Source: a virus
DNA: 64,000 bases
Reading direction: 5' to 3' (one strand)
IMG/VR virus record: IMGVR_UViG_3300028393_000019
Span: 124,001 to 188,000 of that record
The notes under the pieces are model-generated. The model made no database searches. It was not told the origin of the DNA and worked only from the letters and a program-made list of their open reading frames with translations. Both the position numbers and the translations under genes were made by a program. This document shows positions 1 to 64,000 of this stretch, piece by piece (within the stretch, counting starts at the first letter, position 1; each line of letters opens with the position of its first letter).

Positions 1-2
1 TG

Positions 3-482
3 CCCGTAAGTTACATGCCATTAAGCACACTAATTTGGGAAGACGCTATCAAATACATGGTTCTAGACAAGGCCGATGTGTTGATGTGGCATGACGATTG
101 GATTGTACATTCAGCCACGTGGGAAACGCCTGTACCCAGTGTTATGATGCTTCGTGAATACATGAAGCCAAAAGTCACAGTTCGATTCAGTCGTGCCAAT
201 ATCTATCTACGTGACAATGCCACTTGTGCCTACTGTTTGAAACCTGTTGAACGCAAAGTGGCCACTCTGGATCATGTGCTACCGGTCAGCAAAGGCGGCA
301 AGACCACTTGGGAAAACTGTGTAACAGCCTGTGCACCATGTAACAGTCACAAGAGTGATACTACCAAAGGATGGAAGCCCAAATTCAAACCTTACAAGCC
401 AGACTTCTACGAACTAGTAAATAAGCGTAAGAAAGAAGCATTTAACTTAAGGTACGAAGAATGGCTACAATTCATCCGGTAA
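3..482 (+). CDS. HNH endonuclease (5' end outside window)
   Basis: The C-terminal half holds a zinc-type HNH nuclease: a CAYC pair, then LDHVLPVSKGG (catalytic His), then NCVTACAPCNSHK with the second Cys pair and the last His of the fold. Family members cut DNA and in phages act as homing or packaging-linked nucleases. An ATG lies at 15, but the frame is open to the window edge and the residues before it (PVSY) look like the usual family start, so the true start is probably upstream. It overlaps the next gene by 22 bases. The fold is sure; the role is not. Confidence 0.82.
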   Translation, partial: PVSYMPLSTLIWEDAIKYMVLDKADVLMWHDDWIVHSATWETPVPSVMMLREYMKPKVTVRFSRANIYLRDNATCAYCLKPVERKVATLDHVLPVSKGGKTTWENCVTACAPCNSHKSDTTKGWKPKFKPYKPDFYELVNKRKKEAFNLRYEEWLQFIR

Positions 483-895
483 AGAAGTTCTTATGGACAG
501 TCCTAGGCTTTTTAAGTCTAGGCATGGCGTATGTTGGGCTGGTCACGCCCGGCATACCCTACAGTTGCTTTGTGGTGGCCGCGGCCTACTGTTTTGCCAA
601 GGGCAACGAACGTATGCATCGTTGGCTATACAATCATAAGATCTTCGGCCCGTTCCTTACCAACTGGAATACCAAGCGTGTGTTCCCTACCAAGATGAAG
701 TTCTTCATGCTGGCCATGATGAGCTCTAGCTTGATCATCATGAGCTTTACTGTTCCCGTTAAGGGCGTGATCTATACAGGTATCTTTATGCTGTGTGTGG
801 CCATATGGGCTTGGCGTTGGCCCGGTAGTGTAGAAGAACACGATCGACGCATCGCAGAGGGCCGTAAGATAGGCTGGTTCAACAATAGCTTCTAA
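461..895 (+). CDS. DUF454 (YbaN-like) inner-membrane protein
   Basis: 144 residues with hydrophobic segments near residues 10-45 and 85-115. The stretch PGIPYSCFVVAAAYCFAKG followed by ERMHRWLYNHKIFGPFL matches the DUF454/YbaN signature (proline-rich turn, cysteine-Phe-Ala, then HRWL..H..FGP). The family is of unknown function and common in bacterial inner membranes; it is an unusual phage cargo. It starts inside the HNH gene (22-base overlap), so the two are co-translated. Confidence 0.75.
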   Translation: MATIHPVKKFLWTVLGFLSLGMAYVGLVTPGIPYSCFVVAAAYCFAKGNERMHRWLYNHKIFGPFLTNWNTKRVFPTKMKFFMLAMMSSSLIIMSFTVPVKGVIYTGIFMLCVAIWAWRWPGSVEEHDRRIAEGRKIGWFNNSF

Positions 896-897
896 GC

Positions 898-903
898 TAA
901 ATA
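898..903 (+). promoter_or_regulatory. TAAATA late-type box 4 bases before the 908 ATG
   Basis: TAAATA is followed by TTGT and then the ATG. No Shine-Dalgarno fits in that space. It is one of five TAAATA-N4-ATG starts in the window. Confidence 0.45.
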
Positions 904-907
904 TTGT

Positions 908-1111
908 ATGAGAGCCGCAGAATTCCTAAGAGGGTTAGCAGATATGATCGATGCAATGGATAGTAAATCCAGCAACGATAGTGTCGACGCAGAACAAAAA
1001 GACCTAAACCCTATAATGGTACCACCATTGCAACAGCATATCGAACTGGCCAAAGCCGGACAGGGCAAGGACAGCGAAGTAATTCAAAAACTCACTCGCA
1101 GTGAGCACTAA
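908..1111 (+). CDS. Small protein with capsid-targeting-like N-terminus
   Basis: 67 residues, begins MRAAEFLRGLAD, then an acidic middle and a basic tail. I do not recognise a family. The start resembles the N-terminus shared by several proteins here (see 8864, 13036, 34352, 46509) and the T4 internal-protein packaging tag MKTYQEF. The late-type box directly before the ATG fits a virion-associated protein. Start and frame are plausible but unproven. Confidence 0.5.
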   Translation: MRAAEFLRGLADMIDAMDSKSSNDSVDAEQKDLNPIMVPPLQQHIELAKAGQGKDSEVIQKLTRSEH

Positions 1112-1119
1112 TCAAAGCC

Positions 1120-1127
1120 GATAAATA
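1120..1127 (+). promoter_or_regulatory. Late-type promoter box GATAAATA
   Basis: GATAAATACT lies 19 bases before the 1147 ATG, leaving a short leader. It is close to the T4 late consensus TATAAATA. Confidence 0.5.
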
Positions 1128-1146
1128 CTCTAACTAGGGTATTTCG

Positions 1147-1977
1147 ATGGCTTTCGCACAAAAACTATTCACCAGCTTACAGAACTACAACAATCCGGAC
1201 ACTAGGATCGGTGAGCTTAACCGCATTTGGTATGATAGTGTCAATAATGTATTTCGTATACAGTTAGATACTACAACTCCTGGCGGTACTATTATAGGTT
1301 TTAGTGGAGTTACCTATAAAGGTCTATATAACGTAACAACTAACACTCCTGCTATATCAGATGCAACAGGATTGGCAGGCTGGGAATGGACCGTATCAGG
1401 CTCCGGAACTCGTAATTTTGGCAACGGCCCGATAGTTATGCAAGACGGTGACTTGCTAATCCATAATGGATCGCATTATGATTTGATTCCTGGACCAAGA
1501 ACACAACTACAGGCCAACTGGACTGAAACTAATTCAAGTCTTGTATCTTTCATACTTAACAAACCAGTATTGGCCACAGTAGCAACTAGTGGTAGTTATA
1601 CTGATTTAACTAATAAGCCTACTATTCCAGCCGCACAAATACAAAGCGATTGGACACAGGCAACAACTTCAGCACTTGATTATATTAAAAACAAACCTAA
1701 TCTTACTATAAAATCAACTAGACTAGTTACCACTGCTACTTATCTAGCCACTACCAGCGATTACTATATTGGTGTTAACCGAGCAGGCGCAGTTGCTATT
1801 ACACTACCCACGCCTGGCGATGGATATGAACTGGTAATCAAAGACGAAAGCGGTGCGTGTACCACTTATCCAATCAGCATTGTGGGAACTATAGACAATG
1901 ATGCTGGCGGTGCCACACTATCAATTAACAATGGAGCCTTGCATCTAATATATAGATCAGGATGGAGAATAATCTAA
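1147..1977 (+). CDS. Virion / tail-fibre-type structural protein
   Basis: 276 residues rich in Thr, Asn, Gly and Ser. It has the phage fibre phrases RIGELNRIWYDSVNNVFRI near the start and two copies of a Q-x-(D/N)-W-x-x-(T/A)-x-S ... I-x-N-K-P unit (about residues 120-135 and 165-180), which recur in fibres and baseplate-attached proteins of T4-like aquatic phages. No enzyme motif is visible. It follows a late-type box and its stop overlaps the next ATG by one base (TAATG). Virion role is an inference from composition and repeats. Confidence 0.65.
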   Translation: MAFAQKLFTSLQNYNNPDTRIGELNRIWYDSVNNVFRIQLDTTTPGGTIIGFSGVTYKGLYNVTTNTPAISDATGLAGWEWTVSGSGTRNFGNGPIVMQDGDLLIHNGSHYDLIPGPRTQLQANWTETNSSLVSFILNKPVLATVATSGSYTDLTNKPTIPAAQIQSDWTQATTSALDYIKNKPNLTIKSTRLVTTATYLATTSDYYIGVNRAGAVAITLPTPGDGYELVIKDESGACTTYPISIVGTIDNDAGGATLSINNGALHLIYRSGWRII

Positions 1978-2588
1978 TGACATATCTTTTTAACAACAAC
2001 ATGGAAGTAGCTAACGATGTAGGTAACCCTTTACCCATCACTGGCAACGTAACAGCAACGATTGGTAATATTATTACTGTTGTTACAACGGAAGATGCTG
2101 GTGACAAATACAGTTTTAACAATCACGCGGCCAATGCCACTCGTGGATGGACCATGGACAACACCATGCGTCCTGTAGTGAGTTTTCAGAATGGCAGTGC
2201 CGATGCCGCAGATGTAATCAAAATTTTAGAATACGAAATTGGCAACAACAATGCCAATCAAAGCACCATTGTGTATGAGTGGTATGAAGGCCCACTAACT
2301 ATTGCAGGCGCGGCCATACCCTCCTGGACTATATTTGGTGTACACAGTCAATATCGAGTGTATCAAGATCAATACTCCTCTAATCAAGGCAATACCTTTA
2401 CTGTTCCGACAGGCACATACATGAGACATAGTGGTATTATCATTGGTAAAAATACCAGCGGCGACGAAGGTCCCGTAAGTCTATACGGAGGCAATAGTAG
2501 AAACATGCTGACACTTTGTATGCGACGAGTAGATAACGCTACTAAACTGGACGTATGGTTTGCTTTTACTATTAGAGAGTTAGCCTGA
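1977..2588 (+). CDS. Virion structural protein
   Basis: 203 residues from the ATG at 1977; an upstream in-frame ATG at 1962 is less likely because the GGAG at 1963-1966 is well placed for 1977. Asn/Thr/Gly-rich beta-type sequence without cysteine motifs or membrane segments. It is translationally coupled to the fibre-like gene before it and is probably a partner structural subunit. I do not recognise the exact family. Confidence 0.6.
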   Translation: MTYLFNNNMEVANDVGNPLPITGNVTATIGNIITVVTTEDAGDKYSFNNHAANATRGWTMDNTMRPVVSFQNGSADAADVIKILEYEIGNNNANQSTIVYEWYEGPLTIAGAAIPSWTIFGVHSQYRVYQDQYSSNQGNTFTVPTGTYMRHSGIIIGKNTSGDEGPVSLYGGNSRNMLTLCMRRVDNATKLDVWFAFTIRELA

Positions 2589-2594
2589 TAAATA
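2587..2594 (+). promoter_or_regulatory. Late-type promoter box GATAAATA
   Basis: GATAAATATAC at the end of the preceding gene, about 24 bases before the nuclease ATG, which has its own AAAGG ribosome site. Confidence 0.5.
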
Positions 2595-2618
2595 TACACA
2601 CTTAACTAAAGGTTTATT

Positions 2619-3440
2619 ATGAAAAAGTTTTTATTTGCGCTACTGCTAGCGGCCACAAGTCTAGCACACGCCTGGGAGCAACGTGCTCCAAATCCAGTAC
2701 AAGCCTGCGCTGTTCATCAACCATACGGCTTTGCACAAACAGCACGTCAACTACAACCTATTTGCCGTCAGGCTTATCTAGTTGCATATGACGCACAGGC
2801 TAAACTACCAAACTATGTTGCTTATACACTGACTCCTCCTAATGCACTAGGTTGCGTTGCCCGTACTAATGCGTTTGCCGCAGATCAAAGTATCCAAGGC
2901 GGCGCTCGTCCGGATGACTATGCGGCCACAGGCTACGACAAAGGACACATGGCTCCAGATGGCGACCTATCATGGGATCCACAAGTAGAGTTCGAATCGT
3001 TCCTAATGACCAATATGAGCCCACAAGCTGGTAGCTTAAATCGCGGTATTTGGAAACTGTTGGAAACATCAGTACGTGGTTGGGCAGTACAGCGTAATCA
3101 AACTTACACAATTATCGCAGGCGGCATTTATGATGCTACTGACAAGAAGATCGGTAACGGTGTAGTTGTACCTCACGGTTTCTACAAGATCGTTATCAAT
3201 CAAGCTACAGGGGAAATTGCAGGTTGGGCATTTCCACACGTTGCACCATATCCTAACTTGGGTAATGATCTAACCCGTTTCCGCTTGCCAATTGTACAGA
3301 TTGAAAAAACAGCAGGAATTGACTTTAAATTTCCTAAAAACGCTAGAGAACTAGACCCAGGCAAAGAATGGCCTGTAGACTATGGAGCCCTTACCAATGC
3401 TAAACGTGCTAAATGCGGAGCCAGTGCTTCCGCCGACTGA
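2619..3440 (+). CDS. Secreted DNA/RNA non-specific endonuclease (NUC1/EndA type)
   Basis: Residues 1-18 form a clean Sec signal peptide ending AHA, so the enzyme is exported. The core carries YDKGHMAP at about residue 107, the D-R/K-GH motif whose His is the general base, followed by FLMTNMSPQ and LNRGIWKLLE (the Asn and Glu that hold the metal in this beta-beta-alpha-metal family). The product would degrade nucleic acid in the periplasm or outside the cell. It has its own late-type box and ribosome site. A phage might use it to clear host DNA at lysis or against competing phages; that part is inference. Confidence 0.88.
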   Translation: MKKFLFALLLAATSLAHAWEQRAPNPVQACAVHQPYGFAQTARQLQPICRQAYLVAYDAQAKLPNYVAYTLTPPNALGCVARTNAFAADQSIQGGARPDDYAATGYDKGHMAPDGDLSWDPQVEFESFLMTNMSPQAGSLNRGIWKLLETSVRGWAVQRNQTYTIIAGGIYDATDKKIGNGVVVPHGFYKIVINQATGEIAGWAFPHVAPYPNLGNDLTRFRLPIVQIEKTAGIDFKFPKNARELDPGKEWPVDYGALTNAKRAKCGASASAD

Positions 3441-3566
3441 TCCGGATAAATATCCTGTATACCCCGAAGATGATGGTACAGATCGTCCAAGAAATCCTTA
3501 TAGCCCTGTGTAAAGACACGTGGCAGGGAATCATAAGATTTGGATGCGGACTTGAAGGATTACCTT
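3441..3566 (+). other. Intergenic stretch with late-type box and short open frame
   Basis: GATAAATA at 3445-3452 lies just after the nuclease stop. A proline-rich open frame (…PPTDPDKYPVYPEDD…) runs in the +1 frame from inside the nuclease end to about 3512, with no convincing start. Nothing else is seen. Confidence 0.3.
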
Positions 3567-4988
3567 ATGAAAACGACAGTACTAGAAGATAAGTTATTTA
3601 AAATGCTCAAAGACAATCTTGCCGATCTATGGCAAGATGATCTGATTGCTGAAGCAGGACAAAAACCACTCCAGGAAAAATGGAGTCAGAAATACAAGAG
3701 CTCTATAAACTGTAGCCATCCTAAAGGTTTCAGTCAGAAAGCTCATTGTGCCGGCAAGAAAAAACACAATGAAGACATCACTATGGAAGCAGTATGCCCA
3801 GATTGCGGCATGTGTCAAACTCACGGCACGCTCAATGAAATCAAGAAGGGCCAAAAAGATGCCAATGGCTACACCCGATGCTGGCCGGGCAAACACGCCG
3901 AAGGCACCAAGAAGGGCAAGAATGGCGGACAGGTGCGTAAATGTGTACCAAATGAAGGTGTGGCGGAAGGCTCTGAGCTTTCTACGTCAACGCTTACTGG
4001 TGAAATTCCCACAGCAATGGGTCCTAGAAAGAGAGAACAGAGAGAATTGATAGAAAAATATGCTCTCTACAACAAAGAGCGAGACTATTTTGAATTATTC
4101 TCAGAGCTGTCAGACAAACCTATGCCTGAAATTTATAATATGAATGATTCGCATCAGTTAGCATATGAACTTTATAACTTAGGATCTCAAATTGCCAGTG
4201 ATTGGAAAAACATTGGTAATCCTACATTTAGCCGTCGTGAATATCTCATCCAAATAATGGCCGATTGGTATAATTTATTTAAAAAATCAATTCAAAAATA
4301 CAAGAGTATGGCGCAAGGTGTAGCGGAAGGCGGTCCTTACGACTTGCCCGGTAAAGATTATGACCGTGCTGGAGATGCGCCACACAAACCTTCTAGAGCA
4401 AAAAACAATCCCTATCCTTTTAGCAAAGAAGAGGATGATGATTACTTCCGTGAAATATTCCGCAAGAAGCGTGAAGCCAAGGAAAAAGATAAAGATGTAG
4501 CGGAAGATTGGAACAAGGTCAATCATCATGATCATACCAACGGACTGAGTCAAAAAGCAGTTAACAGCTATCGTCGTGAACATCCAGGTTCAAAACTCAA
4601 GACCGCAGTCACTACCAAGCCCAGCAAGTTGAAGGCAGGTAGCAAGGCAGCCAAACGTCGCAAGAGCTTTTGTGCTAGAATGGGCGGTAACAAAGGTCCA
4701 ATGAAAACCCCAAGTGGTAAACCTACTCCCAAAGCACTAGCCTTGCGCCGCTGGCATTGTGAAAGTTTGGAAGAACTGTTGGTCACAGCCAGACAACGCA
4801 TATATGAAGCAGAAGGTGAGCCAGAAGGACTCAAGCATCTTACTCCGCATCTGGCCAAAGACATATTGGATCAGATTGAAAAAGAAGGTGTACATGCCAT
4901 TGTTAAAAGTATTGAATGGGGAGATGGCGGAGCCAAAGAACTGATCAATATTATCAAGCGTGAACTAAAGAAAGTGGCCAACGATTAA
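3567..4988 (+). CDS. Lys/Arg-rich phage protein with repeated VAEG sites
   Basis: 473 residues from the ATG at 3567 (AAGGA ribosome site 8 bases upstream); a TTG at 3540 is the alternative. Two conserved-looking modules are visible: a Cys-rich one near residues 45-125 (INCSHPKGFSQKAHC, CPDCGMC, RCWPGKHAEGTKKGK) and a basic one near residues 320-400 (KAAKRRKSFCARMGG, KALALRRWHC). Between them are linkers with NEGVAEG, AQGVAEG and DVAED. The [VI]AEG sites resemble phage prohead-protease cleavage sites (x-x-E/G), so the protein may be processed in the head. Function unknown; a DNA-binding internal protein is my inference. Confidence 0.55.
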   Translation: MKTTVLEDKLFKMLKDNLADLWQDDLIAEAGQKPLQEKWSQKYKSSINCSHPKGFSQKAHCAGKKKHNEDITMEAVCPDCGMCQTHGTLNEIKKGQKDANGYTRCWPGKHAEGTKKGKNGGQVRKCVPNEGVAEGSELSTSTLTGEIPTAMGPRKREQRELIEKYALYNKERDYFELFSELSDKPMPEIYNMNDSHQLAYELYNLGSQIASDWKNIGNPTFSRREYLIQIMADWYNLFKKSIQKYKSMAQGVAEGGPYDLPGKDYDRAGDAPHKPSRAKNNPYPFSKEEDDDYFREIFRKKREAKEKDKDVAEDWNKVNHHDHTNGLSQKAVNSYRREHPGSKLKTAVTTKPSKLKAGSKAAKRRKSFCARMGGNKGPMKTPSGKPTPKALALRRWHCESLEELLVTARQRIYEAEGEPEGLKHLTPHLAKDILDQIEKEGVHAIVKSIEWGDGGAKELINIIKRELKKVAND

Positions 4989-4989
4989 A

Positions 4990-5382
4990 ATGAAAAAACT
5001 GTTACTTGCCGTTGTATTTGTTAGTCTTACCGGATGCAGTGTGATCAGCAGTATCAAAGATCAAATACCCAGCGGCTGGGATGCCAATCAAAGTCAAGTA
5101 GTCACAGACATGCAACAAATGACACGTCATATTGATTGCACAGGAGACTTGAAGACACAACTGCATTCATTGTTTATGAAAGTAGAATGGTATGATATCT
5201 ATGCCACTACTAAGAATACTCGAGACATGGCTAAATTAGATCAGGTTATGCTGACAACAATTAGAGAGTTTCAAGAAAGAGTAGACAAAGGCGCAGTTAG
5301 TGCAATTTACTGTGACATGAAGAAAAAAGTACTAATACAGCAAGCTGACGTCATTGCCAAGACGGTACAGGGGAGATTTTAA
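4990..5382 (+). CDS. Small lipoprotein
   Basis: 130 residues. The N-terminus MKKLLLAVVFVSLTGC is a signal peptide with a lipobox (LTGC at 14-17), so the protein should be lipid-anchored in the periplasm or outer membrane. The rest is helical with two further Cys. It starts one base after the preceding stop and its own stop overlaps the next ATG. An outer-spanin-like or exclusion role is possible but nothing proves it. Confidence 0.6.
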   Translation: MKKLLLAVVFVSLTGCSVISSIKDQIPSGWDANQSQVVTDMQQMTRHIDCTGDLKTQLHSLFMKVEWYDIYATTKNTRDMAKLDQVMLTTIREFQERVDKGAVSAIYCDMKKKVLIQQADVIAKTVQGRF

Positions 5383-5618
5383 TGAGCGACCAACTAATAG
5401 CAGTAGCATCAAGTGGTGATCAATGGGCGGCTGAACGTGCTCAGTATGCGTTACAAATAAGTGATGCAGTTGCTAGTGGACAAATGAGCAAAGAAGAAGC
5501 TACTGAAGTTTTACAAGATATGATTGCTACTCAACAGCTACAAGAACAAGCCCAAGCTGATCAAGTCAAAGCCGCCCTGTTCTTTGGTATTACGAATCTA
5601 ATCAGTATGTACGTTTAA
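5382..5618 (+). CDS. Small helical protein of unknown function
   Basis: 78 residues, Ala/Gln-rich and predicted helical with an [10 protein letters not shown] segment, and a short hydrophobic end ([14 protein letters not shown]). It is coupled to the lipoprotein gene by a TAATG overlap and its last 17 bases overlap the end of the convergent ALA synthase gene. No family recognised. Confidence 0.5.
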
Positions 5619-6804
5619 AAACATCAACTAGGGCCGAGACTAGGTCTTCAATCATTCCATCATCGTGAAACGGAGTAGGTGCAAAACGTAACCGCTCCGT
5701 TCCCACATCTACTGTGGGATAATTGATGGCCTGTACATAGATACTGTAGTCAGCTAGCAATGCATCGCTCATGGCTTTGGCTCGTTTGGCATCACCCACT
5801 AGAACAGGCACGATATGACTGGTACTACAGGTCATAACAGGTATACCAGCCACAGTTAATCTATGCTTGAGTTTGCGAGCACGTTCCTGATGCCGTTCGC
5901 GGATTTCGGGGTGATCCTTCAGCCATTTGATAGCTGCCATTGCGCCACTACAGGTCACTGGACTCATTGATGTTGTAAAGATAAAACCAGCGGCCACACT
6001 ACGGATAGCATCTGCTACAATCCGATCGCAGGCAATATAACCGCCTTGAACTCCAAAGGCCTTTCCCAAGGTTCCGTTGACTATGTCAATCTTGTGTTCA
6101 AGAGCTAGTTCTTCTACTTTGCCACCTCCTGTTGCTCCGTATAGGCCCACAGCGTGTACTTCGTCAATGTAGGTAATAGCTTTGTATTTTTCTGCCAGTT
6201 TGCATATCTCTTTGATATGCCCCACATCACCATCCATTGAGTATACTGATTCAAATACCACACAAGGCGTATTGCCCTGTGCAAAACTGATCTTGAGTTT
6301 TTGTTCTAGATCTTCCAAGTCGTTGTGTTTGAACACAACTTTTTTAGCACGACTGTGTTGTATACCCACAATGATTGAGTTGTGATTGTTGGCATCGCTG
6401 ACATATTCAATATTGGGAATGATCTTGGCCAGGGCAATCAAGGTCCATTCGTTGGCCACATAGGCTGAACTGAACAGCACAGCTTTTTCTTTCTTGTGTA
6501 GTGTGGCAATTTCGTGTTCCAAAGCCACATGATAGTGACTGGTGCCACCAATGTTGCGTGTACCACCTGACCCACTGCCTGTATGATCCAATGCAGTGTG
6601 CATGGCTTCTAGCACCACTTTGTTCTGACCCATGCCCAAATAGTCGTTTGAACACCAATTGGTTATGTTCTTGATATTATAGGGTCCGTACCAAATAGCA
6701 CTGGGAAATTTGCCTGTTTCACGCACAATATCGTTAAACACACGATATTTGCCTGACTCTTTAAGTTCTGCTACCAGCTTCTCGAAGGGTTCTTTGTTTA
6801 TCAT
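5602..6804 (-). CDS. hemA: 5-aminolevulinate synthase (C4/Shemin pathway)
   Basis: Condenses glycine and succinyl-CoA to 5-aminolevulinate, the entry step of heme synthesis. 400 residues from the ATG at 6804, close to the length of alphaproteobacterial enzymes; the 21 codons before it in the frame look untranslated. Motifs of the alpha-oxoamine synthase family are intact: the Gly-rich [23 protein letters not shown] (PLP-ring Asp), and NGTLGKAFG with the Schiff-base Lys at residue 248. The C-terminal RLRFAPTP is also typical. It stands alone on the reverse strand, with a TTAAATA box 7 bases before its ATG, so it is probably expressed late. Separation from synthases making other oxoamines (KBL, BioF) rests on SNDYLGMG...GTRNI and overall similarity; I am confident. 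Confidence 0.93.
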
Positions 6805-6811
6805 AGTCCAG

Positions 6812-6817
6812 TATTTA
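6812..6817 (-). promoter_or_regulatory. TAAATA late-type box 7 bases before hemA ATG
   Basis: Reverse-strand GTTAAATACTGGACT-ATG. The N7 spacing recurs before 34352, 52435 (reverse) and 63354 (reverse). Confidence 0.45.
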
Positions 6818-6866
6818 ACGATAAATAACTGGACAAACAAATATTGTGGCGTACTAGCGCATGTCA

Positions 6867-6873
6867 TTAAATA
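6867..6873 (+). promoter_or_regulatory. Late-type box TTAAATA
   Basis: TTAAATACTAG followed by an AAGGAG ribosome site and the ATG at 6890. Confidence 0.45.
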
Positions 6874-6889
6874 CTAGCAAGGAGAAACT

Positions 6890-8860
6890 ATGTCATTAAA
6901 TGCACAAACAGGCTATCACGAAAGTTCGGCGATGCCACAGCGAGTACGAGACGTACTTGGACGCTTAAAAGTATCAGTTCATCAAAACGTTTATGAAGCT
7001 GACTTTGAATACGGAACACAACCCCTACGTTGGGAAATTGTAACACAAGGCAGTGGTTCAGTTGCCTCTGTTCCCGGATCGGGTGGTGTGCGTATGCGTG
7101 TTACCAATGCGGCAGGCGATATTGCATTGCGTCAAAGTCGTCCATATCACAGATATCAACCAGGTAAGACCATGTTCATGGCCACAGGTTGTCAATTTGG
7201 TGTAGCCACTGCGTCGCAAGTTCAACGTGTGGGGTTCTTTGATGACTCAAACGGTGTATTTTTTGAACAAGGTGTTGCCACACAAACTAATCCATACGGC
7301 ATGTATGTGGTGGTGCGCAGTGACGCAGGTGGCACAATACAGGAAACACGTTGGGGATTAGACAGCTGGAACGGCGATCTTAATAATATTCGTCAATTAG
7401 ATTTCACACGTATACAGATGTTCTGGATTGAATATGCATGGTACGGAGCTGGTGCAACACGTTTTGGTTTCTGGATCAACGGTGAACCGGTGATTGCACA
7501 TCAAATTGGCTGGGCCAACTACAACAACACAGTCAACGCAACTGGACCACAAACTCAGCCTTGGGCACGTACAGGTAACTTGCCAGTGCGCTATGAAATC
7601 CGTAACATAAATGCAGTGGTACCTAATCCCAGCGACATGTATCACTATGGTGTGTCGGTTATCGTTGAAGGTGGACGAGACGAACAGCGTGGTTTTACAT
7701 ACTCATATGGTTTGCCAAATACTGTACAAACTCGTTCAGTAAGTCCATCCACAACACGTTTTCCATTGTTGACAATCCGTGGACGCCAGTTTGGTACGCA
7801 GGAATACGGCACAGTTTATGCGTCATCAACTGGTGCGACAATTACATCAATCGGGGCGGCAGTGAGTTGTAACCTTACAGCCAGCATTTCAGGAACTACA
7901 CTAACAGTCACGGCTACCAATTCGGGAACAATCCAAGCTGGACAACAGCTAACTGGTTTTGGTGTTGCATTTGGCACATATATAACTGGTGGTAGTGGGT
8001 CAACTTGGTCAGTAAGTATCAGTCAAACTACTGCGTCAACAACCATTACTGGATATAGTGTAACTATAACATTCCCAGCGGCCACATTTACCAGCGGACA
8101 GTTTAATGGACGCATGATATTCTTCCCAGGACAAGGCGGAACAGCATTAGATAAAAACGGTATTGTTGCTCGTGTGATTGCTACCAGCCCAACAACATTG
8201 ATCGTTGCTGATCCTGTAACAGGTGGCGCATTGACATCAACGCCTAGCGTTGGTACTCCTCCAGCCGCAAGCGCAATGAGTGGAGGTGTAACTGGTGGAT
8301 ATACATTTACAGTTGGTACTATATCTGGAGCCACAGTTGGTATGAGTGTAACTGGCACTGGTATTAGTCCGGGCAGTATTGTTAGTGCCATTAATGGTAG
8401 TGTAGTTACCATCAACCAACCATTGACAGCCAACAGTGCAGGCAATGCTACATTTGTAGCAGGCTACTGTATTGGACTAATTAATCGTGGACAATTACTA
8501 CCACGTCGTTTGATGGTGTCATCAGATACACGTTGCGTGGTTGAAGTTATTGCAGGTAGTATCACTAATAACAGCACACTAACTGGTGCAAACTTTGTAC
8601 CAATGGCCAGCTCAGGATCGACCAACAGTTTCGCTGAACGTGACTTTAGTGCTACTGCTGTAGCTGGCGGCGAAGTTGTGTTTGCGTTTACACTTGCTAG
8701 TGGTTCAGGATTGCAGGATATTGACTTCAGCTACTTCTTCCCCTTGTATAACAGTATTAGAGGAAATCAAATTGATCAATTAACAGTTGCAATTACTACA
8801 ATTAGTGGCACTACATCAGTTGTTGGTGCGCACTTGATCTGTCAAGAGGCTATGAGTTAA
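6890..8860 (+). CDS. Large virion structural protein
   Basis: 656 residues. The first 280 or so form a mixed domain with many aromatic residues (RPYHRYQPGKTMFMATG, NPYGMYVVVR, TRFGFWINGEP); the rest is Thr/Ser/Gly-rich beta repeat (ITGYSVTITFP, TGTGISPGS) like baseplate or fibre-associated proteins of T4-like aquatic phages. It has a strong AAGGAG ribosome site after a late-type box. No catalytic motif is seen. I cannot name the T4 counterpart. Confidence 0.68.
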   Translation: MSLNAQTGYHESSAMPQRVRDVLGRLKVSVHQNVYEADFEYGTQPLRWEIVTQGSGSVASVPGSGGVRMRVTNAAGDIALRQSRPYHRYQPGKTMFMATGCQFGVATASQVQRVGFFDDSNGVFFEQGVATQTNPYGMYVVVRSDAGGTIQETRWGLDSWNGDLNNIRQLDFTRIQMFWIEYAWYGAGATRFGFWINGEPVIAHQIGWANYNNTVNATGPQTQPWARTGNLPVRYEIRNINAVVPNPSDMYHYGVSVIVEGGRDEQRGFTYSYGLPNTVQTRSVSPSTTRFPLLTIRGRQFGTQEYGTVYASSTGATITSIGAAVSCNLTASISGTTLTVTATNSGTIQAGQQLTGFGVAFGTYITGGSGSTWSVSISQTTASTTITGYSVTITFPAATFTSGQFNGRMIFFPGQGGTALDKNGIVARVIATSPTTLIVADPVTGGALTSTPSVGTPPAASAMSGGVTGGYTFTVGTISGATVGMSVTGTGISPGSIVSAINGSVVTINQPLTANSAGNATFVAGYCIGLINRGQLLPRRLMVSSDTRCVVEVIAGSITNNSTLTGANFVPMASSGSTNSFAERDFSATAVAGGEVVFAFTLASGSGLQDIDFSYFFPLYNSIRGNQIDQLTVAITTISGTTSVVGAHLICQEAMS

Positions 8861-8863
8861 TAA

Positions 8864-9274
8864 ATGCTGGTCAAAGAAATACTCACCGAAGGCTTGAACA
8901 AGAAAGCAACATTTGCTATCCTGCATGACTTTGTACGATTTGCTGCCGAAGACTTGGAGCTCAAGAGCTTGCCACAGTTTGACTTTGTGTTTGACTCGAA
9001 GCAAAGTGTTGAGAACAAGAGCTTTGGTGGGTATAGGCCTGGAGCGGAACACATTACTATCACTGTAAAGCATCGTCATATCAACGATGTATGCCGTACC
9101 TTAGCACATGAGCTGGTACACTATTCACAAGATCTAAAAAGTGAACTAGAAGATGATGGTGCTGGTGCTACTGGATCGCCACAGGAAAACGAAGCTAATG
9201 CCCGTGCCGCGGTTATCATGCGCAACTGGGGCAAGAAGCATCCTGACTACTTTGATAAAGAATCAATAGAATAA
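8864..9274 (+). CDS. Minimal zinc metalloprotease-like protein (HELVH) with capsid-targeting-like start
   Basis: 136 residues. LAHELVHYSQD near residue 82 is the HExxH zinc site of gluzincins/SprT-like proteins, with a downstream ENEANARA segment that could give the third ligand. The N-terminus MLVKEILTEGL matches the packaging-tag-like start seen in several proteins here, with L-T-E-G resembling a prohead protease site. The domain order suggests an enzyme carried in the virion; that is inference. It starts 3 bases after the structural gene stop. Confidence 0.65.
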   Translation: MLVKEILTEGLNKKATFAILHDFVRFAAEDLELKSLPQFDFVFDSKQSVENKSFGGYRPGAEHITITVKHRHINDVCRTLAHELVHYSQDLKSELEDDGAGATGSPQENEANARAAVIMRNWGKKHPDYFDKESIE

Positions 9275-9282
9275 AGAGTCAA

Positions 9283-9305
9283 ATAAAAAGGCCCCGTAGG
9301 GCCTA
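9283..9305 (-). terminator. Rho-independent terminator (reverse strand)
   Basis: Stem AGGCCC/GGGCCT at 9289-9304; on the reverse strand it is followed by TTTTTATTT. It ends the small-gene operon that starts near 10313. Confidence 0.75.
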
Positions 9306-9343
9306 GTAGTATTATATTGCACTTCTGCAAACAAAGCTATGCT

Positions 9344-9610
9344 TTACTTCTTTGTGCCCGTATTTACGAACCCATAGAACTTTTCAGCGGCTTCCATGAT
9401 CTTGTCCATACCTGGAAACTCTGGCATTGCCACTGTGCTGACAACTTGTCCAGTTTTCTCATCACGAGCAACTGACATTTCCCAGCCCTTGAACTTCATA
9501 TGATATTCATCCATAACAGCGTCTTTGGCCATGGCCAACACATCTGTACGGATCTCGTAGCCGTTTTTGCTGAACTTGACTTCTGGTAGTTTTGGAGTAA
9601 AATCAGACAT
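9344..9610 (-). CDS. Small conserved-looking phage protein
   Basis: 88 residues, soluble, mixed charge, no cysteine. The ATG overlaps the stop of the upstream gene (TAATG). It is the last gene of a reverse-strand run of five very small genes and is followed by a terminator. Family not recognised. Confidence 0.6.
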   Translation of the reverse strand: MSDFTPKLPEVKFSKNGYEIRTDVLAMAKDAVMDEYHMKFKGWEMSVARDEKTGQVVSTVAMPEFPGMDKIMEAAEKFYGFVNTGTKK

Positions 9611-9816
9611 TATTTTGCTCCTTTGCGAACTGTGTTTTTGGCATTGGCCACTAGTGTTTGTGCTAGGTCCAAGGTGGTATCAACCCAGCCTTGATAAAAC
9701 TTAGTTTGTGCTTCGATCAGTGTGACTAATTTTGACTGCACTTCTTTGTCAGATACGAATGTATTGACGATTGTTTTCTTGCCACTTTGAATGGCGTCGA
9801 TTGCTTGATTAAACAT
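9610..9816 (-). CDS. Small helical protein, loosely phasin-like
   Basis: 68 residues from the ATG at 9816, chosen because AGGAG lies 7 bases upstream. It is almost wholly amphipathic helix (FNQAIDAIQSGKKT ... TKFYQGWVDTTLDLAQ), a pattern seen in phasin-type granule-surface proteins, but too short and generic to assign. Coupled to the next gene by TAATG. Confidence 0.55.
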   Translation of the reverse strand: MFNQAIDAIQSGKKTIVNTFVSDKEVQSKLVTLIEAQTKFYQGWVDTTLDLAQTLVANAKNTVRKGAK

Positions 9817-9911
9817 TTTAAATCTCCTGTGTGTAATGTTTGTGTGTTTGTAACAACGTTTGCTGTTACAGTTAGTATATATGCCTTTTGTGAAAAAACA
9901 TAGTGTAATGG

Positions 9912-10010
9912 TTATCTTGCTATAAACAAGTATGTGACTATGGCCGCAATCGCCCATGCCGCACACTTCTCACCGTACTTGGCTTCAAATCGTGCAATGG
10001 CTTCTGCCAT
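9912..10010 (-). CDS. Micro-membrane protein (32 aa)
   Basis: Starts MAEAIARFEAKYGEKC and ends in a short hydrophobic helix (AAWAIAAIVTYLFIA). GGAG sits 7 bases before the ATG. It starts just after the stop of the 39-residue gene at 10012-10131. Unknown function. Confidence 0.5.
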   Translation of the reverse strand: MAEAIARFEAKYGEKCAAWAIAAIVTYLFIAR

Positions 10011-10011
10011 A

Positions 10012-10131
10012 TTATGCTCCGTATACAGCTTTGGCTTCTGCAACACGACCTTGACGAGCAAGCCAAGCCGCATGACGTGCTTCACCTACTGATACTAATA
10101 CATGCCATACTGTGCTCAGAATAGTTTTCAT
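10012..10131 (-). CDS. Small protein (39 aa)
   Basis: MKTILSTVWHVLVSVGEARH followed by a helical, basic and Ala-rich tail. Its ATG overlaps the stop of the 10128-10313 gene (ATGA), which supports real translation. Unknown function. Confidence 0.5.
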   Translation of the reverse strand: MKTILSTVWHVLVSVGEARHAAWLARQGRVAEAKAVYGA

Positions 10132-10313
10132 AATCCACGGCTCCAGTATTGTCCTTCAGCCTCATACTGGCGTGTCCAGTATTCTACATCAGATGCATTT
10201 GTTGGACGCTTGCTGTTGATATATTGTTCCAAACGGCTTTGGTAACCTGCCTTAGGGAACATTTCGCCTAGTCTTTCCATAAGAGCTAGCATTTTGCTTG
10301 ATAAAGTTTTCAT
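10128..10313 (-). CDS. Small protein, faintly DUF3563-like
   Basis: 61 residues from ATG 10313 (AGGA upstream). Helical N-terminus and a SRLEQYINSKRP...DVEYW tail that faintly recalls DUF3563, a small family of proteobacterial proteins. First gene of the reverse-strand small-gene operon. Assignment weak. Confidence 0.5.
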   Translation of the reverse strand: MKTLSSKMLALMERLGEMFPKAGYQSRLEQYINSKRPTNASDVEYWTRQYEAEGQYWSRGL

Positions 10314-10401
10314 TTTGTGATATCCTCTGTTAGTGTATGTAGAATTGTGTCCTACCATGTATTTAGCACATCAGTATAAACCATGATAATTTTCAACCCA
10401 T

Positions 10402-10430
10402 TTGATATAATTAAAAGTAGACTGTATAAT
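10402..10430 (+). promoter_or_regulatory. Sigma70-type promoter TTGATA-17-TATAAT
   Basis: Reads toward the 10460 gene; the -10 is exact. It lies in the divergent gap between the reverse operon and this gene. Confidence 0.65.
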
Positions 10431-10459
10431 TCAATAAATAACACACAACGAGAAAGAAC

Positions 10460-10720
10460 ATGCGTAAAAGCACCCGTAGTATTCTACAAGAACTTAGCGA
10501 TATAGGCATTAGCCGCGATACTGATCTAGTGATAGAAAGCCGCGGATCCAACATCATTGCCAGCGCAGTTAACCTTCTCAGTATGATACGCGAACACTAC
10601 GATGTGGAAACTGCCGCTGAACTAGAACGCAGATTCATAAATTCAATCAAATCCAACGATGCAACCAAGTTCAAACGTGGTATCAAGCGCATCCAAGAAG
10701 GCAAAGACACACAGGTATAA
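10460..10720 (+). CDS. Conserved-type small phage protein
   Basis: 86 residues, helical and basic: MRKSTRSILQEL, RGSNIIASAVNLLSMIRE, then ELERRFINSIKSND. The layout resembles small uncharacterised proteins of T4-like cyanophages. It has its own sigma70-type promoter. Function unknown. Confidence 0.6.
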   Translation: MRKSTRSILQELSDIGISRDTDLVIESRGSNIIASAVNLLSMIREHYDVETAAELERRFINSIKSNDATKFKRGIKRIQEGKDTQV

Positions 10721-10844
10721 AATACCAGCTTGAAATTGAGCATATCTAGCCAATTTTTATTCAAACTACTAAATAATTATACAAAGGCCTTTTAGGAAGG
10801 TCGCTCGAAGAGTTCGAGCAGTATGGTAAGATTAGGAGAATATT

Positions 10845-11357
10845 ATGCCATCATTATTAAACACAACAGTCGCCGCCAACTACGGCGCAATGTCAAAGCA
10901 AGACACATACGCAACAGGCGCAGCCTTTAGTGCATTCGGTACACGCCCACTACGTTTGCTCAAAGTTGTACTATCAAGCGGTTCATTGAATGACCTACGT
11001 TATCAAGACGGAACAACAAGCTCAACATCATATGCTGATGCCAACAGCTTGTTTGGTCAAGTGGTTCGCGCTATGCAAACCAACGCTGAAATCTATTTTG
11101 TTGGTCAACCTGACGCAACATCATTCTTAGCACTTGTTGCTGGCGACACAGTAGATGACGCAGAAACTTCAAGCAACGTTGCTGGTACAGGTTACGGTCA
11201 ATTGGAAGCCACAATCAAAGCTACCATTGACGGACGTACAGCCGCTGGTCATGGTGCTGGTGCCGCTGGTACAGCAACTACAGTTACAATTACAGCAAGT
11301 GGTACTGCCGCTAACCCTAACTTCTTTGTTGGTGGTGCTTTAGGTACATTCGCTTAA
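10845..11357 (+). CDS. Small virion-type protein
   Basis: 170 residues, Ala/Thr/Gly-rich, no signal peptide. Its composition and start (MPSLLNTTVAANYGAM) look like a decoration or structural protein. A CTAAATAATT box lies about 75 bases upstream, a GGAG site precedes the ATG, and a strong terminator follows. Role inferred from composition. Confidence 0.55.
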   Translation: MPSLLNTTVAANYGAMSKQDTYATGAAFSAFGTRPLRLLKVVLSSGSLNDLRYQDGTTSSTSYADANSLFGQVVRAMQTNAEIYFVGQPDATSFLALVAGDTVDDAETSSNVAGTGYGQLEATIKATIDGRTAAGHGAGAAGTATTVTITASGTAANPNFFVGGALGTFA

Positions 11358-11397
11358 TTTGTAAATTAAGTTTATTCTCAGGGATGGGAAGCAAATC

Positions 11398-11420
11398 AGG
11401 ACTCTTCGGAGTCCTTTTTT
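11398..11420 (+). terminator. Rho-independent terminator (TTCG loop)
   Basis: AGGACTC-TTCG-GAGTCCT then six T. Confidence 0.85.
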
Positions 11421-11427
11421 GTTGGCT

Positions 11428-11433
11428 TAAATA
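11428..11433 (+). promoter_or_regulatory. TAAATA box 4 bases before ATG 11438
   Basis: It follows the terminator at once, so the next gene must have its own promoter. TAAATA-CTGC-ATG leaves no room for a ribosome site. Confidence 0.5.
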
Positions 11434-11437
11434 CTGC

Positions 11438-11839
11438 ATGGAATACAAACTATACACTCTAGTGGATATTACTCACACAGGACAACACAGGACCGAACCC
11501 GGTAAAGAATCACTGCGTTGGAAAGAACAAAACTTTCAAACTGTTATACAAACTTTGGGCATAAGATCCAATATACTTTACAGCAGTGGCCCTATTGCAT
11601 CTGAAGTTGCTGGCAAACTGATTGGCTTTGACACTGATAAAATCATACGTGTGTGGCGATTTGATTTTAGCACAGACCGTGAGCATGTGTATGAATCCAA
11701 TGGAGACCCCGTTGGCGCACTGATAGAAGATTTTACACTGGTGCCCTATATAGCAGGTCTAGATGAACGTATGGAACAACGATACGCAGTGTTCAACACT
11801 GAAGATCCGGGTAAGAATATTGCATTCTTCGCTAAATAA
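11438..11839 (+). CDS. Phage protein of unknown function
   Basis: 133 residues from the ATG at 11438; an upstream in-frame start at 11384 would read through the terminator hairpin. It begins MEYKLYTLVDITHTGQHR and contains a VWRFDFSTDRE segment; similar small soluble proteins are common in T4-like aquatic phages. No catalytic motif is evident. Confidence 0.6.
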   Translation: MEYKLYTLVDITHTGQHRTEPGKESLRWKEQNFQTVIQTLGIRSNILYSSGPIASEVAGKLIGFDTDKIIRVWRFDFSTDREHVYESNGDPVGALIEDFTLVPYIAGLDERMEQRYAVFNTEDPGKNIAFFAK

Positions 11840-11944
11840 CATTGTAGGCAAATTCAGTACACGTAAACACTTAGGCATTCAATCATACATTAGGCACATG
11901 ACTCGGAGCGAGTCCCTGACTTATCACATTGGAGATGCCTTAAC

Positions 11945-12346
11945 ATGGCCACAAAAGAAGCAGTTGCACAACTAGCCGCAATACCCGAGCGTGTAAGCGT
12001 ACTAGAAACCAAAGTAGAAAACATAAACGAAAAACTGGTTGATCTCAAATCGGATGTCAGAGACATGCACGACTGTTTGGATCAAACTCGTGATACAGTT
12101 CTAGCACAGTTAAATGTTATGACTAACGAGTATCGCACCAATGCTGAAAAATATTACGATCACGCCAATCATCTAAATGAATTGCAAACAGCCCAACACA
12201 ATGAACTAGCTGGTAAAATTAACGAGTTGGAAAAAGTCAAAAGCAAGTGGACCATGTACGCCATGTCAGCGTTGGCCTTTGCCGCTGGCACTGGCTGGAT
12301 CAACGCTATCAACTTCCCACACATATTAAAGTTCTTAGGCTTGTAA
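11945..12346 (+). CDS. Coiled-coil protein with C-terminal membrane segment
   Basis: 133 residues: a long coiled coil (about 15-95, heptads of Ile/Leu/Val such as VLETKVENINEKLVDLK) and a hydrophobic helix at about 105-128 (YAMSALAFAAGTGWI). This is the XhlA-like plan (coiled coil plus one membrane helix) seen in holin partners, but the sequence does not prove that. GGAG upstream of the ATG. Confidence 0.6.
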   Translation: MATKEAVAQLAAIPERVSVLETKVENINEKLVDLKSDVRDMHDCLDQTRDTVLAQLNVMTNEYRTNAEKYYDHANHLNELQTAQHNELAGKINELEKVKSKWTMYAMSALAFAAGTGWINAINFPHILKFLGL

Positions 12347-12352
12347 TTCTGT

Positions 12353-12358
12353 TAAATA
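12353..12358 (+). promoter_or_regulatory. TAAATA box 4 bases before ATG 12363
   Basis: TAAATA-CAGA-ATG; no ribosome site fits. Confidence 0.5.
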
Positions 12359-12362
12359 CAGA

Positions 12363-13046
12363 ATGAACGCATTAGAATTCATCGATCCAAATCCTCATCA
12401 TCATGATCTCAACCCCGTCATATGGGATGACAAAGTCATGCGCCCTGAAATACAACATCAGCTACTGAAGATTGCACGGCATTTCATATCTTATCTAGAT
12501 ACCCCTAATCTCAAGCTCAAAGACGTCACACTCAGCGGCAGTTCAGCAGGATACAACTACAGCAAGTTCAGCGATATGGATCTGCATCTAGTGGTCAACT
12601 CAGAAGAAACATTTACAGCTGAAAAGAATCAATACAATTCAACTCACGACATAGAGATCAAAGATATTCCTGTAGAGCTTTACGTGCAACCAGCTAGTCA
12701 GCCTCATCACAGCGAAGGTATATACAGTGTGCTAAAAGGCCAATGGATACACGAACCTGTACACAAAGAACCCACAACAGATCCCAAAGACATAAAAAGC
12801 AAAGCTCGTAGTTATGCTCACAAGATAAACAGTGCCATGCGTAGCAAAGATTTGACCAAGTGCAAAGAAGCTATGGAATCACTCAAACGACTGCGCAAAG
12901 CAGGACTAGAATCAGGCGGCGAACAAAGCGTGGAAAATCTAGCTTTCAAACTACTCAGAGCTAGGGGACAAATTGATAAATTGCGTAAATACATAGATAA
13001 ACTAACAAGTGCTGAATTAAGCCTCGGGGAAAACAATGAAGATTAA
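12363..13046 (+). CDS. Nucleotidyltransferase-fold phage protein
   Basis: 227 residues. SGSSAGYNYSKFSDMDLHLVV near residues 60-80 is a nucleotidyltransferase signature (G-S followed by D-x-D), with a further acidic DIPVELYV strand that could give the third Asp/Glu. The C-terminal half is a basic helical bundle. Related proteins are frequent in T4-like marine phages with no known substrate. It overlaps the next gene by 11 bases. Confidence 0.68.
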   Translation: MNALEFIDPNPHHHDLNPVIWDDKVMRPEIQHQLLKIARHFISYLDTPNLKLKDVTLSGSSAGYNYSKFSDMDLHLVVNSEETFTAEKNQYNSTHDIEIKDIPVELYVQPASQPHHSEGIYSVLKGQWIHEPVHKEPTTDPKDIKSKARSYAHKINSAMRSKDLTKCKEAMESLKRLRKAGLESGGEQSVENLAFKLLRARGQIDKLRKYIDKLTSAELSLGENNED

Positions 13047-13788
13047 AGACATATTAGGTGAAGACGGAATAACAGTCCAAAGTGTAACCGGCGACAAAGC
13101 CAAGCTGTCAAACGGCACTGAAATTGATGCCAAGACACTGACACCTGACTCAGCACATCCGGGACAGCTGACCATGCCGCAAATGGATCCTGCCGCCATC
13201 AAACCGGGTGCTATGGTCAATCAAGGTGAGCAGTCAGAGGACATGGACAACGATCCCCTGGCACAGCAGTATGTTCAACAGATCAATCAATTCATGCAAC
13301 AGGCTACAGAGCCTTGGGAAAAGGCACAGTTACAAGCACGTCTAAAGGCTGTGCAAGATGGACAAGTGCCACGTTCAGCCAACGGCGGTGCAATCAAACA
13401 ACTGCCTCCACGTGAATGGGAAGCAAACCTAGCCAAAACTGCTCCGTCGACTCTAGTTCGCATGCTGGGTGTGTTTGGTACCAGTGCGTACAGCCCTGAA
13501 TATCTCAAACAACACAACATGTTGAGTCGAGGTCTTGATCACATTGGGCTTGAGGAAGCTGACCTAACTGAAAAGAAACACAAAGACACTATGGCGCAAG
13601 GCGGCAGCGACATTGGTGGCGACAATGGTGGAGACAAGGGCGATGATTTTATCGATGATGTGAAAGACAAAGGCTATGAACGTAAGAATCGTAATCCCGG
13701 ATCCGGCAATCGCGGTCCTATTTCGGGTGGTAAGTTGAAAGAAACTGATGAGCTGTACAAGTGGCTCACCATCGCTGGTCTAAAATGA
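13036..13788 (+). CDS. Probable internal/head-associated protein with capsid-targeting-like start
   Basis: 250 residues. It begins MKIKDILGEDG; the L-G-E-D could be a prohead-protease site. A short beta-type module follows (TGDKAKLSNGTEIDAKTL), then Gln/Pro-rich helices and a Gly/Asp-rich linker near 190-225. No enzyme motif. It sits in a run of overlapping genes (12363, 13036, 13785). Confidence 0.5.
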   Translation: MKIKDILGEDGITVQSVTGDKAKLSNGTEIDAKTLTPDSAHPGQLTMPQMDPAAIKPGAMVNQGEQSEDMDNDPLAQQYVQQINQFMQQATEPWEKAQLQARLKAVQDGQVPRSANGGAIKQLPPREWEANLAKTAPSTLVRMLGVFGTSAYSPEYLKQHNMLSRGLDHIGLEEADLTEKKHKDTMAQGGSDIGGDNGGDKGDDFIDDVKDKGYERKNRNPGSGNRGPISGGKLKETDELYKWLTIAGLK

Positions 13789-13997
13789 AAATAAGCGAGC
13801 TATTGACTAATTTCGTTATCTATACTTCCATTGAGGAACAGCAGATACTAGAAAAATTGGACCAGCCTGTTAAACTATCTAGACTCAGTGAGCATGATCA
13901 ATTTAAAGTGCAGGCCATGATACGCAAAAGTCTAGTGGTCAAAATAGGTATGGAAGATCCCATGGTGGTAAAGAACAAGGACCTTGATTTCCAATAG
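13785..13997 (+). CDS. Small protein with capsid-targeting-like start
   Basis: 70 residues from ATG 13785, which overlaps the preceding stop (ATGA). Starts MKISELLTNF. The rest is helical with balanced charge. Unknown function. Confidence 0.5.
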   Translation: MKISELLTNFVIYTSIEEQQILEKLDQPVKLSRLSEHDQFKVQAMIRKSLVVKIGMEDPMVVKNKDLDFQ

Positions 13998-14026
13998 CAT
14001 CATCTGTGCAGGATAAGTACTGTGCA

Positions 14027-14488
14027 ATGAAACAATCATCTAAAACCAAAAAACCCCAAGGTCGCGTGATCAAAGAGCTGGCACAGCACTTTGAAGAGGA
14101 TCTCAAAAAATCACTGCCCATAAGCATACAGCCCAATGGCACTATAGTGTACAAAACATATTATATCAAAAAGAACTCACGTGAAAACTGGGGTTTGTTC
14201 AATATAAACAGCCACGATCAAGTCAACGAATTTTATCTCAAAACCTGTGCGCTTATGGCAGCCAAGGCCTACAGCAGTGTAAATTTAGATAAATTCTACG
14301 AAATCAAACGTGCAGACAATCTTTACTGGGCTAACTATTGCGATTTGCAAGTGTATCGCAAAAATATCAAGACTGCCAAAGAATTTGAGAGATATTTGAT
14401 CTTGTTAAATAAACTTGAACACACAGAATTCCTAACTGAACATTACAAGGAAAAGATTTCCATGATGTTTAAGTGGAGTTTTGTATAA
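14027..14488 (+). CDS. Conserved-type phage protein
   Basis: 153 residues from ATG 14027; a GTG at 14006 is an alternative start. Basic N-terminus, then YYIKKNSRENWGLFNI and a long helical part rich in Tyr and Lys (QVNEFYLKTCALMAAKAYS). Similar uncharacterised proteins occur in T4-like aquatic phages. No function. Confidence 0.55.
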   Translation: MKQSSKTKKPQGRVIKELAQHFEEDLKKSLPISIQPNGTIVYKTYYIKKNSRENWGLFNINSHDQVNEFYLKTCALMAAKAYSSVNLDKFYEIKRADNLYWANYCDLQVYRKNIKTAKEFERYLILLNKLEHTEFLTEHYKEKISMMFKWSFV

Positions 14489-14491
14489 ATA
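14484..14491 (+). promoter_or_regulatory. Exact T4-type late promoter TATAAATA
   Basis: TATAAATACTT 27 bases before the 14519 ATG; full match to the T4 late -10 octamer. Confidence 0.65.
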
Positions 14492-14518
14492 CTTACAATA
14501 TAGCTTAGGGATACCACC

Positions 14519-15550
14519 ATGCAGATTAGAGAATTATCAAAACCAGTTACAGCTAAACAGCTTAACGAAAACTTAGCCAAACAATATGGCTACAAACTAA
14601 ACTTAGAAAAGTTTAGCGATGTGCAATTAGAAGATGCACGTAACAAGTTACGTACCAAGCTGAGTCAGCTTGAACTTAGTGAAAACTATGATGCCATCAA
14701 CGAAAATCCCGACTATCAAAAGACCAAAATCATGCTGGACTGTATCAATACAGAAATTTTAGAGCGTGAGGCAATTGCAGAGGGCACAAAAGACCTACCA
14801 GGCAATCAAGAAAAGATTGATGTTGCAAAACCAAAAGGCAAAATTGACGGCAAGGACATGGCCGCTCTACGTGCAATGAAGAAAAAGAAAATGGAAAGTG
14901 TAAATCTAGCATTAATGGTTAAAAAGGCTCGTGAGCATTCAGTTCCAACCAAGTGGATCGAATCGGCAATCAGCCGTATCAAACTAGGCGAAACAGATCA
15001 GCAAGAACTAACAGCAGAATTAACAACACGTTATGACCTAAGTGAAGGCCAAGCCAACTATATTGTATATCTAAAAGAAGGTGAGCAAACCAAGGCAGAA
15101 GTAATTATGGCCACTAAAGACATGGTGGACCAAATTACAGGCTGGTACGAAGATGTGGCTCAATTAAAATCTGAGCATCTTCTAGAACTATTAGACTCTA
15201 TAAGAGAAGCACTAGGCAGTGACGTTGCCAGCAAATATGAACAGGCAGTCAAGCCTGCACTGGATCAGATCTATTCATCAATTGAACAAGCACGTCAAGG
15301 CATATCATCAGGCCTAGCTCTAGTATCAGGTGGCGAAGCTCCTGGTATGATGGGAGCACCAGCTCCAACAGGCATGCCAGGCGAAGACGCAGGTATGGGT
15401 GGTGAAACACCTCCGATGCCCGGTGAAGCACCAGACATGGGTGCAGAAACTCCAGCACTACCAGGTGCAGAAGCAGGCCGTGAGAAGCGTGAAAGCATTG
15501 ACTACAGCCGCCGCTTAGGCATGATGTTGGCTCAATCAAAAAAAAACTAA
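14519..15550 (+). CDS. Head/core-type phage protein, Pro-Gly-Met-rich tail
   Basis: 343 residues. It begins MQIRELSKP, then LNLEKFSDVQLEDARNKL and a helical body; LEREAIAEG near residue 85 looks like a prohead-protease site. Residues about 270-325 are a low-complexity linker of PGM, PGE and GAE units. It ends SKKN at an A9 tract that forms the slippery heptamer A AAA AAC; a -1 shift joins it to the next frame. Proteins of this plan are common near head genes of T4-like aquatic phages; exact role unknown. Confidence 0.6.
   Translation: MQIRELSKPVTAKQLNENLAKQYGYKLNLEKFSDVQLEDARNKLRTKLSQLELSENYDAINENPDYQKTKIMLDCINTEILEREAIAEGTKDLPGNQEKIDVAKPKGKIDGKDMAALRAMKKKKMESVNLALMVKKAREHSVPTKWIESAISRIKLGETDQQELTAELTTRYDLSEGQANYIVYLKEGEQTKAEVIMATKDMVDQITGWYEDVAQLKSEHLLELLDSIREALGSDVASKYEQAVKPALDQIYSSIEQARQGISSGLALVSGGEAPGMMGAPAPTGMPGEDAGMGGETPPMPGEAPDMGAETPALPGAEAGREKRESIDYSRRLGMMLAQSKKN
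15541..15547 (+). other. Candidate -1 frameshift site A AAA AAC
   Basis: The A9 tract ends in C; the 0-frame stop TAA follows at once. In the -1 frame the protein continues KKLNENLDPLVMLLRDEQ and on to 15903. A homopolymer miscall in the assembly would look the same. Confidence 0.5.
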
Positions 15551-15573
15551 ATGAAAACCTGGATCCCTTGGTA

Positions 15574-15903
15574 ATGTTACTGAGGGATGAACAGGCCAAA
15601 GCCAATCGCGAATTTGCCGCAACTGGCAATGAAACTTCTGCTCCACTGTCGTGGAAAGCGATTAACCAACTGATCAGTGCATCAGGCAACCCAGAAGTGT
15701 CTTACGATGAGTTTGCACAACGTTGGGACAGTCAAGAGCCAGATGATCAAATACTCAAACAATTGGTAGCTAGATTTGATGGTCAGGGTCTTGTGATCAA
15801 GACCAAAGGTTCCGGTTCACAACCTGACATGGGTGAGCCCAATCCTGGAAAATCCAGTGTAGCTGCCGCGGCAGATCAAGCAACAGATCGAGCGTTTGCC
15901 TAG
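15574..15903 (+). CDS. C-terminal extension or separate small protein
   Basis: If started independently, ATG 15574 gives 109 residues, with only a weak GGA upstream; TTG 15568 is another option. The frame is open back to 15502 and reads sensibly through KKLNENLDPL, so it may be the -1 frameshift extension of the 14519 gene. It contains LSWKAINQLI, YDEFAQRWDSQEP and an acidic/Gly tail. No family recognised. Confidence 0.5.
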   Translation: MLLRDEQAKANREFAATGNETSAPLSWKAINQLISASGNPEVSYDEFAQRWDSQEPDDQILKQLVARFDGQGLVIKTKGSGSQPDMGEPNPGKSSVAAAADQATDRAFA

Positions 15904-15932
15904 TTGACAAGTTACACAAGTTAGTGTAAACT
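15904..15932 (+). promoter_or_regulatory. Sigma70-type promoter TTGACA-17-TAAACT
   Basis: The -10 ends 6 bases before the 15939 ATG, so the transcript would start at or very near the ATG. Confidence 0.65.
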
Positions 15933-15938
15933 AACCTA

Positions 15939-16658
15939 ATGTCACTACTAATAGAAAGGTTCAACTACACACCTATCAACAGACAAAGTGTAGAAGGTAA
16001 GCGTTTGTACGCACTTCCAGACGGAACCAAAGTTCCCAGTGTTACCACAATCCTTGACAAGACCAAAAGTCAAGAAAAGATTGATGCACTCAACAATTGG
16101 AAAAAACGTGTGGGTGAAGCCAAGGCACAGGAAATTGTAACTGAAGCCAGCGGACGTGGAACTAGGATGCACAAGTTCCTTGAAGACTATGTCAAGTCGG
16201 GCATTGTTAACGAACCCGGAACTAATCCTTACAGCAAGCAAAGTCATATTATGGCCAAGCATGTGATTGAAAAGGGTCTATGCAATGTTAATGAAATATG
16301 GGGTGTAGAAGTTCCCTTATATTATCCGGGACTATACGCAGGCACTACTGACGGATGCGGATTGCATCTCAATGATCAAAGCATATTAGATTACAAACAA
16401 ACCAACAAACCCAAAAAAGAAGAGTGGATTGAAGATTACTATCTTCAGTTGACTGCTTATGCTCTAGCACACAACCAAGTACATGGCACTAACATATGCA
16501 AAGGTGTAGTTTTAATGTGTGTTAGTCCTAAAATGAACGACAAACTTGAAGTTATAGAACAACCCGTTTATCAGGAATTTATCTTAAAACCCCAAGATTT
16601 CAGCTACTGGGAAAGCAAGTGGTGGGATAGGGTGGAACAGTACTACGGTAAGAACTGA
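15939..16658 (+). CDS. PD-(D/E)XK exonuclease
   Basis: 239 residues. YAGTTDGCG ... SILDYKQTNKPKK near residues 130-160 is the D...(D/E)xK core of RecB/MGME1-like nucleases, followed by the Y-x-x-Q-L-x-A-Y helix (DYYLQLTAYALAH) typical of this group. An upstream VPSVTTIL and GTRMHKFLE complete the family pattern. Such exonucleases recur in T4-like aquatic phages and probably process DNA ends or host DNA. It has its own early-type promoter, unlike the virion genes around it. Confidence 0.82.
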   Translation: MSLLIERFNYTPINRQSVEGKRLYALPDGTKVPSVTTILDKTKSQEKIDALNNWKKRVGEAKAQEIVTEASGRGTRMHKFLEDYVKSGIVNEPGTNPYSKQSHIMAKHVIEKGLCNVNEIWGVEVPLYYPGLYAGTTDGCGLHLNDQSILDYKQTNKPKKEEWIEDYYLQLTAYALAHNQVHGTNICKGVVLMCVSPKMNDKLEVIEQPVYQEFILKPQDFSYWESKWWDRVEQYYGKN

Positions 16659-16664
16659 TAAATA
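16657..16664 (+). promoter_or_regulatory. Late-type promoter box GATAAATA
   Basis: It overlaps the exonuclease stop and lies 21 bases before the 16686 ATG; AAGAGGA gives the ribosome site. Confidence 0.5.
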
Positions 16665-16685
16665 TCTCATAAGAGGATATTTTTC

Positions 16686-18695
16686 ATGGCCGTATATCAG
16701 ATATCAAGAATACAAGTACGTCGCGGACAAGCGAATAGTGGTACAGGATTGCCACAGCTAGCATCTGGCGAAATGGCTTGGGCTATCGATACACAGCAAT
16801 TATACATCGGTAGTGGTGCTGTAAGCGAAGGCGCTCCGGCAGTCAGCAATATCCGTGTTCTTACAGCGCAGGATCTGGGTCTACAAGGTAACTTGTTGGG
16901 ACTAGCACAGTATGTGTATGGATCCAGTAACAGCTCTATTATTACAGGACCCAACGCCAACAGTCCTGTAGGACGCACTGTTAATACGAGACTGGATGAT
17001 CAAATAACCACAGCAAATTTTGGCACAATAGCAGACGGTGCCACAGATGATACCGCCGCACTACAACGTGCTATCAATCAATTGTTCCTAAACCCTAGCC
17101 AGGTCAGCTGGCAGAATACCAACAGTGCAGTCAAAACCAGGGCAGTGCTGACAATGCCGCCTGGCAATTATTATACCTCTGATACCTTGTACATACCCAG
17201 CTATACCAATCTGGTAGGAGCAGGCATAGACAAGACCATAATCAATTATCATCCCAAACAATACAGCATATCGGGCACATCAACGTATAACAATGCTATT
17301 TTGGCTGCAACAGTCGCCTCTTCAACATATGTAGGCTATATCGTTACATGCCCAGCCAGTCCTACCGCGATTCCAAACAACACTACAGTTACAGGATTTA
17401 CCGCAGGAGTAAGTTTGACACTGAGCAACAATGCGGCAGCCGGTTTATCTGGCGCTACATTTGTGTTGACCAGTCCTAAACCCGCGGTGCAGTTTGTTAA
17501 CGACAACTCCACAGCAGGCTCACCTGATCCAGTAGCTGCCAGTACCACAACACAGGCCCGCAAGATACGCATCACTGATTTGACAATCTCAACCGCAACC
17601 GGACTCAATACTTTGATGCAATGCAATTCAGTGCGTGAAAGCAGATTTGAAAATATTGGATTGAATGGCTATAATAGTCAAACGCCATTTTCTGGAATTA
17701 TCAATAACAACAGTATAGGTATAGCACTCAACAGCCCTATATCAGCTCAAACACAAGATAACATCTTTAGGAACATCAGAGCAACAGGATTGACCTATGG
17801 TGTGTATTCTTATCAGGATATTACACACTACTGCGAATTGGCAAATAACTTATTTGAGAACTGTTATTTTGCCAACAGCCTGATGGGATTCTTTTTAGGT
17901 AATGGTTACGTTTATAATATTGGTACTAGCCCTACAGGTCCAATTCAAACACAGATAGTCAATAATAAATTTTATTATATACAACAAGAGGCAATTTATA
18001 TTGCAGCCGGAACCGGAACCACTGTACAAAACTGCAAATATACCTATGTTGGTAACAATGGCGGAACCAACTTGGTAAGCACTTATCCTCAAGTGTATTT
18101 TGCGACCTATGGCAATTCATCAGTAGGTGATATCAGTGATAGAGATACTAATCTTGCCAACCCAAATACCAGTAGCAACCCAACATTTGCATTGATACCT
18201 TATGTACCTGTAGTGAGCGGACATGGTACTTATTCATACACTGGCAATTCCTCATTGTCGCTGAACTATACAGTGTCGGCTACACAGATTTTTAAATTGC
18301 CATTGACTTGGTTGTCCAGCCAAACTGTTCCCAAAGCCACTTTGTTCAGTACAGTTTCTCCTGCAGGTCCAACAGGGCAGATAATATATTCAGTACCCTA
18401 CGTCTATGCCAGCAACAAAAATTTTACCAGACAAGGCATCCTAACCATCACAGCTGATGCGGCAAATCAACAGCTACAGTTAAGCGATGAATATAACTTT
18501 GCCGGAGCCGATGCAAGTCCAAATACTACATCGTCTATTGCGACCAATTTAGATTTTCAAGCTCAGTTCCTAGACAAGAACGGAGTCCTTACTTCTATCA
18601 GTAGTTTGGCTCCTTTCTCTATAGTAGTCACCTATATCAATACCCTATCCAGTGATAGCGGCACTTTCAGCTATACATACAACTCAGTATTCTAA
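16686..18695 (+). CDS. Tail spike/fibre with pectate-lyase-like domain
   Basis: 669 residues. Residues 1-50 are the fibre attachment motif (ISRIQVRRG ... LASGEMAWAIDTQQLYIGSG). FGTIADGATDDTAALQRAI at about 110-130 is the classic start of a right-handed beta-helix (pectate-lyase fold) used by tail spikes; Asn/Ser-rich helical rungs follow to about 450, then a separate Thr/Ser-rich C-terminal beta domain. It probably binds or trims surface glycans. Late-type box upstream. Confidence 0.83.
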   Translation: MAVYQISRIQVRRGQANSGTGLPQLASGEMAWAIDTQQLYIGSGAVSEGAPAVSNIRVLTAQDLGLQGNLLGLAQYVYGSSNSSIITGPNANSPVGRTVNTRLDDQITTANFGTIADGATDDTAALQRAINQLFLNPSQVSWQNTNSAVKTRAVLTMPPGNYYTSDTLYIPSYTNLVGAGIDKTIINYHPKQYSISGTSTYNNAILAATVASSTYVGYIVTCPASPTAIPNNTTVTGFTAGVSLTLSNNAAAGLSGATFVLTSPKPAVQFVNDNSTAGSPDPVAASTTTQARKIRITDLTISTATGLNTLMQCNSVRESRFENIGLNGYNSQTPFSGIINNNSIGIALNSPISAQTQDNIFRNIRATGLTYGVYSYQDITHYCELANNLFENCYFANSLMGFFLGNGYVYNIGTSPTGPIQTQIVNNKFYYIQQEAIYIAAGTGTTVQNCKYTYVGNNGGTNLVSTYPQVYFATYGNSSVGDISDRDTNLANPNTSSNPTFALIPYVPVVSGHGTYSYTGNSSLSLNYTVSATQIFKLPLTWLSSQTVPKATLFSTVSPAGPTGQIIYSVPYVYASNKNFTRQGILTITADAANQQLQLSDEYNFAGADASPNTTSSIATNLDFQAQFLDKNGVLTSISSLAPFSIVVTYINTLSSDSGTFSYTYNSVF

Positions 18696-18893
18696 GCCAA
18701 ACAACTAGACAACGCTATAAAATGCGTATATAATTTAGTTTATCAGCGTGATAAGAAAAGTTAGAACTACGAAATAGGGCAAAATTGTTCTAAATTGTTG
18801 TCTTTGAATAGAATTTTAGCGCCATTCTATTCTCTAATAAATACTACCTAGACACATTAAGTACAATACACAACCTATTCAAAGAAACAGACA
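18696..18893 (+). promoter_or_regulatory. nrd leader: promoter, hairpins and late-type box
   Basis: TAGACA-17-TATAAT at 18706-18734, hairpin TTATCA/TGATAA at 18740-18754, a perfect 9-bp hairpin GAATAGAAT/ATTCTATTC at 18806-18832, and AATAAATAC just after it. No gene is seen. Dual early/late control of nrdA is plausible. Confidence 0.5.
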
Positions 18894-21215
18894 ATGATAA
18901 AGATTACCGTAATAAAGAGAAGTGGCAACAAGGAAGATCTAGCAGTAGAAAAATGGCAAGCCCAAGTTGCAAAAGTTTGCCAAGGTATTGCCGATGTTAG
19001 TCAATCAATGATTGAGATCAAAAGTCAGCCACACTTTTATGATGGTATCACTACAGCAGAGATCGACGGCATTACACTACGTGCCATAGTAGACCTAATC
19101 GATGTAGAATCGAATCCGGATGTAGGTCACACCAATTATCAGTATGTGGCAGGCAAACAGCGTTTGTCAATGCTACGTAAAGATGTATATGGACAATATG
19201 AGGTTCCCCACCTCTACACAATCGTCAAGAAGAATGTTGATGTAGGACTGTACACTCCGGAACTGCTGGAGTGGTACACTGAAGATGATTGGAACCGAAT
19301 GAATGACATGCTGGATCATGAAAAAGATGAACAGTATGGATATGCGGCTATTGAGCAGTTGATTGAAAAATATTTGGTACGCAATCGTGCGACAAAGGAA
19401 ATTTATGAAACTCCACAAATTAGATATATTGTGGCAGCGGCTACTGTGTTCCATAAAGAAGAACCTAACAGTGCTAGGATGCGTTATATTAAAGAGTATT
19501 ATCAAGCCGCTTCAGATGGTTTGTTTACTTTGGCTACTCCTGTGCTGGCTGGTCTTGGAACTCCTACTAAGCAATTTAGTAGTTGCGTTCTTATTCGTAG
19601 CGATGATGATTTGGATTCCATTTTTGCCTCTGGTGAAATGATGGCCAAGTATGCCAGCAAACGTGCAGGCATTGGTTTAGAAATTGGTCGATTACGTCCA
19701 CTAGGTAGTCCTATCCGTGGTGGCGAAATTATGCACACTGGCATGATCCCATTCTTAAAGAAATGGTTTGGTGATCTACGCAGTTGCAGTCAAGGAGGTA
19801 TCCGTAATGCAAGTGCTACTGTGTTTTATCCCATTTGGCATCTACAGTTTGATGATCTTATTGTTCTTAAGAATAACCAAGGAACAGAAGAAACTAGGGT
19901 TCGACATATGGACTATGGAGTGGTATTGTCTGCCTTCTTCTGGAGACGATTTCGAAATAAGGAAGCTATAACTTTCTTTGATCCCAATCAAGTACCTGAC
20001 TTGTATGAAGCGTTCTACAAGAACACGCCCCTGTTTGAAGAGTTATATGTCAAATATGAAAAGCGCAAAGATCTACGTACCAAGACTATGAGTGCCGAAG
20101 AAGTATTCAAGAGCGGAATACTAAAAGAGCGTACAGATACTGGACGTATCTATCTTGTGTTCATTGACAATGTACAGAATCAAGGACCATTCGATCCTGA
20201 ATACCACACTATCTATCAAAGTAATCTCTGTTGTGAAATACTATTACCTACTAAATCTTTCAAGCGTCTTGATGATGTGGATGGCCGTATTGCTCTTTGC
20301 ACACTCGGCTCGATCAACTGGGGAGCATTCCGCAATCCAGAAGACATGCGCCGTGCTTGCCGTATTTTACAGCGTAGTCTATGCAACATACTTGACTACC
20401 AAGATTTTCTAAGTATACAGAGCAAACTCAGCAATGATGAGATACAGCCACTAGGCATTGGTGTTACTAACCTAGCCTACTGGCACGCCAAGCGTGGCCT
20501 ACGCTATGGCGAAAAAGATGCATTGCAGGACGTTAAGAGTTGGATGGAACATCAGGCCTTTTACTTGACAGAAGCCACAGTCGAACTAGCCAAAGAACGT
20601 GGTGCTTGTCAGCATAGCTCACATACACGATACGGCAAAGGCATCTTTCCCTGGGAACTTAGAGCCAAAGGTGCTGACCAGTTGGCAAACTTTGCTCCCG
20701 AACTTGACTGGGAAACACTGCGTACCAATATGAAAGAATACGGTGTGCGCAATGCTACGCTTATGGCTATTGCTCCAGTGGAGTCTAGCAGTGTTGTTAT
20801 CAATTCAACTAATGGCATAGAAATGCCAATGAGCTTGATTAGCACTAAGGAAAGCAAAGCAGGATCGTTTACACAGGTTGTTCCCGAGTATCATAAACTC
20901 AAGAACAAGTATCAAATGATGTGGGATCAAAAGGATTGTACAGGTTATTTAAAAACTGCGGCAGTGCTAGCGGCCTATGTGGATCAGAGTATCAGTACTA
21001 ACACTTTTTATAATCCAGCACACTTTGCTGATCGTAAAGTTCCAACCACATTGATTGCCAAGAACTTGATGCAAGCACAGCTATGGGGTTTAAAGACATT
21101 CTACTACAGTTTGATCAACAAAGCAGGCAGTAAACAAATAGCAGAAGAAGCTCCCACAATGTTAGAAGCTATTGATTTTGACAACGAAGAAGATTGCGAG
21201 GCATGTAAGCTATGA
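18894..21215 (+). CDS. nrdA: Class Ia ribonucleotide reductase, alpha subunit
   Basis: 773 residues, full length. An N-terminal ATP-cone (residues 1-95) is followed by the ten-stranded barrel: FSSCVLIRSDDDLDSI (active-site Cys), SNLCCEILLP and RIALCTLGSINW around the middle with Asn/Cys/Glu residues, MAIAPVESSSVVINSTNG near the end, and a C-terminal CEACK Cys pair that takes electrons from glutaredoxin. It makes dNDPs with NrdB for phage DNA synthesis. It overlaps nrdB by 4 bases (ATGA). Confidence 0.97.
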   Translation: MIKITVIKRSGNKEDLAVEKWQAQVAKVCQGIADVSQSMIEIKSQPHFYDGITTAEIDGITLRAIVDLIDVESNPDVGHTNYQYVAGKQRLSMLRKDVYGQYEVPHLYTIVKKNVDVGLYTPELLEWYTEDDWNRMNDMLDHEKDEQYGYAAIEQLIEKYLVRNRATKEIYETPQIRYIVAAATVFHKEEPNSARMRYIKEYYQAASDGLFTLATPVLAGLGTPTKQFSSCVLIRSDDDLDSIFASGEMMAKYASKRAGIGLEIGRLRPLGSPIRGGEIMHTGMIPFLKKWFGDLRSCSQGGIRNASATVFYPIWHLQFDDLIVLKNNQGTEETRVRHMDYGVVLSAFFWRRFRNKEAITFFDPNQVPDLYEAFYKNTPLFEELYVKYEKRKDLRTKTMSAEEVFKSGILKERTDTGRIYLVFIDNVQNQGPFDPEYHTIYQSNLCCEILLPTKSFKRLDDVDGRIALCTLGSINWGAFRNPEDMRRACRILQRSLCNILDYQDFLSIQSKLSNDEIQPLGIGVTNLAYWHAKRGLRYGEKDALQDVKSWMEHQAFYLTEATVELAKERGACQHSSHTRYGKGIFPWELRAKGADQLANFAPELDWETLRTNMKEYGVRNATLMAIAPVESSSVVINSTNGIEMPMSLISTKESKAGSFTQVVPEYHKLKNKYQMMWDQKDCTGYLKTAAVLAAYVDQSISTNTFYNPAHFADRKVPTTLIAKNLMQAQLWGLKTFYYSLINKAGSKQIAEEAPTMLEAIDFDNEEDCEACKL

Positions 21216-22312
21216 GTAAAGAACAATATAATTTAAAAACAAAGACAGACTACCTTAATCGTAAGATGTTCTTAGACCCAGCGGGCCCAGTTACTATCCA
21301 ACGATTTGAAGAAGTTAAGTACAAAAAGATTGCAGACTTTGAAGCTACTGCACGTGGCTTCTTTTGGCAACCAGAAGAGATTAGTCTAAGCAAGGACTCT
21401 AACGATTTTAAAGATGCCAGCGATGCAGTCAAGCATATTTTTACCAGTAACCTACTACGCCAAACAGCTCTTGACAGTTTGCAAGGTCGCGGCCCTACAC
21501 AAGTTTTTACACCAGTGTGCAGTTTGCCCGAAGTAGAAGCACTCATGTACAACTGGGGCTTCTTTGAAACCAACATCCACAGCAAGAGCTATAGCCATAT
21601 CATTCGTAATATCTACAATGTGCCCAAAGATGTGTTTAGCACAATACACGACACAGAAGAGATTGTGGGCATGGCCTCAAGCGTGGGAAATTATTATGAT
21701 GCATTGCATGTTATAAACTGCCGCAAAGAAGCAGGCGAAAAGATCAATGAAAAAACTCATATCAAAGCAATTTGGTTAGCATTGCATGCCAGCTATGCGT
21801 TGGAAGCATTCCGCTTCATGGTTAGTTTTGCTACAAGTCTTGCAATGGTAGAGAACAAGATCTTTATTGGCAATGGCAACATCATCAGTTTGATTCTACA
21901 AGACGAACTGCTACACAAGGGTTGGACTGCCTATTTGATCAATCAAGTGATCAAAGAAGATCCGAGATTCGCTGAAGCCAAAGCAGAATGTGAAGCAGAA
22001 GTTTATGCACTGTATGCGGATGTGATACGTGAAGAAAAGGCGTGGGCAGATTACCTGTTCAAGATGGGTCCGGTGATCGGACTTAATGCGGCTATTCTCA
22101 AAGACTTTGTTGACTATACAGCAGTTGGCGCATTAAAAGATATTGGCATCAAGTACCAATCCAATGCACCTAGGTCTACTCCTATTCCTTGGTTCAATAA
22201 ACATAGCGACACCAGCAAAAAACAAACAGCATTACAAGAAAACGAATCAACTAACTATGTGATAGGTATCATGGGTGAAGGCATTGACTACGATGAGTTG
22301 CCCGTGCTATAA
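21212..22312 (+). CDS. nrdB: Class Ia ribonucleotide reductase, beta subunit
   Basis: 366 residues. The di-iron ligand segments are present: W(Q)PEEI...LSKDSNDF early, EALMYNWGFFETNIHSKSYSHI (Glu, Glu, His and the radical-region Tyr), and LILQDELLHKGW for the last Glu and His. It supplies the tyrosyl radical to NrdA. Coupled to nrdA by an ATGA overlap, with glutaredoxin 18 bases downstream. Confidence 0.96.
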   Translation: MSKEQYNLKTKTDYLNRKMFLDPAGPVTIQRFEEVKYKKIADFEATARGFFWQPEEISLSKDSNDFKDASDAVKHIFTSNLLRQTALDSLQGRGPTQVFTPVCSLPEVEALMYNWGFFETNIHSKSYSHIIRNIYNVPKDVFSTIHDTEEIVGMASSVGNYYDALHVINCRKEAGEKINEKTHIKAIWLALHASYALEAFRFMVSFATSLAMVENKIFIGNGNIISLILQDELLHKGWTAYLINQVIKEDPRFAEAKAECEAEVYALYADVIREEKAWADYLFKMGPVIGLNAAILKDFVDYTAVGALKDIGIKYQSNAPRSTPIPWFNKHSDTSKKQTALQENESTNYVIGIMGEGIDYDELPVL

Positions 22313-22330
22313 TAACAAAAAGGAACTAAT

Positions 22331-22558
22331 ATGAAAGCAATAGTATGGAGTAAAAATGCCTGTCCGTTTTGTGATCAAGCCAAGGGCTTGCTCAAAATGA
22401 AGGGAATAGAGTTTGAAGAACGCAATATGAGCAAAGATTGGACCAAGGAGCAGTTGATGGCCGCTGTGCCCAATGCCAGAACTGTGCCGCAGATATTTAT
22501 AGATGATAAATTAATAGGCGGGTTTCAAGAACTAAAGAAACATTTTGAAAAGGTATAA
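22331..22558 (+). CDS. Glutaredoxin (electron donor for NrdAB)
   Basis: 75 residues with CPFC at 11-14, the conserved TVPQIFID cis-Pro loop and GGFQEL helix end. It reduces the NrdA C-terminal disulphide. TTGACT-18-TATAAT inside the nrdB end may give it an extra promoter; AAGGA precedes the ATG. Confidence 0.93.
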   Translation: MKAIVWSKNACPFCDQAKGLLKMKGIEFEERNMSKDWTKEQLMAAVPNARTVPQIFIDDKLIGGFQELKKHFEKV

Positions 22559-22559
22559 T

Positions 22560-22850
22560 ATGTTAATTAATAAAGGAATAGCAGAAGGCGAAGTGGTCAC
22601 AATCAAAACTACAGCCGGTGAAGAAATTGTGGCTAAATTAGTTACAGATGGTCCACTCAGTGTTACTGTTAAAAAACCTCTTTGTCTCACTGCTACCAAA
22701 GACGGGATTGGCCTAGTGCCGTTCTTGTTTACCACAGATCCTGACACAGAAATTAGCATTAACAAAAACAGTATAATGGTTCTTGCGCCAACTATCAAAG
22801 ATGCCGCAGATCGTTATACAGAACAAACAACTGGTATTAAACTGGTATAA
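22560..22850 (+). CDS. Small beta-rich protein, possibly Sm/Lsm-like
   Basis: 96 residues from ATG 22560 (AAGG 7 bases upstream). The pattern EGEVVTIKTTAGEEIVAKL followed by PLSVTVKKPLCL resembles the strand order of a small Sm-like barrel, and similar proteins sit in T4-like phages. It also carries a C-terminal helix. The fold is a guess from strand pattern only. Confidence 0.5.
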   Translation: MLINKGIAEGEVVTIKTTAGEEIVAKLVTDGPLSVTVKKPLCLTATKDGIGLVPFLFTTDPDTEISINKNSIMVLAPTIKDAADRYTEQTTGIKLV

Positions 22851-22864
22851 TTAAAGGAAACACA

Positions 22865-23056
22865 ATGAGCACACAATATCAAAAATTCACATCATTAGTA
22901 GAATCAATGGAATCAGACTTTGAAAAGTTTTATGACAAGGGCGTAAGCGCCGCGGGCACACGAGTTCGCAAACACTTGCAAGAATTGGCCAAACTTTGCA
23001 AAGAAGGGCGCAATGACGTAACAGCAGTTAAGAACGCCAAGAAAGAAGTCAAGTAA
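22865..23056 (+). CDS. Histone H1-like (Hc1-type) DNA-binding protein
   Basis: 63 residues: LVESMESDFEKFYDKG, then AAGTRVRKHLQELAKLCKE. The F-E-K-F-Y-D/E-K-G ... AAGTR-x-RK pattern is that of bacterial/phage histone H1-like proteins. It is probably a DNA-coating or nucleoid-changing protein. SD AAAGGA upstream. Confidence 0.72.
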   Translation: MSTQYQKFTSLVESMESDFEKFYDKGVSAAGTRVRKHLQELAKLCKEGRNDVTAVKNAKKEVK

Positions 23057-23064
23057 ATGCCAAC

Positions 23065-24396
23065 ATGACTATCACTGTTGTATCAATCCCTGCAACATTA
23101 ACCGTTGATGTAAACAATGCGTTTACCATGCAGGGTATTTTTAATTCAATATACAGCAGTCTTCCTCCGCCTACTGTGGTCAGCTCAACTGGCATAGTAG
23201 GCGGCATCACTAGTATAAATCCAACAGAAGGCCCTTGGTCGGCCAGCATCTCCGGAATGTCATCCACAGCTGGATTGTCTATAGGTGATAGAATTACTGC
23301 CACTTCGGGCACTGGCACATTGTATGGTGCCACTCCGGTAAGCTGTACTGTAGACAAGATAGGATCTAATAATACTATTGAGTATACTGTAGTTGGAGGC
23401 ACAACACCAACATCTGGTACCATAACAAATATTACCAAATATCAATACACAGTAACAGGTATCAGTTTGGCTATGATAGGCTTGCCTTGCAAAACTGAAG
23501 GTGTAATTGACAGCTATATGGACATCAAGGATGCAGTGGCGCGATTGTACAATTACTGTATGAAAAGTTATTTGGAACCCATATGGAAAGTACTCAATGA
23601 ACTGCTGAAGGCATTAGAAGCGGTAGTGGGCAGTTTGTTTTCCGTGGATCTCACAATACCGGTGTTGAATCTCACTATTAGCGATTTGTTCAGCGATAAC
23701 TTGTACAATAAGTTGACTATCAGTATCACAAACTTGTACAACAACGCAAGAGAAGATTTGCTTTCTTTGCTTAGGTTTTTAGGTATTCCGTTTCAACCGT
23801 TTTCGGGTGTTGATTCACCACAAACAGATATTGCCAGTATTGTAAAAAATGCCATGGTCAGCCTGTGGGGACAATTGATTAAAAAACTGGCTGACATACT
23901 GCAAGCAATAAAAACCGGATTGACTGCGTATGATATTTTAACAAATCCTGGATCATTTTATCGTCCATTAACTACTATTTGGGTTGATGTAACTGATGCA
24001 ATTTTAGGAAAAATTTCATTATTCTTTTTAACAGGCGGTCCTAGTGTGCAAGAAATATTAAATGCCTTGGAGGACTTTGTAAAGTCTGCACTGAAGAAAA
24101 CCACAGTAACAGCTCAAGAGATCTTGGACTATCTCACAGGATTCACACTGCCAGTGTTTGGCAAGCCATTTGATTGGGATTTGCCATTCCAGGGCGGTGT
24201 TCGATCTCCGCTGAAAGATCTCAATCAACTGCTGGGCGATATCAAAAATTATTGTACAAACTACATAGCTCTAATACTGGCAGCATTTGTCAAGGCTATC
24301 AGTTCTATCTTAAGTGTATTTTCACTCAGTGTGTCTTTTCCGGTGCTAAGTATTAATTATACCGCATGTGCAGTTGTGAACAACCCAGGAACCTAA
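23065..24396 (+). CDS. Virion structural protein
   Basis: 443 residues. Beta-type N-terminal third (TITVVSIPATLTVDVNNAF), then long amphipathic, Leu-rich helices (KVLNELLKALEAVVGSLF, LWGQLIKKLADILQAIKTG) ending in hydrophobic stretches. It may be a membrane-active or baseplate component. No enzyme motif is seen and the family is not recognised. It lies only 8 bases after the histone-like gene and directly before iscU. Confidence 0.5.
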   Translation: MTITVVSIPATLTVDVNNAFTMQGIFNSIYSSLPPPTVVSSTGIVGGITSINPTEGPWSASISGMSSTAGLSIGDRITATSGTGTLYGATPVSCTVDKIGSNNTIEYTVVGGTTPTSGTITNITKYQYTVTGISLAMIGLPCKTEGVIDSYMDIKDAVARLYNYCMKSYLEPIWKVLNELLKALEAVVGSLFSVDLTIPVLNLTISDLFSDNLYNKLTISITNLYNNAREDLLSLLRFLGIPFQPFSGVDSPQTDIASIVKNAMVSLWGQLIKKLADILQAIKTGLTAYDILTNPGSFYRPLTTIWVDVTDAILGKISLFFLTGGPSVQEILNALEDFVKSALKKTTVTAQEILDYLTGFTLPVFGKPFDWDLPFQGGVRSPLKDLNQLLGDIKNYCTNYIALILAAFVKAISSILSVFSLSVSFPVLSINYTACAVVNNPGT

Positions 24397-24783
24397 ATGG
24401 CCTATTCAGACAAAGTAATCGATCACTATGAAAATCCTCGCAATGTAGGATCGTTTGATAAAAATGATCCCACAGTGGGCACTGGCATGGTGGGAGCACC
24501 TGCCTGTGGCGATGTAATGAAACTGCAAATCAAAGTAGACACAGATGGCATCATTACCGATGCTAGATTTAAAACATATGGTTGTGGCAGTGCCATTGCC
24601 AGCAGTTCACTTATCACGGAATTGGTCAAGGGTATGAGTTTGGATCAGGCAAGTTCAATCAAGAACAGTGATATTGCACAAGAGCTGGCTCTTCCTCCGG
24701 TCAAGATACATTGTAGTATTCTAGCAGAAGATGCTATCAAGGCAGCCGTAAATGATTACCGTAACCGAAATAGCTCAAGCTAA
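24397..24783 (+). CDS. iscU: IscU-type iron-sulfur cluster scaffold
   Basis: 128 residues. All three cluster Cys are present: APACGD (about 36), TYGCGSAIASSS (about 63) and KIHCSILAEDAI (about 106, with the preceding His). It assembles 2Fe-2S clusters for transfer to apo-proteins. The IscU LPPVKxHCS chaperone-binding loop is intact (LPPVKIHCS), which fits the phage also carrying DnaK. It starts where the virion gene stops and overlaps iscA by 32 bases. Confidence 0.95.
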   Translation: MAYSDKVIDHYENPRNVGSFDKNDPTVGTGMVGAPACGDVMKLQIKVDTDGIITDARFKTYGCGSAIASSSLITELVKGMSLDQASSIKNSDIAQELALPPVKIHCSILAEDAIKAAVNDYRNRNSSS

Positions 24784-25078
24784 GATCAAACTGAATTTGG
24801 CTAAGCGTGGGCGTGGCGTCGGCATACGTATAGGTGTTAGAACCACAGGATGCAGTGGTTTGGCCTATACCATGGAATATGTGGACAAGTACGAAGCTGA
24901 AGTGGGTGTTACTAATTTTGGACATAAAGATTTTGTATTATTGGTAGATGCCAAAAGTCTAGTTTACTTAGATGGGCTGACCATGGATTGGGTTCGCAAT
25001 GGGCTCAATGAAGGATTTGATTTTGCCAATCCAAATGAAAAAGATCGTTGCGGATGCGGTGAGTCATTTAGAGTTTGA
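24752..25078 (+). CDS. iscA: IscA/ErpA-type iron-sulfur carrier
   Basis: 108 residues with the three A-type carrier Cys: RTTGCSGLAYTME (about 34) and CGCGESF near the end. It accepts clusters from IscU or stores iron for them. The 32-base overlap with iscU makes the pair translationally linked. No cysteine desulfurase is in the window, so sulfur would come from the host. Confidence 0.93.
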   Translation: MITVTEIAQAKIKLNLAKRGRGVGIRIGVRTTGCSGLAYTMEYVDKYEAEVGVTNFGHKDFVLLVDAKSLVYLDGLTMDWVRNGLNEGFDFANPNEKDRCGCGESFRV

Positions 25079-25103
25079 CAAGTTCCAAAAGTGATGTTAT
25101 AAT
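25075..25103 (+). promoter_or_regulatory. Consensus promoter TTGACA-17-TATAAT with palindrome
   Basis: Both hexamers are exact. A 7-bp inverted repeat GTTATAA/TTATAAC (25096-25120) covers the -10 and start site and could be an operator. Confidence 0.85.
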
Positions 25104-25134
25104 ACTTGTATTGTTATAACTTTTGGAGTCAAAA

Positions 25135-25533
25135 TTGAGTATGCACTTAGAAGGTCCGTGGCTATCAACCACAGGCAAGCAAAAAGGCCGCAAGAAATTT
25201 GCTTCAGCAGAGCATGCTCGCAAGGCACGCGAGCAAGAAGCCAGTTGGAAGGAATTGCTCAAACGGCAGGGAATCGAACTTGAAGAAAAGAAACGTCGAC
25301 GTGCTATGGCCAGTGAAAGTTTAGGTAGCACTTACAGTTTGAAGATTCCAGAAGGCCGCAATACCACAGCACATATCCCCAGCAGAGACACTGGTGGCGG
25401 TGTAGCCACGTTGCCTCCGGCCAAAGTTTATACAGGAAACATGGTAAAAGGCATTGCGACCATGCATAAGAGCAACGCAGTACCAGTTTTTAGTGATGAA
25501 CAAGCAGTTGACATTAGTCGCATGAGGCGTTAA
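25135..25533 (+). CDS. Basic conserved-type phage protein
   Basis: 132 residues from the TTG at 25135 (GGAG 8 bases before; ATG 25141 is the alternative). It begins MSMHLEGPWLSTTGKQKGRKK, a start I associate with a small uncharacterised protein in T4-like phages, then a Lys/Arg-rich helix and a Ser/Thr/Pro-rich tail. It has its own consensus promoter. Function unknown. Confidence 0.6.
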   Translation: MSMHLEGPWLSTTGKQKGRKKFASAEHARKAREQEASWKELLKRQGIELEEKKRRRAMASESLGSTYSLKIPEGRNTTAHIPSRDTGGGVATLPPAKVYTGNMVKGIATMHKSNAVPVFSDEQAVDISRMRR

Positions 25534-25707
25534 ACTGTGACTAAGTATAAACATAGTGTTATTCCCCTGGTAACAGAGGATAACTATATATTGTCCCCGA
25601 AGGATTTTGGGACAAACAGCAGTAAGGCTAATTTTTACAGGAGAAATATACAGCCAATTTTTAATGATGGTACTAGCGATACCTCATCCAGCGTAAAGGA
25701 GAAAACA

Positions 25708-26238
25708 ATGATACGCATTATCAAAATAGTAATAAATGTGCTAGTCGTACTAGCCATTGCATCTGTAGCACAACAAGCAGTTTCAAGAAAGTTTGAACGT
25801 CTTGAACAGGCTCGCGAAACAGCAAGCCCAATTACAGCCAAAATGAGACAAACTCAATTAGATTGTCTGGCTCGTAACATATACCATGAAGCAGGCGGTG
25901 AACCTTTTGAAGGCAAAGTGGCCGTGGCTCAGGTAACAATCAACAGAACCGAAAGTGGTCAATTCCCTTCTGACATCTGTGGTGTAGTCTATCAAAAAAA
26001 TGTAGTCTACGAACGTGTACTTTGCCAGTTCAGCTGGTATTGTCAAGGTCCCAGTGCCATGAAACCAATGAACGGGCCTATATATACTGAAAGTATGGAA
26101 GTAGCCAAAAAGGTGCTACTAGAAGGATTCCGCTTGCCGGATTTAAAGAAAGCTCTATACTTTCATGGGGATTATGTACAACCCGGTTGGGGCAAGAAAC
26201 CAGTGGCCAAAATTGGCCGTCACATTTTTTATGATTAA
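25708..26238 (+). CDS. SleB/CwlJ-type cell-wall hydrolase (endolysin)
   Basis: 176 residues from ATG 25708, chosen for its AAAGGAG site; the frame is open back to a GTG at 25537. Residues 5-25 form a hydrophobic N-terminal helix (IKIVINVLVVLAIASVA) that could be a signal-anchor. The rest is Hydrolase_2: LARNIYHEAGGEPFEGKVAVAQVTINR with the catalytic Glu, then SWYCQGPS and HGDYVQPGW. It cuts peptidoglycan at lysis. A TTGTCCC/GGGACAA hairpin lies upstream at 25591-25615. Confidence 0.88.
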   Translation: MIRIIKIVINVLVVLAIASVAQQAVSRKFERLEQARETASPITAKMRQTQLDCLARNIYHEAGGEPFEGKVAVAQVTINRTESGQFPSDICGVVYQKNVVYERVLCQFSWYCQGPSAMKPMNGPIYTESMEVAKKVLLEGFRLPDLKKALYFHGDYVQPGWGKKPVAKIGRHIFYD

Positions 26239-26250
26239 TCAAGGATAATT

Positions 26251-26592
26251 ATGAACGCAATAGTTGAAAAAATCAAAACAGGAATCCACGATCTATTTGA
26301 TTTGGATTTGTTAGTTAAAAATCTCAAAGAACACGCACCGCATGTGAGTGCAGAAACAATGGGGTGGGTAGCAGTTATTCTGCTACATTTGGCCACTATT
26401 CCCACGATGCTGGCAGTCCTAACAGGATTAACAGAGAAAATGCCACCGGTTGACATGGTTTTGTTCAGCTGGGCTGGGCTATTTTGCTTTTTTATCAAAG
26501 CCGCGATCCAAAAGGACTTTTTGAACATTGTAACCATTGGATTCGGCTTCTTTTGCCAAGCCGCTGTACTAGCACTAATAGTGTTTAAGTAA
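26251..26592 (+). CDS. Three-helix membrane protein, possible holin
   Basis: 113 residues with hydrophobic segments at about 37-60, 68-85 and 92-112 (WVAVILLHLATIPTMLAVL, MVLFSWAGLFCFFIKAA). The place directly after the endolysin suggests a holin. A charged N-terminal helix precedes the membrane part. Assignment rests on neighbourhood and topology. Confidence 0.5.
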   Translation: MNAIVEKIKTGIHDLFDLDLLVKNLKEHAPHVSAETMGWVAVILLHLATIPTMLAVLTGLTEKMPPVDMVLFSWAGLFCFFIKAAIQKDFLNIVTIGFGFFCQAAVLALIVFK

Positions 26593-26631
26593 TCGACATG
26601 CTAAATATACTATATAACAAGGAGTATCCAA

Positions 26632-27336
26632 ATGGCTGGATCAGGATTTCAATTAGATAGTAATCAGTTAACACCAACTGCTTATCGTATCAGCATCAAT
26701 ACAAATACCAACTTTGCTACCACTGGAACAGCAGGCGGCGGCGTGAACCCTTACGATTGGGACAGTTCAAATTACACAAATGCTACAGCAATGTCAGCGG
26801 CGCAGGCACTGTTGCTGGCCCAGGGCAATGTGCGTTGGAACAACATTGTTCAACAATTGAGCACAGTTTCTGATTGCCGCATTTTGGATGTGGTCATCAC
26901 TGGTGGCGGAAGCCCAGCTGGTACAGATGCTACTTCAGCAAATACCGCAGTGGCATTTACTGTGGTGTTTGATCGTGCTTCTGTTATTGTTGGCAATTGG
27001 AATGCTTGGTTAAAAAGCCAAGGCGCAACAGCCAACGGTACATTCACCAATGCAGATGGTTCAACTGGTACAGCCTACAACAGTTTGAATGCGTCAGGTA
27101 CAGTTGCTATCAACACTACAGCACTGGCAGTTCAAGATATGATTGCCACTGCGCTGGTAGCAGGCGGAGCAAGCGCAGGATACACTAGAAACTTCCGCGT
27201 ATACAGTCCTTCATCACTCGGTGACTCACAAGTCAAAGTCACTGTTCTTCAACCATGCACCCCAGCACAAGCGTATACCGGCGTAGGTACCGCAACCTTA
27301 ATTGACACTATTGGGCTGGTAGGCGTACCATTATAA
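26632..27336 (+). CDS. Virion structural protein
   Basis: 234 residues, Thr/Ala/Asn/Gly-rich, with ALLLAQGNVRWNNIVQQL and LDVVITGG strands. CTAAATATAC lies 25 bases upstream and AAGGAG precedes the ATG, the usual late-gene layout here. Composition is that of a virion surface protein; no family recognised. Confidence 0.55.
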   Translation: MAGSGFQLDSNQLTPTAYRISINTNTNFATTGTAGGGVNPYDWDSSNYTNATAMSAAQALLLAQGNVRWNNIVQQLSTVSDCRILDVVITGGGSPAGTDATSANTAVAFTVVFDRASVIVGNWNAWLKSQGATANGTFTNADGSTGTAYNSLNASGTVAINTTALAVQDMIATALVAGGASAGYTRNFRVYSPSSLGDSQVKVTVLQPCTPAQAYTGVGTATLIDTIGLVGVPL

Positions 27337-27349
27337 TCGAAAGACAGGA

Positions 27350-28501
27350 ATGATATTAGCGTATCTACTACTACTAACAGGTTTAACAATATCGGCGGTC
27401 GCAATCTACTACTCAGTGGTAGGTTTGACCGCTATCTTTTCTGCCGCGGCCATACCCATTATTATCATGGGGTCAGCTCTTGAGGTAGGTAAACTGGTGT
27501 GTGCAAGTTGGCTCAAAGCCAATTGGGAACGTGCTCCACGTTTCATGAAGTACTACATGGTCATAGCAGTTGTAGTACTGATGCTGATTACGTCAATGGG
27601 CATATTCGGATTCCTTTCAAAAGCCCACAACGATCAAACCCTAGTCAGTGGAGACGTTGGCAGTAAGATCGCAATCTATGATGAAAAAATCAAAACCGAA
27701 AAAGAGAATATTGAAGCAAACCGTAAGGCACTTAAACAGATGGATGAGGGAGTGGACCAAGTACTGGGTCGCTCAACAGATGAAAAAGGTGCCGACAAAG
27801 CTGTGGCTATGCGTCGCTCCCAGCAGAAAGAACGTGTTAGACTTCAAGCTGAAATATCACAGTCGCAGAAGTCTATCGCGGAACTTAATGATGCCCGTGC
27901 GCCTATTGCCGCCGAGGTACGTAAAGTCGAAGCAGAAGTTGGGCCAATTAAGTATATCGCGGCGTTCATCTACGGCACAGCGCCAGACGAAACAATGCTG
28001 GAACGAGCAGTAACTTGGATCATTATCCTTATTGTAGTTGTATTTGACCCATTGGCAGTTATCATGTTGTTAGCCGCACAGATGACATTTGGTTGGAAGA
28101 AAGAACAAGAACACGTACCGGAAGAAATACCAGTTGTATCGACACCAGCTGATGAAATATTGAAACAGGGTGTTACCAACAGTAGCCCTGCCGATAATAT
28201 ACCGTTGATCACAGAATACGAAGGCGTTATAGCGGCAGGAACTCCCGAAGTTTTAGACGACAAGCCTGCAGAAATTATTGAAGAAACAGAATTGGACAAA
28301 TGGAACAAAATGGTGGAAGAAGCTGAACGAGCTATTGTAGAACCTGGTCCTAGTTTAGAAGAACGTTTGGCATCCGGCGAGTCCTATGTGGACAGTGAGG
28401 GCAACGAGAATCCAGTGTACTCGGAAGAAGACGGCTCAAAAAAAAAGACCTATATGATCAAGGACCCTACGGGGCAGATCCAAGTCAAGAACAGAGAATA
28501 G
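27350..28501 (+). CDS. Membrane protein with coiled coil; frameshift donor
   Basis: 383 residues. Membrane helices near 3-25, 28-45, 68-92 and 225-250 flank a long coiled coil (about 105-195). The C-terminal tail is acidic and ends at TAG 28501. Near the end the A9 tract followed by G forms A AAA AAG, the strongest bacterial -1 slippery heptamer, with a GGAAGAAG Shine-Dalgarno-like element about 10 bases upstream. Proteins of this topology occur in T4-like aquatic phages; function unknown. Confidence 0.65.
   Translation: MILAYLLLLTGLTISAVAIYYSVVGLTAIFSAAAIPIIIMGSALEVGKLVCASWLKANWERAPRFMKYYMVIAVVVLMLITSMGIFGFLSKAHNDQTLVSGDVGSKIAIYDEKIKTEKENIEANRKALKQMDEGVDQVLGRSTDEKGADKAVAMRRSQQKERVRLQAEISQSQKSIAELNDARAPIAAEVRKVEAEVGPIKYIAAFIYGTAPDETMLERAVTWIIILIVVVFDPLAVIMLLAAQMTFGWKKEQEHVPEEIPVVSTPADEILKQGVTNSSPADNIPLITEYEGVIAAGTPEVLDDKPAEIIEETELDKWNKMVEEAERAIVEPGPSLEERLASGESYVDSEGNENPVYSEEDGSKKKTYMIKDPTGQIQVKNRE
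28441..28447 (+). other. Strong -1 frameshift site A AAA AAG
   Basis: The 0-frame reads TCA AAA AAA AAG ACC; a -1 slip reads AAA AAA GAC CTA and enters an open frame to 28776. The upstream SD-like GGAAGAAG is placed as in E. coli dnaX. Confidence 0.65.
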
Positions 28502-28776
28502 AGTATGTTCAAAATGAAGAACAATCCACTGATACCATTTGGTCTAGACTTAGCGAAAGAATTGTACACAGGCCAGTAGATGAGCTATATAAAGCATACC
28601 ATGAAGGAGCATTCAAAGATTTTACAGTAGACGAGTCGGAGATTGAACTGTGTAATTTTGTCAAACAAACAATAGACACAGGGCCTAGATTCTATGACTA
28701 TGCGGCAGAAAAAACAGCATATTTTGAAAAACGAATATATGAACTTAGGAAAAATAACTTTAATAACACCCCCTGA
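28447..28776 (+). CDS. -1 frame extension with no start codon of its own
   Basis: 109 residues if entered by frameshifting. The frame is open from 28399 to 28776 and contains no ATG, GTG or TTG at all, yet it is strongly protein-like (VDELYKAYHEGAFKDF, ELCNFVKQTIDTGPRFYDYA). It therefore looks like the C-terminus of a fusion made from the 27350 gene. Its last 38 bases overlap the next gene. An A10 to A9 assembly error would make the two parts one ordinary gene. Confidence 0.65.
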   Translation, partial: DLYDQGPYGADPSQEQRIEYVQNEEQSTDTIWSRLSERIVHRPVDELYKAYHEGAFKDFTVDESEIELCNFVKQTIDTGPRFYDYAAEKTAYFEKRIYELRKNNFNNTP

Positions 28777-29155
28777 CAAATTGTTCAATAACAATTTGAG
28801 CTACCTTTTGGTCAAGCCCAGCAACTTTGTCAAATCACAATTCCAAACCATACTGAGTCATGGTCTAGAAGATTTGAATGTGTTTATATTTGACAACGAT
28901 GATACAGACATCAGTTGGCTGTTAAGTTCCAGCTATCAAGCTGATTGTATTATTATTGATGTAGACAACTGTGATCCCCAAACACACAAGTTTGTTACTC
29001 TATTGCTGATGCATCCCAATGCATACTATATGACCAAGGATGAAACAACTCCGTATCATCTTATCAGCCGTAATAGAATTTACGATCTAAATTGGATAAT
29101 AGAAAAAATCAAAGCAGAAGAGGAAGAAGGCCCAGAAGATGAACCAGAAGAATAA
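28739..29155 (+). CDS. Conserved T4-like phage protein of unknown function
   Basis: 138 residues from ATG 28739. It begins [19 protein letters not shown] and contains LNVFIFDND and [10 protein letters not shown] segments, a pattern I recall from T4-like cyanophage proteins of unknown role. The C-terminus is very acidic. It overlaps the -1 frame upstream and bS21 downstream by 17 bases. Confidence 0.65.
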
Positions 29156-29369
29156 AGGTACAGGTGTCACTGTCAAGGACGGAGAGAACATCAATCAGGC
29201 CTTGCGTAGATTCAAACGTAAGATTGAGGATTCAGGGCTTTTGGAAGATTTACGGGCTAAAGAATTCTACGAAAAACCTACCACTGAACGCAAACGTAAA
29301 AAAGGTGCGGCCCAAGCACGTTGGAAAAAGAAGCTGAAAGATCAGCAATTACCCAAAAAAATGTATTGA
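29139..29369 (+). CDS. rpsU: Ribosomal protein bS21
   Basis: 76 residues: [31 protein letters not shown] and [16 protein letters not shown] give the whole bS21 signature. bS21 sits near the anti-Shine-Dalgarno helix of the 30S subunit and exchanges easily, so a phage copy can alter which mRNAs are started. Overlaps the gene before it by 17 bases. Confidence 0.93.
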
Positions 29370-29394
29370 CACACTGATCTAAATCTGTTATAAT
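29366..29394 (+). promoter_or_regulatory. Consensus promoter TTGACA-17-TATAAT
   Basis: Both hexamers exact. The -10 ends 5 bases before the ATG at 29400, so the mRNA would be leaderless or nearly so. Confidence 0.85.
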
Positions 29395-29399
29395 AAGGT

Positions 29400-29981
29400 A
29401 TGCTTACTGACATTATGATAGATTTGGAGACTCTAAATACAACTCCAGACGCAACCATCCTAACTATAGGTGCTGTTAAATTTGATCCGTTTGGATTAGA
29501 ATTAAAAGAACCTGCAATGAAAAGCTTCTACTGTAAAGTAGATGTTGATTCGTGTGATAGGATCGGTCTTACCACTAGCGATGACACAATAGAATGGTGG
29601 GCAAGTCAAAGCAAGGAAGCCCAAGAAGCGGCTTTTGATCCCGAAGGAAGAATTGATATTGAAGAAGCGTTTGCGCAACTGTATAAATTCTGTTGGGGCG
29701 CAAAACGTGTATGGTCAAACGGTTCATGTTTTGATATTGTGATCTGCGAACATGTGTTCCGTAAAATCAATCGAGCTTGCCCATGGAAGTTTTGGGAAGT
29801 ACGTGATGTACGCACTGCTTTTGATCTAGGCATCAATCCTCAGCGTCCTCCTATTACAGCTCACCATGCGCTAGAAGATGCATGGAATCAAGCAGTGGGT
29901 ATTCAGAATGTCTACAATACTCTACGCACTTCGACTACATATGAAGGTAAGATGCTACAACCGTTTATTAATCAGAGGTAA
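29400..29981 (+). CDS. DEDD-family 3'-5' exonuclease
   Basis: 193 residues. IMIDLETLNTTPDA (D-x-E), SNGSCFDIVICEHVF (Asp) and HHALEDAWNQA (H-x-x-x-D) supply the four acids of a DEDDh exonuclease, in the spacing of the Rv2179c-like exoribonuclease group and phage DexA-type enzymes. RNA or DNA substrate cannot be told from sequence. Driven by a consensus promoter with almost no leader; MazG-like gene follows. Confidence 0.85.
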   Translation: MLTDIMIDLETLNTTPDATILTIGAVKFDPFGLELKEPAMKSFYCKVDVDSCDRIGLTTSDDTIEWWASQSKEAQEAAFDPEGRIDIEEAFAQLYKFCWGAKRVWSNGSCFDIVICEHVFRKINRACPWKFWEVRDVRTAFDLGINPQRPPITAHHALEDAWNQAVGIQNVYNTLRTSTTYEGKMLQPFINQR

Positions 29982-29983
29982 AA

Positions 29984-30265
29984 ATGGACAGTCAAACTAA
30001 AGAAGTAATGGACATTCTACAAGAAGAATGTGCCGAGGTAATACAAGCGGTTAGTAAAATCAGCCGTTTTGGGCTCGATAATCTCAAGCCAGGAAAACCT
30101 AAAACCAACAGGGAACACTTGGAAGAAGAACTAGGCGATTTACAAGCAATGGTAGATATTCTACAAGAGCTTGACATTGTTAGCTTTGCCAACATTGAAA
30201 AAGCCGCAGAGGCTAAACGAGAAAAACTTAAAATTTGGTCAAATATTTTCAAGGAAAAAGTCTGA
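29984..30265 (+). CDS. mazG: MazG-like nucleotide pyrophosphohydrolase
   Basis: 93 residues with the all-alpha NTP-PPase pattern: ILQEECAEVIQAVSK (E-E-x-x-E) and HLEEELGDLQAMVDIL (E-x-x-D). Family members hydrolyse NTPs or (p)ppGpp-like nucleotides; phage copies are thought to tune host nucleotide pools. It starts 2 bases after the exonuclease stop. Confidence 0.85.
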   Translation: MDSQTKEVMDILQEECAEVIQAVSKISRFGLDNLKPGKPKTNREHLEEELGDLQAMVDILQELDIVSFANIEKAAEAKREKLKIWSNIFKEKV

Positions 30266-30357
30266 CTGAGATAAATATTTACGTGCTAAAATGCCGTAAG
30301 GGTTTAAGTACACGGACATAGAGTCCAAATTTACTTGCTTAATTAAAGGAGAAAATT

Positions 30358-32271
30358 ATGAGCAAAATCATCGGTATCGATTTAGGTACAACAAATAGCT
30401 GTGTGGCAATCCTGGAAAACGGAGTTGCCAAAGTAATTGAAAACAGCGAAGGTGCGAGAACAACACCATCAATCATTGCATATACCAAGGACGAGATCCT
30501 AGTAGGTGCAACAGCAAAACGACAAGCAGTCACAAACCCAAAGAATACAATCTACGCCAGCAAGCGCCTTATTGGTCGCAAGTTTGACGAGAAAGAAGTA
30601 CAAAAAGACATCGACTTGATGCCTTATTCAATTATCAAAGCTGACAACGGTGACGCTTGGATTGAAGCCAACGGCGAGAAACTTGCTCCACAGCAGGTGT
30701 CAGCTGAAGTGCTACGTAAAATGAAAAAGACAGCAGAAGACTATCTGGGTAAAGAAGTTACACAGGCAGTTATCACTGTGCCTGCTTACTTCAACGACAG
30801 CCAACGTCAAGCAACCAAAGACGCAGGACGTATCGCTGGACTAGAAGTTCTACGTATCATCAATGAGCCAACAGCGGCCGCATTGGCATATGGTGTAGAC
30901 AAGCAAGACAAGAAAGATCGTAAGATCGCTGTGTATGACTTGGGTGGTGGTACATTTGACATCTCCATTATTGAAATTGCCAACATTGACGGCGACAAGC
31001 AAATTGAAGTGTTGAGTACAAACGGTGACACATTCCTAGGTGGTGAAGACTTTGACCAAGTTCTTATGGATCATTTGGTAGCAGAGTTTAAGAAAGACAA
31101 TGGTATTGACCTAAAGCAAGACGTGCTGGCTTTACAGCGTTTGAAAGAGTCTGCTGAAAAGGCCAAGATTGAATTGTCTAGTGCCGCAAGTACAACTGTT
31201 AACTTGCCATACATCACAGCAGATGCCAGTGGTCCAAAGCACATGAATGTGACTATCAGCCGTGCCAAGTTTGAGCAAATGGTTGAGAAACTGATCGAGC
31301 GTTCAATTGAGCCATGTAAGATTGCTATGAATGATGCCAAAGTTACAGCCGTAGATATCGACGAAGTTATCCTAGTTGGCGGCCAAACACGTATGCCCAA
31401 AGTGCAAGAAGCAGTTGAGAAACTGTTTGGCAAGGCACCACGCAAAGATGTCAACCCAGACGAAGCAGTGGCCGCAGGTGCCGCAGTACAAGGCGCTGTT
31501 CTAGCAGGCGACAAGACAGACGTGCTGTTGTTGGACGTGACTCCATTGACATTGGGTATTGAAACAATGGGCGGAGTGTTTACCAAGCTGATCAGCAAAA
31601 ATACAACTATACCAACCAAACACTCACAAACATTCTCAACAGCAGAAGACAATCAACCAGCTGTGACAATCAAAGTTGCACAGGGCGAGCGTGAGTTGTT
31701 TAAGTATAATAAGATGCTAGGTGAGTTCAATCTAGAGGGTATTGACCCTGCACCACGCGGTATGCCACAGATTGAAGTCACACTAGATTTAGATGCAAAC
31801 GGTATCTTGAATGTAAGTGCCAAAAATAAAACCACTGGCAAAGAAAACAAGATAACTATCAAGTCTGATTCCGGACTAACTGAAGCTGAAATCCAACGTA
31901 TGGTTCGTGAAGCTGAAGAAAATGCCGAATCAGACAAGAAGGCAGCAGAATTGATCGGAGCACGTAATCAAGCTGAAGGTACTACACACAGTATCAAGAA
32001 AGACTATGAAACGTATAAAGATCAATTGACTGAGGAAGAAAGAACCAAATTTGACGAAGCAGTAAAAGCAGTGGAAACTGCTTGTGCTGGTGAAGACAAA
32101 GAGGCGATTGACAAATCAGTACAGACTTTCTTTGAAGCCGCTGGTCCGGTTATGACTAAAAAACAAGCCGCTGAATCAACGACAGACGAAACCCCAGCTC
32201 AAAGCCAATCAGCTCAAGAGCAAACGGTTGATGCTAGCTTCACAGAAGTTGACAAAGAAGAAAAGAAGTAA
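30358..32271 (+). CDS. dnaK: Hsp70 chaperone DnaK, full length
   Basis: 637 residues, the usual bacterial length. The ATPase domain is intact: [56 protein letters not shown]. The linker [19 protein letters not shown] and the substrate domain follow, then a short lid and tail ending EEKK. No DnaJ or GrpE is in the window, so host co-chaperones are needed. A GATAAATATT box and AAAGGAG site lie upstream. Likely roles: folding of virion proteins, or help to IscU. Confidence 0.97.
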
Positions 32272-32277
32272 TATAAT
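32249..32277 (+). promoter_or_regulatory. Consensus promoter TTGACA-17-TATAAT inside dnaK end
   Basis: Both hexamers exact; reads into hsp20-clpS-heme oxygenase-bilin reductase. Confidence 0.85.
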
Positions 32278-32282
32278 GTAAT

Positions 32283-32309
32283 TGTAGGACGCCTTCGGGG
32301 TCCTACACA
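32283..32309 (+). other. Hairpin with TTCG loop before hsp20
   Basis: GTAGGAC(G)CC-TTCG-GGGTCCTAC, one bulged G, no T-run. In the 5' leader of the hsp20 mRNA; could be a stabiliser, thermosensor-like element or weak terminator. Confidence 0.55.
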
Positions 32310-32336
32310 TTCTTGCTTAATATAAGGAGATTAAAA

Positions 32337-32768
32337 ATGGCAACAATGCAATTAAAAGCGGTGAGTCCAGCAGACTTCGCCAATCTAAGTAGAGCCTTAA
32401 TTGGCTTTGATCAAATCTTTAACCAAAGATTGCAACAAGCAAACAGTAACTATCCTCCACACAACATTGTGAAGTATAGTGACAGTGAATATGCTATTGA
32501 AGTAGCAGTGGCAGGTTTCAGCAAAGAAGAAATCACAGTAGAAGTTGACCAGGATCAATTGATTGTTCGTGGTGTTCAGGGTGAAGTAGTAACCGAAGGT
32601 AAGGAATACTTACATCGCGGACTAGCTAGCCGAAACTTCGAACAGACATGGACACTGGCTGAATACATGGAAGTTAAAGATGCCGAAGTCAAAGACGGTA
32701 TGTTGGTCATTCAAATTGACCGCATCATGCCAGAAGCACTGAAGCCTCGACAAATTGTAATTAAATAA
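32337..32768 (+). CDS. Small heat-shock protein (Hsp20/IbpA type)
   Basis: 143 residues from ATG 32337 (AAGGAG). NYPPHNIVKYSDSEYAIEVAVAGFSKEEI is the IbpA/alpha-crystallin start and RGLASRNFEQTWTLAEYMEV the conserved middle; the C-terminal I-x-I/V (QIVIK) is present. It holds unfolded proteins for DnaK. T4-like phages often carry one. First gene of a four-gene operon. Confidence 0.93.
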   Translation: MATMQLKAVSPADFANLSRALIGFDQIFNQRLQQANSNYPPHNIVKYSDSEYAIEVAVAGFSKEEITVEVDQDQLIVRGVQGEVVTEGKEYLHRGLASRNFEQTWTLAEYMEVKDAEVKDGMLVIQIDRIMPEALKPRQIVIK

Positions 32769-32773
32769 TCAAC

Positions 32774-32791
32774 GGGGGAGGAAACTCCCCC
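32774..32791 (+). other. Perfect GC-rich hairpin (GAAA loop) between hsp20 and clpS
   Basis: GGGGGAG-GAAA-CTCCCCC, 7 bp, followed by TCTTAATAG rather than a T-run, so more likely an mRNA processing/stability element than a terminator. Confidence 0.6.
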
Positions 32792-32811
32792 TCTTAATAG
32801 AAAGAGCTAGA

Positions 32812-33114
32812 ATGTCAAATACAGATGTAATGATCGATGAGAAGATCAAGATACGTGCTACCGAACCCCGACGTTGGAAAGTCATCTTGTTAAATGACGA
32901 TTCTACTCCTATGGAGTTTGTTATTGTTCTACTAGTAGATATATTCAAGCATACAGTTGACAGTGCCAAAGATGTCATGCTCCAAGTACACGAAACTGGC
33001 TCCGGCGTAGCTGGAATCTATAGTTTTGAAATAGCAGAAGCCAAAGCAGTTGAAGCTACCAATCAAAGTAGACAAGACGGCCATCCTCTGCAGATAAAGC
33101 TGGAGGAAGAATGA
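32812..33114 (+). CDS. clpS: ClpS adaptor for the ClpAP protease
   Basis: 100 residues. WKVILLNDDSTPMEFVIVLL carries the N-degron pocket (N-D-D and Met), and the family spacing to VMLQVHETGSGVAGIY is right. It would steer N-end-rule substrates, or host proteins, to ClpA. Its stop overlaps the heme oxygenase ATG (ATGA). Confidence 0.9.
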   Translation: MSNTDVMIDEKIKIRATEPRRWKVILLNDDSTPMEFVIVLLVDIFKHTVDSAKDVMLQVHETGSGVAGIYSFEIAEAKAVEATNQSRQDGHPLQIKLEEE

Positions 33115-33668
33115 GCCTTAGAGAATTGACCAAAGACGCACATACTAATGCAGAGCGTCAAGAATTTGTTAAAATACTGTTCAGTGGCAATATCAATCCC
33201 AAACTGTATGCAGTATTTTTAAAAAATCAACATCCGCAGTATGAAATAGTAGAAGTGTGTGCCATGATGCATCCTGGACTGCTGTCCGGCATGCCCGATG
33301 TTCGTCGTGCCCCCCATATTCTAGCAGACTATGAGGAACTGTGGGATGATGAAACAGACGGTAAACCGCACATTTTAAAAACCACAGATAACTATTGTAA
33401 ACATATCTTGAGTATCAAGGATGATCCTAAAAAACTGATGGCACATATATATGTGCGCCATATGGGAGATCTAGCAGGCGGGCAGATGATAGCTAAGAAA
33501 GTTCCAGGTGCTGGTCGAATGTATCAATTTGAAGATCCTGAAAAACTCAAAACAATGATACGTGAAAAAATCAGTGACGATATGGCTGACGAAGCTAAAC
33601 TGTGTTTTGACTTTGCTACAGAGACATTTAAAGAAATGTTGGAATTAGTCGAATACAAAGATGAGTAA
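33111..33668 (+). CDS. ho1: Heme oxygenase
   Basis: 185 residues. The proximal His is His11 (LTKDAHTNAER); the distal helix is YVRHMGDLAGGQMI (Gly-rich kink, Asp120), followed by VPGAGRMYQF. It opens heme to biliverdin, CO and iron using ferredoxin electrons. It overlaps clpS by 4 bases and the bilin reductase by 8, so the biliverdin maker and user are made together. The same family is known from cyanophages and from uncultured phages of non-photosynthetic hosts. Confidence 0.95.
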   Translation: MSLRELTKDAHTNAERQEFVKILFSGNINPKLYAVFLKNQHPQYEIVEVCAMMHPGLLSGMPDVRRAPHILADYEELWDDETDGKPHILKTTDNYCKHILSIKDDPKKLMAHIYVRHMGDLAGGQMIAKKVPGAGRMYQFEDPEKLKTMIREKISDDMADEAKLCFDFATETFKEMLELVEYKDE

Positions 33669-34341
33669 AGTTTGGGATACACTAATAGATATCCAACAAC
33701 TTTTAGAGGATAATTTTGAGCGCACTGGCACTGAAGTTTTCGAGCCTGGAATGGATCGTTTTAACCAACCTGGCTGGGTTAATAGGGTATGGACTAGTGA
33801 TCTCTATCGCCGTGCTCACGTTGATGTGGTTGACGCGAGAGATACTAAAGGCCTTTGGATGATGCACTGTTGCATCTTTCCACATACACATAATCCTGCT
33901 CCAATTTACGGCTTTGATGTCATAGCTGGCAAGAACAAGATAACTGGCTGTTTTCATGATTACTCTAAAGCAGGCGATGCTGACCATCCAATGATGCAAT
34001 GGTTTGCAGGAGAAGTAGCCAAACTGGAATGGCGCAAAGAACGTGCTTTACCTGAATGGGCTACTAATATATTCAGTAAAAGTATGGTAGCCGCGGGCAA
34101 TGTACAAGACGAAACAGAGCTAGAACAGATTACCGACCTAGCTAGAACTACAGTAGCACACTATCTGAGCACAGTAGCAGAAACTAACAATACTGCTGAA
34201 AACACTACAGAAGCACAAAATTACTATGCACAGAATCAAAAGTGTAACCCGCATACACCCCGTGTAATGGTCAGTTTAGGTCTAAGCGAAGAAGATGTTG
34301 AACATTTCATACAGGAATGCCTGTTCCCTGAAATAGTATAA
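33661..34341 (+). CDS. pcyX: Ferredoxin-dependent bilin reductase (PebS/PcyX group)
   Basis: 226 residues. PAPIYGFDVIAGKNKITG and CFHDYSKA at 80-103 match the FDBR core; Asp100 takes the place of the conserved catalytic Asp (D-x-S). The C-terminus NPHTPRVMVSLGLSE...FIQECLFPEI is also typical. FDBRs reduce biliverdin to phytobilins such as phycoerythrobilin. The 8-base overlap with heme oxygenase supports the role. Subgroup (PcyX versus PebS or PebA) cannot be settled by eye; the non-cyanobacterial context favours PcyX. Confidence 0.85.
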   Translation: MSKVWDTLIDIQQLLEDNFERTGTEVFEPGMDRFNQPGWVNRVWTSDLYRRAHVDVVDARDTKGLWMMHCCIFPHTHNPAPIYGFDVIAGKNKITGCFHDYSKAGDADHPMMQWFAGEVAKLEWRKERALPEWATNIFSKSMVAAGNVQDETELEQITDLARTTVAHYLSTVAETNNTAENTTEAQNYYAQNQKCNPHTPRVMVSLGLSEEDVEHFIQECLFPEIV

Positions 34342-34344
34342 ATA
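34337..34344 (+). promoter_or_regulatory. Exact T4-type late promoter TATAAATA
   Basis: TATAAATA-TTACACT-ATG; overlaps the bilin reductase stop. N7 spacing to ATG 34352. Confidence 0.6.
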
Positions 34345-34351
34345 TTACACT

Positions 34352-35911
34352 ATGCGTGTAATTGACATTTTAAACGAATCTACTGATATTAATTCTGATT
34401 TGCAATCTATTATTCATTCTGTTGAAGATAATCCCGAAATAGCTCGTGAAGTTCTTCAGACGATTACTGATATGACAGATCAAATTGAGCAAGTCTTACA
34501 GACTGAACCAACGCCTGCAGTTAATCCCCAACTGCAACCCCAGCCCCAACAACAACCTGAACAAGAACTAGAACCTGAACTAGATCAAGAATATGATGAT
34601 GCAACAGACTCGTATCCAGGACAACCAAACGGCCCAGAACAACACCCAGAGCAACCTTTGTATGAAAATGACGATACTGCTATCTTAACACTTGAACAGG
34701 AATTAAACAAATTCAAAAAATACCATGACCTGCTGATTGCTCAAGGGTTGATTGATGACGCTAATGAATTTGCATCGGCCATAGCTAATTTAAAAAATGA
34801 AATAGACAGCAGAACAAATCCGGATGTTACTCGAGACGAAGTAGAAAAAAATATTACTGCTAGAGTAAAAAAACTTTCGCAACTGACCGATCTAAAGGTA
34901 AAAAAAGCTGTAGGTTCGGCATTGGCAACTGCATGGTTTAACGGTAAGGAACGTGGAATAGGCCATCAACTAATTTATCAATTTCTAGATGATTGTGCAG
35001 ATGACAGTACCAAGCCAATTGATTTACCTACTATAGTTGCCAATGGCGGCGATGGTACGTTGGTTCCTTCAAGCAGTCCATATTTTAATTTATTAATCGA
35101 TCTTGGTAAAATAAATCCCGGATCAGGAAACTCCGCATCTGGTCAAGGTGAATGGATGCTGGTGCTAGCGGGTAAAAATACTGAAAAGATCCATCCGGGA
35201 GACATTGGGATAGTAAGACCAGATGGACCATCTCTCAAAATCGAAGTAAAAGCATCTGATAGTCCTAAAGAAGATTATGCACAAAAAGGCGGTACAGGAG
35301 TTAGTGATTTTGTACTCAGTTGTGGGAAACTTGATGTACGCAAAGCAAAAGAGATAATGGAGTTCTGGACCAATGAGGTATTAGGACAGAGTCATGTAGT
35401 TCCTGCACTGGGCGATAAGAATATTTCAGCTCTTAATGAAACAGTCTTTATGCCAATGAATGCGAAAAGGGCTGGTAGTGTACAAAAAATGTTCAAAGAA
35501 ATGTATCTAGCTGTTGCACCAGAGCCCAGTATGCTTCAGTATATCAATAACATTGTAGAATCTATTCCTAAAAATGGCAAAATTGATTACAAAACAACCA
35601 GCGCACATGTGGCAGTACTGGCGGCTGCGCATTATCAATTAATTAACAAACACCAATCATTATTACTGTTAAATATTCCAACACTAAGTTACTCTGTTGT
35701 CAACGATCCAGCTACTATGCAGGATCTAATAGCTAGCTTAGAAGAAAATATAACTATTTCGTCTATAATTGATTTTAGACCAAACCCTAGCGCATTGGCA
35801 ACATTTAAAAAAATAATAGCCAAAGTTCCAAAAAAGAAAAAAACTGAATCAATTTCTGAACACAGACAAGCTCTTGCAGAAGTTGACAGTCTTCTCCGCA
35901 AACTATTTTAA
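34352..35911 (+). CDS. Nuclease-like virion cargo candidate (PD-(D/E)XK-like)
   Basis: 519 residues. N-terminus MRVIDILNESTD matches the capsid-targeting-like group, with L-N-E-S as possible protease site. A Gln/Pro/Glu-rich linker (about 48-105) follows, then a folded part. GEWMLVLAGKN ... HPGDIGIVRPDGPSLKIEVKAS at about 265-305 has the D...E-x-K layout of a PD-(D/E)XK nuclease. The last 200 residues are helical. A packaged nuclease is an inference from the two motifs together. Confidence 0.55.
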   Translation: MRVIDILNESTDINSDLQSIIHSVEDNPEIAREVLQTITDMTDQIEQVLQTEPTPAVNPQLQPQPQQQPEQELEPELDQEYDDATDSYPGQPNGPEQHPEQPLYENDDTAILTLEQELNKFKKYHDLLIAQGLIDDANEFASAIANLKNEIDSRTNPDVTRDEVEKNITARVKKLSQLTDLKVKKAVGSALATAWFNGKERGIGHQLIYQFLDDCADDSTKPIDLPTIVANGGDGTLVPSSSPYFNLLIDLGKINPGSGNSASGQGEWMLVLAGKNTEKIHPGDIGIVRPDGPSLKIEVKASDSPKEDYAQKGGTGVSDFVLSCGKLDVRKAKEIMEFWTNEVLGQSHVVPALGDKNISALNETVFMPMNAKRAGSVQKMFKEMYLAVAPEPSMLQYINNIVESIPKNGKIDYKTTSAHVAVLAAAHYQLINKHQSLLLLNIPTLSYSVVNDPATMQDLIASLEENITISSIIDFRPNPSALATFKKIIAKVPKKKKTESISEHRQALAEVDSLLRKLF

Positions 35912-36000
35912 TATATTAGTAATCTGCGTATATAATACACTAGTATAATTCTCTGTTCTCACGGCTTAAATAATAATAAGACCTAGTGGGAGCGAAGACC

Positions 36001-36447
36001 ATGTCTAAATTGGCGATACTATTGCTATCCTTAATGCCTATTGTGTGTGTTTCTGCACCCATAGGCGACTATCAATTCAAAAGCCCTAGCTTTAACGGTG
36101 TAGGTTACAGTTCTCACGTGCTTACTATCGAAAATCAAGAATTCACTCGACAGGTACAAGTTAAGAAAGATATACAAGCCGCATTAGACAAAGCCAAAGC
36201 TGACGCGGCTAACACCAACATATCTAAGTTTCTAAACAACTTGGAAAGTCGTATCTATGCACAGATCAGTCAAAATTTAGCCACTGCCATGTTTGCCAAT
36301 GGCGGCACTAACAGCGGCACATTAAACTTTGAGGGTAATACTATATTCTGGTCAAAGGATGGCACGGCCGTAACAATGACAGTCACCGATGTCACTGGAA
36401 ATCAGACCACTGTAGTAATTCCTCTAAGTCAATTCCAATTCCAATAA
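36001..36447 (+). CDS. csgF: CsgF-like curli assembly factor
   Basis: 148 residues from ATG 36001. Signal peptide ends at VSA, and mature protein begins with a PIGDYQFKSPSFNG segment equivalent to the CsgF N-terminus that plugs into the CsgG pore. The rest (LESRIYAQISQNLATAMF, then VTDVTGNQTTVVIPL) fits the CsgF family. It is 1 base upstream of csgG. TTAAATAATAA lies upstream as a weak late-type box. Confidence 0.88.
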   Translation: MSKLAILLLSLMPIVCVSAPIGDYQFKSPSFNGVGYSSHVLTIENQEFTRQVQVKKDIQAALDKAKADAANTNISKFLNNLESRIYAQISQNLATAMFANGGTNSGTLNFEGNTIFWSKDGTAVTMTVTDVTGNQTTVVIPLSQFQFQ

Positions 36448-36448
36448 T

Positions 36449-37684
36449 ATGAAAAAGATTCTACTTGCACTTATTGTTGTGATGCTGAGTGGATGTGCAG
36501 TGATCCAAAGCACAGGGTTGACTGAAGTAGATCCCACATTGACAACTCAACGTGTTAATATCAAAAAAGAATTTGATAATATGCCTGCGCCAGCTAACGG
36601 CAAACCTGTCAGTGTTGCAGTTTATGGATTTACAGATAAAACAGGACAACGTAGACCACAACCAAATGTGGCCAGTTTGAGTACAGCAGTTACACAAGGC
36701 GCTGAAACATTCTTGATACAGGCCTTGCAAGGTGTTGGACAAGGTCGCTGGTTTGAAGTAGTGGAACGTGTGGGTATTGATAACCTCACTAAAGAACGTA
36801 CCATCATTAGACAGATGCGCGAAGCATACGAAGGTGCCAATGCCAAACCTTTGATGCCTATGCAATTTGCAGGTATAATCATGGAGGGCGGTATTGTAGG
36901 ATATGATGCTACATCTACCAGCGGCGGCGCTGGCATGCGTATATTTGGTATTGGCAAACAAACACAGTGGTCAACAGACACAGTGACCATTAGTTTACGT
37001 GCTGTCAGTGTCAATACAGGTAAGGTGTTAGCTGTGGTTACTGTACAAAAAACTATTTTATCAACAGCAGATAGTGCAACAGCATTGAAGTTCTTTGATC
37101 AGGGCACACAGGCATTTGAAGCAGAGATGGGTCTAACAATCAACGAGCCAGGAACCTATGCAGTCAAGGCCGCAACAGAGATGGCTGTAGTTGAGTTGAT
37201 CAAAGAAGGAGCAAGAAAAGGCATATGGGAATACAAGCCGGACACTCCGGTAGTTTTACCAGCACCTGTAGTTGAAAAGAAAGCTCCAGTAATCAGTAGC
37301 GAGATTAAGAAAGAAGTAGAGGAGAAGAAAGATGTCGTGGTTCAACCGCAGGCCGTGCCCGAAACAAAAACAGAAACCATACCCAGTGCCCCCGCAGAAG
37401 TAAAGGTTGAAGAAAAGAAAGCTGAAGTAAAGAAAGACAATGTCAAACCCAACGAAACAAAAATAGCACAAGATACTGCTAGATCGTTATTTGGCAAACG
37501 TAAATTGAAAGAAGATTCTTATTTGTATTCGGAGCAGGATTATACAAGCGTTAAGAAGTGGCAGTTCAAGAAAGGCACAGTGGTAGATGTAAGACAGCCT
37601 GGAAGTGAAGGCTGGTTTAGAGTAACAGACAGTGAATCAAGGGGCGGATGGATTCGTACAGAGCAGTTAGAGGAAGTAAAATAA
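36449..37684 (+). CDS. csgG: CsgG-like outer-membrane secretion pore with C-terminal SH3-like extension
   Basis: 411 residues; E. coli CsgG is 277. Lipobox LSGC at 13-16, then the CsgG core: VSVAVYGFTDKTGQ, RWFEVVERVGIDNLTKERTI, and the barrel region with SGGAGMRIFGIGKQTQW. After residue 270 there is a Lys/Glu/Val-rich linker of about 65 residues and a terminal SH3-like domain (about 350-411, WQFKKGTVVDVRQPG ... GWFRVTDSESRGGWI). The core makes a nonameric outer-membrane channel for curlin; the added domain may bind cell wall. The extension is unusual. Confidence 0.9.
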   Translation: MKKILLALIVVMLSGCAVIQSTGLTEVDPTLTTQRVNIKKEFDNMPAPANGKPVSVAVYGFTDKTGQRRPQPNVASLSTAVTQGAETFLIQALQGVGQGRWFEVVERVGIDNLTKERTIIRQMREAYEGANAKPLMPMQFAGIIMEGGIVGYDATSTSGGAGMRIFGIGKQTQWSTDTVTISLRAVSVNTGKVLAVVTVQKTILSTADSATALKFFDQGTQAFEAEMGLTINEPGTYAVKAATEMAVVELIKEGARKGIWEYKPDTPVVLPAPVVEKKAPVISSEIKKEVEEKKDVVVQPQAVPETKTETIPSAPAEVKVEEKKAEVKKDNVKPNETKIAQDTARSLFGKRKLKEDSYLYSEQDYTSVKKWQFKKGTVVDVRQPGSEGWFRVTDSESRGGWIRTEQLEEVK

Positions 37685-37906
37685 GGTGTTGTTTTTTTAA
37701 CAGTGTTGATTTTTTTACACCTTAGATGTAACGAAAAAATAACAGCAGTACTAAATTAAAGTCAACAATGTAGTAAATATTTTACAAAGGAAAAAGATGT
37801 AGCGAGAACAGTAGTACTAAAGGAACAGAGTTCCAAGGAGCGATGAGGGGATAAACTAAGCGTTTGTAAACAGTTACAAACAAGGTGTTCCAACCCAAAT
37901 CAAGTA
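37685..37906 (+). promoter_or_regulatory. Curlin leader: hairpins, late-type box and start-stop mini-ORFs
   Basis: No gene. AAGGTGT/ACACCTT pair around two T-runs (about 37683-37724); TAAATATT near 37774; AAAGG followed 7 bases later by ATG-TAG (37797-37802); AAGGAG next to ATG-AGG-GGA-TAA (37843-37854); perfect 8-bp hairpin GTTTGTAA/TTACAAAC at 37862-37881. Confidence 0.5.
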
Positions 37907-38830
37907 ATGATGATGAAAACATCAAGTTTAAAAGGCGCTGGTAAGTTGTCGCGAAAATTACTTACAATTCTTATGGTGTCTGCAATGCCACCATTGGGCT
38001 ATGCTGTTGACAACAGTATCTACATCGATCAGACGGGGAGTAATGCTGTGATTAATATTACTCAGGATGGTGCAGGTAATACAGTTAAAGCATTGACAAG
38101 CAACAGAACAGATGCGGCTATAATTAATGCCGATGGTGCTAATATTGCAATAACACAAGTTGGATCGGGCAACACAGTATCGTTAGGAGTATCGGCATCA
38201 GTAACAAGTGGTATATCTACCGATATTACATATTCTACAGGTACCAGTGGAGTAACCGGATCAACAGCCATATTCAATGTTAATGCAGGTGGTACTCAAT
38301 CAAATGCAAGCAAGACCAGTATTAATGTGTTACAAACTGGCAACAGCTCTAAATTTGAAGCCGATGTCACAGGTACGGGCAATAGTATAAGTGCTACCAC
38401 AGCAGGACCAAGTGACGATGTGTATTCTAAAATGCGTGGAAGCAGTAACACAGCCAATGTCAGTTTTAGCGGTACCGGCGGCTCAAACCAAGCAGTACTT
38501 GATCAATCAGGTAGCGGCAGTAATGCCATTGGAATCAATGCAAGTAGTACAGGTAACTATTTTGGTGTAACACAAGTTGGTAGTTTGAATACTGTTACAG
38601 TTGGCGGATACACATCCGGTGCGTTAGCAGGCGATGACAACACTGTGTTAATTCAACAAAATGGTACAAGTAACTTGGCTAATTTAGGAATTACAGGTGC
38701 TAGTAATAGTGTTAATATTAACCAAGGCGGCACCGGCCAAGATGCTAATGTAAAAATTAGCGGCGCAAGTAACACTGTTAACATTAGTCAAGGCGCTGGC
38801 AGTAATTTGTTAACTCCGCTATCTCGTTAA
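37907..38830 (+). CDS. Curlin-repeat protein (CsgA/CsgB-like)
   Basis: 307 residues. An N-terminal export region (about 1-33, ending near GYAV) is followed by repeated N-x(5)-Q-x-G-x-x-N-x(5) units: YIDQTGSNAVINITQDGAGN, IAITQVGSGNTVSL, INVLQTGNSS, VLDQSGSGSN, VTQVGSLNTV, IQQNGTSN, NINQGGTGQ, NISQGAGSN. These are curlin amyloid repeats. Three consecutive ATGs start the frame. The product should leave through CsgG and form fibres or coat the cell. Subunit versus nucleator cannot be decided. Confidence 0.85.
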   Translation: MMMKTSSLKGAGKLSRKLLTILMVSAMPPLGYAVDNSIYIDQTGSNAVINITQDGAGNTVKALTSNRTDAAIINADGANIAITQVGSGNTVSLGVSASVTSGISTDITYSTGTSGVTGSTAIFNVNAGGTQSNASKTSINVLQTGNSSKFEADVTGTGNSISATTAGPSDDVYSKMRGSSNTANVSFSGTGGSNQAVLDQSGSGSNAIGINASSTGNYFGVTQVGSLNTVTVGGYTSGALAGDDNTVLIQQNGTSNLANLGITGASNSVNINQGGTGQDANVKISGASNTVNISQGAGSNLLTPLSR

Positions 38831-38831
38831 C

Positions 38832-39956
38832 ATGGTTAAATTTTTAATAGGCGTTGTAGCTCTGTTAGCAATCTCACAGAGCTACGCGGCTATTGGCACC
38901 ATAACTGAACAAGTGAACGCGGCACCAACAGTAACACGCAAAACTCAAAATATAGTTGGAACCAAAGGCACTGGTATGGAGATGAACGATACTGTTCGCA
39001 CAACTCAGGGCAAGGTTGGGATAACATTCGAAGATCAGACCAAAGTACAAGTAAATGAAAACAGCAAACTAGTCATTGATGACTTTGTATACGATGCCAA
39101 GAAAGGCGCAGGTAAACTATCTCTTAATATGGCGTTGGGCACTGTGCGCTATGCATCAGGACAGATAGCCAAAAATAATCCGCAGAATGTGGGTATCACT
39201 ACACCAAGTGCCACTGTCAGTGTGCGTGGTACAGACTTTACTGCTACAGTAGATGAACTGGGTCGTAGTACATTTATTCTATTACCCAGCTGTCCCAGTG
39301 ATAGACTAACTCGTACTGTTAGCGATATTGAAACAAACTGCAAAGTTGGAGAGATTATTGTTGAAAGTGATGCTGGCCAAGTCGTATTAAATCAGGCGTT
39401 TCAAGCTACTAGAGTAGATAATAGAGGCACACCTCCTAGCCCGCCTGTCATATTAAAACTTAGCGAAGGTGCCATCAACAACATGATGATTGTTGCTCCT
39501 CCTAAAGAATTAAATCAAGATCAGCAAAAAACTAACACAAAATTTGAAATGAAAAATGCATTAGACATGAATTTTCTCAAAGAACAAGGGCTTGCTAATG
39601 TGTTGGATCAGCAACAGCAAGAAGTATACCAAGACAAACTAGCACGTAATTTCCTTGATCAGAACTTTCTTGCAAATATACTAGACATTATCGATAGTAT
39701 GATGAAGGCACAGATGAATTTATTAAATACTACAAGTAATAGATTACTTCCAGATTACAATGCTCTAACCGGGATTGTGGTAGACATACAAGAACCCAAG
39801 ATCACACTGAGCAGGGATGATGGCAGTAATGTGATGAGTGTAACTACTCCTACAAGTCAAAATACCACGATCTACATGACACAAGGTGCCATGGATACTA
39901 TTAAGAATAGAGTTAATAGCGGAGGCAGCACAGTTATAACGCTGATACAGAGATGA
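38832..39956 (+). CDS. Secreted FecR-domain protein
   Basis: 374 residues. Signal peptide (1-19, QSYA), then a FecR domain: TVRTTQGKVGITFEDQTKVQVNENSKLVIDDF and SATVSVRGTDFTATVD. The second half is helical and Gln/Asn-rich. FecR domains here lack the transmembrane sigma-regulator layout, so a periplasmic binding or scaffolding role is more likely. It starts 1 base after the curlin gene and overlaps the next ATG. Confidence 0.82.
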   Translation: MVKFLIGVVALLAISQSYAAIGTITEQVNAAPTVTRKTQNIVGTKGTGMEMNDTVRTTQGKVGITFEDQTKVQVNENSKLVIDDFVYDAKKGAGKLSLNMALGTVRYASGQIAKNNPQNVGITTPSATVSVRGTDFTATVDELGRSTFILLPSCPSDRLTRTVSDIETNCKVGEIIVESDAGQVVLNQAFQATRVDNRGTPPSPPVILKLSEGAINNMMIVAPPKELNQDQQKTNTKFEMKNALDMNFLKEQGLANVLDQQQQEVYQDKLARNFLDQNFLANILDIIDSMMKAQMNLLNTTSNRLLPDYNALTGIVVDIQEPKITLSRDDGSNVMSVTTPTSQNTTIYMTQGAMDTIKNRVNSGGSTVITLIQR

Positions 39957-40120
39957 TAAGACAATCAAATTCCAGTTACGTTGAATCGCAAAGACGCAGA
40001 CAAAAAGAAAAAGAAGCGATAGCTCGTGATAACTTAATCAAAGGTATGATAATAGCTCCTATATATTTGTTAGCTTGGTTTCCTATAGTGTGGATAATAT
40101 CTAAGGTATTTGGCAAATGA
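39953..40120 (+). CDS. Small single-helix membrane protein (55 aa)
   Basis: Basic N-terminus (SQRRRQKEKEAIAR) and one hydr­ophobic helix (MIIAPIYLLAWFPIVWII). ATG overlaps the FecR stop and its stop overlaps the next ATG, both ATGA, so it is part of the curli operon. Confidence 0.6.
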   Translation: MIRQSNSSYVESQRRRQKEKEAIARDNLIKGMIIAPIYLLAWFPIVWIISKVFGK

Positions 40121-40704
40121 AATTCTTAATAGTTGCGATAGTCATATCTATGGCCGGTTTGCAATGTTCAAACACTAAGGCTGCCGATAATACTATTATC
40201 ATCGATCAAATAGGTAGCGGCAACACGACTACAATAGTTCAAGATGGCAGTGGCAATACTGCCAGTGTAACAGCTGGATCTACTAGTGCTGTTGATTATA
40301 ATGTGTTTGCCATAACACAACAGGGTAATAATAAGACTGCAAGTATAGAACTAAAATCAGGAATTAATAACACATTTAATATACAACAAGATGGCACAGG
40401 TAATCATAATGCTAGTATACAAAACATGATCGGATCGGGTAATAATGTTACAGTAACACAGCAAGGCGCAGGCAATCATACTCTTACAGTTACCAATCCA
40501 AACAATGCTACTAACAATGGCAATACTGTAACAGCAACACAAACGGGCGGAACAGGCGCCGACAAAACATTCAATTTATATTTTAATGGTGCTACAGGTG
40601 CCGGTGTTACTATCAATCAAACTAATCCTACACAACCGGATCAAGCAGGTATGAACATACAATGCAATCCGTGTGGGTCAGGATGGAGCTATACTAAGTT
40701 TTAA
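40117..40704 (+). CDS. Second curlin-repeat protein
   Basis: 195 residues. Signal peptide to about 22 (TKAA), then curlin repeats IIIDQIGSGNTTTIVQDGSG, AITQQGNNKTASI, NIQQDGTGNHNAS, VTQQGAGNHTLTV, ATQTGGTG. A Cys pair (CNPC) near the end is odd for a curlin and may form a disulphide cap. Last gene of the cluster; a terminator follows at 40761. Confidence 0.83.
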   Translation: MKFLIVAIVISMAGLQCSNTKAADNTIIIDQIGSGNTTTIVQDGSGNTASVTAGSTSAVDYNVFAITQQGNNKTASIELKSGINNTFNIQQDGTGNHNASIQNMIGSGNNVTVTQQGAGNHTLTVTNPNNATNNGNTVTATQTGGTGADKTFNLYFNGATGAGVTINQTNPTQPDQAGMNIQCNPCGSGWSYTKF

Positions 40705-40760
40705 GAGATAAATAAAGTACGGGCACAAAATAGGGTGTCGCTGGAACCCGTAATCAGCAC

Positions 40761-40782
40761 TGGACCATTTTGGTCCTTTTTT
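40761..40782 (+). terminator. Rho-independent terminator after curli cluster
   Basis: GGACC-ATTTT-GGTCC then six T. Confidence 0.85.
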
Positions 40783-40801
40783 ACCCCTGAAGGAGTCTGG
40801 T

Positions 40802-40933
40802 ATGAAAGTTAAAAAATTAGTAATGAAACTTAACAAAGCCGAAGTTGAGCATAATTTAAAGAAAGTTAAAGAGTTTTGGTTTAAGTTGTTAAAGAAAAGT
40901 TTAAAACACAAGCACACAGAATCAGTAAGATAA
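40802..40933 (+). CDS. Lys-rich micro-protein (43 aa)
   Basis: AAGGAG lies 6 bases before the ATG. It begins MKVKKLVMKLNKAEVE and is highly basic and helical. The start weakly recalls the capsid-targeting-like group. Unknown function. Confidence 0.5.
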   Translation: MKVKKLVMKLNKAEVEHNLKKVKEFWFKLLKKSLKHKHTESVR

Positions 40934-40970
40934 TTGTAACATTCTTGTAACAACAGTAACTCAATACTGC

Positions 40971-40978
40971 GATAAATA
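40971..40978 (+). promoter_or_regulatory. GATAAATA late-type box 4 bases before ATG 40983
   Basis: GATAAATA-TGGT-ATG, no ribosome site. Confidence 0.5.
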
Positions 40979-40982
40979 TGGT

Positions 40983-41753
40983 ATGACACCGAAAACTTAT
41001 CGCAGTATTTTTATTTCCGATGTACACTTAGGCACACGCGACTGCCAAGCTGGCAAACTCAACAACTTTCTCAAACACAACACCTGCGAAACATTGTATC
41101 TTGTAGGAGATATCATTGATGCGTGGAAAATCCAACAAAACAAATGGCGATGGAAACAGGCGCATACCAATGTCGTTCGTAGGGTTCTTGGTCACGCTAA
41201 ACGTGGCACTAGGGTTGTATACGTGGCTGGAAATCATGACGAATTCCTGCGCCCGATGATACCATATGGATTTAGCTTTGGACTTGTAGAAATACACAAT
41301 CAAACCGAACACATAGGCGCAGACGGCAAGCATTATCTTGTTACACACGGAGATTTGTTCGACGGAATTACCCGACTCGCGCCATGGCTGGCGTTTTTAG
41401 GTGATAAATTATACGATCTTGTGCTAGATTGGAACAGTAGATTCAACTGGGTTCGCCACAAATTAGGCTTCGGTTACTGGAGTTTGAGTAAATATCTAAA
41501 GCATAAAGTCAAGAAGGCATCGGACTTTATGTTTCAATTTGAACGTAATTTAGCGGGCTACTGTAAGAAACGTGGCTATGATGGCGTGATATGCGGACAT
41601 ATACATCACGCAGAAATCAAACAAATAGACGGTGTTACTTACATGAATGACGGTGACTGGGTAGAAAGTTGTACAGCATTAGTAGAACATCACGACGGCA
41701 CCTGGGAAATTGTTACATGGACACAAGAAAATGACCGTACTACTACTGACTAA
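40983..41753 (+). CDS. plcP: PlcP-like metallophosphoesterase (phospholipase C for lipid renovation)
   Basis: 256 residues. Calcineurin-like core: ISDVHLGTRDCQA (D-x-H), YLVGDIIDAWK (GD), VAGNHDEF (GNHD), THGDLFDG and CGHIHHAEI (GHxH). The middle and C-terminal phrases (YWSLSKYLKHKVKKA, NDGDWVESCTALVEH) are those of the PlcP group, usually annotated as UDP-2,3-diacylglucosamine pyrophosphatase. In marine bacteria PlcP removes phosphate headgroups from phospholipids when phosphate is scarce. The Agt-like glycosyltransferase two genes on supports that role over LpxH. Confidence 0.82.
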   Translation: MTPKTYRSIFISDVHLGTRDCQAGKLNNFLKHNTCETLYLVGDIIDAWKIQQNKWRWKQAHTNVVRRVLGHAKRGTRVVYVAGNHDEFLRPMIPYGFSFGLVEIHNQTEHIGADGKHYLVTHGDLFDGITRLAPWLAFLGDKLYDLVLDWNSRFNWVRHKLGFGYWSLSKYLKHKVKKASDFMFQFERNLAGYCKKRGYDGVICGHIHHAEIKQIDGVTYMNDGDWVESCTALVEHHDGTWEIVTWTQENDRTTTD

Positions 41754-42609
41754 ACAAAAGTCCGGATATGAGCGCAAGAGGCTAGAGCATAGCTTTGCTG
41801 AGAAGAAAATGGATGTGTTGATCAGCCATCCTAGCAAATTTGACATTGTACTCACTAGCGTAGTAAGTCAAAGTGTCAAACATTTGGGCAAAGATTTCCC
41901 CTGGCCCGAATTGGTCTTGACTCGTTCAGGCGCTGGTGAAAATAGTTTTAATCTTGCACTGCTCAGAGAATTTGAACAAGCTCTTGTTCCTGTGATCAAT
42001 ACAGCTGGCAGTATTGAAATAGCCCGCGACAAACTGCGCACCAATCAAATATTGGCAAACAACGGCCTACATGTTCCCAGAACAATGATGTTTAGATTTC
42101 CTGTAGACTACGATCTAGTTGAAAAGGAAATTGGATTTCCTTGTGTTGTCAAAGTAGTTACAGGGAGTCAAGGTAATGGAGTTTACCTGTGCGATACTAG
42201 AAAAGAATTTAAAAAATTAATGGGCATTGCAATTGGCCTCGGCAACAAAAAAACTTTGATTGTACAGGAATATCTAAACGAGAGAGTTGGGGAAGATTTA
42301 CGTGTACTTGTAGTAGGCGGCAAGGTAATAGGCGCCATGCGTCGCATCAGTAACAACGATTTTCGTGCCAACATTAGCCAAGGCGGATATGGTGAACCAT
42401 TTAAAGTTACTGAAGAGATAGATTTTCTCAGCAGAGAAAGTGCTAAGATATTGGGGTTAGATATTGCAGGAGTTGACTTGCTATTCAACAAAGGAAGTTT
42501 TAGTATATGCGAAGTTAATAGCAATCCCGGATTCAAAGGATTTGAAACTTATTGCAATGTAGATGTAGCAGATGCTATAACAGAATACGTAAAGTTTAGG
42601 ATTCAATGA
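41731..42609 (+). CDS. RimK-like ATP-grasp ligase
   Basis: 292 residues from ATG 41731, 23 bases inside plcP. FPCVVKVVTGSQGNGVYL and IVQEYLNERVGEDLRVLVVGG are the ATP-grasp nucleotide and metal segments; NISQGGYG and ICEVNSNPGFKGFE close the site, as in RimK/LysX. The family adds Glu or similar residues to a carboxylate of a protein or small molecule. Substrate unknown; its place between PlcP and Agt hints at a lipid or headgroup precursor, but this is guesswork. Confidence 0.85.
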   Translation: MTVLLLTKQKSGYERKRLEHSFAEKKMDVLISHPSKFDIVLTSVVSQSVKHLGKDFPWPELVLTRSGAGENSFNLALLREFEQALVPVINTAGSIEIARDKLRTNQILANNGLHVPRTMMFRFPVDYDLVEKEIGFPCVVKVVTGSQGNGVYLCDTRKEFKKLMGIAIGLGNKKTLIVQEYLNERVGEDLRVLVVGGKVIGAMRRISNNDFRANISQGGYGEPFKVTEEIDFLSRESAKILGLDIAGVDLLFNKGSFSICEVNSNPGFKGFETYCNVDVADAITEYVKFRIQ

Positions 42610-43607
42610 CAAAAACTATTTTAATTATCACAGATAATCTAAAGGACCAGATCAATGGTGTTGTTACGACTTACAAAAATATTGAGACGTGTGCTGTTCG
42701 TGACGGTTATAACGTTGTGGTGTTGGATCCCGGGTGGTTCCGCTACATTGATTGTCCTGGCTACAACGAAGTCAAGATTGCCTATCCCCGGAACCTCGGC
42801 AAGAAGATTGAGGAGATATCTCCGGATTATATCCATATCGCCACAGAGGGTCCTTTGGGTTTGTGGGCTCGAGCATATCTTTCATTGGGTAATATTCGCC
42901 ACAATACCGCTTATCACACTAAGTTTCCTGAAGGGCTCCGAAAGCTATTTGGCGTACCTGAGTCACTTACCTGGAGATTTGTACGCTGGTTTCATAAGCA
43001 TAGTGGCAAAGTTTTAACAACTACAGACTCAATGGTTAAGGAATTAAAGGCACATGGATTTGATGGCGAAGTTATTCCATGGACTCGTGGGGTTGATCGT
43101 ACAATCTTTACTCCAGCACTTAGAGAAGAAGTTCTAGCAAAATATTTGCTGTGTGTTAGCCGTGTGAGTAAGGAAAAGAATTTAGAAAAGTTTTTTGAGC
43201 TAGACTATCCTGGCTATTTAAAAATAATGGTAGGCGATGGACCTATGCTAGAAACTTACAAGAAAAAATATCCCGATGTACATTTTACAGGATTTAAAAC
43301 AGGTGTAGATTTAGCTCGATACTATGCCAACGCTGAAGTGTTTGTATTTCCTAGTCAATGGGAAACATTTGGTATTGTAATGATAGAAGCAATGGCCTGC
43401 GGAACTCCCGTAGCCGCGTTTCCATGTCAAGGTCCGGAAGATGTTATTGATCAAGGCGTAACTGGATTTATGAATGAAAGTCTAGAGGATGCTGTTACAG
43501 GTTGTTTACAATTAAACAGAGGTTATGTTGAAATGGGTAGTCAACGTTGGACTTGGGAAAAGGCTTGGCAAATATTCCGTGACAACCTAGTGGAAAAATC
43601 CAGATAA
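42606..43607 (+). CDS. agt: Agt-like glycosyltransferase (GT4), glycolipid synthesis
   Basis: 333 residues. NGVVTTYKNIE near the start, IHIATEGPLGLWARAYL and NTAYHTKFPEGLR in the acceptor domain, WTRGVDRTIFTP at the hinge and FPSQWETFGIVMIEAMACGTPVAAFP (E-x7-E donor site). This is the MgtA/SqdX/Agt branch of GT4 enzymes that put sugars on diacylglycerol. It overlaps the RimK-like gene by 4 bases. With PlcP it would swap phospholipids for glycolipids, sparing phosphate for phage DNA. Confidence 0.8.
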   Translation: MTKTILIITDNLKDQINGVVTTYKNIETCAVRDGYNVVVLDPGWFRYIDCPGYNEVKIAYPRNLGKKIEEISPDYIHIATEGPLGLWARAYLSLGNIRHNTAYHTKFPEGLRKLFGVPESLTWRFVRWFHKHSGKVLTTTDSMVKELKAHGFDGEVIPWTRGVDRTIFTPALREEVLAKYLLCVSRVSKEKNLEKFFELDYPGYLKIMVGDGPMLETYKKKYPDVHFTGFKTGVDLARYYANAEVFVFPSQWETFGIVMIEAMACGTPVAAFPCQGPEDVIDQGVTGFMNESLEDAVTGCLQLNRGYVEMGSQRWTWEKAWQIFRDNLVEKSR

Positions 43608-43610
43608 ATA
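43603..43610 (+). promoter_or_regulatory. GATAAATA-type box 4 bases before ATG 43615
   Basis: AGATAAATA-CTGG-ATG at the end of agt; no ribosome site. Confidence 0.5.
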
Positions 43611-43614
43611 CTGG

Positions 43615-45657
43615 ATGTTAAAGAAACTCATCCTAAGCCCGTGGACTGCACTGCTGACTCTAGTGTTGGTAGTGGGCATACGCATTGCAGATCCCTCATT
43701 TGTTGAAAGCGTACGACTACGCTATTTTGATACATTAATTGTAAACAAAGAACCAACATTTAATAATATTATCACGGTCAACATAGACGAAGCTAGTCTA
43801 GACAAATACGGCCAATGGCCACTACCAAGGGTTAACTATGCTGAAATTATTGAAGACCTTTATCATCGTAATGCTGGCCTTGTTGTGCTTAACGTGCTCA
43901 TGGCTGAGCGTGATCGTACTGGTGGAGATAGGGATCTGGCCTCCACTCTTAAACATTATCCGGTAATACTTCCTAGCGTTCCCAGTAATCAAACAAAGAA
44001 TACACCACGTGTTCCAGGCAGTGCTGTACTAGCACCAGAATGGTTAGATCAAATTGTTCAGTATCCTGGACTTGTTGCCAACATCTCAAGTTTAGAAAAT
44101 AGTGCGGCCGGTGTTGGTATTGTAAACACGCTACCAGAGATAGATGGTGTCAATCGTCGTATGCCTTTGATTGTGTCAGTTGACGGCAAACTTTATCCAT
44201 CAATGAGTTTAGAAACTCTGCGTGTGGCCGCAGGTGACACAACATTCCAAGTTAAGTTGTTTGAAGGTGGCGTTGAGAAAATGCGTATCCCCAAGTTTGG
44301 GCCTGTGACTACAGATAATCTGGGGCGTGTTTGGATTGATTGGAGTCAACAAAATCGTAGTTTTAGTTTGATTAACTTACCCAAAGATTTAGAAGGTGCT
44401 GTTGTTATAGTAGGACCTACAGCCGCAGGTATCGGTAATCCGTTACCAACTAGCAAAGGCGCAATATGGCCTCATGATGTACAAGCCGCTGTTATTGGCA
44501 CAATGATGAATGGAGTTGTTATACAACGGCCTGATTGGGCAGACGGTGCAGAAATATTGGGCTTATTGACCGCAGGTATTTTATTATTATTTTTAACAAG
44601 GTGGACTTATGTTGGTATTGGCGCAGGTGTTGTTATTATTGGCTCTATTATTCCTCTATGTGGACTCGCATATAGCAGTGGCTTACAACTCGTGGATGCG
44701 ACTGTTCCGGTCGGGGGCCTTGTTTTGGTTATGCTTCACGCTTATGGTGTTAAGTTTGTAAGTGAATACTTACAGAAACAAGCAATCAAGAAACAGTTTG
44801 CTGGCTATTGCAGTAAGGAAGTAGTCGAACTACTACAAAAAGATCCAGACTTGATCAAGCGTGGTGTACGTAAAGACGTAAGTGTCATGTTCAGTGATCT
44901 ACGTGGCTTTACTCCTATTGGTGAACATTACGGAGATGATGTTGCTGGCTTGGGCAAGTATATGAACGGATACATGGACAGCATTAGTCGTCCCATGCTA
45001 GATAATAATGGAATGATTATCAAGTACGTAGGCGATGCAAGTATGCACATACACGGTGCCCCTATTGAAGATCCTAATCACGCTAGAACAATAGTTGCTG
45101 TTGGACTTGAAATGCTAGACAAAGTAGACGAGTATACTAACATTATGGAAGCACAAGGATTGCCACCAGCCGCAATGGGTTGGGGTTGTAACTCAGGTAT
45201 TGGCTTTATCGGTGAGATGGGTTCAACAGAACGACACAGCTATGACATCTTGGGTGACATGGTTTCAACTGCGGCACGACTAGAAGCACGTTGTAAAGCA
45301 TATGGTGTATTGTGTATTATTGGTGCTGAAACATACAACCGTACTAAGGATGATTTCTTCTACTTGTATTTGGATAACTTACAACCAAAAGGTAAAACTG
45401 TAGCAGATGCTATCTATACAGCATTACGAACCAAAGGCAACGACTACAGTAAAGAACTTGCCACACACAATAAGATGCATATCCTGTACAAAGAAAAACA
45501 ATTTGATGCGGCTGCTATATTGTGTGGAGAATTGAAAGGCAAGTTTAGCGGACAAATGGACAAGTACTACAAAATGTGGATTGAACGCTGTGCGTTTATG
45601 AAACAGCAAGATCTAGGCGATGATTGGAACGGTGAGTTTATTGCTCACGAGAAATAA
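43615..45657 (+). CDS. CHASE2-domain class III adenylate cyclase
   Basis: 680 residues: an N-terminal membrane helix, a periplasmic CHASE2 sensor (about 30-310, ITVNIDEASLDKYGQWPLPR), three membrane helices (about 315-385), and a cyclase domain (about 415-590). The cyclase has both metal Asp (MFSDLRGFTPIG; KYVGDASM) and the adenine-type Lys/Asp pair (IIKYVGD; YDILGD). The usual transition-state Asn of V-N-x-A-x-R is Ser here (MVSTAARLE), Arg kept. It would make cAMP in response to an outside or envelope signal. 7 bases after agt. Confidence 0.9.
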   Translation: MLKKLILSPWTALLTLVLVVGIRIADPSFVESVRLRYFDTLIVNKEPTFNNIITVNIDEASLDKYGQWPLPRVNYAEIIEDLYHRNAGLVVLNVLMAERDRTGGDRDLASTLKHYPVILPSVPSNQTKNTPRVPGSAVLAPEWLDQIVQYPGLVANISSLENSAAGVGIVNTLPEIDGVNRRMPLIVSVDGKLYPSMSLETLRVAAGDTTFQVKLFEGGVEKMRIPKFGPVTTDNLGRVWIDWSQQNRSFSLINLPKDLEGAVVIVGPTAAGIGNPLPTSKGAIWPHDVQAAVIGTMMNGVVIQRPDWADGAEILGLLTAGILLLFLTRWTYVGIGAGVVIIGSIIPLCGLAYSSGLQLVDATVPVGGLVLVMLHAYGVKFVSEYLQKQAIKKQFAGYCSKEVVELLQKDPDLIKRGVRKDVSVMFSDLRGFTPIGEHYGDDVAGLGKYMNGYMDSISRPMLDNNGMIIKYVGDASMHIHGAPIEDPNHARTIVAVGLEMLDKVDEYTNIMEAQGLPPAAMGWGCNSGIGFIGEMGSTERHSYDILGDMVSTAARLEARCKAYGVLCIIGAETYNRTKDDFFYLYLDNLQPKGKTVADAIYTALRTKGNDYSKELATHNKMHILYKEKQFDAAAILCGELKGKFSGQMDKYYKMWIERCAFMKQQDLGDDWNGEFIAHEK

Positions 45658-46351
45658 GTTTTGCAAGTCCTAATAAACTAAAAAGTCTCAGCCACATATA
45701 ACCAATATCAAATTCAAACCAGCGGCGACTCAGTTTAACGCTTGCTGGATTAAGATGATGGTTATTATGAAGTTCTTCACCGCCCACCACAATGCCCCAA
45801 GGAACAATGTTGCGACTACTATCACGAGTAGTTCCGTTCTTGTAACCATACCAATGTCCTATACCGTTGATAACTCCAGCGGCCCAAAATGGAATCCATA
45901 TCATTTGCACACCCCACACTACAAATCCCCACGGTCCAAAGAACAATAGATCTATGATCAGCATTAGAAGAATACCGAGGCGGCTATGGGGTGTATAAAT
46001 GTTACGCTCAATCCAATCGTCAGGAGTACCTACTCCAAACTTGTTGACCATGTCTGTGTCTTTACTTGCTAGATGATAAAGGCCTGCACCTTTGAAAAAT
46101 ACACGAGCGATGCCGTATACGTGCGGGCTATGCGGATCACCCGCATTATCACTAAATGCATGATGCTTACGATGTATAGCCACCCATTGTTTGGTTACCA
46201 TACCAGTTGTAAGCCATAGCCATGCTCGCATGAAATGGCTTAGTATCGGGTTGAATGCGATTCCCTTGTGCGCTTGGCCTCTGTGTAAAAACAAAGTAAC
46301 GGAAACGATAGTGATGTGTGTGACTACAAGTGTGTATATAATTATGTTCAT
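45638..46351 (-). CDS. Acyl-CoA/acyl-lipid fatty acid desaturase
   Basis: 237 residues. The three His boxes are intact: LHRGQAH, HRKHHAFSD and ELHNNHH, set among four hydrophobic spans, as in delta-9-type membrane desaturases. It introduces a double bond with electrons from ferredoxin or cytochrome b5-like donors. Its 3' end overlaps the cyclase by 20 bases (convergent). A second desaturase is at 61976-62743. Confidence 0.92.
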   Translation of the reverse strand: MNIIIYTLVVTHITIVSVTLFLHRGQAHKGIAFNPILSHFMRAWLWLTTGMVTKQWVAIHRKHHAFSDNAGDPHSPHVYGIARVFFKGAGLYHLASKDTDMVNKFGVGTPDDWIERNIYTPHSRLGILLMLIIDLLFFGPWGFVVWGVQMIWIPFWAAGVINGIGHWYGYKNGTTRDSSRNIVPWGIVVGGEELHNNHHLNPASVKLSRRWFEFDIGYMWLRLFSLLGLAKLISREQ

Positions 46352-46363
46352 TATATACTTATC

Positions 46364-46522
46364 TTAGGAGCCGCCAACCAGTTTATTAAATGCAGGTTGT
46401 TTGCCATCTTTACGCGGTTTAGCAGTGCCACGCAGTTGCCCGGCAATACCTGCTTTTTGCCCAACTTTTGCTCCGGCAAAATAATATTTTTTTGCTTCGT
46501 TAGTAAATTCACTTGCCCGCAT
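46364..46522 (-). CDS. Small basic protein with capsid-targeting-like start (52 aa)
   Basis: Begins MRASEFTNEAKKYYFAG and ends KLVGGS; basic and Gly-rich. It starts 14 bases inside the end of the 46509-47141 gene. The start is the closest in this window to the T4 tag MKTYQEFIAEA. Not a known family. Confidence 0.5.
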   Translation of the reverse strand: MRASEFTNEAKKYYFAGAKVGQKAGIAGQLRGTAKPRKDGKQPAFNKLVGGS

Positions 46523-47141
46523 GTTTCTTCCTACCAGCTTTCATATTGGCTAACCAATGTGCTAACTGTCCTTTGCGTCCGCCTTGCTTGGCAGTTTTGC
46601 GCAGACTACTGACACTGGCTTTGGTATTGATACCATGGCGTTTGGCATCACCTTTGTCTTGGGGATTGCGTCCGTCAGCAAAGTTTTCCGGCAACGATCC
46701 GTATGCTTGTTGTTGTTTAATCCATTGTTCCAAGGCAGCATATTCGCTTGCACTAAATTGGGGTTGTTGTCCTTTAGCGTTGGCATCTTTAATACGCTGT
46801 AAGTACATTCTTATGTGTGGCGGGGGAACTGTGTCCAAGGCAGCTTTATCTGCAGCCACAGCCGCTCGCATTGTTGATAAACTACTAGTAGGTTTTGTTG
46901 CAGTTTTGACCACAGGCTTTGACAAGAAACTCATGAGTCCTTCATCTACATCTTGTTTTTCTAGATACCGTTTGACTTTGAGTAGTTGTGCTTGATTCAA
47001 GTCGTCTAAATGTTCTTTACCCGTCAACCTTTTGGTGAGAGCAAGAAAGCTGGGCTTGTCATCCCATTTTACACCTTTGGCATCGGCCAGGGTGTGTATA
47101 TTTTTGGGAGTTAGACCTTCTAGGATTTCTTTAACTTTCAT
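46509..47141 (-). CDS. Basic DNA-associated/head protein candidate with capsid-targeting-like start
   Basis: 210 residues, strongly basic. Begins MKVKEILEGLTPKNIH; a helical domain with KGVKWDDKPSFLALTKRLTG follows; the C-terminus GDAKRHGINTKASVSSLRK and GGRKGQLAHWLANMK is a conserved-looking module I associate with T4-like phage proteins. A TAAATA box sits 5 bases before the ATG. Packaging with the genome is an inference. Confidence 0.6.
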   Translation of the reverse strand: MKVKEILEGLTPKNIHTLADAKGVKWDDKPSFLALTKRLTGKEHLDDLNQAQLLKVKRYLEKQDVDEGLMSFLSKPVVKTATKPTSSLSTMRAAVAADKAALDTVPPPHIRMYLQRIKDANAKGQQPQFSASEYAALEQWIKQQQAYGSLPENFADGRNPQDKGDAKRHGINTKASVSSLRKTAKQGGRKGQLAHWLANMKAGRKKHAGK

Positions 47142-47146
47142 ACAGC

Positions 47147-47152
47147 TATTTA
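47147..47152 (-). promoter_or_regulatory. TAAATA box 5 bases before reverse ATG 47141
   Basis: Reverse strand AATAAATA-GCTGT-ATG. Confidence 0.45.
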
Positions 47153-47262
47153 TTCAAGAAAAGGCCACACTTTAGGGATTGCCGGTAGCGAATCAGTTTT
47201 CCCAAGGCAGTGGCCGCCTATTCACATTCGGTAACTAGTACCGGTCCTAAGGTGAATTCTTT

Positions 47263-47598
47263 TTATTTTTTATTTTTGATATTGTCAGCTTCGTCCATGG
47301 CATCATGGAACTTGACGTTGGCTTGTGCTTCCACTATGGCAGTTTCCATAACACGATCTGATTCGATCATCTTGCCACGAATGGTCAGCACTGTGTTGAC
47401 TTTTTGATTCAAACGAATTAGGTCATTGTCCAACATGCGTACACGATCTATCAGTGCGATAAGCACAGTGTTGGCATCGTTGATAACAGGCTTGATTTCT
47501 TTGGTTGCCCATTCCCACACATACTTGATAATGAAACCCATTCCCACAGCCATTACTATGGGAAATCCGTACTTGTTGACTAGATCTACTACATCCAT
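47263..47598 (-). CDS. Membrane-anchored coiled-coil protein (copy 1)
   Basis: 111 residues: one membrane helix (about 10-30, GFPIVMAVGMGFIIKYVW), then a coiled coil (ALIDRVRMLDNDLIRLNQKV). Small proteins of this plan are common in T4-like aquatic phages and may be holin-like. It resembles the 47925-48206 product in order and phrases (GFP, LIALIDRV / IITALDNRV, DLIRL / DVIRI), so the two look like paralogs. Last of a four-gene reverse operon. Confidence 0.6.
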   Translation of the reverse strand: MDVVDLVNKYGFPIVMAVGMGFIIKYVWEWATKEIKPVINDANTVLIALIDRVRMLDNDLIRLNQKVNTVLTIRGKMIESDRVMETAIVEAQANVKFHDAMDEADNIKNKK

Positions 47599-47738
47599 TA
47601 CAGCACCTTACCTAATACATATCCCACTACAAACACAATAGCACAGAATTTTAATAAATCTCTATCAGTCCAAATCTGATGATCGATACCAAATTCTGCT
47701 ATGCTTTGCGGCATTCTGTTTATTTTTTGTTTATTCAT
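47598..47738 (-). CDS. Small membrane protein (46 aa)
   Basis: Soluble start (INRMPQSIAEFGIDHQ) and one C-terminal hydrophobic helix (CAIVFVVGYVLGKVL). Coupled by TAATG to the next gene and overlapping the previous one by 8 bases. Confidence 0.55.
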   Translation of the reverse strand: MNKQKINRMPQSIAEFGIDHQIWTDRDLLKFCAIVFVVGYVLGKVL

Positions 47739-47925
47739 TGCAGTTCACCTTGTGTCCTCGAGCAAATTGCTCTACTGGGTCCAACTTGACTAGCATACTA
47801 CGGCCGTCACGATTGACAACTTTGAAACAGTCGCCATGTTTCCAGCCCAGTGCATCTATGTTTAATTCGGGGTCAAACTTGATGTACTCGGGCTCTAGGT
47901 CCCAGTCGTAATCGTAATGCCTCAT
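47731..47925 (-). CDS. Small acidic protein (64 aa)
   Basis: Starts MRHYDYDWDLEPEYIKFDPE; no membrane helix. The middle GDCFKVVNRDGRSMLVKLDP looks like a small beta-barrel. ATG overlaps the stop of the upstream gene. Unknown. Confidence 0.5.
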   Translation of the reverse strand: MRHYDYDWDLEPEYIKFDPELNIDALGWKHGDCFKVVNRDGRSMLVKLDPVEQFARGHKVNCNE

Positions 47926-48206
47926 TAATCTCTCCTTGCATCGTTCTTGCCGTCTGCACGGCTGATACGGTCTACATCTGGCCGTAAGCCGAGAGCATTT
48001 GATACAATAGTGTCAATGCGGATTACATCATGGTTCATGGTTTTTACACGATTATCAAGTGCTGTGATAATACCAGCCATGCCCTTTACGCTACTAAGGA
48101 CACCTGCCAGTAACAACTTGATCGTTAGATACACAAAATAGCCGCCTGCTAGTGCTGCCGCGACAGGAAACCCAAGGTCCCCGATGATTTTGAAAATTTC
48201 GCCCAT
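47925..48206 (-). CDS. Membrane-anchored coiled-coil protein (copy 2)
   Basis: 93 residues: membrane helix about 10-35 (GFPVAAALAGGYFVYLTI), then a coiled coil (IITALDNRVKTMNHDVIRI). First gene of the reverse operon; a reverse GCATAAATAC box lies about 25 bases upstream and GGAG precedes the ATG. Paralog of 47263-47598. Confidence 0.6.
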   Translation of the reverse strand: MGEIFKIIGDLGFPVAAALAGGYFVYLTIKLLLAGVLSSVKGMAGIITALDNRVKTMNHDVIRIDTIVSNALGLRPDVDRISRADGKNDARRD

Positions 48207-48231
48207 TTCCGATTCGCTCCCGGTATAAAAG

Positions 48232-48238
48232 TATTTAT
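48232..48238 (-). promoter_or_regulatory. Late-type box ATAAATA (reverse)
   Basis: GCATAAATACTT on the reverse strand, upstream of ATG 48206. Confidence 0.45.
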
Positions 48239-48259
48239 GCTATTTCTAGCCAAAATGCA

Positions 48260-48288
48260 TTGCTATCTTGCTAGAAAGGATATATAAT
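48260..48288 (+). promoter_or_regulatory. Sigma70-type promoter TTGCTA-17-TATAAT
   Basis: Reads into two basic micro-genes and the tmRNA. Confidence 0.65.
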
Positions 48289-48312
48289 ACTAACTGTACA
48301 AAGGAGAGCACT

Positions 48313-48420
48313 ATGCCGAGTCCTCGTAGAGTTTCGCAAATTTTAAAAGGTAAAAAACCACCTAGGCCAAAGACTGTAAAAGCTATGGCTAAACGGGTAG
48401 TCAGGAGAAAATCAAAATGA
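48313..48420 (+). CDS. Arg/Lys-rich micro-protein (35 aa)
   Basis: AAGGAG upstream. MPSPRRVSQILKGKKPPRPK and a basic tail; 14 of 35 residues are Lys or Arg. Ends in an ATGA overlap with the next micro-gene. Possibly nucleic-acid binding. Confidence 0.5.
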   Translation: MPSPRRVSQILKGKKPPRPKTVKAMAKRVVRRKSK

Positions 48421-48488
48421 CACAAGGTCGCGTAAAATCAGTCAAAGCTAGAGCCAAACGTGCAACTCGTAAAGCACGTAACAAGTAA
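48417..48488 (+). CDS. Arg/Lys-rich micro-protein (23 aa)
   Basis: MTQGRVKSVKARAKRATRKA plus RNK; protamine-like. Coupled to the preceding micro-gene and directly upstream of tmRNA. Translation is supported only by the ATGA overlap. Confidence 0.4.
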   Translation: MTQGRVKSVKARAKRATRKARNK

Positions 48489-48496
48489 TAGCAAAA

Positions 48497-48840
48497 GAAT
48501 TGTTGTACAAGCCTTAAAGTAAGGCATTCTGGACGCGGGTTCGACTCCCGCCAGGTCCACCATAAGCATATTAGGTCGTTGAGTTAAAAAGTCGCATGTG
48601 ATGCGCTCAGACTAAAATAGTATGCTTTTGATGGGCCTGCCATGGTTTCGACAGGGTGAGATAGGATAAAGGTCAACACGTGGGGTCACGTAAAATACAA
48701 ATAAAGTAAATGCAAAAGCAAATACATTCGAGTATTTCCAAGTTCCTGTAACATTAGCTACTGCTAATGATGCAGAATTTGCAATCGCAGCCTAAGAAAC
48801 TGCACTCGCGAGGTAGGACTTACCTTGTCATCAAAACAAC
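48497..48840 (+). ncRNA. ssrA: tmRNA, circularly permuted two-piece type
   Basis: The acceptor piece comes first: T-arm GCGGGTTCGACTCCCGC and a 3' end CAGGTCC-A-CCA ending at 48562. After a spacer of about 70 bases the coding piece starts at 48633 with GGGCCTG, which pairs with CAGGTCC, followed by the conserved CCATGGTTTCGACAGGG. The tag reading frame at 48757-48795 gives ATANDAEFAIAA and a TAA stop; the -AIAA end is a ClpXP-type degron. Piece order is that of alphaproteobacterial tmRNA. It frees stalled ribosomes and tags the products. Outer ends are approximate. Confidence 0.9.
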
Positions 48841-48846
48841 CAAAAA

Positions 48847-48868
48847 GGCACTTTCGAGTGCCTTTTTT
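48847..48868 (+). terminator. Rho-independent terminator after tmRNA
   Basis: GGCACT-TTCG-AGTGCC then six T. Confidence 0.88.
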
Positions 48869-48869
48869 A

Positions 48870-48898
48870 TTGACCAGTAAACAATTTGCATATATAAT
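48870..48898 (+). promoter_or_regulatory. Sigma70-type promoter TTGACC-17-TATAAT
   Basis: Directly after the tmRNA terminator, drives the outer-membrane protein. Confidence 0.75.
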
Positions 48899-48944
48899 AG
48901 GGTACTGTGTAAAAACAGTCATTTTAATTAAAAGGAAGTAAAAC

Positions 48945-49397
48945 ATGAAGAAAATTGCAATCGCAACCCTATTGGCCCTAGCGGCCGCAACAGCCAGTGC
49001 TGTAGAAGTTGGCGTCAACGGATCGTACGATTACGGTTCACCAACCCAACGTCCAGGTGCAGGTATCACAATCGGTCAGAAATATGACAAGTTTGGTGTC
49101 ACTGCTGGATTTGATCGTTACTCAAAAGGTACAGATCAAAACAAGTGGACACTGGTTGGTTCATATGATGTGTATTCAGTCGGTGCCGCAACGTTCGCAG
49201 TCAAAGCTGGTGCCGCATATTTGGACAACTATGGTAATGTTGCTGATGGTTATGCTGGTCTAGTTGGCACAGGTGTCAGCTATGCAGTTGCTAAGAATGT
49301 TGCATTGACAGCAGACTATCGCTATCAGTTCGGCCAGTCACGTGTTAACCAATTTGATGGCAACACAATTTCTACAGGCATCAAGGTCTCATTCTAA
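48945..49397 (+). CDS. Small outer-membrane beta-barrel protein
   Basis: 150 residues. Signal peptide MKKIAIATLLALAAATASA, then alternating strands with aromatic belts (GVTAGFDRYSK, KWTLVGSYDVYS, ALTADYRYQFGQS) and a terminal Phe (IKVSF) as BAM signal. The size fits an 8-strand barrel. It has its own promoter and terminator, so it is probably expressed early and independently. A phage-made surface protein could block superinfection; not shown by sequence. Confidence 0.8.
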   Translation: MKKIAIATLLALAAATASAVEVGVNGSYDYGSPTQRPGAGITIGQKYDKFGVTAGFDRYSKGTDQNKWTLVGSYDVYSVGAATFAVKAGAAYLDNYGNVADGYAGLVGTGVSYAVAKNVALTADYRYQFGQSRVNQFDGNTISTGIKVSF

Positions 49398-49420
49398 TTT
49401 TTAATTAGAAAAACATCAAG

Positions 49421-49440
49421 GGACCTTAGGGTCCTTTTTT
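49421..49440 (+). terminator. Rho-independent terminator
   Basis: GGACC-TTAG-GGTCC then six T. Confidence 0.85.
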
Positions 49441-49487
49441 GTTAATGGAAAATATTGTGGCGATTTTGCCACATTATCACTAGGTTC

Positions 49488-49516
49488 TTGACAAGTGATA
49501 TAAATACATATATAAT
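49488..49516 (+). promoter_or_regulatory. Consensus promoter TTGACA-17-TATAAT
   Basis: Both hexamers exact. It is followed at 49550-49571 by a perfect 8-bp hairpin TTTGTTGT/ACAACAAA. Confidence 0.85.
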
Positions 49517-49587
49517 AGAAGCTGTGTTAGAGATGCTTCGTTAAAAAAGTTTGTTGTCCAAAAACAACAAAAAGATTTACAAAGTAG

Positions 49588-49616
49588 TTGACAACAACGT
49601 CGAGAGGCGTTATAAT
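49588..49616 (+). promoter_or_regulatory. Second consensus promoter TTGACA-17-TATAAT
   Basis: Exact; 100 bases after the first, same direction. Confidence 0.85.
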
Positions 49617-49675
49617 TAACACATGAACTAGCAATTCCGCTAGTAAAAACAAAAAGGTTTAAAAGAGAAAACAAA

Positions 49676-49825
49676 ATGCAATCTTGCAATAGACATCATC
49701 AGTTTAATACGATGCCCAAACAGGTAGGCGTTATAGCCTCTTATTGGTCAGCGATTAACGGCGGAAGTCTGTCATTAGATCGTACACCAGAGATTACAAG
49801 GGTCCGGGAGGGCTGGGATGACTAG
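49676..49825 (+). CDS. Small protein (49 aa) behind tandem promoters
   Basis: MQSCNRHHQFNTMPKQVG then SYWSAINGGSLSLDR and a charged end. Two exact early promoters upstream and a terminator downstream make it a monocistronic, probably highly and early expressed gene, typical of a host-takeover peptide. No family recognised. Confidence 0.5.
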   Translation: MQSCNRHHQFNTMPKQVGVIASYWSAINGGSLSLDRTPEITRVREGWDD

Positions 49826-49858
49826 GTAACAACTTAGAAACATTTCAAAACTTCAAGG

Positions 49859-49887
49859 ACCCTAGGATTAAAACCCTGGGGTTTTTT
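49859..49887 (+). terminator. Rho-independent terminator
   Basis: ACCCTAGG/CCTGGGGT (one G-U) then six T. Confidence 0.8.
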
Positions 49888-49905
49888 GTTTTTAGGAAAG
49901 GAAAA

Positions 49906-50082
49906 ATGGAACAGATAGATTACGAAAAATTAAATCAACGCATTGTTGAACAGGCTTATGAAACTGCTTTTGGTCCTACATTGGATAAAGAACAGCTTCA
50001 AAAACTTATTCAAGATAAGTTTGAACGTGCTAGAAAATATCACGAAGCGTTAGCGAAAGCACCGACGTTCAGTGTAAACTAG
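49906..50082 (+). CDS. Small helical protein (58 aa)
   Basis: AAAGGA upstream. MEQIDYEKLNQRIVEQAYE, then KEQLQKLIQDKFERARKYHE; all helical. Unknown function. Confidence 0.5.
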   Translation: MEQIDYEKLNQRIVEQAYETAFGPTLDKEQLQKLIQDKFERARKYHEALAKAPTFSVN

Positions 50083-50283
50083 TACAACGTGTGAAGATAC
50101 CAGTAACGAGGACTGGGCCCTGCACGTAAAACATGGGGCGAACGGGCGGCCTATCGGATGGAACTCCTCTTCTGGAGCTAAAAATGGTAGCGTATCGAAG
50201 CATTCTCGGGCCGATAGAGGCAAGTGGGTTCATCCATGTAGAATGCTTCGATACACACTTTCCAACACTACCTGAAATAGTGC
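50083..50283 (+). repeat. Gene-free stretch with perfect 15-bp inverted repeat
   Basis: GTATCGAAGCATTCT at 50192-50206 and its exact complement at 50240-50254, loop 33 bases. No open frame of note. Probably a structured RNA or processing signal just before the tRNA promoter. Confidence 0.6.
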
Positions 50284-50312
50284 TTGACATAGTCAACGGA
50301 GAGTGTTAAAAT
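50284..50312 (+). promoter_or_regulatory. Promoter TTGACA-17-TAAAAT for tRNA cluster
   Basis: The -10 ends 8 bases before tRNA-Tyr, so the transcript begins at or beside the tRNA 5' end. Confidence 0.75.
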
Positions 50313-50320
50313 TAAAATCT

Positions 50321-50409
50321 GGAAGTGTGCGCTGAATTGGTTGAAGGCAACGGACTGTAAATCCGCCACATAAGAAACATTGTTGGTTCGAATCCAACCA
50401 CTTCCACCA
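50321..50409 (+). tRNA. tRNA-Tyr (GTA)
   Basis: Class II with long variable arm; acceptor GGAAGTG/CACTTCC, anticodon GTA, CCA encoded. Confidence 0.93.
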
Positions 50410-50414
50410 AATTT

Positions 50415-50489
50415 GGTCCTGTCATATAGTGGTTATTATACCGGCCTGTCTAGTCGGATATCGGGGTTCGATTCCCCGCAGGATCGCCA
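50415..50489 (+). tRNA. tRNA-Asp (GTC)
   Basis: Acceptor GGTCCTG/CAGGATC, anticodon GTC, T-arm GGGGTTCGATTCCCC, CCA encoded. Confidence 0.93.
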
Positions 50490-50497
50490 AGTATATT

Positions 50498-50574
50498 CGG
50501 AGTGTAGCGCAGTCTGGTAGCGCACCTGGTTTGGGACCAGGGGGTCCAAGGTTCGAATCCTTGTACTCCGACCA
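50498..50574 (+). tRNA. tRNA-Pro (TGG)
   Basis: Acceptor CGGAGTG/TACTCCG, anticodon TGG, CCA encoded. Confidence 0.93.
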
Positions 50575-50581
50575 ATTTTAT

Positions 50582-50656
50582 GCACGGTTCGTCTATCGGT
50601 TAGGACACTGGCCTTTCACGTCAGTAAGACGGGTTCGATTCCCGTACCGTGTACCA
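50582..50656 (+). tRNA. tRNA-Glu (TTC)
   Basis: Acceptor GCACGGT/ACCGTGT, anticodon TTC, CCA encoded. Confidence 0.92.
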
Positions 50657-50850
50657 AGAACGTTCCGCTTTGTTAGCGGATACTGTGACCCGCAGGATGG
50701 GAAGTGAGGTGACTCTCAAGGGTGGTTCTAGTCTTACCGAACTAGCGTTAGCAACACGATAGCGGTCCCTGTCGGGAAGCGGGTGGAGGGCATGCGTGAT
50801 GGACCTAGTCCTGATGTGCTATAATTACCGCCGAGGGATGTCAGAGCTTT
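50657..50850 (+). ncRNA. Gene-free structured stretch between tRNAs
   Basis: 194 bases without an open frame. Hairpins TCCGCT/AGCGGA near 50666, CTAGT/ACTAG near 50730, TCCC/GGGA near 50766, and a long-range ACCCGC/GCGGGT pair spanning about 100 bases. No known RNA recognised. Confidence 0.4.
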
Positions 50851-50925
50851 TCCTCTTGTAGTTAAATGGTATAACAGTCGGCTGATAACCGGCCATTACA
50901 AGTTCGATTCTTGTCGAGAGGACCA
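50851..50925 (+). tRNA. tRNA-Ile (GAT)
   Basis: Acceptor TCCTCTT/GAGAGGA, anticodon stem GTCGG..CCGGC with GAT, CCA encoded. Confidence 0.88.
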
Positions 50926-50953
50926 ATTTTTAACAAAGAACAAAGGAAATGTT

Positions 50954-51331
50954 ATGTCATATAGTGACTGGAATAACTCTGCTAAAATAGCAGACATGGT
51001 AGGTAAAACTTTTACAAGTGTAAAAGCAGATGGCAACGAGTTGGTGTTTGAAAACAGCGTGGATCGTTATGTGTTCTTTCATGCACAAGATTGTTGCGAA
51101 CATGTGCGCATTGAAGACATCGCGGGCGACTTGAGCGACCTAGAAGGTGAACCTTTAGTAATAGCAGACGAAGTTGAAGGTGAAAGCCCAGCTGACTTTG
51201 AAGCATACGAAAGTTACACTTGGACATTTTACAAGTTCGCTACTCGCAAGGGCTATGTGGACGTGAGATGGCTAGGAGAAAGCAACGGGTACTACAGCGA
51301 AAGCGTAAACCTAGGATACGAAACAGTTTAA
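50954..51331 (+). CDS. Phage protein of a small conserved family (DUF7448-like)
   Basis: 125 residues. VGKTFTSVKADGNELVFEN, YVFFHAQDCCEHVRIEDI and TWTFYKFATRKGYVDVRWLGESNGYYSE form a pattern I know from many phage proteins of unknown role. The paired Cys and acids could hold a metal. It sits within the tRNA cluster with an AAAGGA site. Confidence 0.65.
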   Translation: MSYSDWNNSAKIADMVGKTFTSVKADGNELVFENSVDRYVFFHAQDCCEHVRIEDIAGDLSDLEGEPLVIADEVEGESPADFEAYESYTWTFYKFATRKGYVDVRWLGESNGYYSESVNLGYETV

Positions 51332-51381
51332 TTTTATAAAAGGAGATCTGTCATGACCAGTGACAAGAGTGATAAGATGAT

Positions 51382-51456
51382 GGGGGTATAACTTAACGGC
51401 TAAAGTAGCGGGCTTTTAACCCGTAAATCAGAGTTCGATTCTCTGTGCCCCTACCA
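51382..51456 (+). tRNA. tRNA-Lys (TTT)
   Basis: Anticodon stem GCGGG..CCCGT with TTT, T-arm CAGAGTTCGATTCTCTG, CCA encoded; acceptor begins with a G-T pair. Confidence 0.9.
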
Positions 51457-51467
51457 TATAAAAACAT

Positions 51468-51540
51468 ACTGGATCTTCTAGTGGACTAAGACGCTGGCAA
51501 ATAGGTCGGTGAACGTGGTGTTCAAATCCCACTCTAGTGT
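51468..51540 (+). tRNA. Degenerate tRNA-like element
   Basis: Acceptor ACTGGA/TCTAGT, D-arm TCTT..AAGA and a T-arm GTGG..TTCAAAT..CCAC are present, but the anticodon arm (CGCTG..CGGTG) would have a 10-base loop and no CCA is encoded. Either a decayed tRNA or an unusual tRNA-like RNA. Confidence 0.45.
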
Positions 51541-51571
51541 GTTTCTATATGGTATTACTTGTAGATAAATC

Positions 51572-51602
51572 GAGATTGTTTTTTAATCTCTTTAATCTTT
51601 TT
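51572..51602 (+). terminator. Possible terminator
   Basis: GAGATT/AATCTC around a T-rich loop, then TTTAATCTTTTT. Confidence 0.45.
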
Positions 51603-51631
51603 CCTATACTTGAAACGGATGTATAAAGATT

Positions 51632-52435
51632 TTAAAAATGCAAACATTTAATCTTCTCAGCTAGATCTTTGGCTATTAGATCGTGTCCGGATTGCGTAAA
51701 ATGCCATTGGGGCAAGTAGTCAGCATTTGTTATTTCTTCCAAAGATTTAGCAGTTAGTTTAAAGTCATAAAACTCTTTTAACAACTGCTGTTGGATATCA
51801 TTTAACAAGATTGGATCTTTTTCATTCACTATTAGATCGACCTCTTGCCCTTTTAGGTGCGGTTCTTCCAAAGGTTGATTTAACTTAGTAGGCGAGATAC
51901 GTAACAGATAACAGGGTATATTTTTAGAACGAAGTAGTCTTACAGCATATAGCACAGACACATAGTCTTCAACCATCGTAAGCGATTCGTTAAAAAATTC
52001 AAGAAAGAATTCTTGCATGATATTGTTTTGTCTACTATTTAAAAAATGAGTCGGCCAGTTTGGTTGTAGAACTGCACTGTTTACTAGGTTATTTGAATAA
52101 TTCACTAGTAGTCGATTATGAGTAGTCATTTGAATCACTGCTACAGTATCATCGTAGTGGTTTTCAGGAAATTTTAAAATAGCTCGCATAGCTATTTCTT
52201 TATTGGAAATACCTCGTAGGGCAATATTTTCAATCTCTGCATTGAGTAGATTGCCTACCAATGATGGGTAACAATATTGTTTATTATATTCGTTTATTTG
52301 TTCATCGGATGCAGACCTAGTAGCTTTACCAGCTTGAAACACATTCATAGCGGTGTATTGGGGGACGAATTTTTCTTCCCATAGCTCTGTACCAGCGGTA
52401 ATACTGCATCCTGCGAAAACGATTTTTTTAATCAT
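51632..52435 (-). CDS. SGNH/GDSL-like hydrolase family protein
   Basis: 267 residues. FAGCSITAG near the start is a block I variant (Ser in G-x-S), NIALRGISNKEI supplies the block II Gly, VIQMTTHNRL lies where block III has its Asn, and PQWHFTQSGHDLIA near the end gives a His as in block V. The family removes acyl or acetyl groups from lipids and glycans. Phage versions are often called GDSL-like without known substrate. A reverse ATAAATA box sits 7 bases before the ATG. Confidence 0.65.
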   Translation of the reverse strand: MIKKIVFAGCSITAGTELWEEKFVPQYTAMNVFQAGKATRSASDEQINEYNKQYCYPSLVGNLLNAEIENIALRGISNKEIAMRAILKFPENHYDDTVAVIQMTTHNRLLVNYSNNLVNSAVLQPNWPTHFLNSRQNNIMQEFFLEFFNESLTMVEDYVSVLYAVRLLRSKNIPCYLLRISPTKLNQPLEEPHLKGQEVDLIVNEKDPILLNDIQQQLLKEFYDFKLTAKSLEEITNADYLPQWHFTQSGHDLIAKDLAEKIKCLHF

Positions 52436-52442
52436 AGTAAAA

Positions 52443-52449
52443 TATTTAT
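52443..52449 (-). promoter_or_regulatory. ATAAATA late-type box 7 bases before reverse ATG 52435
   Basis: Reverse strand AATAAATA-TTTTACT-ATG. Confidence 0.45.
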
Positions 52450-52462
52450 TATAATTTTTTAC

Positions 52463-52538
52463 AGTAGAGTAGCATAGCGGCTAATGCACCACCTTCATAC
52501 GGTGTTTATCGTGGGTTCGAGTCCCACCTCTACTACCA
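52463..52538 (+). tRNA. tRNA-Met or Ile2 (CAT)
   Basis: Acceptor AGTAGAG/CTCTACT, D-stem GCAT/ATGC, loop TTCATAC with CAT, CCA encoded. CAT could be elongator Met or lysidine-modified Ile. Confidence 0.85.
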
Positions 52539-52542
52539 AATT

Positions 52543-52618
52543 GGAAGTTTAGCTCAGCTGGTAGAGCGTCTGCCTTACACGCAGAATGTCGGCGGTTCGA
52601 TCCCGTCAACTTCCACCA
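52543..52618 (+). tRNA. tRNA-Val (TAC)
   Basis: Acceptor GGAAGTT/AACTTCC, anticodon TAC, CCA encoded. Confidence 0.93.
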
Positions 52619-52624
52619 AACTGT

Positions 52625-52698
52625 TGGGGGTTAGTTAAATGGTATAACCGCGGATTTTGATTCCGCTATTAAAGGTTCGATTCCTTTACCCTCTGCCA
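52625..52698 (+). tRNA. tRNA-Gln (TTG)
   Basis: Anticodon stem GCGGA..TCCGC with TTG; acceptor TGGGGGT/ACCCTCT has a weak first pair, usual for Gln; CCA encoded. Confidence 0.88.
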
Positions 52699-52704
52699 AT
52701 CAAT

Positions 52705-52780
52705 GGTGTCTTTAGTGTAGTGGCCTGCACCCTGCTCTGTGAAAGCGGTAGTACCGGATCGATACCGGTAAGGCACCCCA
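52705..52780 (+). tRNA. tRNA-His (GTG)
   Basis: Extra G(-1) opposite C73, as His requires; anticodon GTG; CCA encoded. Confidence 0.92.
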
Positions 52781-52785
52781 AACAT

Positions 52786-52861
52786 GCTACTTTAGCTGAT
52801 GTGGTCATAGCGGCGGTCTGAAGAACCGTTGAACCAGGTTCGATTCCTGGAGGTAGCACCA
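52786..52861 (+). tRNA. tRNA-Phe (GAA)
   Basis: Acceptor GCTACTT/AGGTAGC, anticodon stem GCGGT..ACCGT with GAA, CCA encoded. Confidence 0.9.
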
Positions 52862-53375
52862 AGTTTTGTAAGTGTTAGCAAGAGAAAGTCACGCTGTCTA
52901 GGTTTCTTCGAAGGACCGAAACAGTAGAAGGTGATGGGTTCGACACCCACTAGGTCCATTGAGGCGACTAAACTGGACAAGTATTCCAAGTAACTTATCC
53001 TGACCCTGCCGGCTCAATTACAAGGGAAAATGGTTGCGATGAGAGGGACGCAACAACTTACAAATTCAACAGACCCCCGCTTTGTCAGGTTGTGCGGTAA
53101 ACAATCTGACACTTACTAAGTAATTGTATTAGTAAAAGATTTAAGGTGTGATAGTGTTTCGCAAGAACTTTGAGGATGCCGGAAGCGTTCAAAGAGGATA
53201 GTTATAGACTATAACACTGATTGGCAGATAGAGTTGGGTATTGTTTTCAGCATTGACCCAACAGTCGATCACGCATTCCATGTTAGGCGAGACCAAAAGA
53301 GCAGATCTGAAAAGTCTGGGTCGCCACTGCTAACGCAAAACCAAAACTCTGTGAATCTTTTACTAATATCTTTAT
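52862..53375 (+). ncRNA. Structured gene-free region with tandem perfect hairpins
   Basis: 514 bases without a credible gene. From 53033 to 53325 there are seven successive perfect helices: GTTGCG/CGCAAC, TGTCAG+TTGT/ACAA+CTGACA, TTACTAA/TTAGTAA, CTTTGA/TCAAAG, GTTATAG/CTATAAC, GTTGGGT/ACCCAAC, GGCGA/TCGCC. A T-arm-like GGGTTCGACACCC lies at about 52937 without a full tRNA around it. Looks like a large folded RNA in the tRNA operon; not a family I can name. Confidence 0.6.
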
Positions 53376-53451
53376 GCGGGCGTAGCTCAGTTGGTAGAGC
53401 ATTACCTTGCCAAGGTAAATGTCGAGAGTTCGAACCTCTTCGCCCGCTCCA
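53376..53451 (+). tRNA. tRNA-Gly (GCC)
   Basis: Acceptor GCGGGCG/CGCCCGC, anticodon GCC, CCA encoded. Confidence 0.94.
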
Positions 53452-53515
53452 AATTATGGCTCCTAGACTTGTTCACATAGTGTCCCCTGGGAGTTTTTCT
53501 TTTATGCCCGGGTGG

Positions 53516-53595
53516 CGAAATTGGTAGACGCACTTCTCTCAAAAGGAAGAAGGAAAAACACCTAGTTGTGAGTTCGAATCTCATCCCGGGCACCA
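53516..53595 (+). tRNA. tRNA-Leu (CAA)
   Basis: Acceptor GCCCGGG/CCCGGGC, anticodon stem CTTCT..GGAAG with CAA, short class II variable arm, CCA encoded. Confidence 0.9.
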
Positions 53596-53597
53596 AT

Positions 53598-53689
53598 GCC
53601 AGCGAGACTTGACAGTCAGAGAGGTTTTATAAACCTTTTAGCGCCAGATTAGCGTTCTTGAGAGGGTTTGATTCCCTCCGCTGGTACCA
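53598..53689 (+). tRNA. Atypical class II tRNA with TAT anticodon
   Basis: Acceptor GCCAGCG/CGCTGGT, anticodon arm GAGGT..ACCTT with TAT, long variable arm (AGCGC/GCGTT), T-loop TTTGATT, CCA encoded. The D-loop lacks the usual GG. UAU would read AUA (Ile), but Ile tRNAs never have a long variable arm, so identity is open. Confidence 0.6.
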
Positions 53690-53690
53690 C

Positions 53691-53764
53691 GCTCTTATAA
53701 TTTAATGGTAGAATGCCTCCTTGGTATGGAGGCAATGATGGTTCGATTCCCTCTAAGAGCACCA
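53691..53764 (+). tRNA. tRNA-Thr (GGT)
   Basis: Acceptor GCTCTTA/TAAGAGC, anticodon stem CCTCC..GGAGG with GGT, CCA encoded. Confidence 0.92.
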
Positions 53765-53769
53765 AACAC

Positions 53770-53844
53770 CTGGCTATAGTACAATGGATAGTACAATGAG
53801 CTTCTACCTCATGAATGTGGGTTCGATTCCTGCTAGCCGGACCA
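53770..53844 (+). tRNA. tRNA-Arg (TCT)
   Basis: Acceptor CTGGCTA/TAGCCGG, anticodon stem ATGAG..CTCAT with TCT, CCA encoded. Confidence 0.9.
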
Positions 53845-53852
53845 ATCAATAT

Positions 53853-53927
53853 CGGCCATTGGTGAAATGGATATCATCTCTGTCTTCGAAACAGAGGGTG
53901 TGGGTTCGATTCCTGCATGGCCGGCCA
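53853..53927 (+). tRNA. tRNA-Arg (TCG)
   Basis: Acceptor CGGCCAT/ATGGCCG, anticodon stem TCTGT..ACAGA with TCG, CCA encoded. Confidence 0.9.
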
Positions 53928-53956
53928 CGATAAGTCAAATATATTTCACAAAGATG

Positions 53957-53985
53957 TTGACACACAGCATCAGATGTTGTATAAT
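53957..53985 (+). promoter_or_regulatory. Consensus promoter TTGACA-17-TATAAT inside tRNA cluster
   Basis: Both hexamers exact; reads into tRNA-Leu (TAG) and later tRNAs. Confidence 0.87.
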
Positions 53986-54038
53986 AGTTGTATACTAGGC
54001 AACTGGTACAATAGTTCTTTAAAAAATTAAAAGCAAAT

Positions 54039-54121
54039 GCCCCGATGGTGGAATTGGTAGACACGCTGGTCTTAGAAGCCAGTGCGCAAGCGTCCGAGTT
54101 CGAGTCTCGGTTGGGGCACCA
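54039..54121 (+). tRNA. tRNA-Leu (TAG)
   Basis: Acceptor GCCCCGA/TTGGGGC, anticodon TAG, class II variable arm, CCA encoded. Confidence 0.92.
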
Positions 54122-54311
54122 TATAAATGCTTTCTGAGTAGCTACAGTGGAACACCGAAATACCGGTCAATGTCGACCATGTACCGGGACCGGCCATGAA
54201 GAGTGGGGCTACCGTGGATTCAAGCGCCACAGAGAGCACCTATATGATCGAGTCTTGGACACGCAGACTTTAAAACGAGGTGGAAGTAGGTGGAAGCCCT
54301 ACACCTAATAT
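54122..54311 (+). ncRNA. Gene-free structured stretch between tRNAs
   Basis: 190 bases, no open frame. Helices GTAGC/GCTAC enclosing CCGGTC/GACCGG, then GTGG/CCAC, then AGGT..GTAGG/CCTAC..ACCT near 54274-54309. No known RNA recognised. Confidence 0.4.
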
Positions 54312-54385
54312 CGCGGGATAGAGTAACGGTAATTCAGAAGTCTCATAAGCTTCAGATCTTGGTTCGATTCCAGGTCCCGCTACCA
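54312..54385 (+). tRNA. tRNA-Met (CAT), position 1-72 unpaired
   Basis: CGCGGGA/TCCCGCT leaves C1 opposite T72, like an initiator tRNA, but the anticodon stem GAAGT..GCTTC lacks the initiator GGG/CCC. CCA encoded. Confidence 0.85.
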
Positions 54386-54391
54386 AATAGA

Positions 54392-54481
54392 GGAAATGTG
54401 GCAGAGTCCGGTTTATTGCAACAGTCTTGAAAACTGTCGAGTCGAAAGGCTCCGTGAGTTCGAATCTCACCGTTTCCGCCA
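54392..54481 (+). tRNA. tRNA-Ser (TGA)
   Basis: Acceptor GGAAATG/CGTTTCC, anticodon TGA, long variable arm, discriminator G, CCA encoded. Confidence 0.92.
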
Positions 54482-54487
54482 AGTTGA

Positions 54488-54561
54488 GTCTCATTAGTAT
54501 AATGGCAGTATAGCGGTCTCCAAAACCGTTGGTCGGGGTTCGAGTCCCTGGTGGGACGCCA
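54488..54561 (+). tRNA. tRNA-Trp (CCA)
   Basis: Acceptor GTCTCAT/GTGGGAC, anticodon stem GCGGT..ACCGT with CCA, discriminator G, CCA end encoded. Confidence 0.9.
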
Positions 54562-54571
54562 AATGTCAATT

Positions 54572-54655
54572 GCGAGAGTGGAGAAATGGTATACTCAAGA
54601 GACTTAAAATCTCTCGTCGAAAGGCATGCGGGTTCGAGTCCCGCTTCTCGCACCA
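54572..54655 (+). tRNA. tRNA-Leu (TAA)
   Basis: Acceptor GCGAGAG/TTCTCGC, anticodon TAA, class II variable arm, CCA encoded. Confidence 0.92.
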
Positions 54656-54674
54656 TTCATAAAGGAGATGTAGT

Positions 54675-54818
54675 ATGTCAAAAAGAGAAGATGTTCTAAA
54701 CAAGGCATACGGCAACGTGCCTCGTGAAATTGGATTTAGCATAGTATGGGATTTCCTGCCAACTTGGCGCGGTGTGCGATACTACTGGCATAAATTAATA
54801 CGTAAGATAACAAGATAA
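54675..54818 (+). CDS. Small protein inside tRNA cluster (47 aa)
   Basis: AAAGGAG upstream of ATG 54675. MSKREDVLNKAYGNVPRE, then an amphipathic FSIVWDFLPTWRGVRYYWHK segment and a basic end. May be membrane-attached. Unknown. Confidence 0.55.
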   Translation: MSKREDVLNKAYGNVPREIGFSIVWDFLPTWRGVRYYWHKLIRKITR

Positions 54819-54824
54819 GCAAAA

Positions 54825-54912
54825 GGATAGTTGGCCGAGTGGTTAAGGCAACGGTTTGCTAAACCGTCGTTCCGAAAGGGGCGCATAGGTTCGAATCCTA
54901 TACTATCCGCCA
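54825..54912 (+). tRNA. tRNA-Ser (GCT)
   Basis: Acceptor GGATAGT/ACTATCC, anticodon GCT, long variable arm, CCA encoded. Confidence 0.92.
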
Positions 54913-54959
54913 GTACATAGGAGATATACTCTCCGCCATTTTTTAAAAAGAGAAAAACT

Positions 54960-55181
54960 ATGATGAAACCAGGCAAGACGTTCAATTTGAACAAACAAAC
55001 CAAACGCTTTATGGCCACGTTTGTGAACGCAGAAGATCGTAATCATTTCAAACGCATGATGATCGATGCACAACTGTGCAGTGAAGTTGTTATCAAGAGT
55101 GCACCGCGTGACAAGAATGCACCGCGTGGTACTGCCAACTATCAAACTAACGATACAGGTACAGCAAGTACCGCAGTATAA
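54960..55181 (+). CDS. Small basic protein (73 aa)
   Basis: Starts MMKPGKTFNLNKQTKRFMAT; basic N-terminal half with FKRMMIDAQLCSE, disordered Thr/Asn-rich tail. It lies between tRNA-Ser and tRNA-Asn. No family recognised. Confidence 0.5.
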   Translation: MMKPGKTFNLNKQTKRFMATFVNAEDRNHFKRMMIDAQLCSEVVIKSAPRDKNAPRGTANYQTNDTGTASTAV

Positions 55182-55190
55182 AAGCATTAT

Positions 55191-55266
55191 TCCGCAGTAG
55201 CTCAGTCGGTAGAGTAGATGACTGTTAATCATTTGGTCGGTGGTTCGAGCCCACCCTGTGGAGCCA
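55191..55266 (+). tRNA. tRNA-Asn (GTT)
   Basis: Acceptor TCCGCAG/CTGTGGA, anticodon stem GATGA..TCATT with GTT, CCA encoded. Confidence 0.92.
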
Positions 55267-55271
55267 GGATT

Positions 55272-55347
55272 GGGGGATTAGCTCATTTGGGAGAGCACCT
55301 GCTTTGCAAGCAGGGGGTGGTCGGTTCGATCCCGACATCCTCCACCA
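55272..55347 (+). tRNA. tRNA-Ala (TGC)
   Basis: Acceptor GGGGGAT/ATCCTCC, anticodon stem CCTGC..GCAGG with TGC, CCA encoded. Confidence 0.94.
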
Positions 55348-55399
55348 AGATCACCATTACACACGGTGTACAATAGGATAAGTAGTGTGTAACAAATTT

Positions 55400-55475
55400 G
55401 CCGGTTTAGCTCATTTGGTAGAGCGCCGCTCTTGTAAGGCGGATGTGGTCAGTTCGATTCCGACAACCGGCACCA
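55400..55475 (+). tRNA. tRNA-Thr (TGT)
   Basis: Acceptor GCCGGTT/AACCGGC, anticodon stem CCGCT..GGCGG with TGT, CCA encoded. Confidence 0.93.
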
Positions 55476-55865
55476 AGTTTAAACATATTGAAATCTGTAA
55501 AAAGATCAGGTTTGGTATCCCAGTCACTATGATAGGCATAGCCCATATACTCAATACACCACAATATGTTTATTCGTTTCCCGGGACTACTGGCCGTAAC
55601 CCAAGTAGCGTAATTACAGTAACGATAACTGTACGGTGCATTGGATCTACCGCAAGGCCCGCTATATGGGCGACTTGAGAAATCACAAAGGCAGAGCACT
55701 AACTGTCTATATGGAAACATGCGGTACGGACACCAAGCCTAGTCTAGGGCATTCGGGAGAGTGTAACTAGACACTTTAATCAAACACACTTAGCCTAGCT
55801 ATAAGCTAGGTTGCAAGGACCACACACCATCTTAGAAAAAAGTGTTAAGTGTGTTTGATTAAAGT
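55476..55865 (+). ncRNA. Structured gene-free region ending in a 21-bp hairpin
   Basis: 390 bases without a credible gene. Long-range perfect helices AACATATTG/CAATATGTT (55482/55562), GCCCATATA/TATATGGGC (55541/55663), TACAGT/ACTGTA near 55616, then a perfect 21-bp inverted repeat (55772-55792 with 55846-55866) enclosing a 7-bp hairpin CCTAGCT/AGCTAGG (55794-55810). The 21-bp stem touches the first base of tRNA-Gly. A folded ncRNA or a small mobile-element-like hairpin. Confidence 0.6.
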
Positions 55866-55939
55866 GCGGGATTAGTTTAATGGTAAAACAGCAGATTTCC
55901 AATCTTCGGTCAAGAGTTCGATTCTCTTATCCCGCTCCA
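55866..55939 (+). tRNA. tRNA-Gly (TCC)
   Basis: Acceptor GCGGGAT/ATCCCGC, anticodon TCC, CCA encoded. Confidence 0.88.
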
Positions 55940-55959
55940 ATTTTTAAAAAGGAAAACAA

Positions 55960-56220
55960 ATGAAAGCAAGTCATATTTTGGTAGCCACACGTGAACAAGC
56001 TGATGCAATCTTGGCTGAAGCAACTGCATTGAATTTTGGATCACTTGCACAGCAGTACAGCTCATGCCCCAGTAAAGCACGTGGTGGCGACTTGGGCGAT
56101 TTCGGCCCAGGTCAAATGGTCAAGCCGTTTGAAGATGCTACTGTGGCAACAGCAGTTGGTGCTATTAGCCAGCCAGTGCAAACACAATTTGGTTTTCACT
56201 TGATCCATCGCACTGGATGA
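55960..56220 (+). CDS. Parvulin-type peptidyl-prolyl isomerase
   Basis: 86 residues, a bare parvulin domain: KASHILVATREQADAIL, LAQQYSSCPSKARGGDLGDFGPGQMVKPFE and TQFGFHLIHR. Catalytic His (SHI, FHLI), Cys and Met/Phe positions are present. Cytoplasmic (no signal). Could speed folding of proline-rich virion proteins. Overlaps the next gene by 4 bases. Confidence 0.93.
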   Translation: MKASHILVATREQADAILAEATALNFGSLAQQYSSCPSKARGGDLGDFGPGQMVKPFEDATVATAVGAISQPVQTQFGFHLIHRTG

Positions 56221-56777
56221 TAATAGATTCAAACGATCTTTGCCGCAAGTATGATTACAGTAGTTTGATCTCAGCTACCGAAAACGACACAGCCATAGGC
56301 ATTATCAAAAGTATAATCGAAAGCGGCAACTACTTTAAAAACTCGCCTCCGTTTCAAACACAGGAAAATTTGTTTGGCAGATCCGAGGCAGTTTGGTTGA
56401 AATATCGTATGACATTTTTGACCAGTGTGTTTTTATATTTGGGACACGAAGCCAGAGTCAGCAACATGATGGCTTGGAGTTTTATGACCAATTTGAGCAC
56501 AGTAGAAGATCGTGACAAATATTGGCATCATCATGACAAACATTCGGGCAAAAGCCTAAGCGGAATCATGTACTTGCACATCCCCGACGATGTGAAGGAT
56601 TTTGACACATGTGGCACCGAACTGGCACCCAATGGGCCAGAGTCTCCTGGCAAATTTTTTGTACGACCCAGTTACTGCTCGTGGATTATCTATCCCAGCA
56701 ACATTTGGCATAGACCAGGTATTGTGCAAAGTGACAAATATCGATTTATTTTAGCCGCAGACGTTGACTACGAGTAA
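56217..56777 (+). CDS. 2-oxoglutarate/Fe(II) oxygenase-like protein
   Basis: 186 residues. YWHHHDKHSGKSLSGIMYLH suggests the H-x-D iron site and IYPSNIWHRPGI...KYRFILAADVD the distal His and the 2OG-binding Arg on the last strand, as in phage 2OG-Fe(II) oxygenases (TIGR02466-like). Substrate unknown; related phage enzymes hydroxylate proteins or nucleotides. ATGA overlap with the parvulin gene suggests a linked protein-modifying role. Confidence 0.68.
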   Translation: MIIDSNDLCRKYDYSSLISATENDTAIGIIKSIIESGNYFKNSPPFQTQENLFGRSEAVWLKYRMTFLTSVFLYLGHEARVSNMMAWSFMTNLSTVEDRDKYWHHHDKHSGKSLSGIMYLHIPDDVKDFDTCGTELAPNGPESPGKFFVRPSYCSWIIYPSNIWHRPGIVQSDKYRFILAADVDYE

Positions 56778-56792
56778 AATAGATGTTATAAT
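56764..56792 (+). promoter_or_regulatory. Sigma70-type promoter TTGACT-17-TATAAT
   Basis: Drives the omega-like gene; overlaps the preceding stop. Confidence 0.7.
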
Positions 56793-56813
56793 AACGTTTT
56801 AACGGAGATATCA

Positions 56814-57047
56814 ATGCGAAATACAACACTTAGCCGTGGTCCAGAAATTGACAGAGAACTGTGCTGTAGCAAAATGGGGACTGGTATGTATGATCTTGTT
56901 CTGGCAGCCACAGCTCGAGCAAGAGAGATCCGTCGTCAGCATAGAAGCAGTGAGTCATATGAGCATATCTATCCAATAGTAACTGCTATACTGGAAATCC
57001 AACAAGGCAAGATTGATCCAAAAGAGTATCTCAAACGAGTACGTTAA
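56814..57047 (+). CDS. rpoZ: RNA polymerase omega-subunit-like protein
   Basis: 77 residues. CCSKMGTGMYDLVLAATARAREIRR matches the omega core (x-N-R/M-Y/F-D/E-LV-x-x-A-x-x-RAR-x-I), followed by YPIVTAILEIQQGKIDP, equivalent to the omega V-x-x-AL-x-EI-x-x-GKI. Omega latches onto the beta-prime C-terminus, so a phage copy could mark or retune host polymerase. The start MRNTTLSRGPEIDRE differs from the bacterial MARVTVED. Own early-type promoter. Confidence 0.7.
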   Translation: MRNTTLSRGPEIDRELCCSKMGTGMYDLVLAATARAREIRRQHRSSESYEHIYPIVTAILEIQQGKIDPKEYLKRVR

Positions 57048-57052
57048 TTCGT

Positions 57053-57130
57053 GCAACGGTGGCAGAGCGGCCCAATGCACCGGATTGCAAATCCGTAAAA
57101 CCGGGGGTTCAAATCCCTCCCGTTGCTCCA
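57053..57130 (+). tRNA. tRNA-Cys (GCA)
   Basis: Acceptor GCAACGG/CCGTTGC, anticodon stem CCGGA..TCCGT with GCA, CCA encoded. Last tRNA of the cluster. Confidence 0.92.
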
Positions 57131-57140
57131 TAAATAACAC

Positions 57141-57169
57141 TTGACATCTATGGTAATAGGTGTTATAAT
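57141..57169 (+). promoter_or_regulatory. Consensus promoter TTGACA-17-TATAAT
   Basis: Both hexamers exact; drives the DksA-like gene and the kinase/phosphatase genes. Confidence 0.87.
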
Positions 57170-57196
57170 TTTATTTTAAGAAATCAAGGAGCAGAA

Positions 57197-57439
57197 ATGC
57201 GCGAATACGAAAGCATCCAAGGCGACAATTTAGAGGAAGCGGATCAAGCACAGCTATTGTCTACTGCTCTAAGTGCAGACGCTGTGGCCAAGATCAGAGC
57301 CAGTATCCCTACTGGGCCCAGTTTGAGTCATTGCAACGAATGCGGAGAAGAAATTCCGCTTGCTAGGCAACGAGCATTGCGTGGATGCATGACCTGTATC
57401 GATTGTCAAACACTTAGCGAAAGAAAGAAGTTAGGATAA
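57197..57439 (+). CDS. TraR/DksA-type zinc-finger transcription regulator
   Basis: 80 residues: helical half with ALSADAVAKIR, then HCNECGEEIPLARQRALRGCMTCIDCQ, the four-Cys DksA/TraR finger. Small TraR-like proteins bind the RNA polymerase secondary channel and act like DksA without ppGpp. Own consensus promoter, close to the omega-like gene. TAATG overlap with the next gene. Confidence 0.9.
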   Translation: MREYESIQGDNLEEADQAQLLSTALSADAVAKIRASIPTGPSLSHCNECGEEIPLARQRALRGCMTCIDCQTLSERKKLG

Positions 57440-57606
57440 TGAAAATCCAATTTACAAAAGAAACTATGCCCGACGAACTGTACAATACGCTCCTACAGCA
57501 CTTTGTAAACGAAGCAGTTGGACTAGGGGTAGAAGTAAACAAGTTTACCCAGTTTGATAATTGGGTAATTGAATGTACCGTGGATGCAAAAGAATCGGTG
57601 CATTAA
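57439..57606 (+). CDS. Small protein (55 aa)
   Basis: MKIQFTKETMPDELYNTLLQH, then FTQFDNWVIECTVDAKES. Overlaps both neighbours by one base (TAATG), so it is part of the operon. Unknown. Confidence 0.55.
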   Translation: MKIQFTKETMPDELYNTLLQHFVNEAVGLGVEVNKFTQFDNWVIECTVDAKESVH

Positions 57607-58067
57607 TGCCCAAGTGTTATCAATTAATCGGAGTTCCCTGCGCAGGAAAAAGTACTTGGACTAAGAGCCAGCAATGGATCTTAGGTATGGAGTATGTAAG
57701 TACTGACCATCATGTAGAAGTCTATGCTGAACAGCAAGGTAAGACTTATTCAGAAGTGTTTAAGGATTACATGCCTAGAGCAGTTGAACTAATGGCACAA
57801 GAAGTCGTAGATGCTAGAACAGCAGGACGTGATGTGATTTGGGATCAAACTAGTACTACAGTTGCTAGCCGTGCTAGGAAGTTTAATATGCTTCCTGACT
57901 ATTGGCACATCGCTGTGGTGTTTCCGACTCCTGAAATCGCAGTATTGAAAGAACGTTTGGCTAGCCGTCCAGGCAAAGAAGTTCCTTGGGAAGTTGTACA
58001 AGGAATGATCGATAATTTTGAATACCCTACTAACGAAGAGGGTTTCAAAGAAATTTGGAGGGTATAA
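57606..58067 (+). CDS. P-loop kinase (polynucleotide-kinase-like)
   Basis: 153 residues from ATG 57606. LIGVPCAGKSTWTKS is a Walker A at 5-19; VSTDHHVE gives the T4 Pnk-like acceptor Asp; RDVIWDQTSTTVASRARKF the Walker B/Arg region; a LID-like RLASRPGKE follows. Substrate may be RNA/DNA 5' ends or a small molecule. TAATG overlaps on both sides; the phosphatase follows. Confidence 0.8.
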   Translation: MPKCYQLIGVPCAGKSTWTKSQQWILGMEYVSTDHHVEVYAEQQGKTYSEVFKDYMPRAVELMAQEVVDARTAGRDVIWDQTSTTVASRARKFNMLPDYWHIAVVFPTPEIAVLKERLASRPGKEVPWEVVQGMIDNFEYPTNEEGFKEIWRV

Positions 58068-58534
58068 TGCCTTGGATTGAAAACGTAGCCGCAAGTGATA
58101 TCCCAATTGGATTCCATCACGATGCTGGCCCTAATAGTATGCTGATCAGTATAGTTGATCCTGCAAGCTGGCGACCTGAAGCCAAACACCAATTCAAAGA
58201 GCGCCACAACTTTGAGTTTTTGGATGTGGAAGAAAAGGATTCGGTACTGGAAGAATCAATGAAGTGCAGTCATGAGCAGGCCGCAGAGCTTGTTCGTTTG
58301 CTACAACACGCATTGGACAACCGTATGAATGTAGTGGTCCATTGCTTTGCAGGCATTTGCCGTTCGGGCGCAGTTTGCGAAGTAGGGATTATGATGGGAT
58401 TTGACGACACAGAACGCTTTCGTAGTCCAAATCTTTTGGTTAAGCATCGTATGATGAAGCAGTTGGGTTGGACCTACGATGAAAACGAAAAGCCCAATAT
58501 CGACGACTGGCGTACTTTTAGATCGGTTGACTAA
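58067..58534 (+). CDS. Protein-tyrosine/dual-specificity-type phosphatase
   Basis: 155 residues from ATG 58067. VVVHCFAGICRSGAV carries the H-C-x5-R-S signature with Cys and Arg in place. Upstream FLDVEEKD could supply the general-acid Asp. It would hydrolyse phosphoprotein or nucleotide phosphates through a Cys intermediate. TAATG-coupled to the kinase, so the two may act on the same pathway. Confidence 0.82.
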   Translation: MPWIENVAASDIPIGFHHDAGPNSMLISIVDPASWRPEAKHQFKERHNFEFLDVEEKDSVLEESMKCSHEQAAELVRLLQHALDNRMNVVVHCFAGICRSGAVCEVGIMMGFDDTERFRSPNLLVKHRMMKQLGWTYDENEKPNIDDWRTFRSVD

Positions 58535-58555
58535 TTGGCAAATTGAGTGTATAAT
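58527..58555 (+). promoter_or_regulatory. Sigma70-type promoter TTGACT-17-TATAAT
   Basis: In the end of the phosphatase gene, reads into the phosphoesterase; AAAGGAGG ribosome site follows. Confidence 0.7.
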
Positions 58556-58584
58556 AATATATTAAACAATGAAAGGAGGGCAAG

Positions 58585-59190
58585 ATGCCTAGTGTTTTTC
58601 TAGTAAGTGATACGCACTTTGGACACAAAGGCGTATGCCACTTTACACGTAACGATGGTGTTACAAAACTTCGCCCATGGGACTCGCCCGAGGAAATGGA
58701 CGAAGCAATGGTCAAGGCGTGGAACGAACGGGTAAAGCCCACAGACAAAGTCTACCATTTGGGCGACGTTGTTATCAATCGTAGAGCGTTGGATATCATG
58801 CATAGACTTAACGGCGACAAAGTGCTGATTCGTGGTAATCACGATATCTTTAAAGACACAGACTATCGTGAACACTTTAGAGAACTTAGAGCTTATCACG
58901 TTATGGATGGTATGATCCTTAGCCATATTCCGTTACACTCAGATTCAATGGGTCGTTTTGGTGTTAACATTCACGGTCACACTCACGCAAATCGTGTGAA
59001 AAAAGCTCGTGGGGTTGATGCTAGAACTGGGGAAGTTCTGTACAGCGAAGAGAACGATGTGCGCTACCATTGTGTATGCGTGGAACAAACCCCAGACTTC
59101 GCTCCAATTCTGTTTGAAGATGTCATAAAGAACATCGAAGCAGAAGGCGGGAGTGTAGGATTCCGCAACGGAAACGGTCCTACTATGTAA
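58585..59190 (+). CDS. Calcineurin-like metallophosphoesterase
   Basis: 201 residues. VSDTHFGHKG (D-x-H), YHLGDVVIN (GD), LIRGNHDIF (GNHD), MILSHIPLH and NIHGHTHAN (GHTH) complete the two-metal site. Family members of this size cut cyclic nucleotides or nucleotide and RNA ends. A strong ribosome site (AAAGGAGG) and its own promoter suggest high early expression. Substrate not visible from sequence. Confidence 0.9.
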   Translation: MPSVFLVSDTHFGHKGVCHFTRNDGVTKLRPWDSPEEMDEAMVKAWNERVKPTDKVYHLGDVVINRRALDIMHRLNGDKVLIRGNHDIFKDTDYREHFRELRAYHVMDGMILSHIPLHSDSMGRFGVNIHGHTHANRVKKARGVDARTGEVLYSEENDVRYHCVCVEQTPDFAPILFEDVIKNIEAEGGSVGFRNGNGPTM

Positions 59191-59206
59191 TATAGTAGCA
59201 CTTTAA

Positions 59207-59231
59207 TAGGGCCTTCGGGCCCTATTTTTTT
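59207..59231 (+). terminator. Rho-independent terminator
   Basis: TAGGGCC-TTCG-GGCCCTA then seven T. Confidence 0.88.
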
Positions 59232-59253
59232 GGCTCTACGTTATGCTCATTTT

Positions 59254-59261
59254 AATAAATA
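59254..59261 (+). promoter_or_regulatory. Late-type box AATAAATA
   Basis: AATAAATACAG 46 bases before the tail-fibre ATG; a TATAAT lies just after it. Confidence 0.4.
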
Positions 59262-59307
59262 CAGTATAATAATCATCAACCAGATGACAGCATAACGGAG
59301 ATAGCAC

Positions 59308-61380
59308 ATGTCGCTACAAATTAGACGCGGAACTGATGCCCAAAGACAAGCAGTAACTTTTGACTTAGGCGAAATTTTATACACAACAGATACTAAGAAA
59401 CTCTTCATTGGTGACGGTGCCACGTTGGGCGGTGTAAATGTTCTTGCTAGCTCAGCTGGTACTGGACTAAGTTGGAATTCAACTACACAAACACTAAACT
59501 TTTCAGGAACATTAAGTGGTTATACCACAGATAACCTAGCACAAGGTACAGTCAACTTATACTATTCACCCACACGGGCGAAAGCTGATATAGCTACCAT
59601 GTTTACTGCTACAGGATCTAGTACAGTGACAGGAACAGTTACAGCTACCACAGCCACTACAATTTCATTTGTAGGCGCAGTGTCTAGCATCAACGGTGTA
59701 GGTATACTAACGTACACCAGCGGCACAGTACCGCAGATTGGCATGGTTATAACAGGTACCGGTATCAATGCAAGCCCTGCCACATACATTGTTTCAGGTA
59801 CTAGTCCCACATTTATTTTAAATCAAGTACCTACAGCCGCAGGTACAGGCGTAGCAATACAGGGTGTGATATCACTGGTCACAGTCAGCTCGGCTGCTGG
59901 ACTGGTAGCATTAGAACCTTTCTTAGTAACAGGATCAGGAGGTGGTGGTCTATCACCTAGCACCTACTATATCATTAATCCTTCAGCCGGTACCAATCAA
60001 ATTACCCTGGCAACAACTCAAGCTAATGCACAGAACAGTGTTGCAATAACTACACTAACGACTGCTACATTATCTGCTACTAATTTTAGTGCTGGCGGCC
60101 CTGATGCTAATGTTACGTTTTCTTATAATTCTGTAACTGGCACTATGAGTGTCAATTCAGCTGGTTCGGGACTCACAGCTATATTGCAAGATAGTAGTCC
60201 AACATTGGGTGGAAATTTAACGCTCAACGGTAACACAATTAGTGGCAATGGCAACATCAATATTACAGGACAAATTCTTGCTAATGTTATATCAACAACT
60301 TTAACTAGTGTTAGCGGAACACAAGTGTTGTTGGTTTCTAATACAAATATGCGAGTAGGAATGCCTATAGTGTTTGGCCTTACAAGCCAAACAGCAGTGA
60401 CTACAGGTAATATTATTCCGTATTTGACATATTATGTTGCGAGCGTATTAGCCGGTAACTATATTACTATATCAACCACAATCGGCGGAACTGCGTTCAA
60501 TGCCGGCACTGCTAGTGGTACGATGTTTGTTACAGCCAACGGGCTGGATACCGGCGTTGTAACTGCTAGTTCAGTTAATGTTAATTCAATGTTAACATTC
60601 AGAGACATGACATATCCCGCAAACACTACTGAATATCAAATTTCAGGTATTAGCGGCTATTTTGTATTTGGACAAGCAAGCGCACCTCAGAACTTTGTGT
60701 TCAATACCAACTCAGCTGACCAACCATTCACTATTAGAGGTGCTACTACTGGGAATTTTGGAAACCAGCCTAATCTTAAGTTTGGAAGTTCGAGAGGAAC
60801 CGTGGCAGCGCCACTGATATGCCAAAACGGTGACTCAATCGGTCTAATCAAGTTTGATCCCTACACTGGTATTGCTAGCATGGGCGGCTATAGCAATGGT
60901 GCATTTATTACGGCATATGTAAGCGATTCAACCTTCGTGGCAAATGCCGCGCTAGTAAATACCACCATCGCTATCGGTAATGATGCTGATATTGGAACTG
61001 GTACATATACTACATTTGCACCAGGTGGAGTTGTAACAGTACCGGTCCTTACTAGAAACTTAGTAAACGAAGTTACCAATTTTATTGCTGTTGGTAGTAG
61101 TACCACTTATGCATTGAGTACCACAGCAACTAATAATATCTTAATAACTAGCGGTAGTTATACAGCAACACTAACGTTTCCTAGTTCCGGACTACGTGAT
61201 GGACAACTTGTCAAATTTACTGTTGCGGCAACTGCATCAGCATTTACATTGACTTTGGCATTAACTGCCGGTCCCACTTTGATAGGAACATTTGCAGGTG
61301 CAGTTGCAACCTCTGCATCGACAGCTACAACTTATTCCTACATATATAGGGCCAGTAATACTAGTTGGTATCGAGTTTAA
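59308..61380 (+). CDS. Tail fibre protein
   Basis: 690 residues. Residues 2-40 carry the fibre attachment motif (LQIRRGTDAQRQAV ... GEILYTTDTKKLFIGDG). The middle is Thr/Ser/Gly beta repeat, with the fibre hallmark ILQDSSPTLGGNLTLNGN at about 290 and a C-terminal beta domain. It forms a trimeric fibre that touches the host. Its stop overlaps the convergent sulfotransferase-like gene by 4 bases. Confidence 0.85.
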   Translation: MSLQIRRGTDAQRQAVTFDLGEILYTTDTKKLFIGDGATLGGVNVLASSAGTGLSWNSTTQTLNFSGTLSGYTTDNLAQGTVNLYYSPTRAKADIATMFTATGSSTVTGTVTATTATTISFVGAVSSINGVGILTYTSGTVPQIGMVITGTGINASPATYIVSGTSPTFILNQVPTAAGTGVAIQGVISLVTVSSAAGLVALEPFLVTGSGGGGLSPSTYYIINPSAGTNQITLATTQANAQNSVAITTLTTATLSATNFSAGGPDANVTFSYNSVTGTMSVNSAGSGLTAILQDSSPTLGGNLTLNGNTISGNGNINITGQILANVISTTLTSVSGTQVLLVSNTNMRVGMPIVFGLTSQTAVTTGNIIPYLTYYVASVLAGNYITISTTIGGTAFNAGTASGTMFVTANGLDTGVVTASSVNVNSMLTFRDMTYPANTTEYQISGISGYFVFGQASAPQNFVFNTNSADQPFTIRGATTGNFGNQPNLKFGSSRGTVAAPLICQNGDSIGLIKFDPYTGIASMGGYSNGAFITAYVSDSTFVANAALVNTTIAIGNDADIGTGTYTTFAPGGVVTVPVLTRNLVNEVTNFIAVGSSTTYALSTTATNNILITSGSYTATLTFPSSGLRDGQLVKFTVAATASAFTLTLALTAGPTLIGTFAGAVATSASTATTYSYIYRASNTSWYRV

Positions 61381-61976
61381 TAATTAAAATAATCGATATC
61401 TCGAGCATGTAATTTGGCAATAGATTTTATGCTAGCATCGTTAAAATACTGTTTATATTCATAGTGGTCATACCCACTTATATCAGGTAAAGGAATATCG
61501 CAATTTAGATATTCCTTTATTTTTTTGAAATCTCGTTCTAGTGTTTCCGCCTTACAAACAAAATCAACGTTCTCATCATTTACATGTATAAAGTCAACTT
61601 GATTTGTAAAACGAGTAAACCATCTGGGGAAATTAAATTCTATATCCGGATCGCAGTAGTCTGCTACCCATTCATTAATTGGTTTTAAATCTAACAATGT
61701 TTGATTATTCCAATCTAACCAATATCCTTCTGTGCTTATCTTACGGAATAGACTATACACACGTTGCCATGGGTTACGAACAACAGTCATAGTCTTAGCA
61801 TACGGGTATCGGTCCTTTACCATGCCCAAGTGTGGATGATCAATCATCCACGGCTCAGCATCCTTAACATCAAAATTAGTTTTGAGCCAATCACTAATAA
61901 TTTTCTTCATGGCCATACCTGTACGAGGTACATGTACATAGGCTAGTTCAGGAGATGAAATATAAAAAGTCCCCAT
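61377..61976 (-). CDS. Sulfotransferase-family-like protein
   Basis: 199 residues. AYVHVPRTGMAMKKI is a variant of the 5'-phosphosulfate loop (usual H-x-P-K-T-x-x-T), with Arg for Lys; VVRNPWQRVYSLFRK is the 3'-phosphate-binding R-N-P..R..S. The Arg-for-Lys change puts activity in doubt. It would move sulfate from PAPS to a sugar or lipid. Third gene of a reverse operon; TAATG overlap with the desaturase. Confidence 0.72.
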   Translation of the reverse strand: MGTFYISSPELAYVHVPRTGMAMKKIISDWLKTNFDVKDAEPWMIDHPHLGMVKDRYPYAKTMTVVRNPWQRVYSLFRKISTEGYWLDWNNQTLLDLKPINEWVADYCDPDIEFNFPRWFTRFTNQVDFIHVNDENVDFVCKAETLERDFKKIKEYLNCDIPLPDISGYDHYEYKQYFNDASIKSIAKLHARDIDYFNY

Positions 61977-62743
61977 TATTTTTTAATAATCCTAATTACT
62001 TGAGCCATTAGATCCCATTCCCACCATAATTTTCTAGTGTTCCAATCTCCGGGATTAGCATGATGGTTATTGTGCCAACCGTCTCCCAGACTCACAAGAT
62101 TAGCAATCCAGCTGTTAGTACTTCGATCCTTGGTTTCAAAGTTTCTATAACCATGCCCGTGCCCAAATACATTGACTACTCCGATAAGGTGCACAGTCAT
62201 GCTGGCAGGTACGACGTAGACAAATAACCAAAGTATAGGATCGATCACCACCAGCACCAACGAAAATACAAAAATAATTTTAAAATAATTATTAAAGATA
62301 AATTTGTGTACAGGTTTTTTCATTAGATCTTTAACATAGGCCACTGGGATATTAGGGATAGCCCAATCATAGCCCCACCACACTTTTAAAGCCTGTGTAA
62401 TATCAAGTTTATCATTAATATATGGACTGTGCGGATCACCTTCCTTGTCTGATCTAGCATGATGCTGTCGATGCAATCCTACCCAACTTATAGTAGGGCC
62501 TATTGTCGATATTACACTAATCAGACTTAGTGCATTTTCAAGCCATGGATGTGTAGTAAAACTCTTGTGTGTTAATAGTCTATGCAATGTTACTACACTA
62601 CTGATAGGACCAATAATAAGCCATGATACAAATGCAATACCTAGGAGATAGTACTGTGCCGTCACTAATGCATACACTATTGCAGGGACAGCCGCTATAT
62701 GATTAAACGCTTGTAGTAGTCTAATTTTTGTATTTAAATTCAT
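61976..62743 (-). CDS. Second fatty acid desaturase
   Basis: 255 residues with four hydrophobic spans and intact His boxes TLHRLLTH, LHRQHHARSD and GWHNNHH. Same family as 45638-46351 but clearly diverged in sequence. Membrane enzyme that desaturates acyl chains. Coupled to both neighbours (ATGA and TAATG). Confidence 0.92.
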   Translation of the reverse strand: MNLNTKIRLLQAFNHIAAVPAIVYALVTAQYYLLGIAFVSWLIIGPISSVVTLHRLLTHKSFTTHPWLENALSLISVISTIGPTISWVGLHRQHHARSDKEGDPHSPYINDKLDITQALKVWWGYDWAIPNIPVAYVKDLMKKPVHKFIFNNYFKIIFVFSLVLVVIDPILWLFVYVVPASMTVHLIGVVNVFGHGHGYRNFETKDRSTNSWIANLVSLGDGWHNNHHANPGDWNTRKLWWEWDLMAQVIRIIKK

Positions 62744-63354
62744 TTACCTTGTTCCAGTTGTTGCCACTCGTTGTCGTCGATAATTTTAGTATTCCAATTT
62801 ACAAAAGCGCCGGGCGTTGTTTCATAGTATACAAAATTCTGCCAACATTTTTGTACAGGCCATGGGCATGTTTGTATATAACCGGCACCCAACGTCCATT
62901 TATTATCGCTTGCAATGGCCATTTGATTGACCCAAGTATCCCACCAACGCTTTCCGCCTCGGTTGCGATTTTGCATAGTAATCAAATATAAATCGTAGTT
63001 GTTTACTTTTTCTAATGCATCGATTAACTTACAGGTTACTCTAAACCCATCAGTCATATCCGTAGGCTTCATGCGAAACTCAGGAAATGTATAAAGCCTG
63101 TTAATCATCTTTGCTACGTTTTTTGGGTAACGATCGTCTCTGAATACTCCGCCCATTACCATAGGTTTGCCTGTGCTGGTTTGATAGACTACCCCATACC
63201 CTGTGTGATGCTCTACCACTAAATTTTCCTCAGTATAGTTATGTCGTAACCAGTTGTCTTCCTTTAGGCAAAGCTGTCTAGCTTCTTCAAATTTTGGAAG
63301 AGACTTGTAGTATATAACTATGTGGGTATCTTGTACATCATATCTGTTTTGCAT
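62740..63354 (-). CDS. Phage protein of unknown function
   Basis: 204 residues, soluble, rich in Trp/Tyr: HHTGYGVVYQTSTGKPMVMGG, YDLYLITMQNRNRGGKRWWD. The Arg/Tyr layout (GGVFRDDRYPKN) faintly recalls acetyltransferase-like phage proteins, but I do not assign it. First gene of the reverse operon; a reverse TAAATA box lies 7 bases before its ATG. Confidence 0.55.
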   Translation of the reverse strand: MQNRYDVQDTHIVIYYKSLPKFEEARQLCLKEDNWLRHNYTEENLVVEHHTGYGVVYQTSTGKPMVMGGVFRDDRYPKNVAKMINRLYTFPEFRMKPTDMTDGFRVTCKLIDALEKVNNYDLYLITMQNRNRGGKRWWDTWVNQMAIASDNKWTLGAGYIQTCPWPVQKCWQNFVYYETTPGAFVNWNTKIIDDNEWQQLEQGK

Positions 63355-63361
63355 GAAGTAA

Positions 63362-63375
63362 TATTTACTTAAATA
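63362..63375. promoter_or_regulatory. Back-to-back divergent late-type boxes
   Basis: Reverse TAAATA (63362-63367, N7 before ATG 63354) and forward TTAAATA (63369-63375, before ATG 63394) share this 14-base stretch. Confidence 0.5.
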
Positions 63376-63393
63376 TGCGTAGGTGGGAAAAAA

Positions 63394-64000
63394 ATGTTAG
63401 ATAACGCAGTAACCAAGTTAAACTTCACAATTAAATTAGATAGTTTAAGAGAATACTATCATATTCTAGCGGCTGAGTATGACCATTTAAAATGGAATTG
63501 GGAACGTCACGGTAATGATATAACTGAAGAATGGCGCAACCGTATGATGTCAGACAAGGGCACATTACTTCCGTATGGATGGGCTATACAGAGTAATTTA
63601 GTTGATATAACTATCCCATGTCCACCATATAACATTAGTACCCATGATCGATGCGACTATAGAAATACTGAATTAGCATTTGGACTTGTGACTAAACTAC
63701 AGGAACTAATGCCGTATACATACCGTTGGAGTTTAGTAGTACAGCCACCTGGCGGTAAGGTGACTAGGCATACTGATCAGGGTGATGAATACACTGCACA
63801 CATTCCAATATACGAGGCACCTGCCGCAGTTTTTAAATTTTGGGATACAGACGAATCTCAACGATTATTTAATATGGATGCCGACGGCACTGTTTATCTA
63901 GTAGATACTATTATTCCTCACGAAACAGAAAACTATGATACTACAGATAGAATAGGACTAGTGTTTAGATTTAAAAGAGATGACTTGCCCAAGTTACTAA
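63394..64000 (+). CDS. Oxygenase-like phage protein (3' end outside window)
   Basis: 202 codons are visible and the frame runs off the end. VVQPPGGKVTRHTDQGDEY has an H-x-D and AHIPIYEAP, VDTIIPHETENYD and RIGLVFRFKR follow, a layout like aspartyl/asparaginyl beta-hydroxylase or other 2-oxoglutarate oxygenases (H-x-D ... H ... R). The N-terminal 90 residues are Trp/Tyr-rich helices. Start chosen at ATG 63394 after a GGTGGG site. Family call moderate. Confidence 0.55.
   Translation, partial: MLDNAVTKLNFTIKLDSLREYYHILAAEYDHLKWNWERHGNDITEEWRNRMMSDKGTLLPYGWAIQSNLVDITIPCPPYNISTHDRCDYRNTELAFGLVTKLQELMPYTYRWSLVVQPPGGKVTRHTDQGDEYTAHIPIYEAPAAVFKFWDTDESQRLFNMDADGTVYLVDTIIPHETENYDTTDRIGLVFRFKRDDLPKLL

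Follow-up and report, generated by a model that had tools for sequence, protein, structure and literature searches.

An omega-family protein encoded by a large phage, with an altered segment at the position of ppGpp site 1

The stretch of 64,000 nucleotides analysed here (the window) is part of a 265,680-bp (265.7-kb) virus record and encodes a protein of the RNA polymerase omega family. The presence of this omega-family protein in a phage genome is confirmed. On balance, we favour the explanation that it enters the host RNA polymerase, where it replaces or competes with the host omega, and that it alters ppGpp site 1. The known tactics of phages on the host polymerase are binding, blocking and new sigma factors; a replacement core subunit brought by the phage would be a different strategy. 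The features of the gene are given below.

56764..56792, plus strand: sigma70-type promoter TTGACT-17-TATAAT with extended -10 (11/12 consensus bases)
56804..56807, plus strand: Shine-Dalgarno-like GGAG, read from the sequence
56814..57047, plus strand: phage omega (Rpb6/omega family), 77 aa, start codon ATG, assigned by PF01192 score and AF2 model
56832..56852, plus strand: SRGPEID, class-specific N-terminal motif (residues 7-13), defined by the recurrence of SRGxxx[DN]xxxC
56886..57020, plus strand: omega core (residues 25-69) including RARE (35-38), given by the Pfam match range

The omega core that the first-pass annotation had read in this frame was recovered by profile search, which was also the check proposed there. 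PF01192 (RNA_pol_Rpb6), the Pfam family to which omega belongs, matched residues 25-69 with 35.2 bits against a gathering cut-off of 26 (E 1.3e-8), and no other Pfam family matched at E<=1. The NCBIfam rpoZ model TIGR00690 scored 19.5 bits, under its equivalog cut-off of 23.6, and the protein is therefore called omega-like and not RpoZ. Among 19 phage relatives, PF01192 matched all at E<=1, some of them below the cut-off (L013 with 24.7 bits and L005 with 20.4), and TIGR00690 matched 15 at E<=0.01. The profile built from these relatives matched the PDB omega chains of V. cholerae and E. coli at 1.4e-8 to 3.3e-8, and estrogen-receptor chains followed more weakly at 1e-3, which is chance-like. 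The AlphaFold (AF2) model of the phage omega showed a pLDDT of 88.8. The first 13 Foldseek matches of this model were chains E or K (omega) of RNA polymerase entries, although for a protein of this small size their E-values are weak, and alone they are not significant (best 0.057). VIA-align gave F. tularensis omega as the top match with a Z of 7.8 over 66 residues, laying residues 9-77 of the model on 1-70 of omega. The PHROG search with the window protein gave no match at E<=1, and that with its relatives nothing better than E 0.02.

The modest Foldseek value, the VIA-align Z under 8 and the weak matches of the unrelated estrogen-receptor chains are what could be expected if the protein were no omega and its helical match had arisen by chance, or if the viral contig contained host DNA. 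This is extremely improbable, since two profile methods agree on a large family under purifying selection, and since phage neighbour genes occur in 0/73 bacterial omega loci while the phage loci carry them. Two bacterial control loci examined in full (L288 and L289) have the gmk-rpoZ-spoT order; the window omega has phage neighbours instead.

The relatives were collected by IMG/VR searches, from which 94 and 80 loci were used, some contigs twice, giving 123 distinct phage omegas. Two early searches used patterns including the N-terminal motif and were repeated with a core-only alignment lacking it, from whose 232 relatives the best 80 were taken; one MARIT-type protein supplied the patterns behind the further 80 loci. 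The 123 proteins comprise 63 with SRGxxx[DN]xxxC, 35 starting with M[APS]Rx[TS] and 25 others. The SRG motif is present in 63 of the 65 distinct proteins from the motif-based and core-only searches combined, and it is no query artefact because it was recovered also by the alignment without it. The phage omega gene is clearly under purifying selection, the median dN/dS over 339 pairs being 0.25 and the maximum 0.53. A quick unrooted tree of 83 columns split the SRG class together with L064 from the other phage omegas and the bacterial ones (SH-aLRT 99). Exactly one omega per genome was found in all 16 larger phage contigs. The omegas of L271 (a 338-kb contig) and L260 have an intermediate N-terminus, DTDxCV without SRG, and are possibly a link between the two classes.

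The SRG-class patterns hit 23 stretches of bacterial genomes, none of which encoded a relative, and a tblastn search of INPHARED with the window protein was negative. The rpoZ of 'Acinetobacter phage MD-2021a', matched by L013, was rejected as a phage omega because the record is a piece of bacterial chromosome (rplS-trmD-rimM-rpsP, gmk-rpoZ-spoT). L235 matched nine INPHARED records: two are bacterial with an annotated omega, two are the Acinetobacter contigs, four are unannotated, and the last, MT839270, is an unverified gut fragment of 4.4 kb. The four unannotated records (two Campylobacter phage records and two short fragments) were taken as host DNA, since their match of 54.7% is the same as that of the bacterial records. 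Bacterial-type rpoZ was noted in the phage-filed INPHARED records CAKLQH020000003.1, CAKLQF020000004.1, MG065691.1 and MG065686.1; the surroundings of rpoZ in the first are those of a bacterial chromosome, and the other three were judged by the match alone.

The N-terminal segment was compared with that of E. coli omega. The HMM and structural alignments both gave an offset of 8 between the two proteins, and residues 10-13 of the window protein (PEID) therefore correspond to E. coli omega 2-5. Ala2-Arg3-Val4-Thr5 of E. coli are aligned with Pro-Glu-Ile-Asp behind the SRG extension, and the bacterial-type N-terminus MAR[IV]T, which belongs to ppGpp site 1, is absent. According to the available text of PMC7676912, omega residues 2-5 coordinate the ppGpp phosphates at site 1; polymerase with omega lacking 2-5 has a ppGpp Kd of >100 uM, and in M7, a polymerase with several site-1 mutations that include omega delta2-5, ppGpp binding persists with a Kd of 16 uM. 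Position 11 in the 63 SRG-class proteins is occupied by E, T, G, S, N, D, A, L, F or Q and by Arg or Lys in none, and position 13 is Asp in 62; the 66 distinct bacterial omegas compared carry Arg and Thr at the aligned positions. The ppGpp-contact Arg is kept in 85% of the 60 non-SRG phage omegas, so the loss of site 1 cannot be the general purpose of phage omegas. The SRG lies just three residues upstream and could loop back, restoring the ppGpp contact.

The omega fold is kept in the core, and the N-terminal segment supplying part of ppGpp site 1 is rebuilt. In the proposed mechanism, the phage omega would enter the host polymerase in place of, or competing with, the host omega, and the site-1 binding of ppGpp by the re-fitted polymerase would be poor or different. 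With site-1 binding altered, phage transcription is proposed to be uncoupled from the host starvation response. We infer in this way the binding to beta', the displacement of host omega, the early timing and the ppGpp effect. The omega of E. coli is not essential, and its replacement by a phage omega may therefore have mild effects.

The phage omega resembles bacterial RpoZ in the core motifs R-A-R and A-L/I-x-E-I-x-x-G, the fold and the small single domain. It differs in being phage-borne, under the rpoZ equivalog cut-off and outside the gmk-rpoZ-spoT context, and in carrying SRGxxxDxxxC for MAR[IV]T, Glu38 for Gln, and L60 and Q63 for Arg and Glu. Position 38 and its neighbour read [RK]-E in 121 of the 123 phage omegas, and position 38 is Gln in 69 of 73 bacterial omegas, a set that is mostly gammaproteobacterial and chosen by pattern, so that 'phage-wide' features are contrasts with this set only; the omega of S. 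aureus also has Glu at position 38 in the alignment. The YL at 72-73 near the C-terminus is mostly present in both phage omega groups. The conserved core residues and the many non-SRG phage omegas with a bacterial-like N-terminus would also suit a mere additional supply of omega that stabilises or assembles the host polymerase while a jumbo phage completes its long infection, without any special regulatory role, and omega is known as a folding chaperone of beta' (PMC5811629, in its available text). This explanation is improbable, as it leaves unexplained the rebuilt and highly conserved SRG N-terminus (63/65) and the phage-wide E38.

The omega gene had been credited with its own early-type promoter. 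The promoter itself was found as a sigma70-type motif, and the term 'early-type' is drawn from the sigma70 consensus. As the site fits the unmodified host holoenzyme, by which it would be read, the phage omega is probably made early. A sigma70 site of at least 11/12 lies within 120 bp upstream in 20 of the 59 SRG-class omega loci with enough upstream DNA (kinship ignored), compared with 60 of 618 for the other ORFs on the same strand and 107 of 3000 for random stretches; the count for non-SRG phage omegas was 10/60.

The polymerase genes of the phage were also searched. Beta (PF00562) was above cut-off in 0/10 contigs (the window contig and nine related ones) and in 0/9 contigs with non-SRG omegas, and beta' (PF00623) in 0/10 of the former. 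A polymerase of the phage's own within the contigs searched was rejected, as solely sub-threshold matches of 10.3 and 12.7 bits were obtained. The host polymerase is therefore the only one for the phage omega to join. Replacement of the host omega is the most natural reading of the sequence data, given one omega per genome, a conserved core and no phage beta or beta'. The strong promoter motif of the gene could also serve a decoy or inhibitor, an omega mimic on beta' that blocks host transcription, and small polymerase-binding phage proteins are common. Such a role is very unlikely, because a phage without its own polymerase in the contigs searched needs that of the host and because the complete omega fold is retained.

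The host of the phage was approached through the tmRNA gene of the window.

48450..48869, plus strand: permuted betaproteobacterial-type tmRNA (RF01850 118.5 bits against 84; RF04321 118.9 against 47)

The beta_tmRNA model RF01850 was above cut-off in 9/16 phage genomes and 0/14 control genomes, and the top two of the 73 bacterial omegas retrieved with the phage query belonged to Comamonadaceae MAGs. A betaproteobacterial host is thus likely for the window phage. ARAGORN gave an unusual 27-aa tag for the window tmRNA. As context only, Paride needs host (p)ppGpp signalling for growth on dormant cells (PMC10761892, in the text available), and jumbo phages of such a broad kind therefore meet the stringent response.

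The gp55-type late sigma (phrog_234) was found in 6 of the 10 omega-carrying contigs searched, a set confined to the SRG class. In these six its gene follows omega in the same orientation, at a downstream distance of about 140 to 198 kb. The four contigs without it, among them that of the window, extend about 30 to 85 kb beyond omega on the downstream side, short of any observed omega-gp55 distance; in the window contig both the phrog_234 search and the gp55 profile were negative. The nearest cultured phages by gp55 are the PA5oct/Paride group with 46% identity, which have the gp55-type sigma and presumably the use of host polymerase in common with the omega carriers; they differ in that the four cultured gp55-carrying jumbo genomes searched, Paride, Phosso, Atu_ph07 and SD-1_S14, have no omega. 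As all four lack it, gp55 does not require omega. The idea of omega as an invariable companion of gp55 was dropped, since 0/11 large gp55-bearing partial contigs (from 80 loci kept) carried omega; these contigs are fragments totalling about 1.09 Mb and hence weak evidence against a universal pairing.

A role of the phage omega in gp55-type late transcription is possible. It could be a late-transcription adaptor, that is, a docking surface on the host polymerase for the gp55-type sigma or another phage factor. The occurrence of gp55 in six omega genomes, with the other contigs ending too early, is consistent with it, the Q-to-E change and the conserved YL in both classes could be the shared docking surface, and the GafA of a gene transfer agent, which works via omega binding (PMC9638019, available text), is a precedent. 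The explanation is nevertheless rather doubtful, as omega is missing from the cultured gp55 phages tested, the sigma70-type promoter suggests an early and not a late need, and gp55 was not found in the window contig. In the case of GafA, too, omega is used by a phage-like element to alter which promoters are chosen, but according to the same available text GafA binds the omega of the host, whereas the window phage carries omega itself.

The favoured explanation, a phage omega within the host polymerase, was further considered with the neighbouring genes, which include a possible partner. Omega and this partner stand at the end of an array of 28 tRNA genes (50321-57130), and 89 of 123 representative loci have a tRNA no more than 300 bp from omega, against 43% when positions are drawn at random from these loci.

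57053..57130, plus strand: tRNA-Cys (GCA), between omega and the TraR-like gene
57141..57169, plus strand: perfect sigma70 promoter TTGACA-17-TATAAT of the TraR-like gene (12/12)
57197..57439, plus strand: DksA/TraR-like C4 zinc-finger protein, 80 aa, possible partner (PF01258 39.1 against 24.9; phrog_54)

The DksA-like gene had been placed 150 bases from omega, and its start at 57197 is indeed 149 bp past the omega stop. TIGR02419 gave 58.1 bits for it against a cut-off of 59.7. Its N-terminal motif is ExxDxA, that of TraR being DxxDxA in the available text of PMC9239242. Its Pfam family is above cut-off in 4/10 omega-carrying genomes, and TraR-like relatives were seen near omega in at least 7 of 65 representative loci (three of them with the gene at +293 to +383 bp and four with it at +2.6 to +3.4 kb), L022 being left out of the count as a chance ORF over a tRNA; the number is a lower bound because many locus flanks are short. 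The pairing is real in the window phage and optional elsewhere. The first-pass suggestion that both polymerase sites are targeted at once accordingly fits the window phage, with omega for site 1 and DksA/TraR for site 2, but does not extend to all relatives. In phages carrying one, the TraR-like protein would act at the DksA/site-2 side.

We also propose, tentatively and with less confidence, a wider history. Jumbo phages of the gp55 type that infect Betaproteobacteria and form a widespread lineage may have captured a proteobacterial omega that developed into at least two forms, of which the SRG form rebuilds site 1. The chimeric polymerase would be deaf or retuned to the stringent response, and in some of the phages TraR-like proteins would take care of site 2. 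The relatives in other large phages and the rebuilt tip where ppGpp normally binds suggest that viruses re-fit the host polymerase with a part of their own. Two natural kinds of phage omega, with ppGpp contacts kept or changed, would make the long-debated roles of omega and site 1 directly testable.

Virus-borne members of the Rpb6/omega superfamily are known in the Rpb6 subunits of nucleocytoplasmic large DNA viruses, which encode a whole polymerase; in contrast, no beta or beta' was found alongside the phage omega. The TraR/DksA proteins of plasmids and phages (lambda Orf73 and others; PMC9239242, available text) are likewise small mobile-element proteins that reprogram the host polymerase, but they are an unrelated family and act in the secondary channel (site 2), while omega and beta' form site 1. 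A phage-encoded omega was not reported in the literature searched, mostly titles and beginnings of abstracts, with many subscription papers and non-PMC bioRxiv preprints outside its scope, and the aquatic jumbo-phage paper PMC9723584 gave no passage on omega. A 2025 paper (PMC12619734) states in its available text that a homolog of RNA polymerase genes was not found in any of the aquatic jumbo 'moraphages', which may or may not be the omega-carrying phages described here.

Other genes recur around the phage omega, as counted over 66 neighbour sets.

56217..56777, plus strand: 2OG-Fe(II) oxygenase-like ORF upstream of omega (PF13759 22.6, below the cut-off of 27; phrog_81), in 27/66 sets
58067..58534, plus strand: dual-specificity/tyrosine phosphatase-like ORF (Tc-R-P 29 against 27; DSPc 29.1, below cut-off), in 56/66 sets
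58585..59190, plus strand: metallophosphoesterase (phrog_547, E 3e-48), in 53/66 sets

The PTP-like phosphatase and the metallophosphoesterase (58067-59190) form a conserved cassette near omega. The phage also encodes a stand-alone parvulin-type PPIase of 86 aa at 55960-56220 (PF00639, E 2e-19). A DUF2828/DUF7788 protein of about 470 aa recurs near the phage omega in 23 loci in all (for example L043:8673-10085), and we take it to be reminiscent of TROVE/Ro-type RNA-binding proteins.
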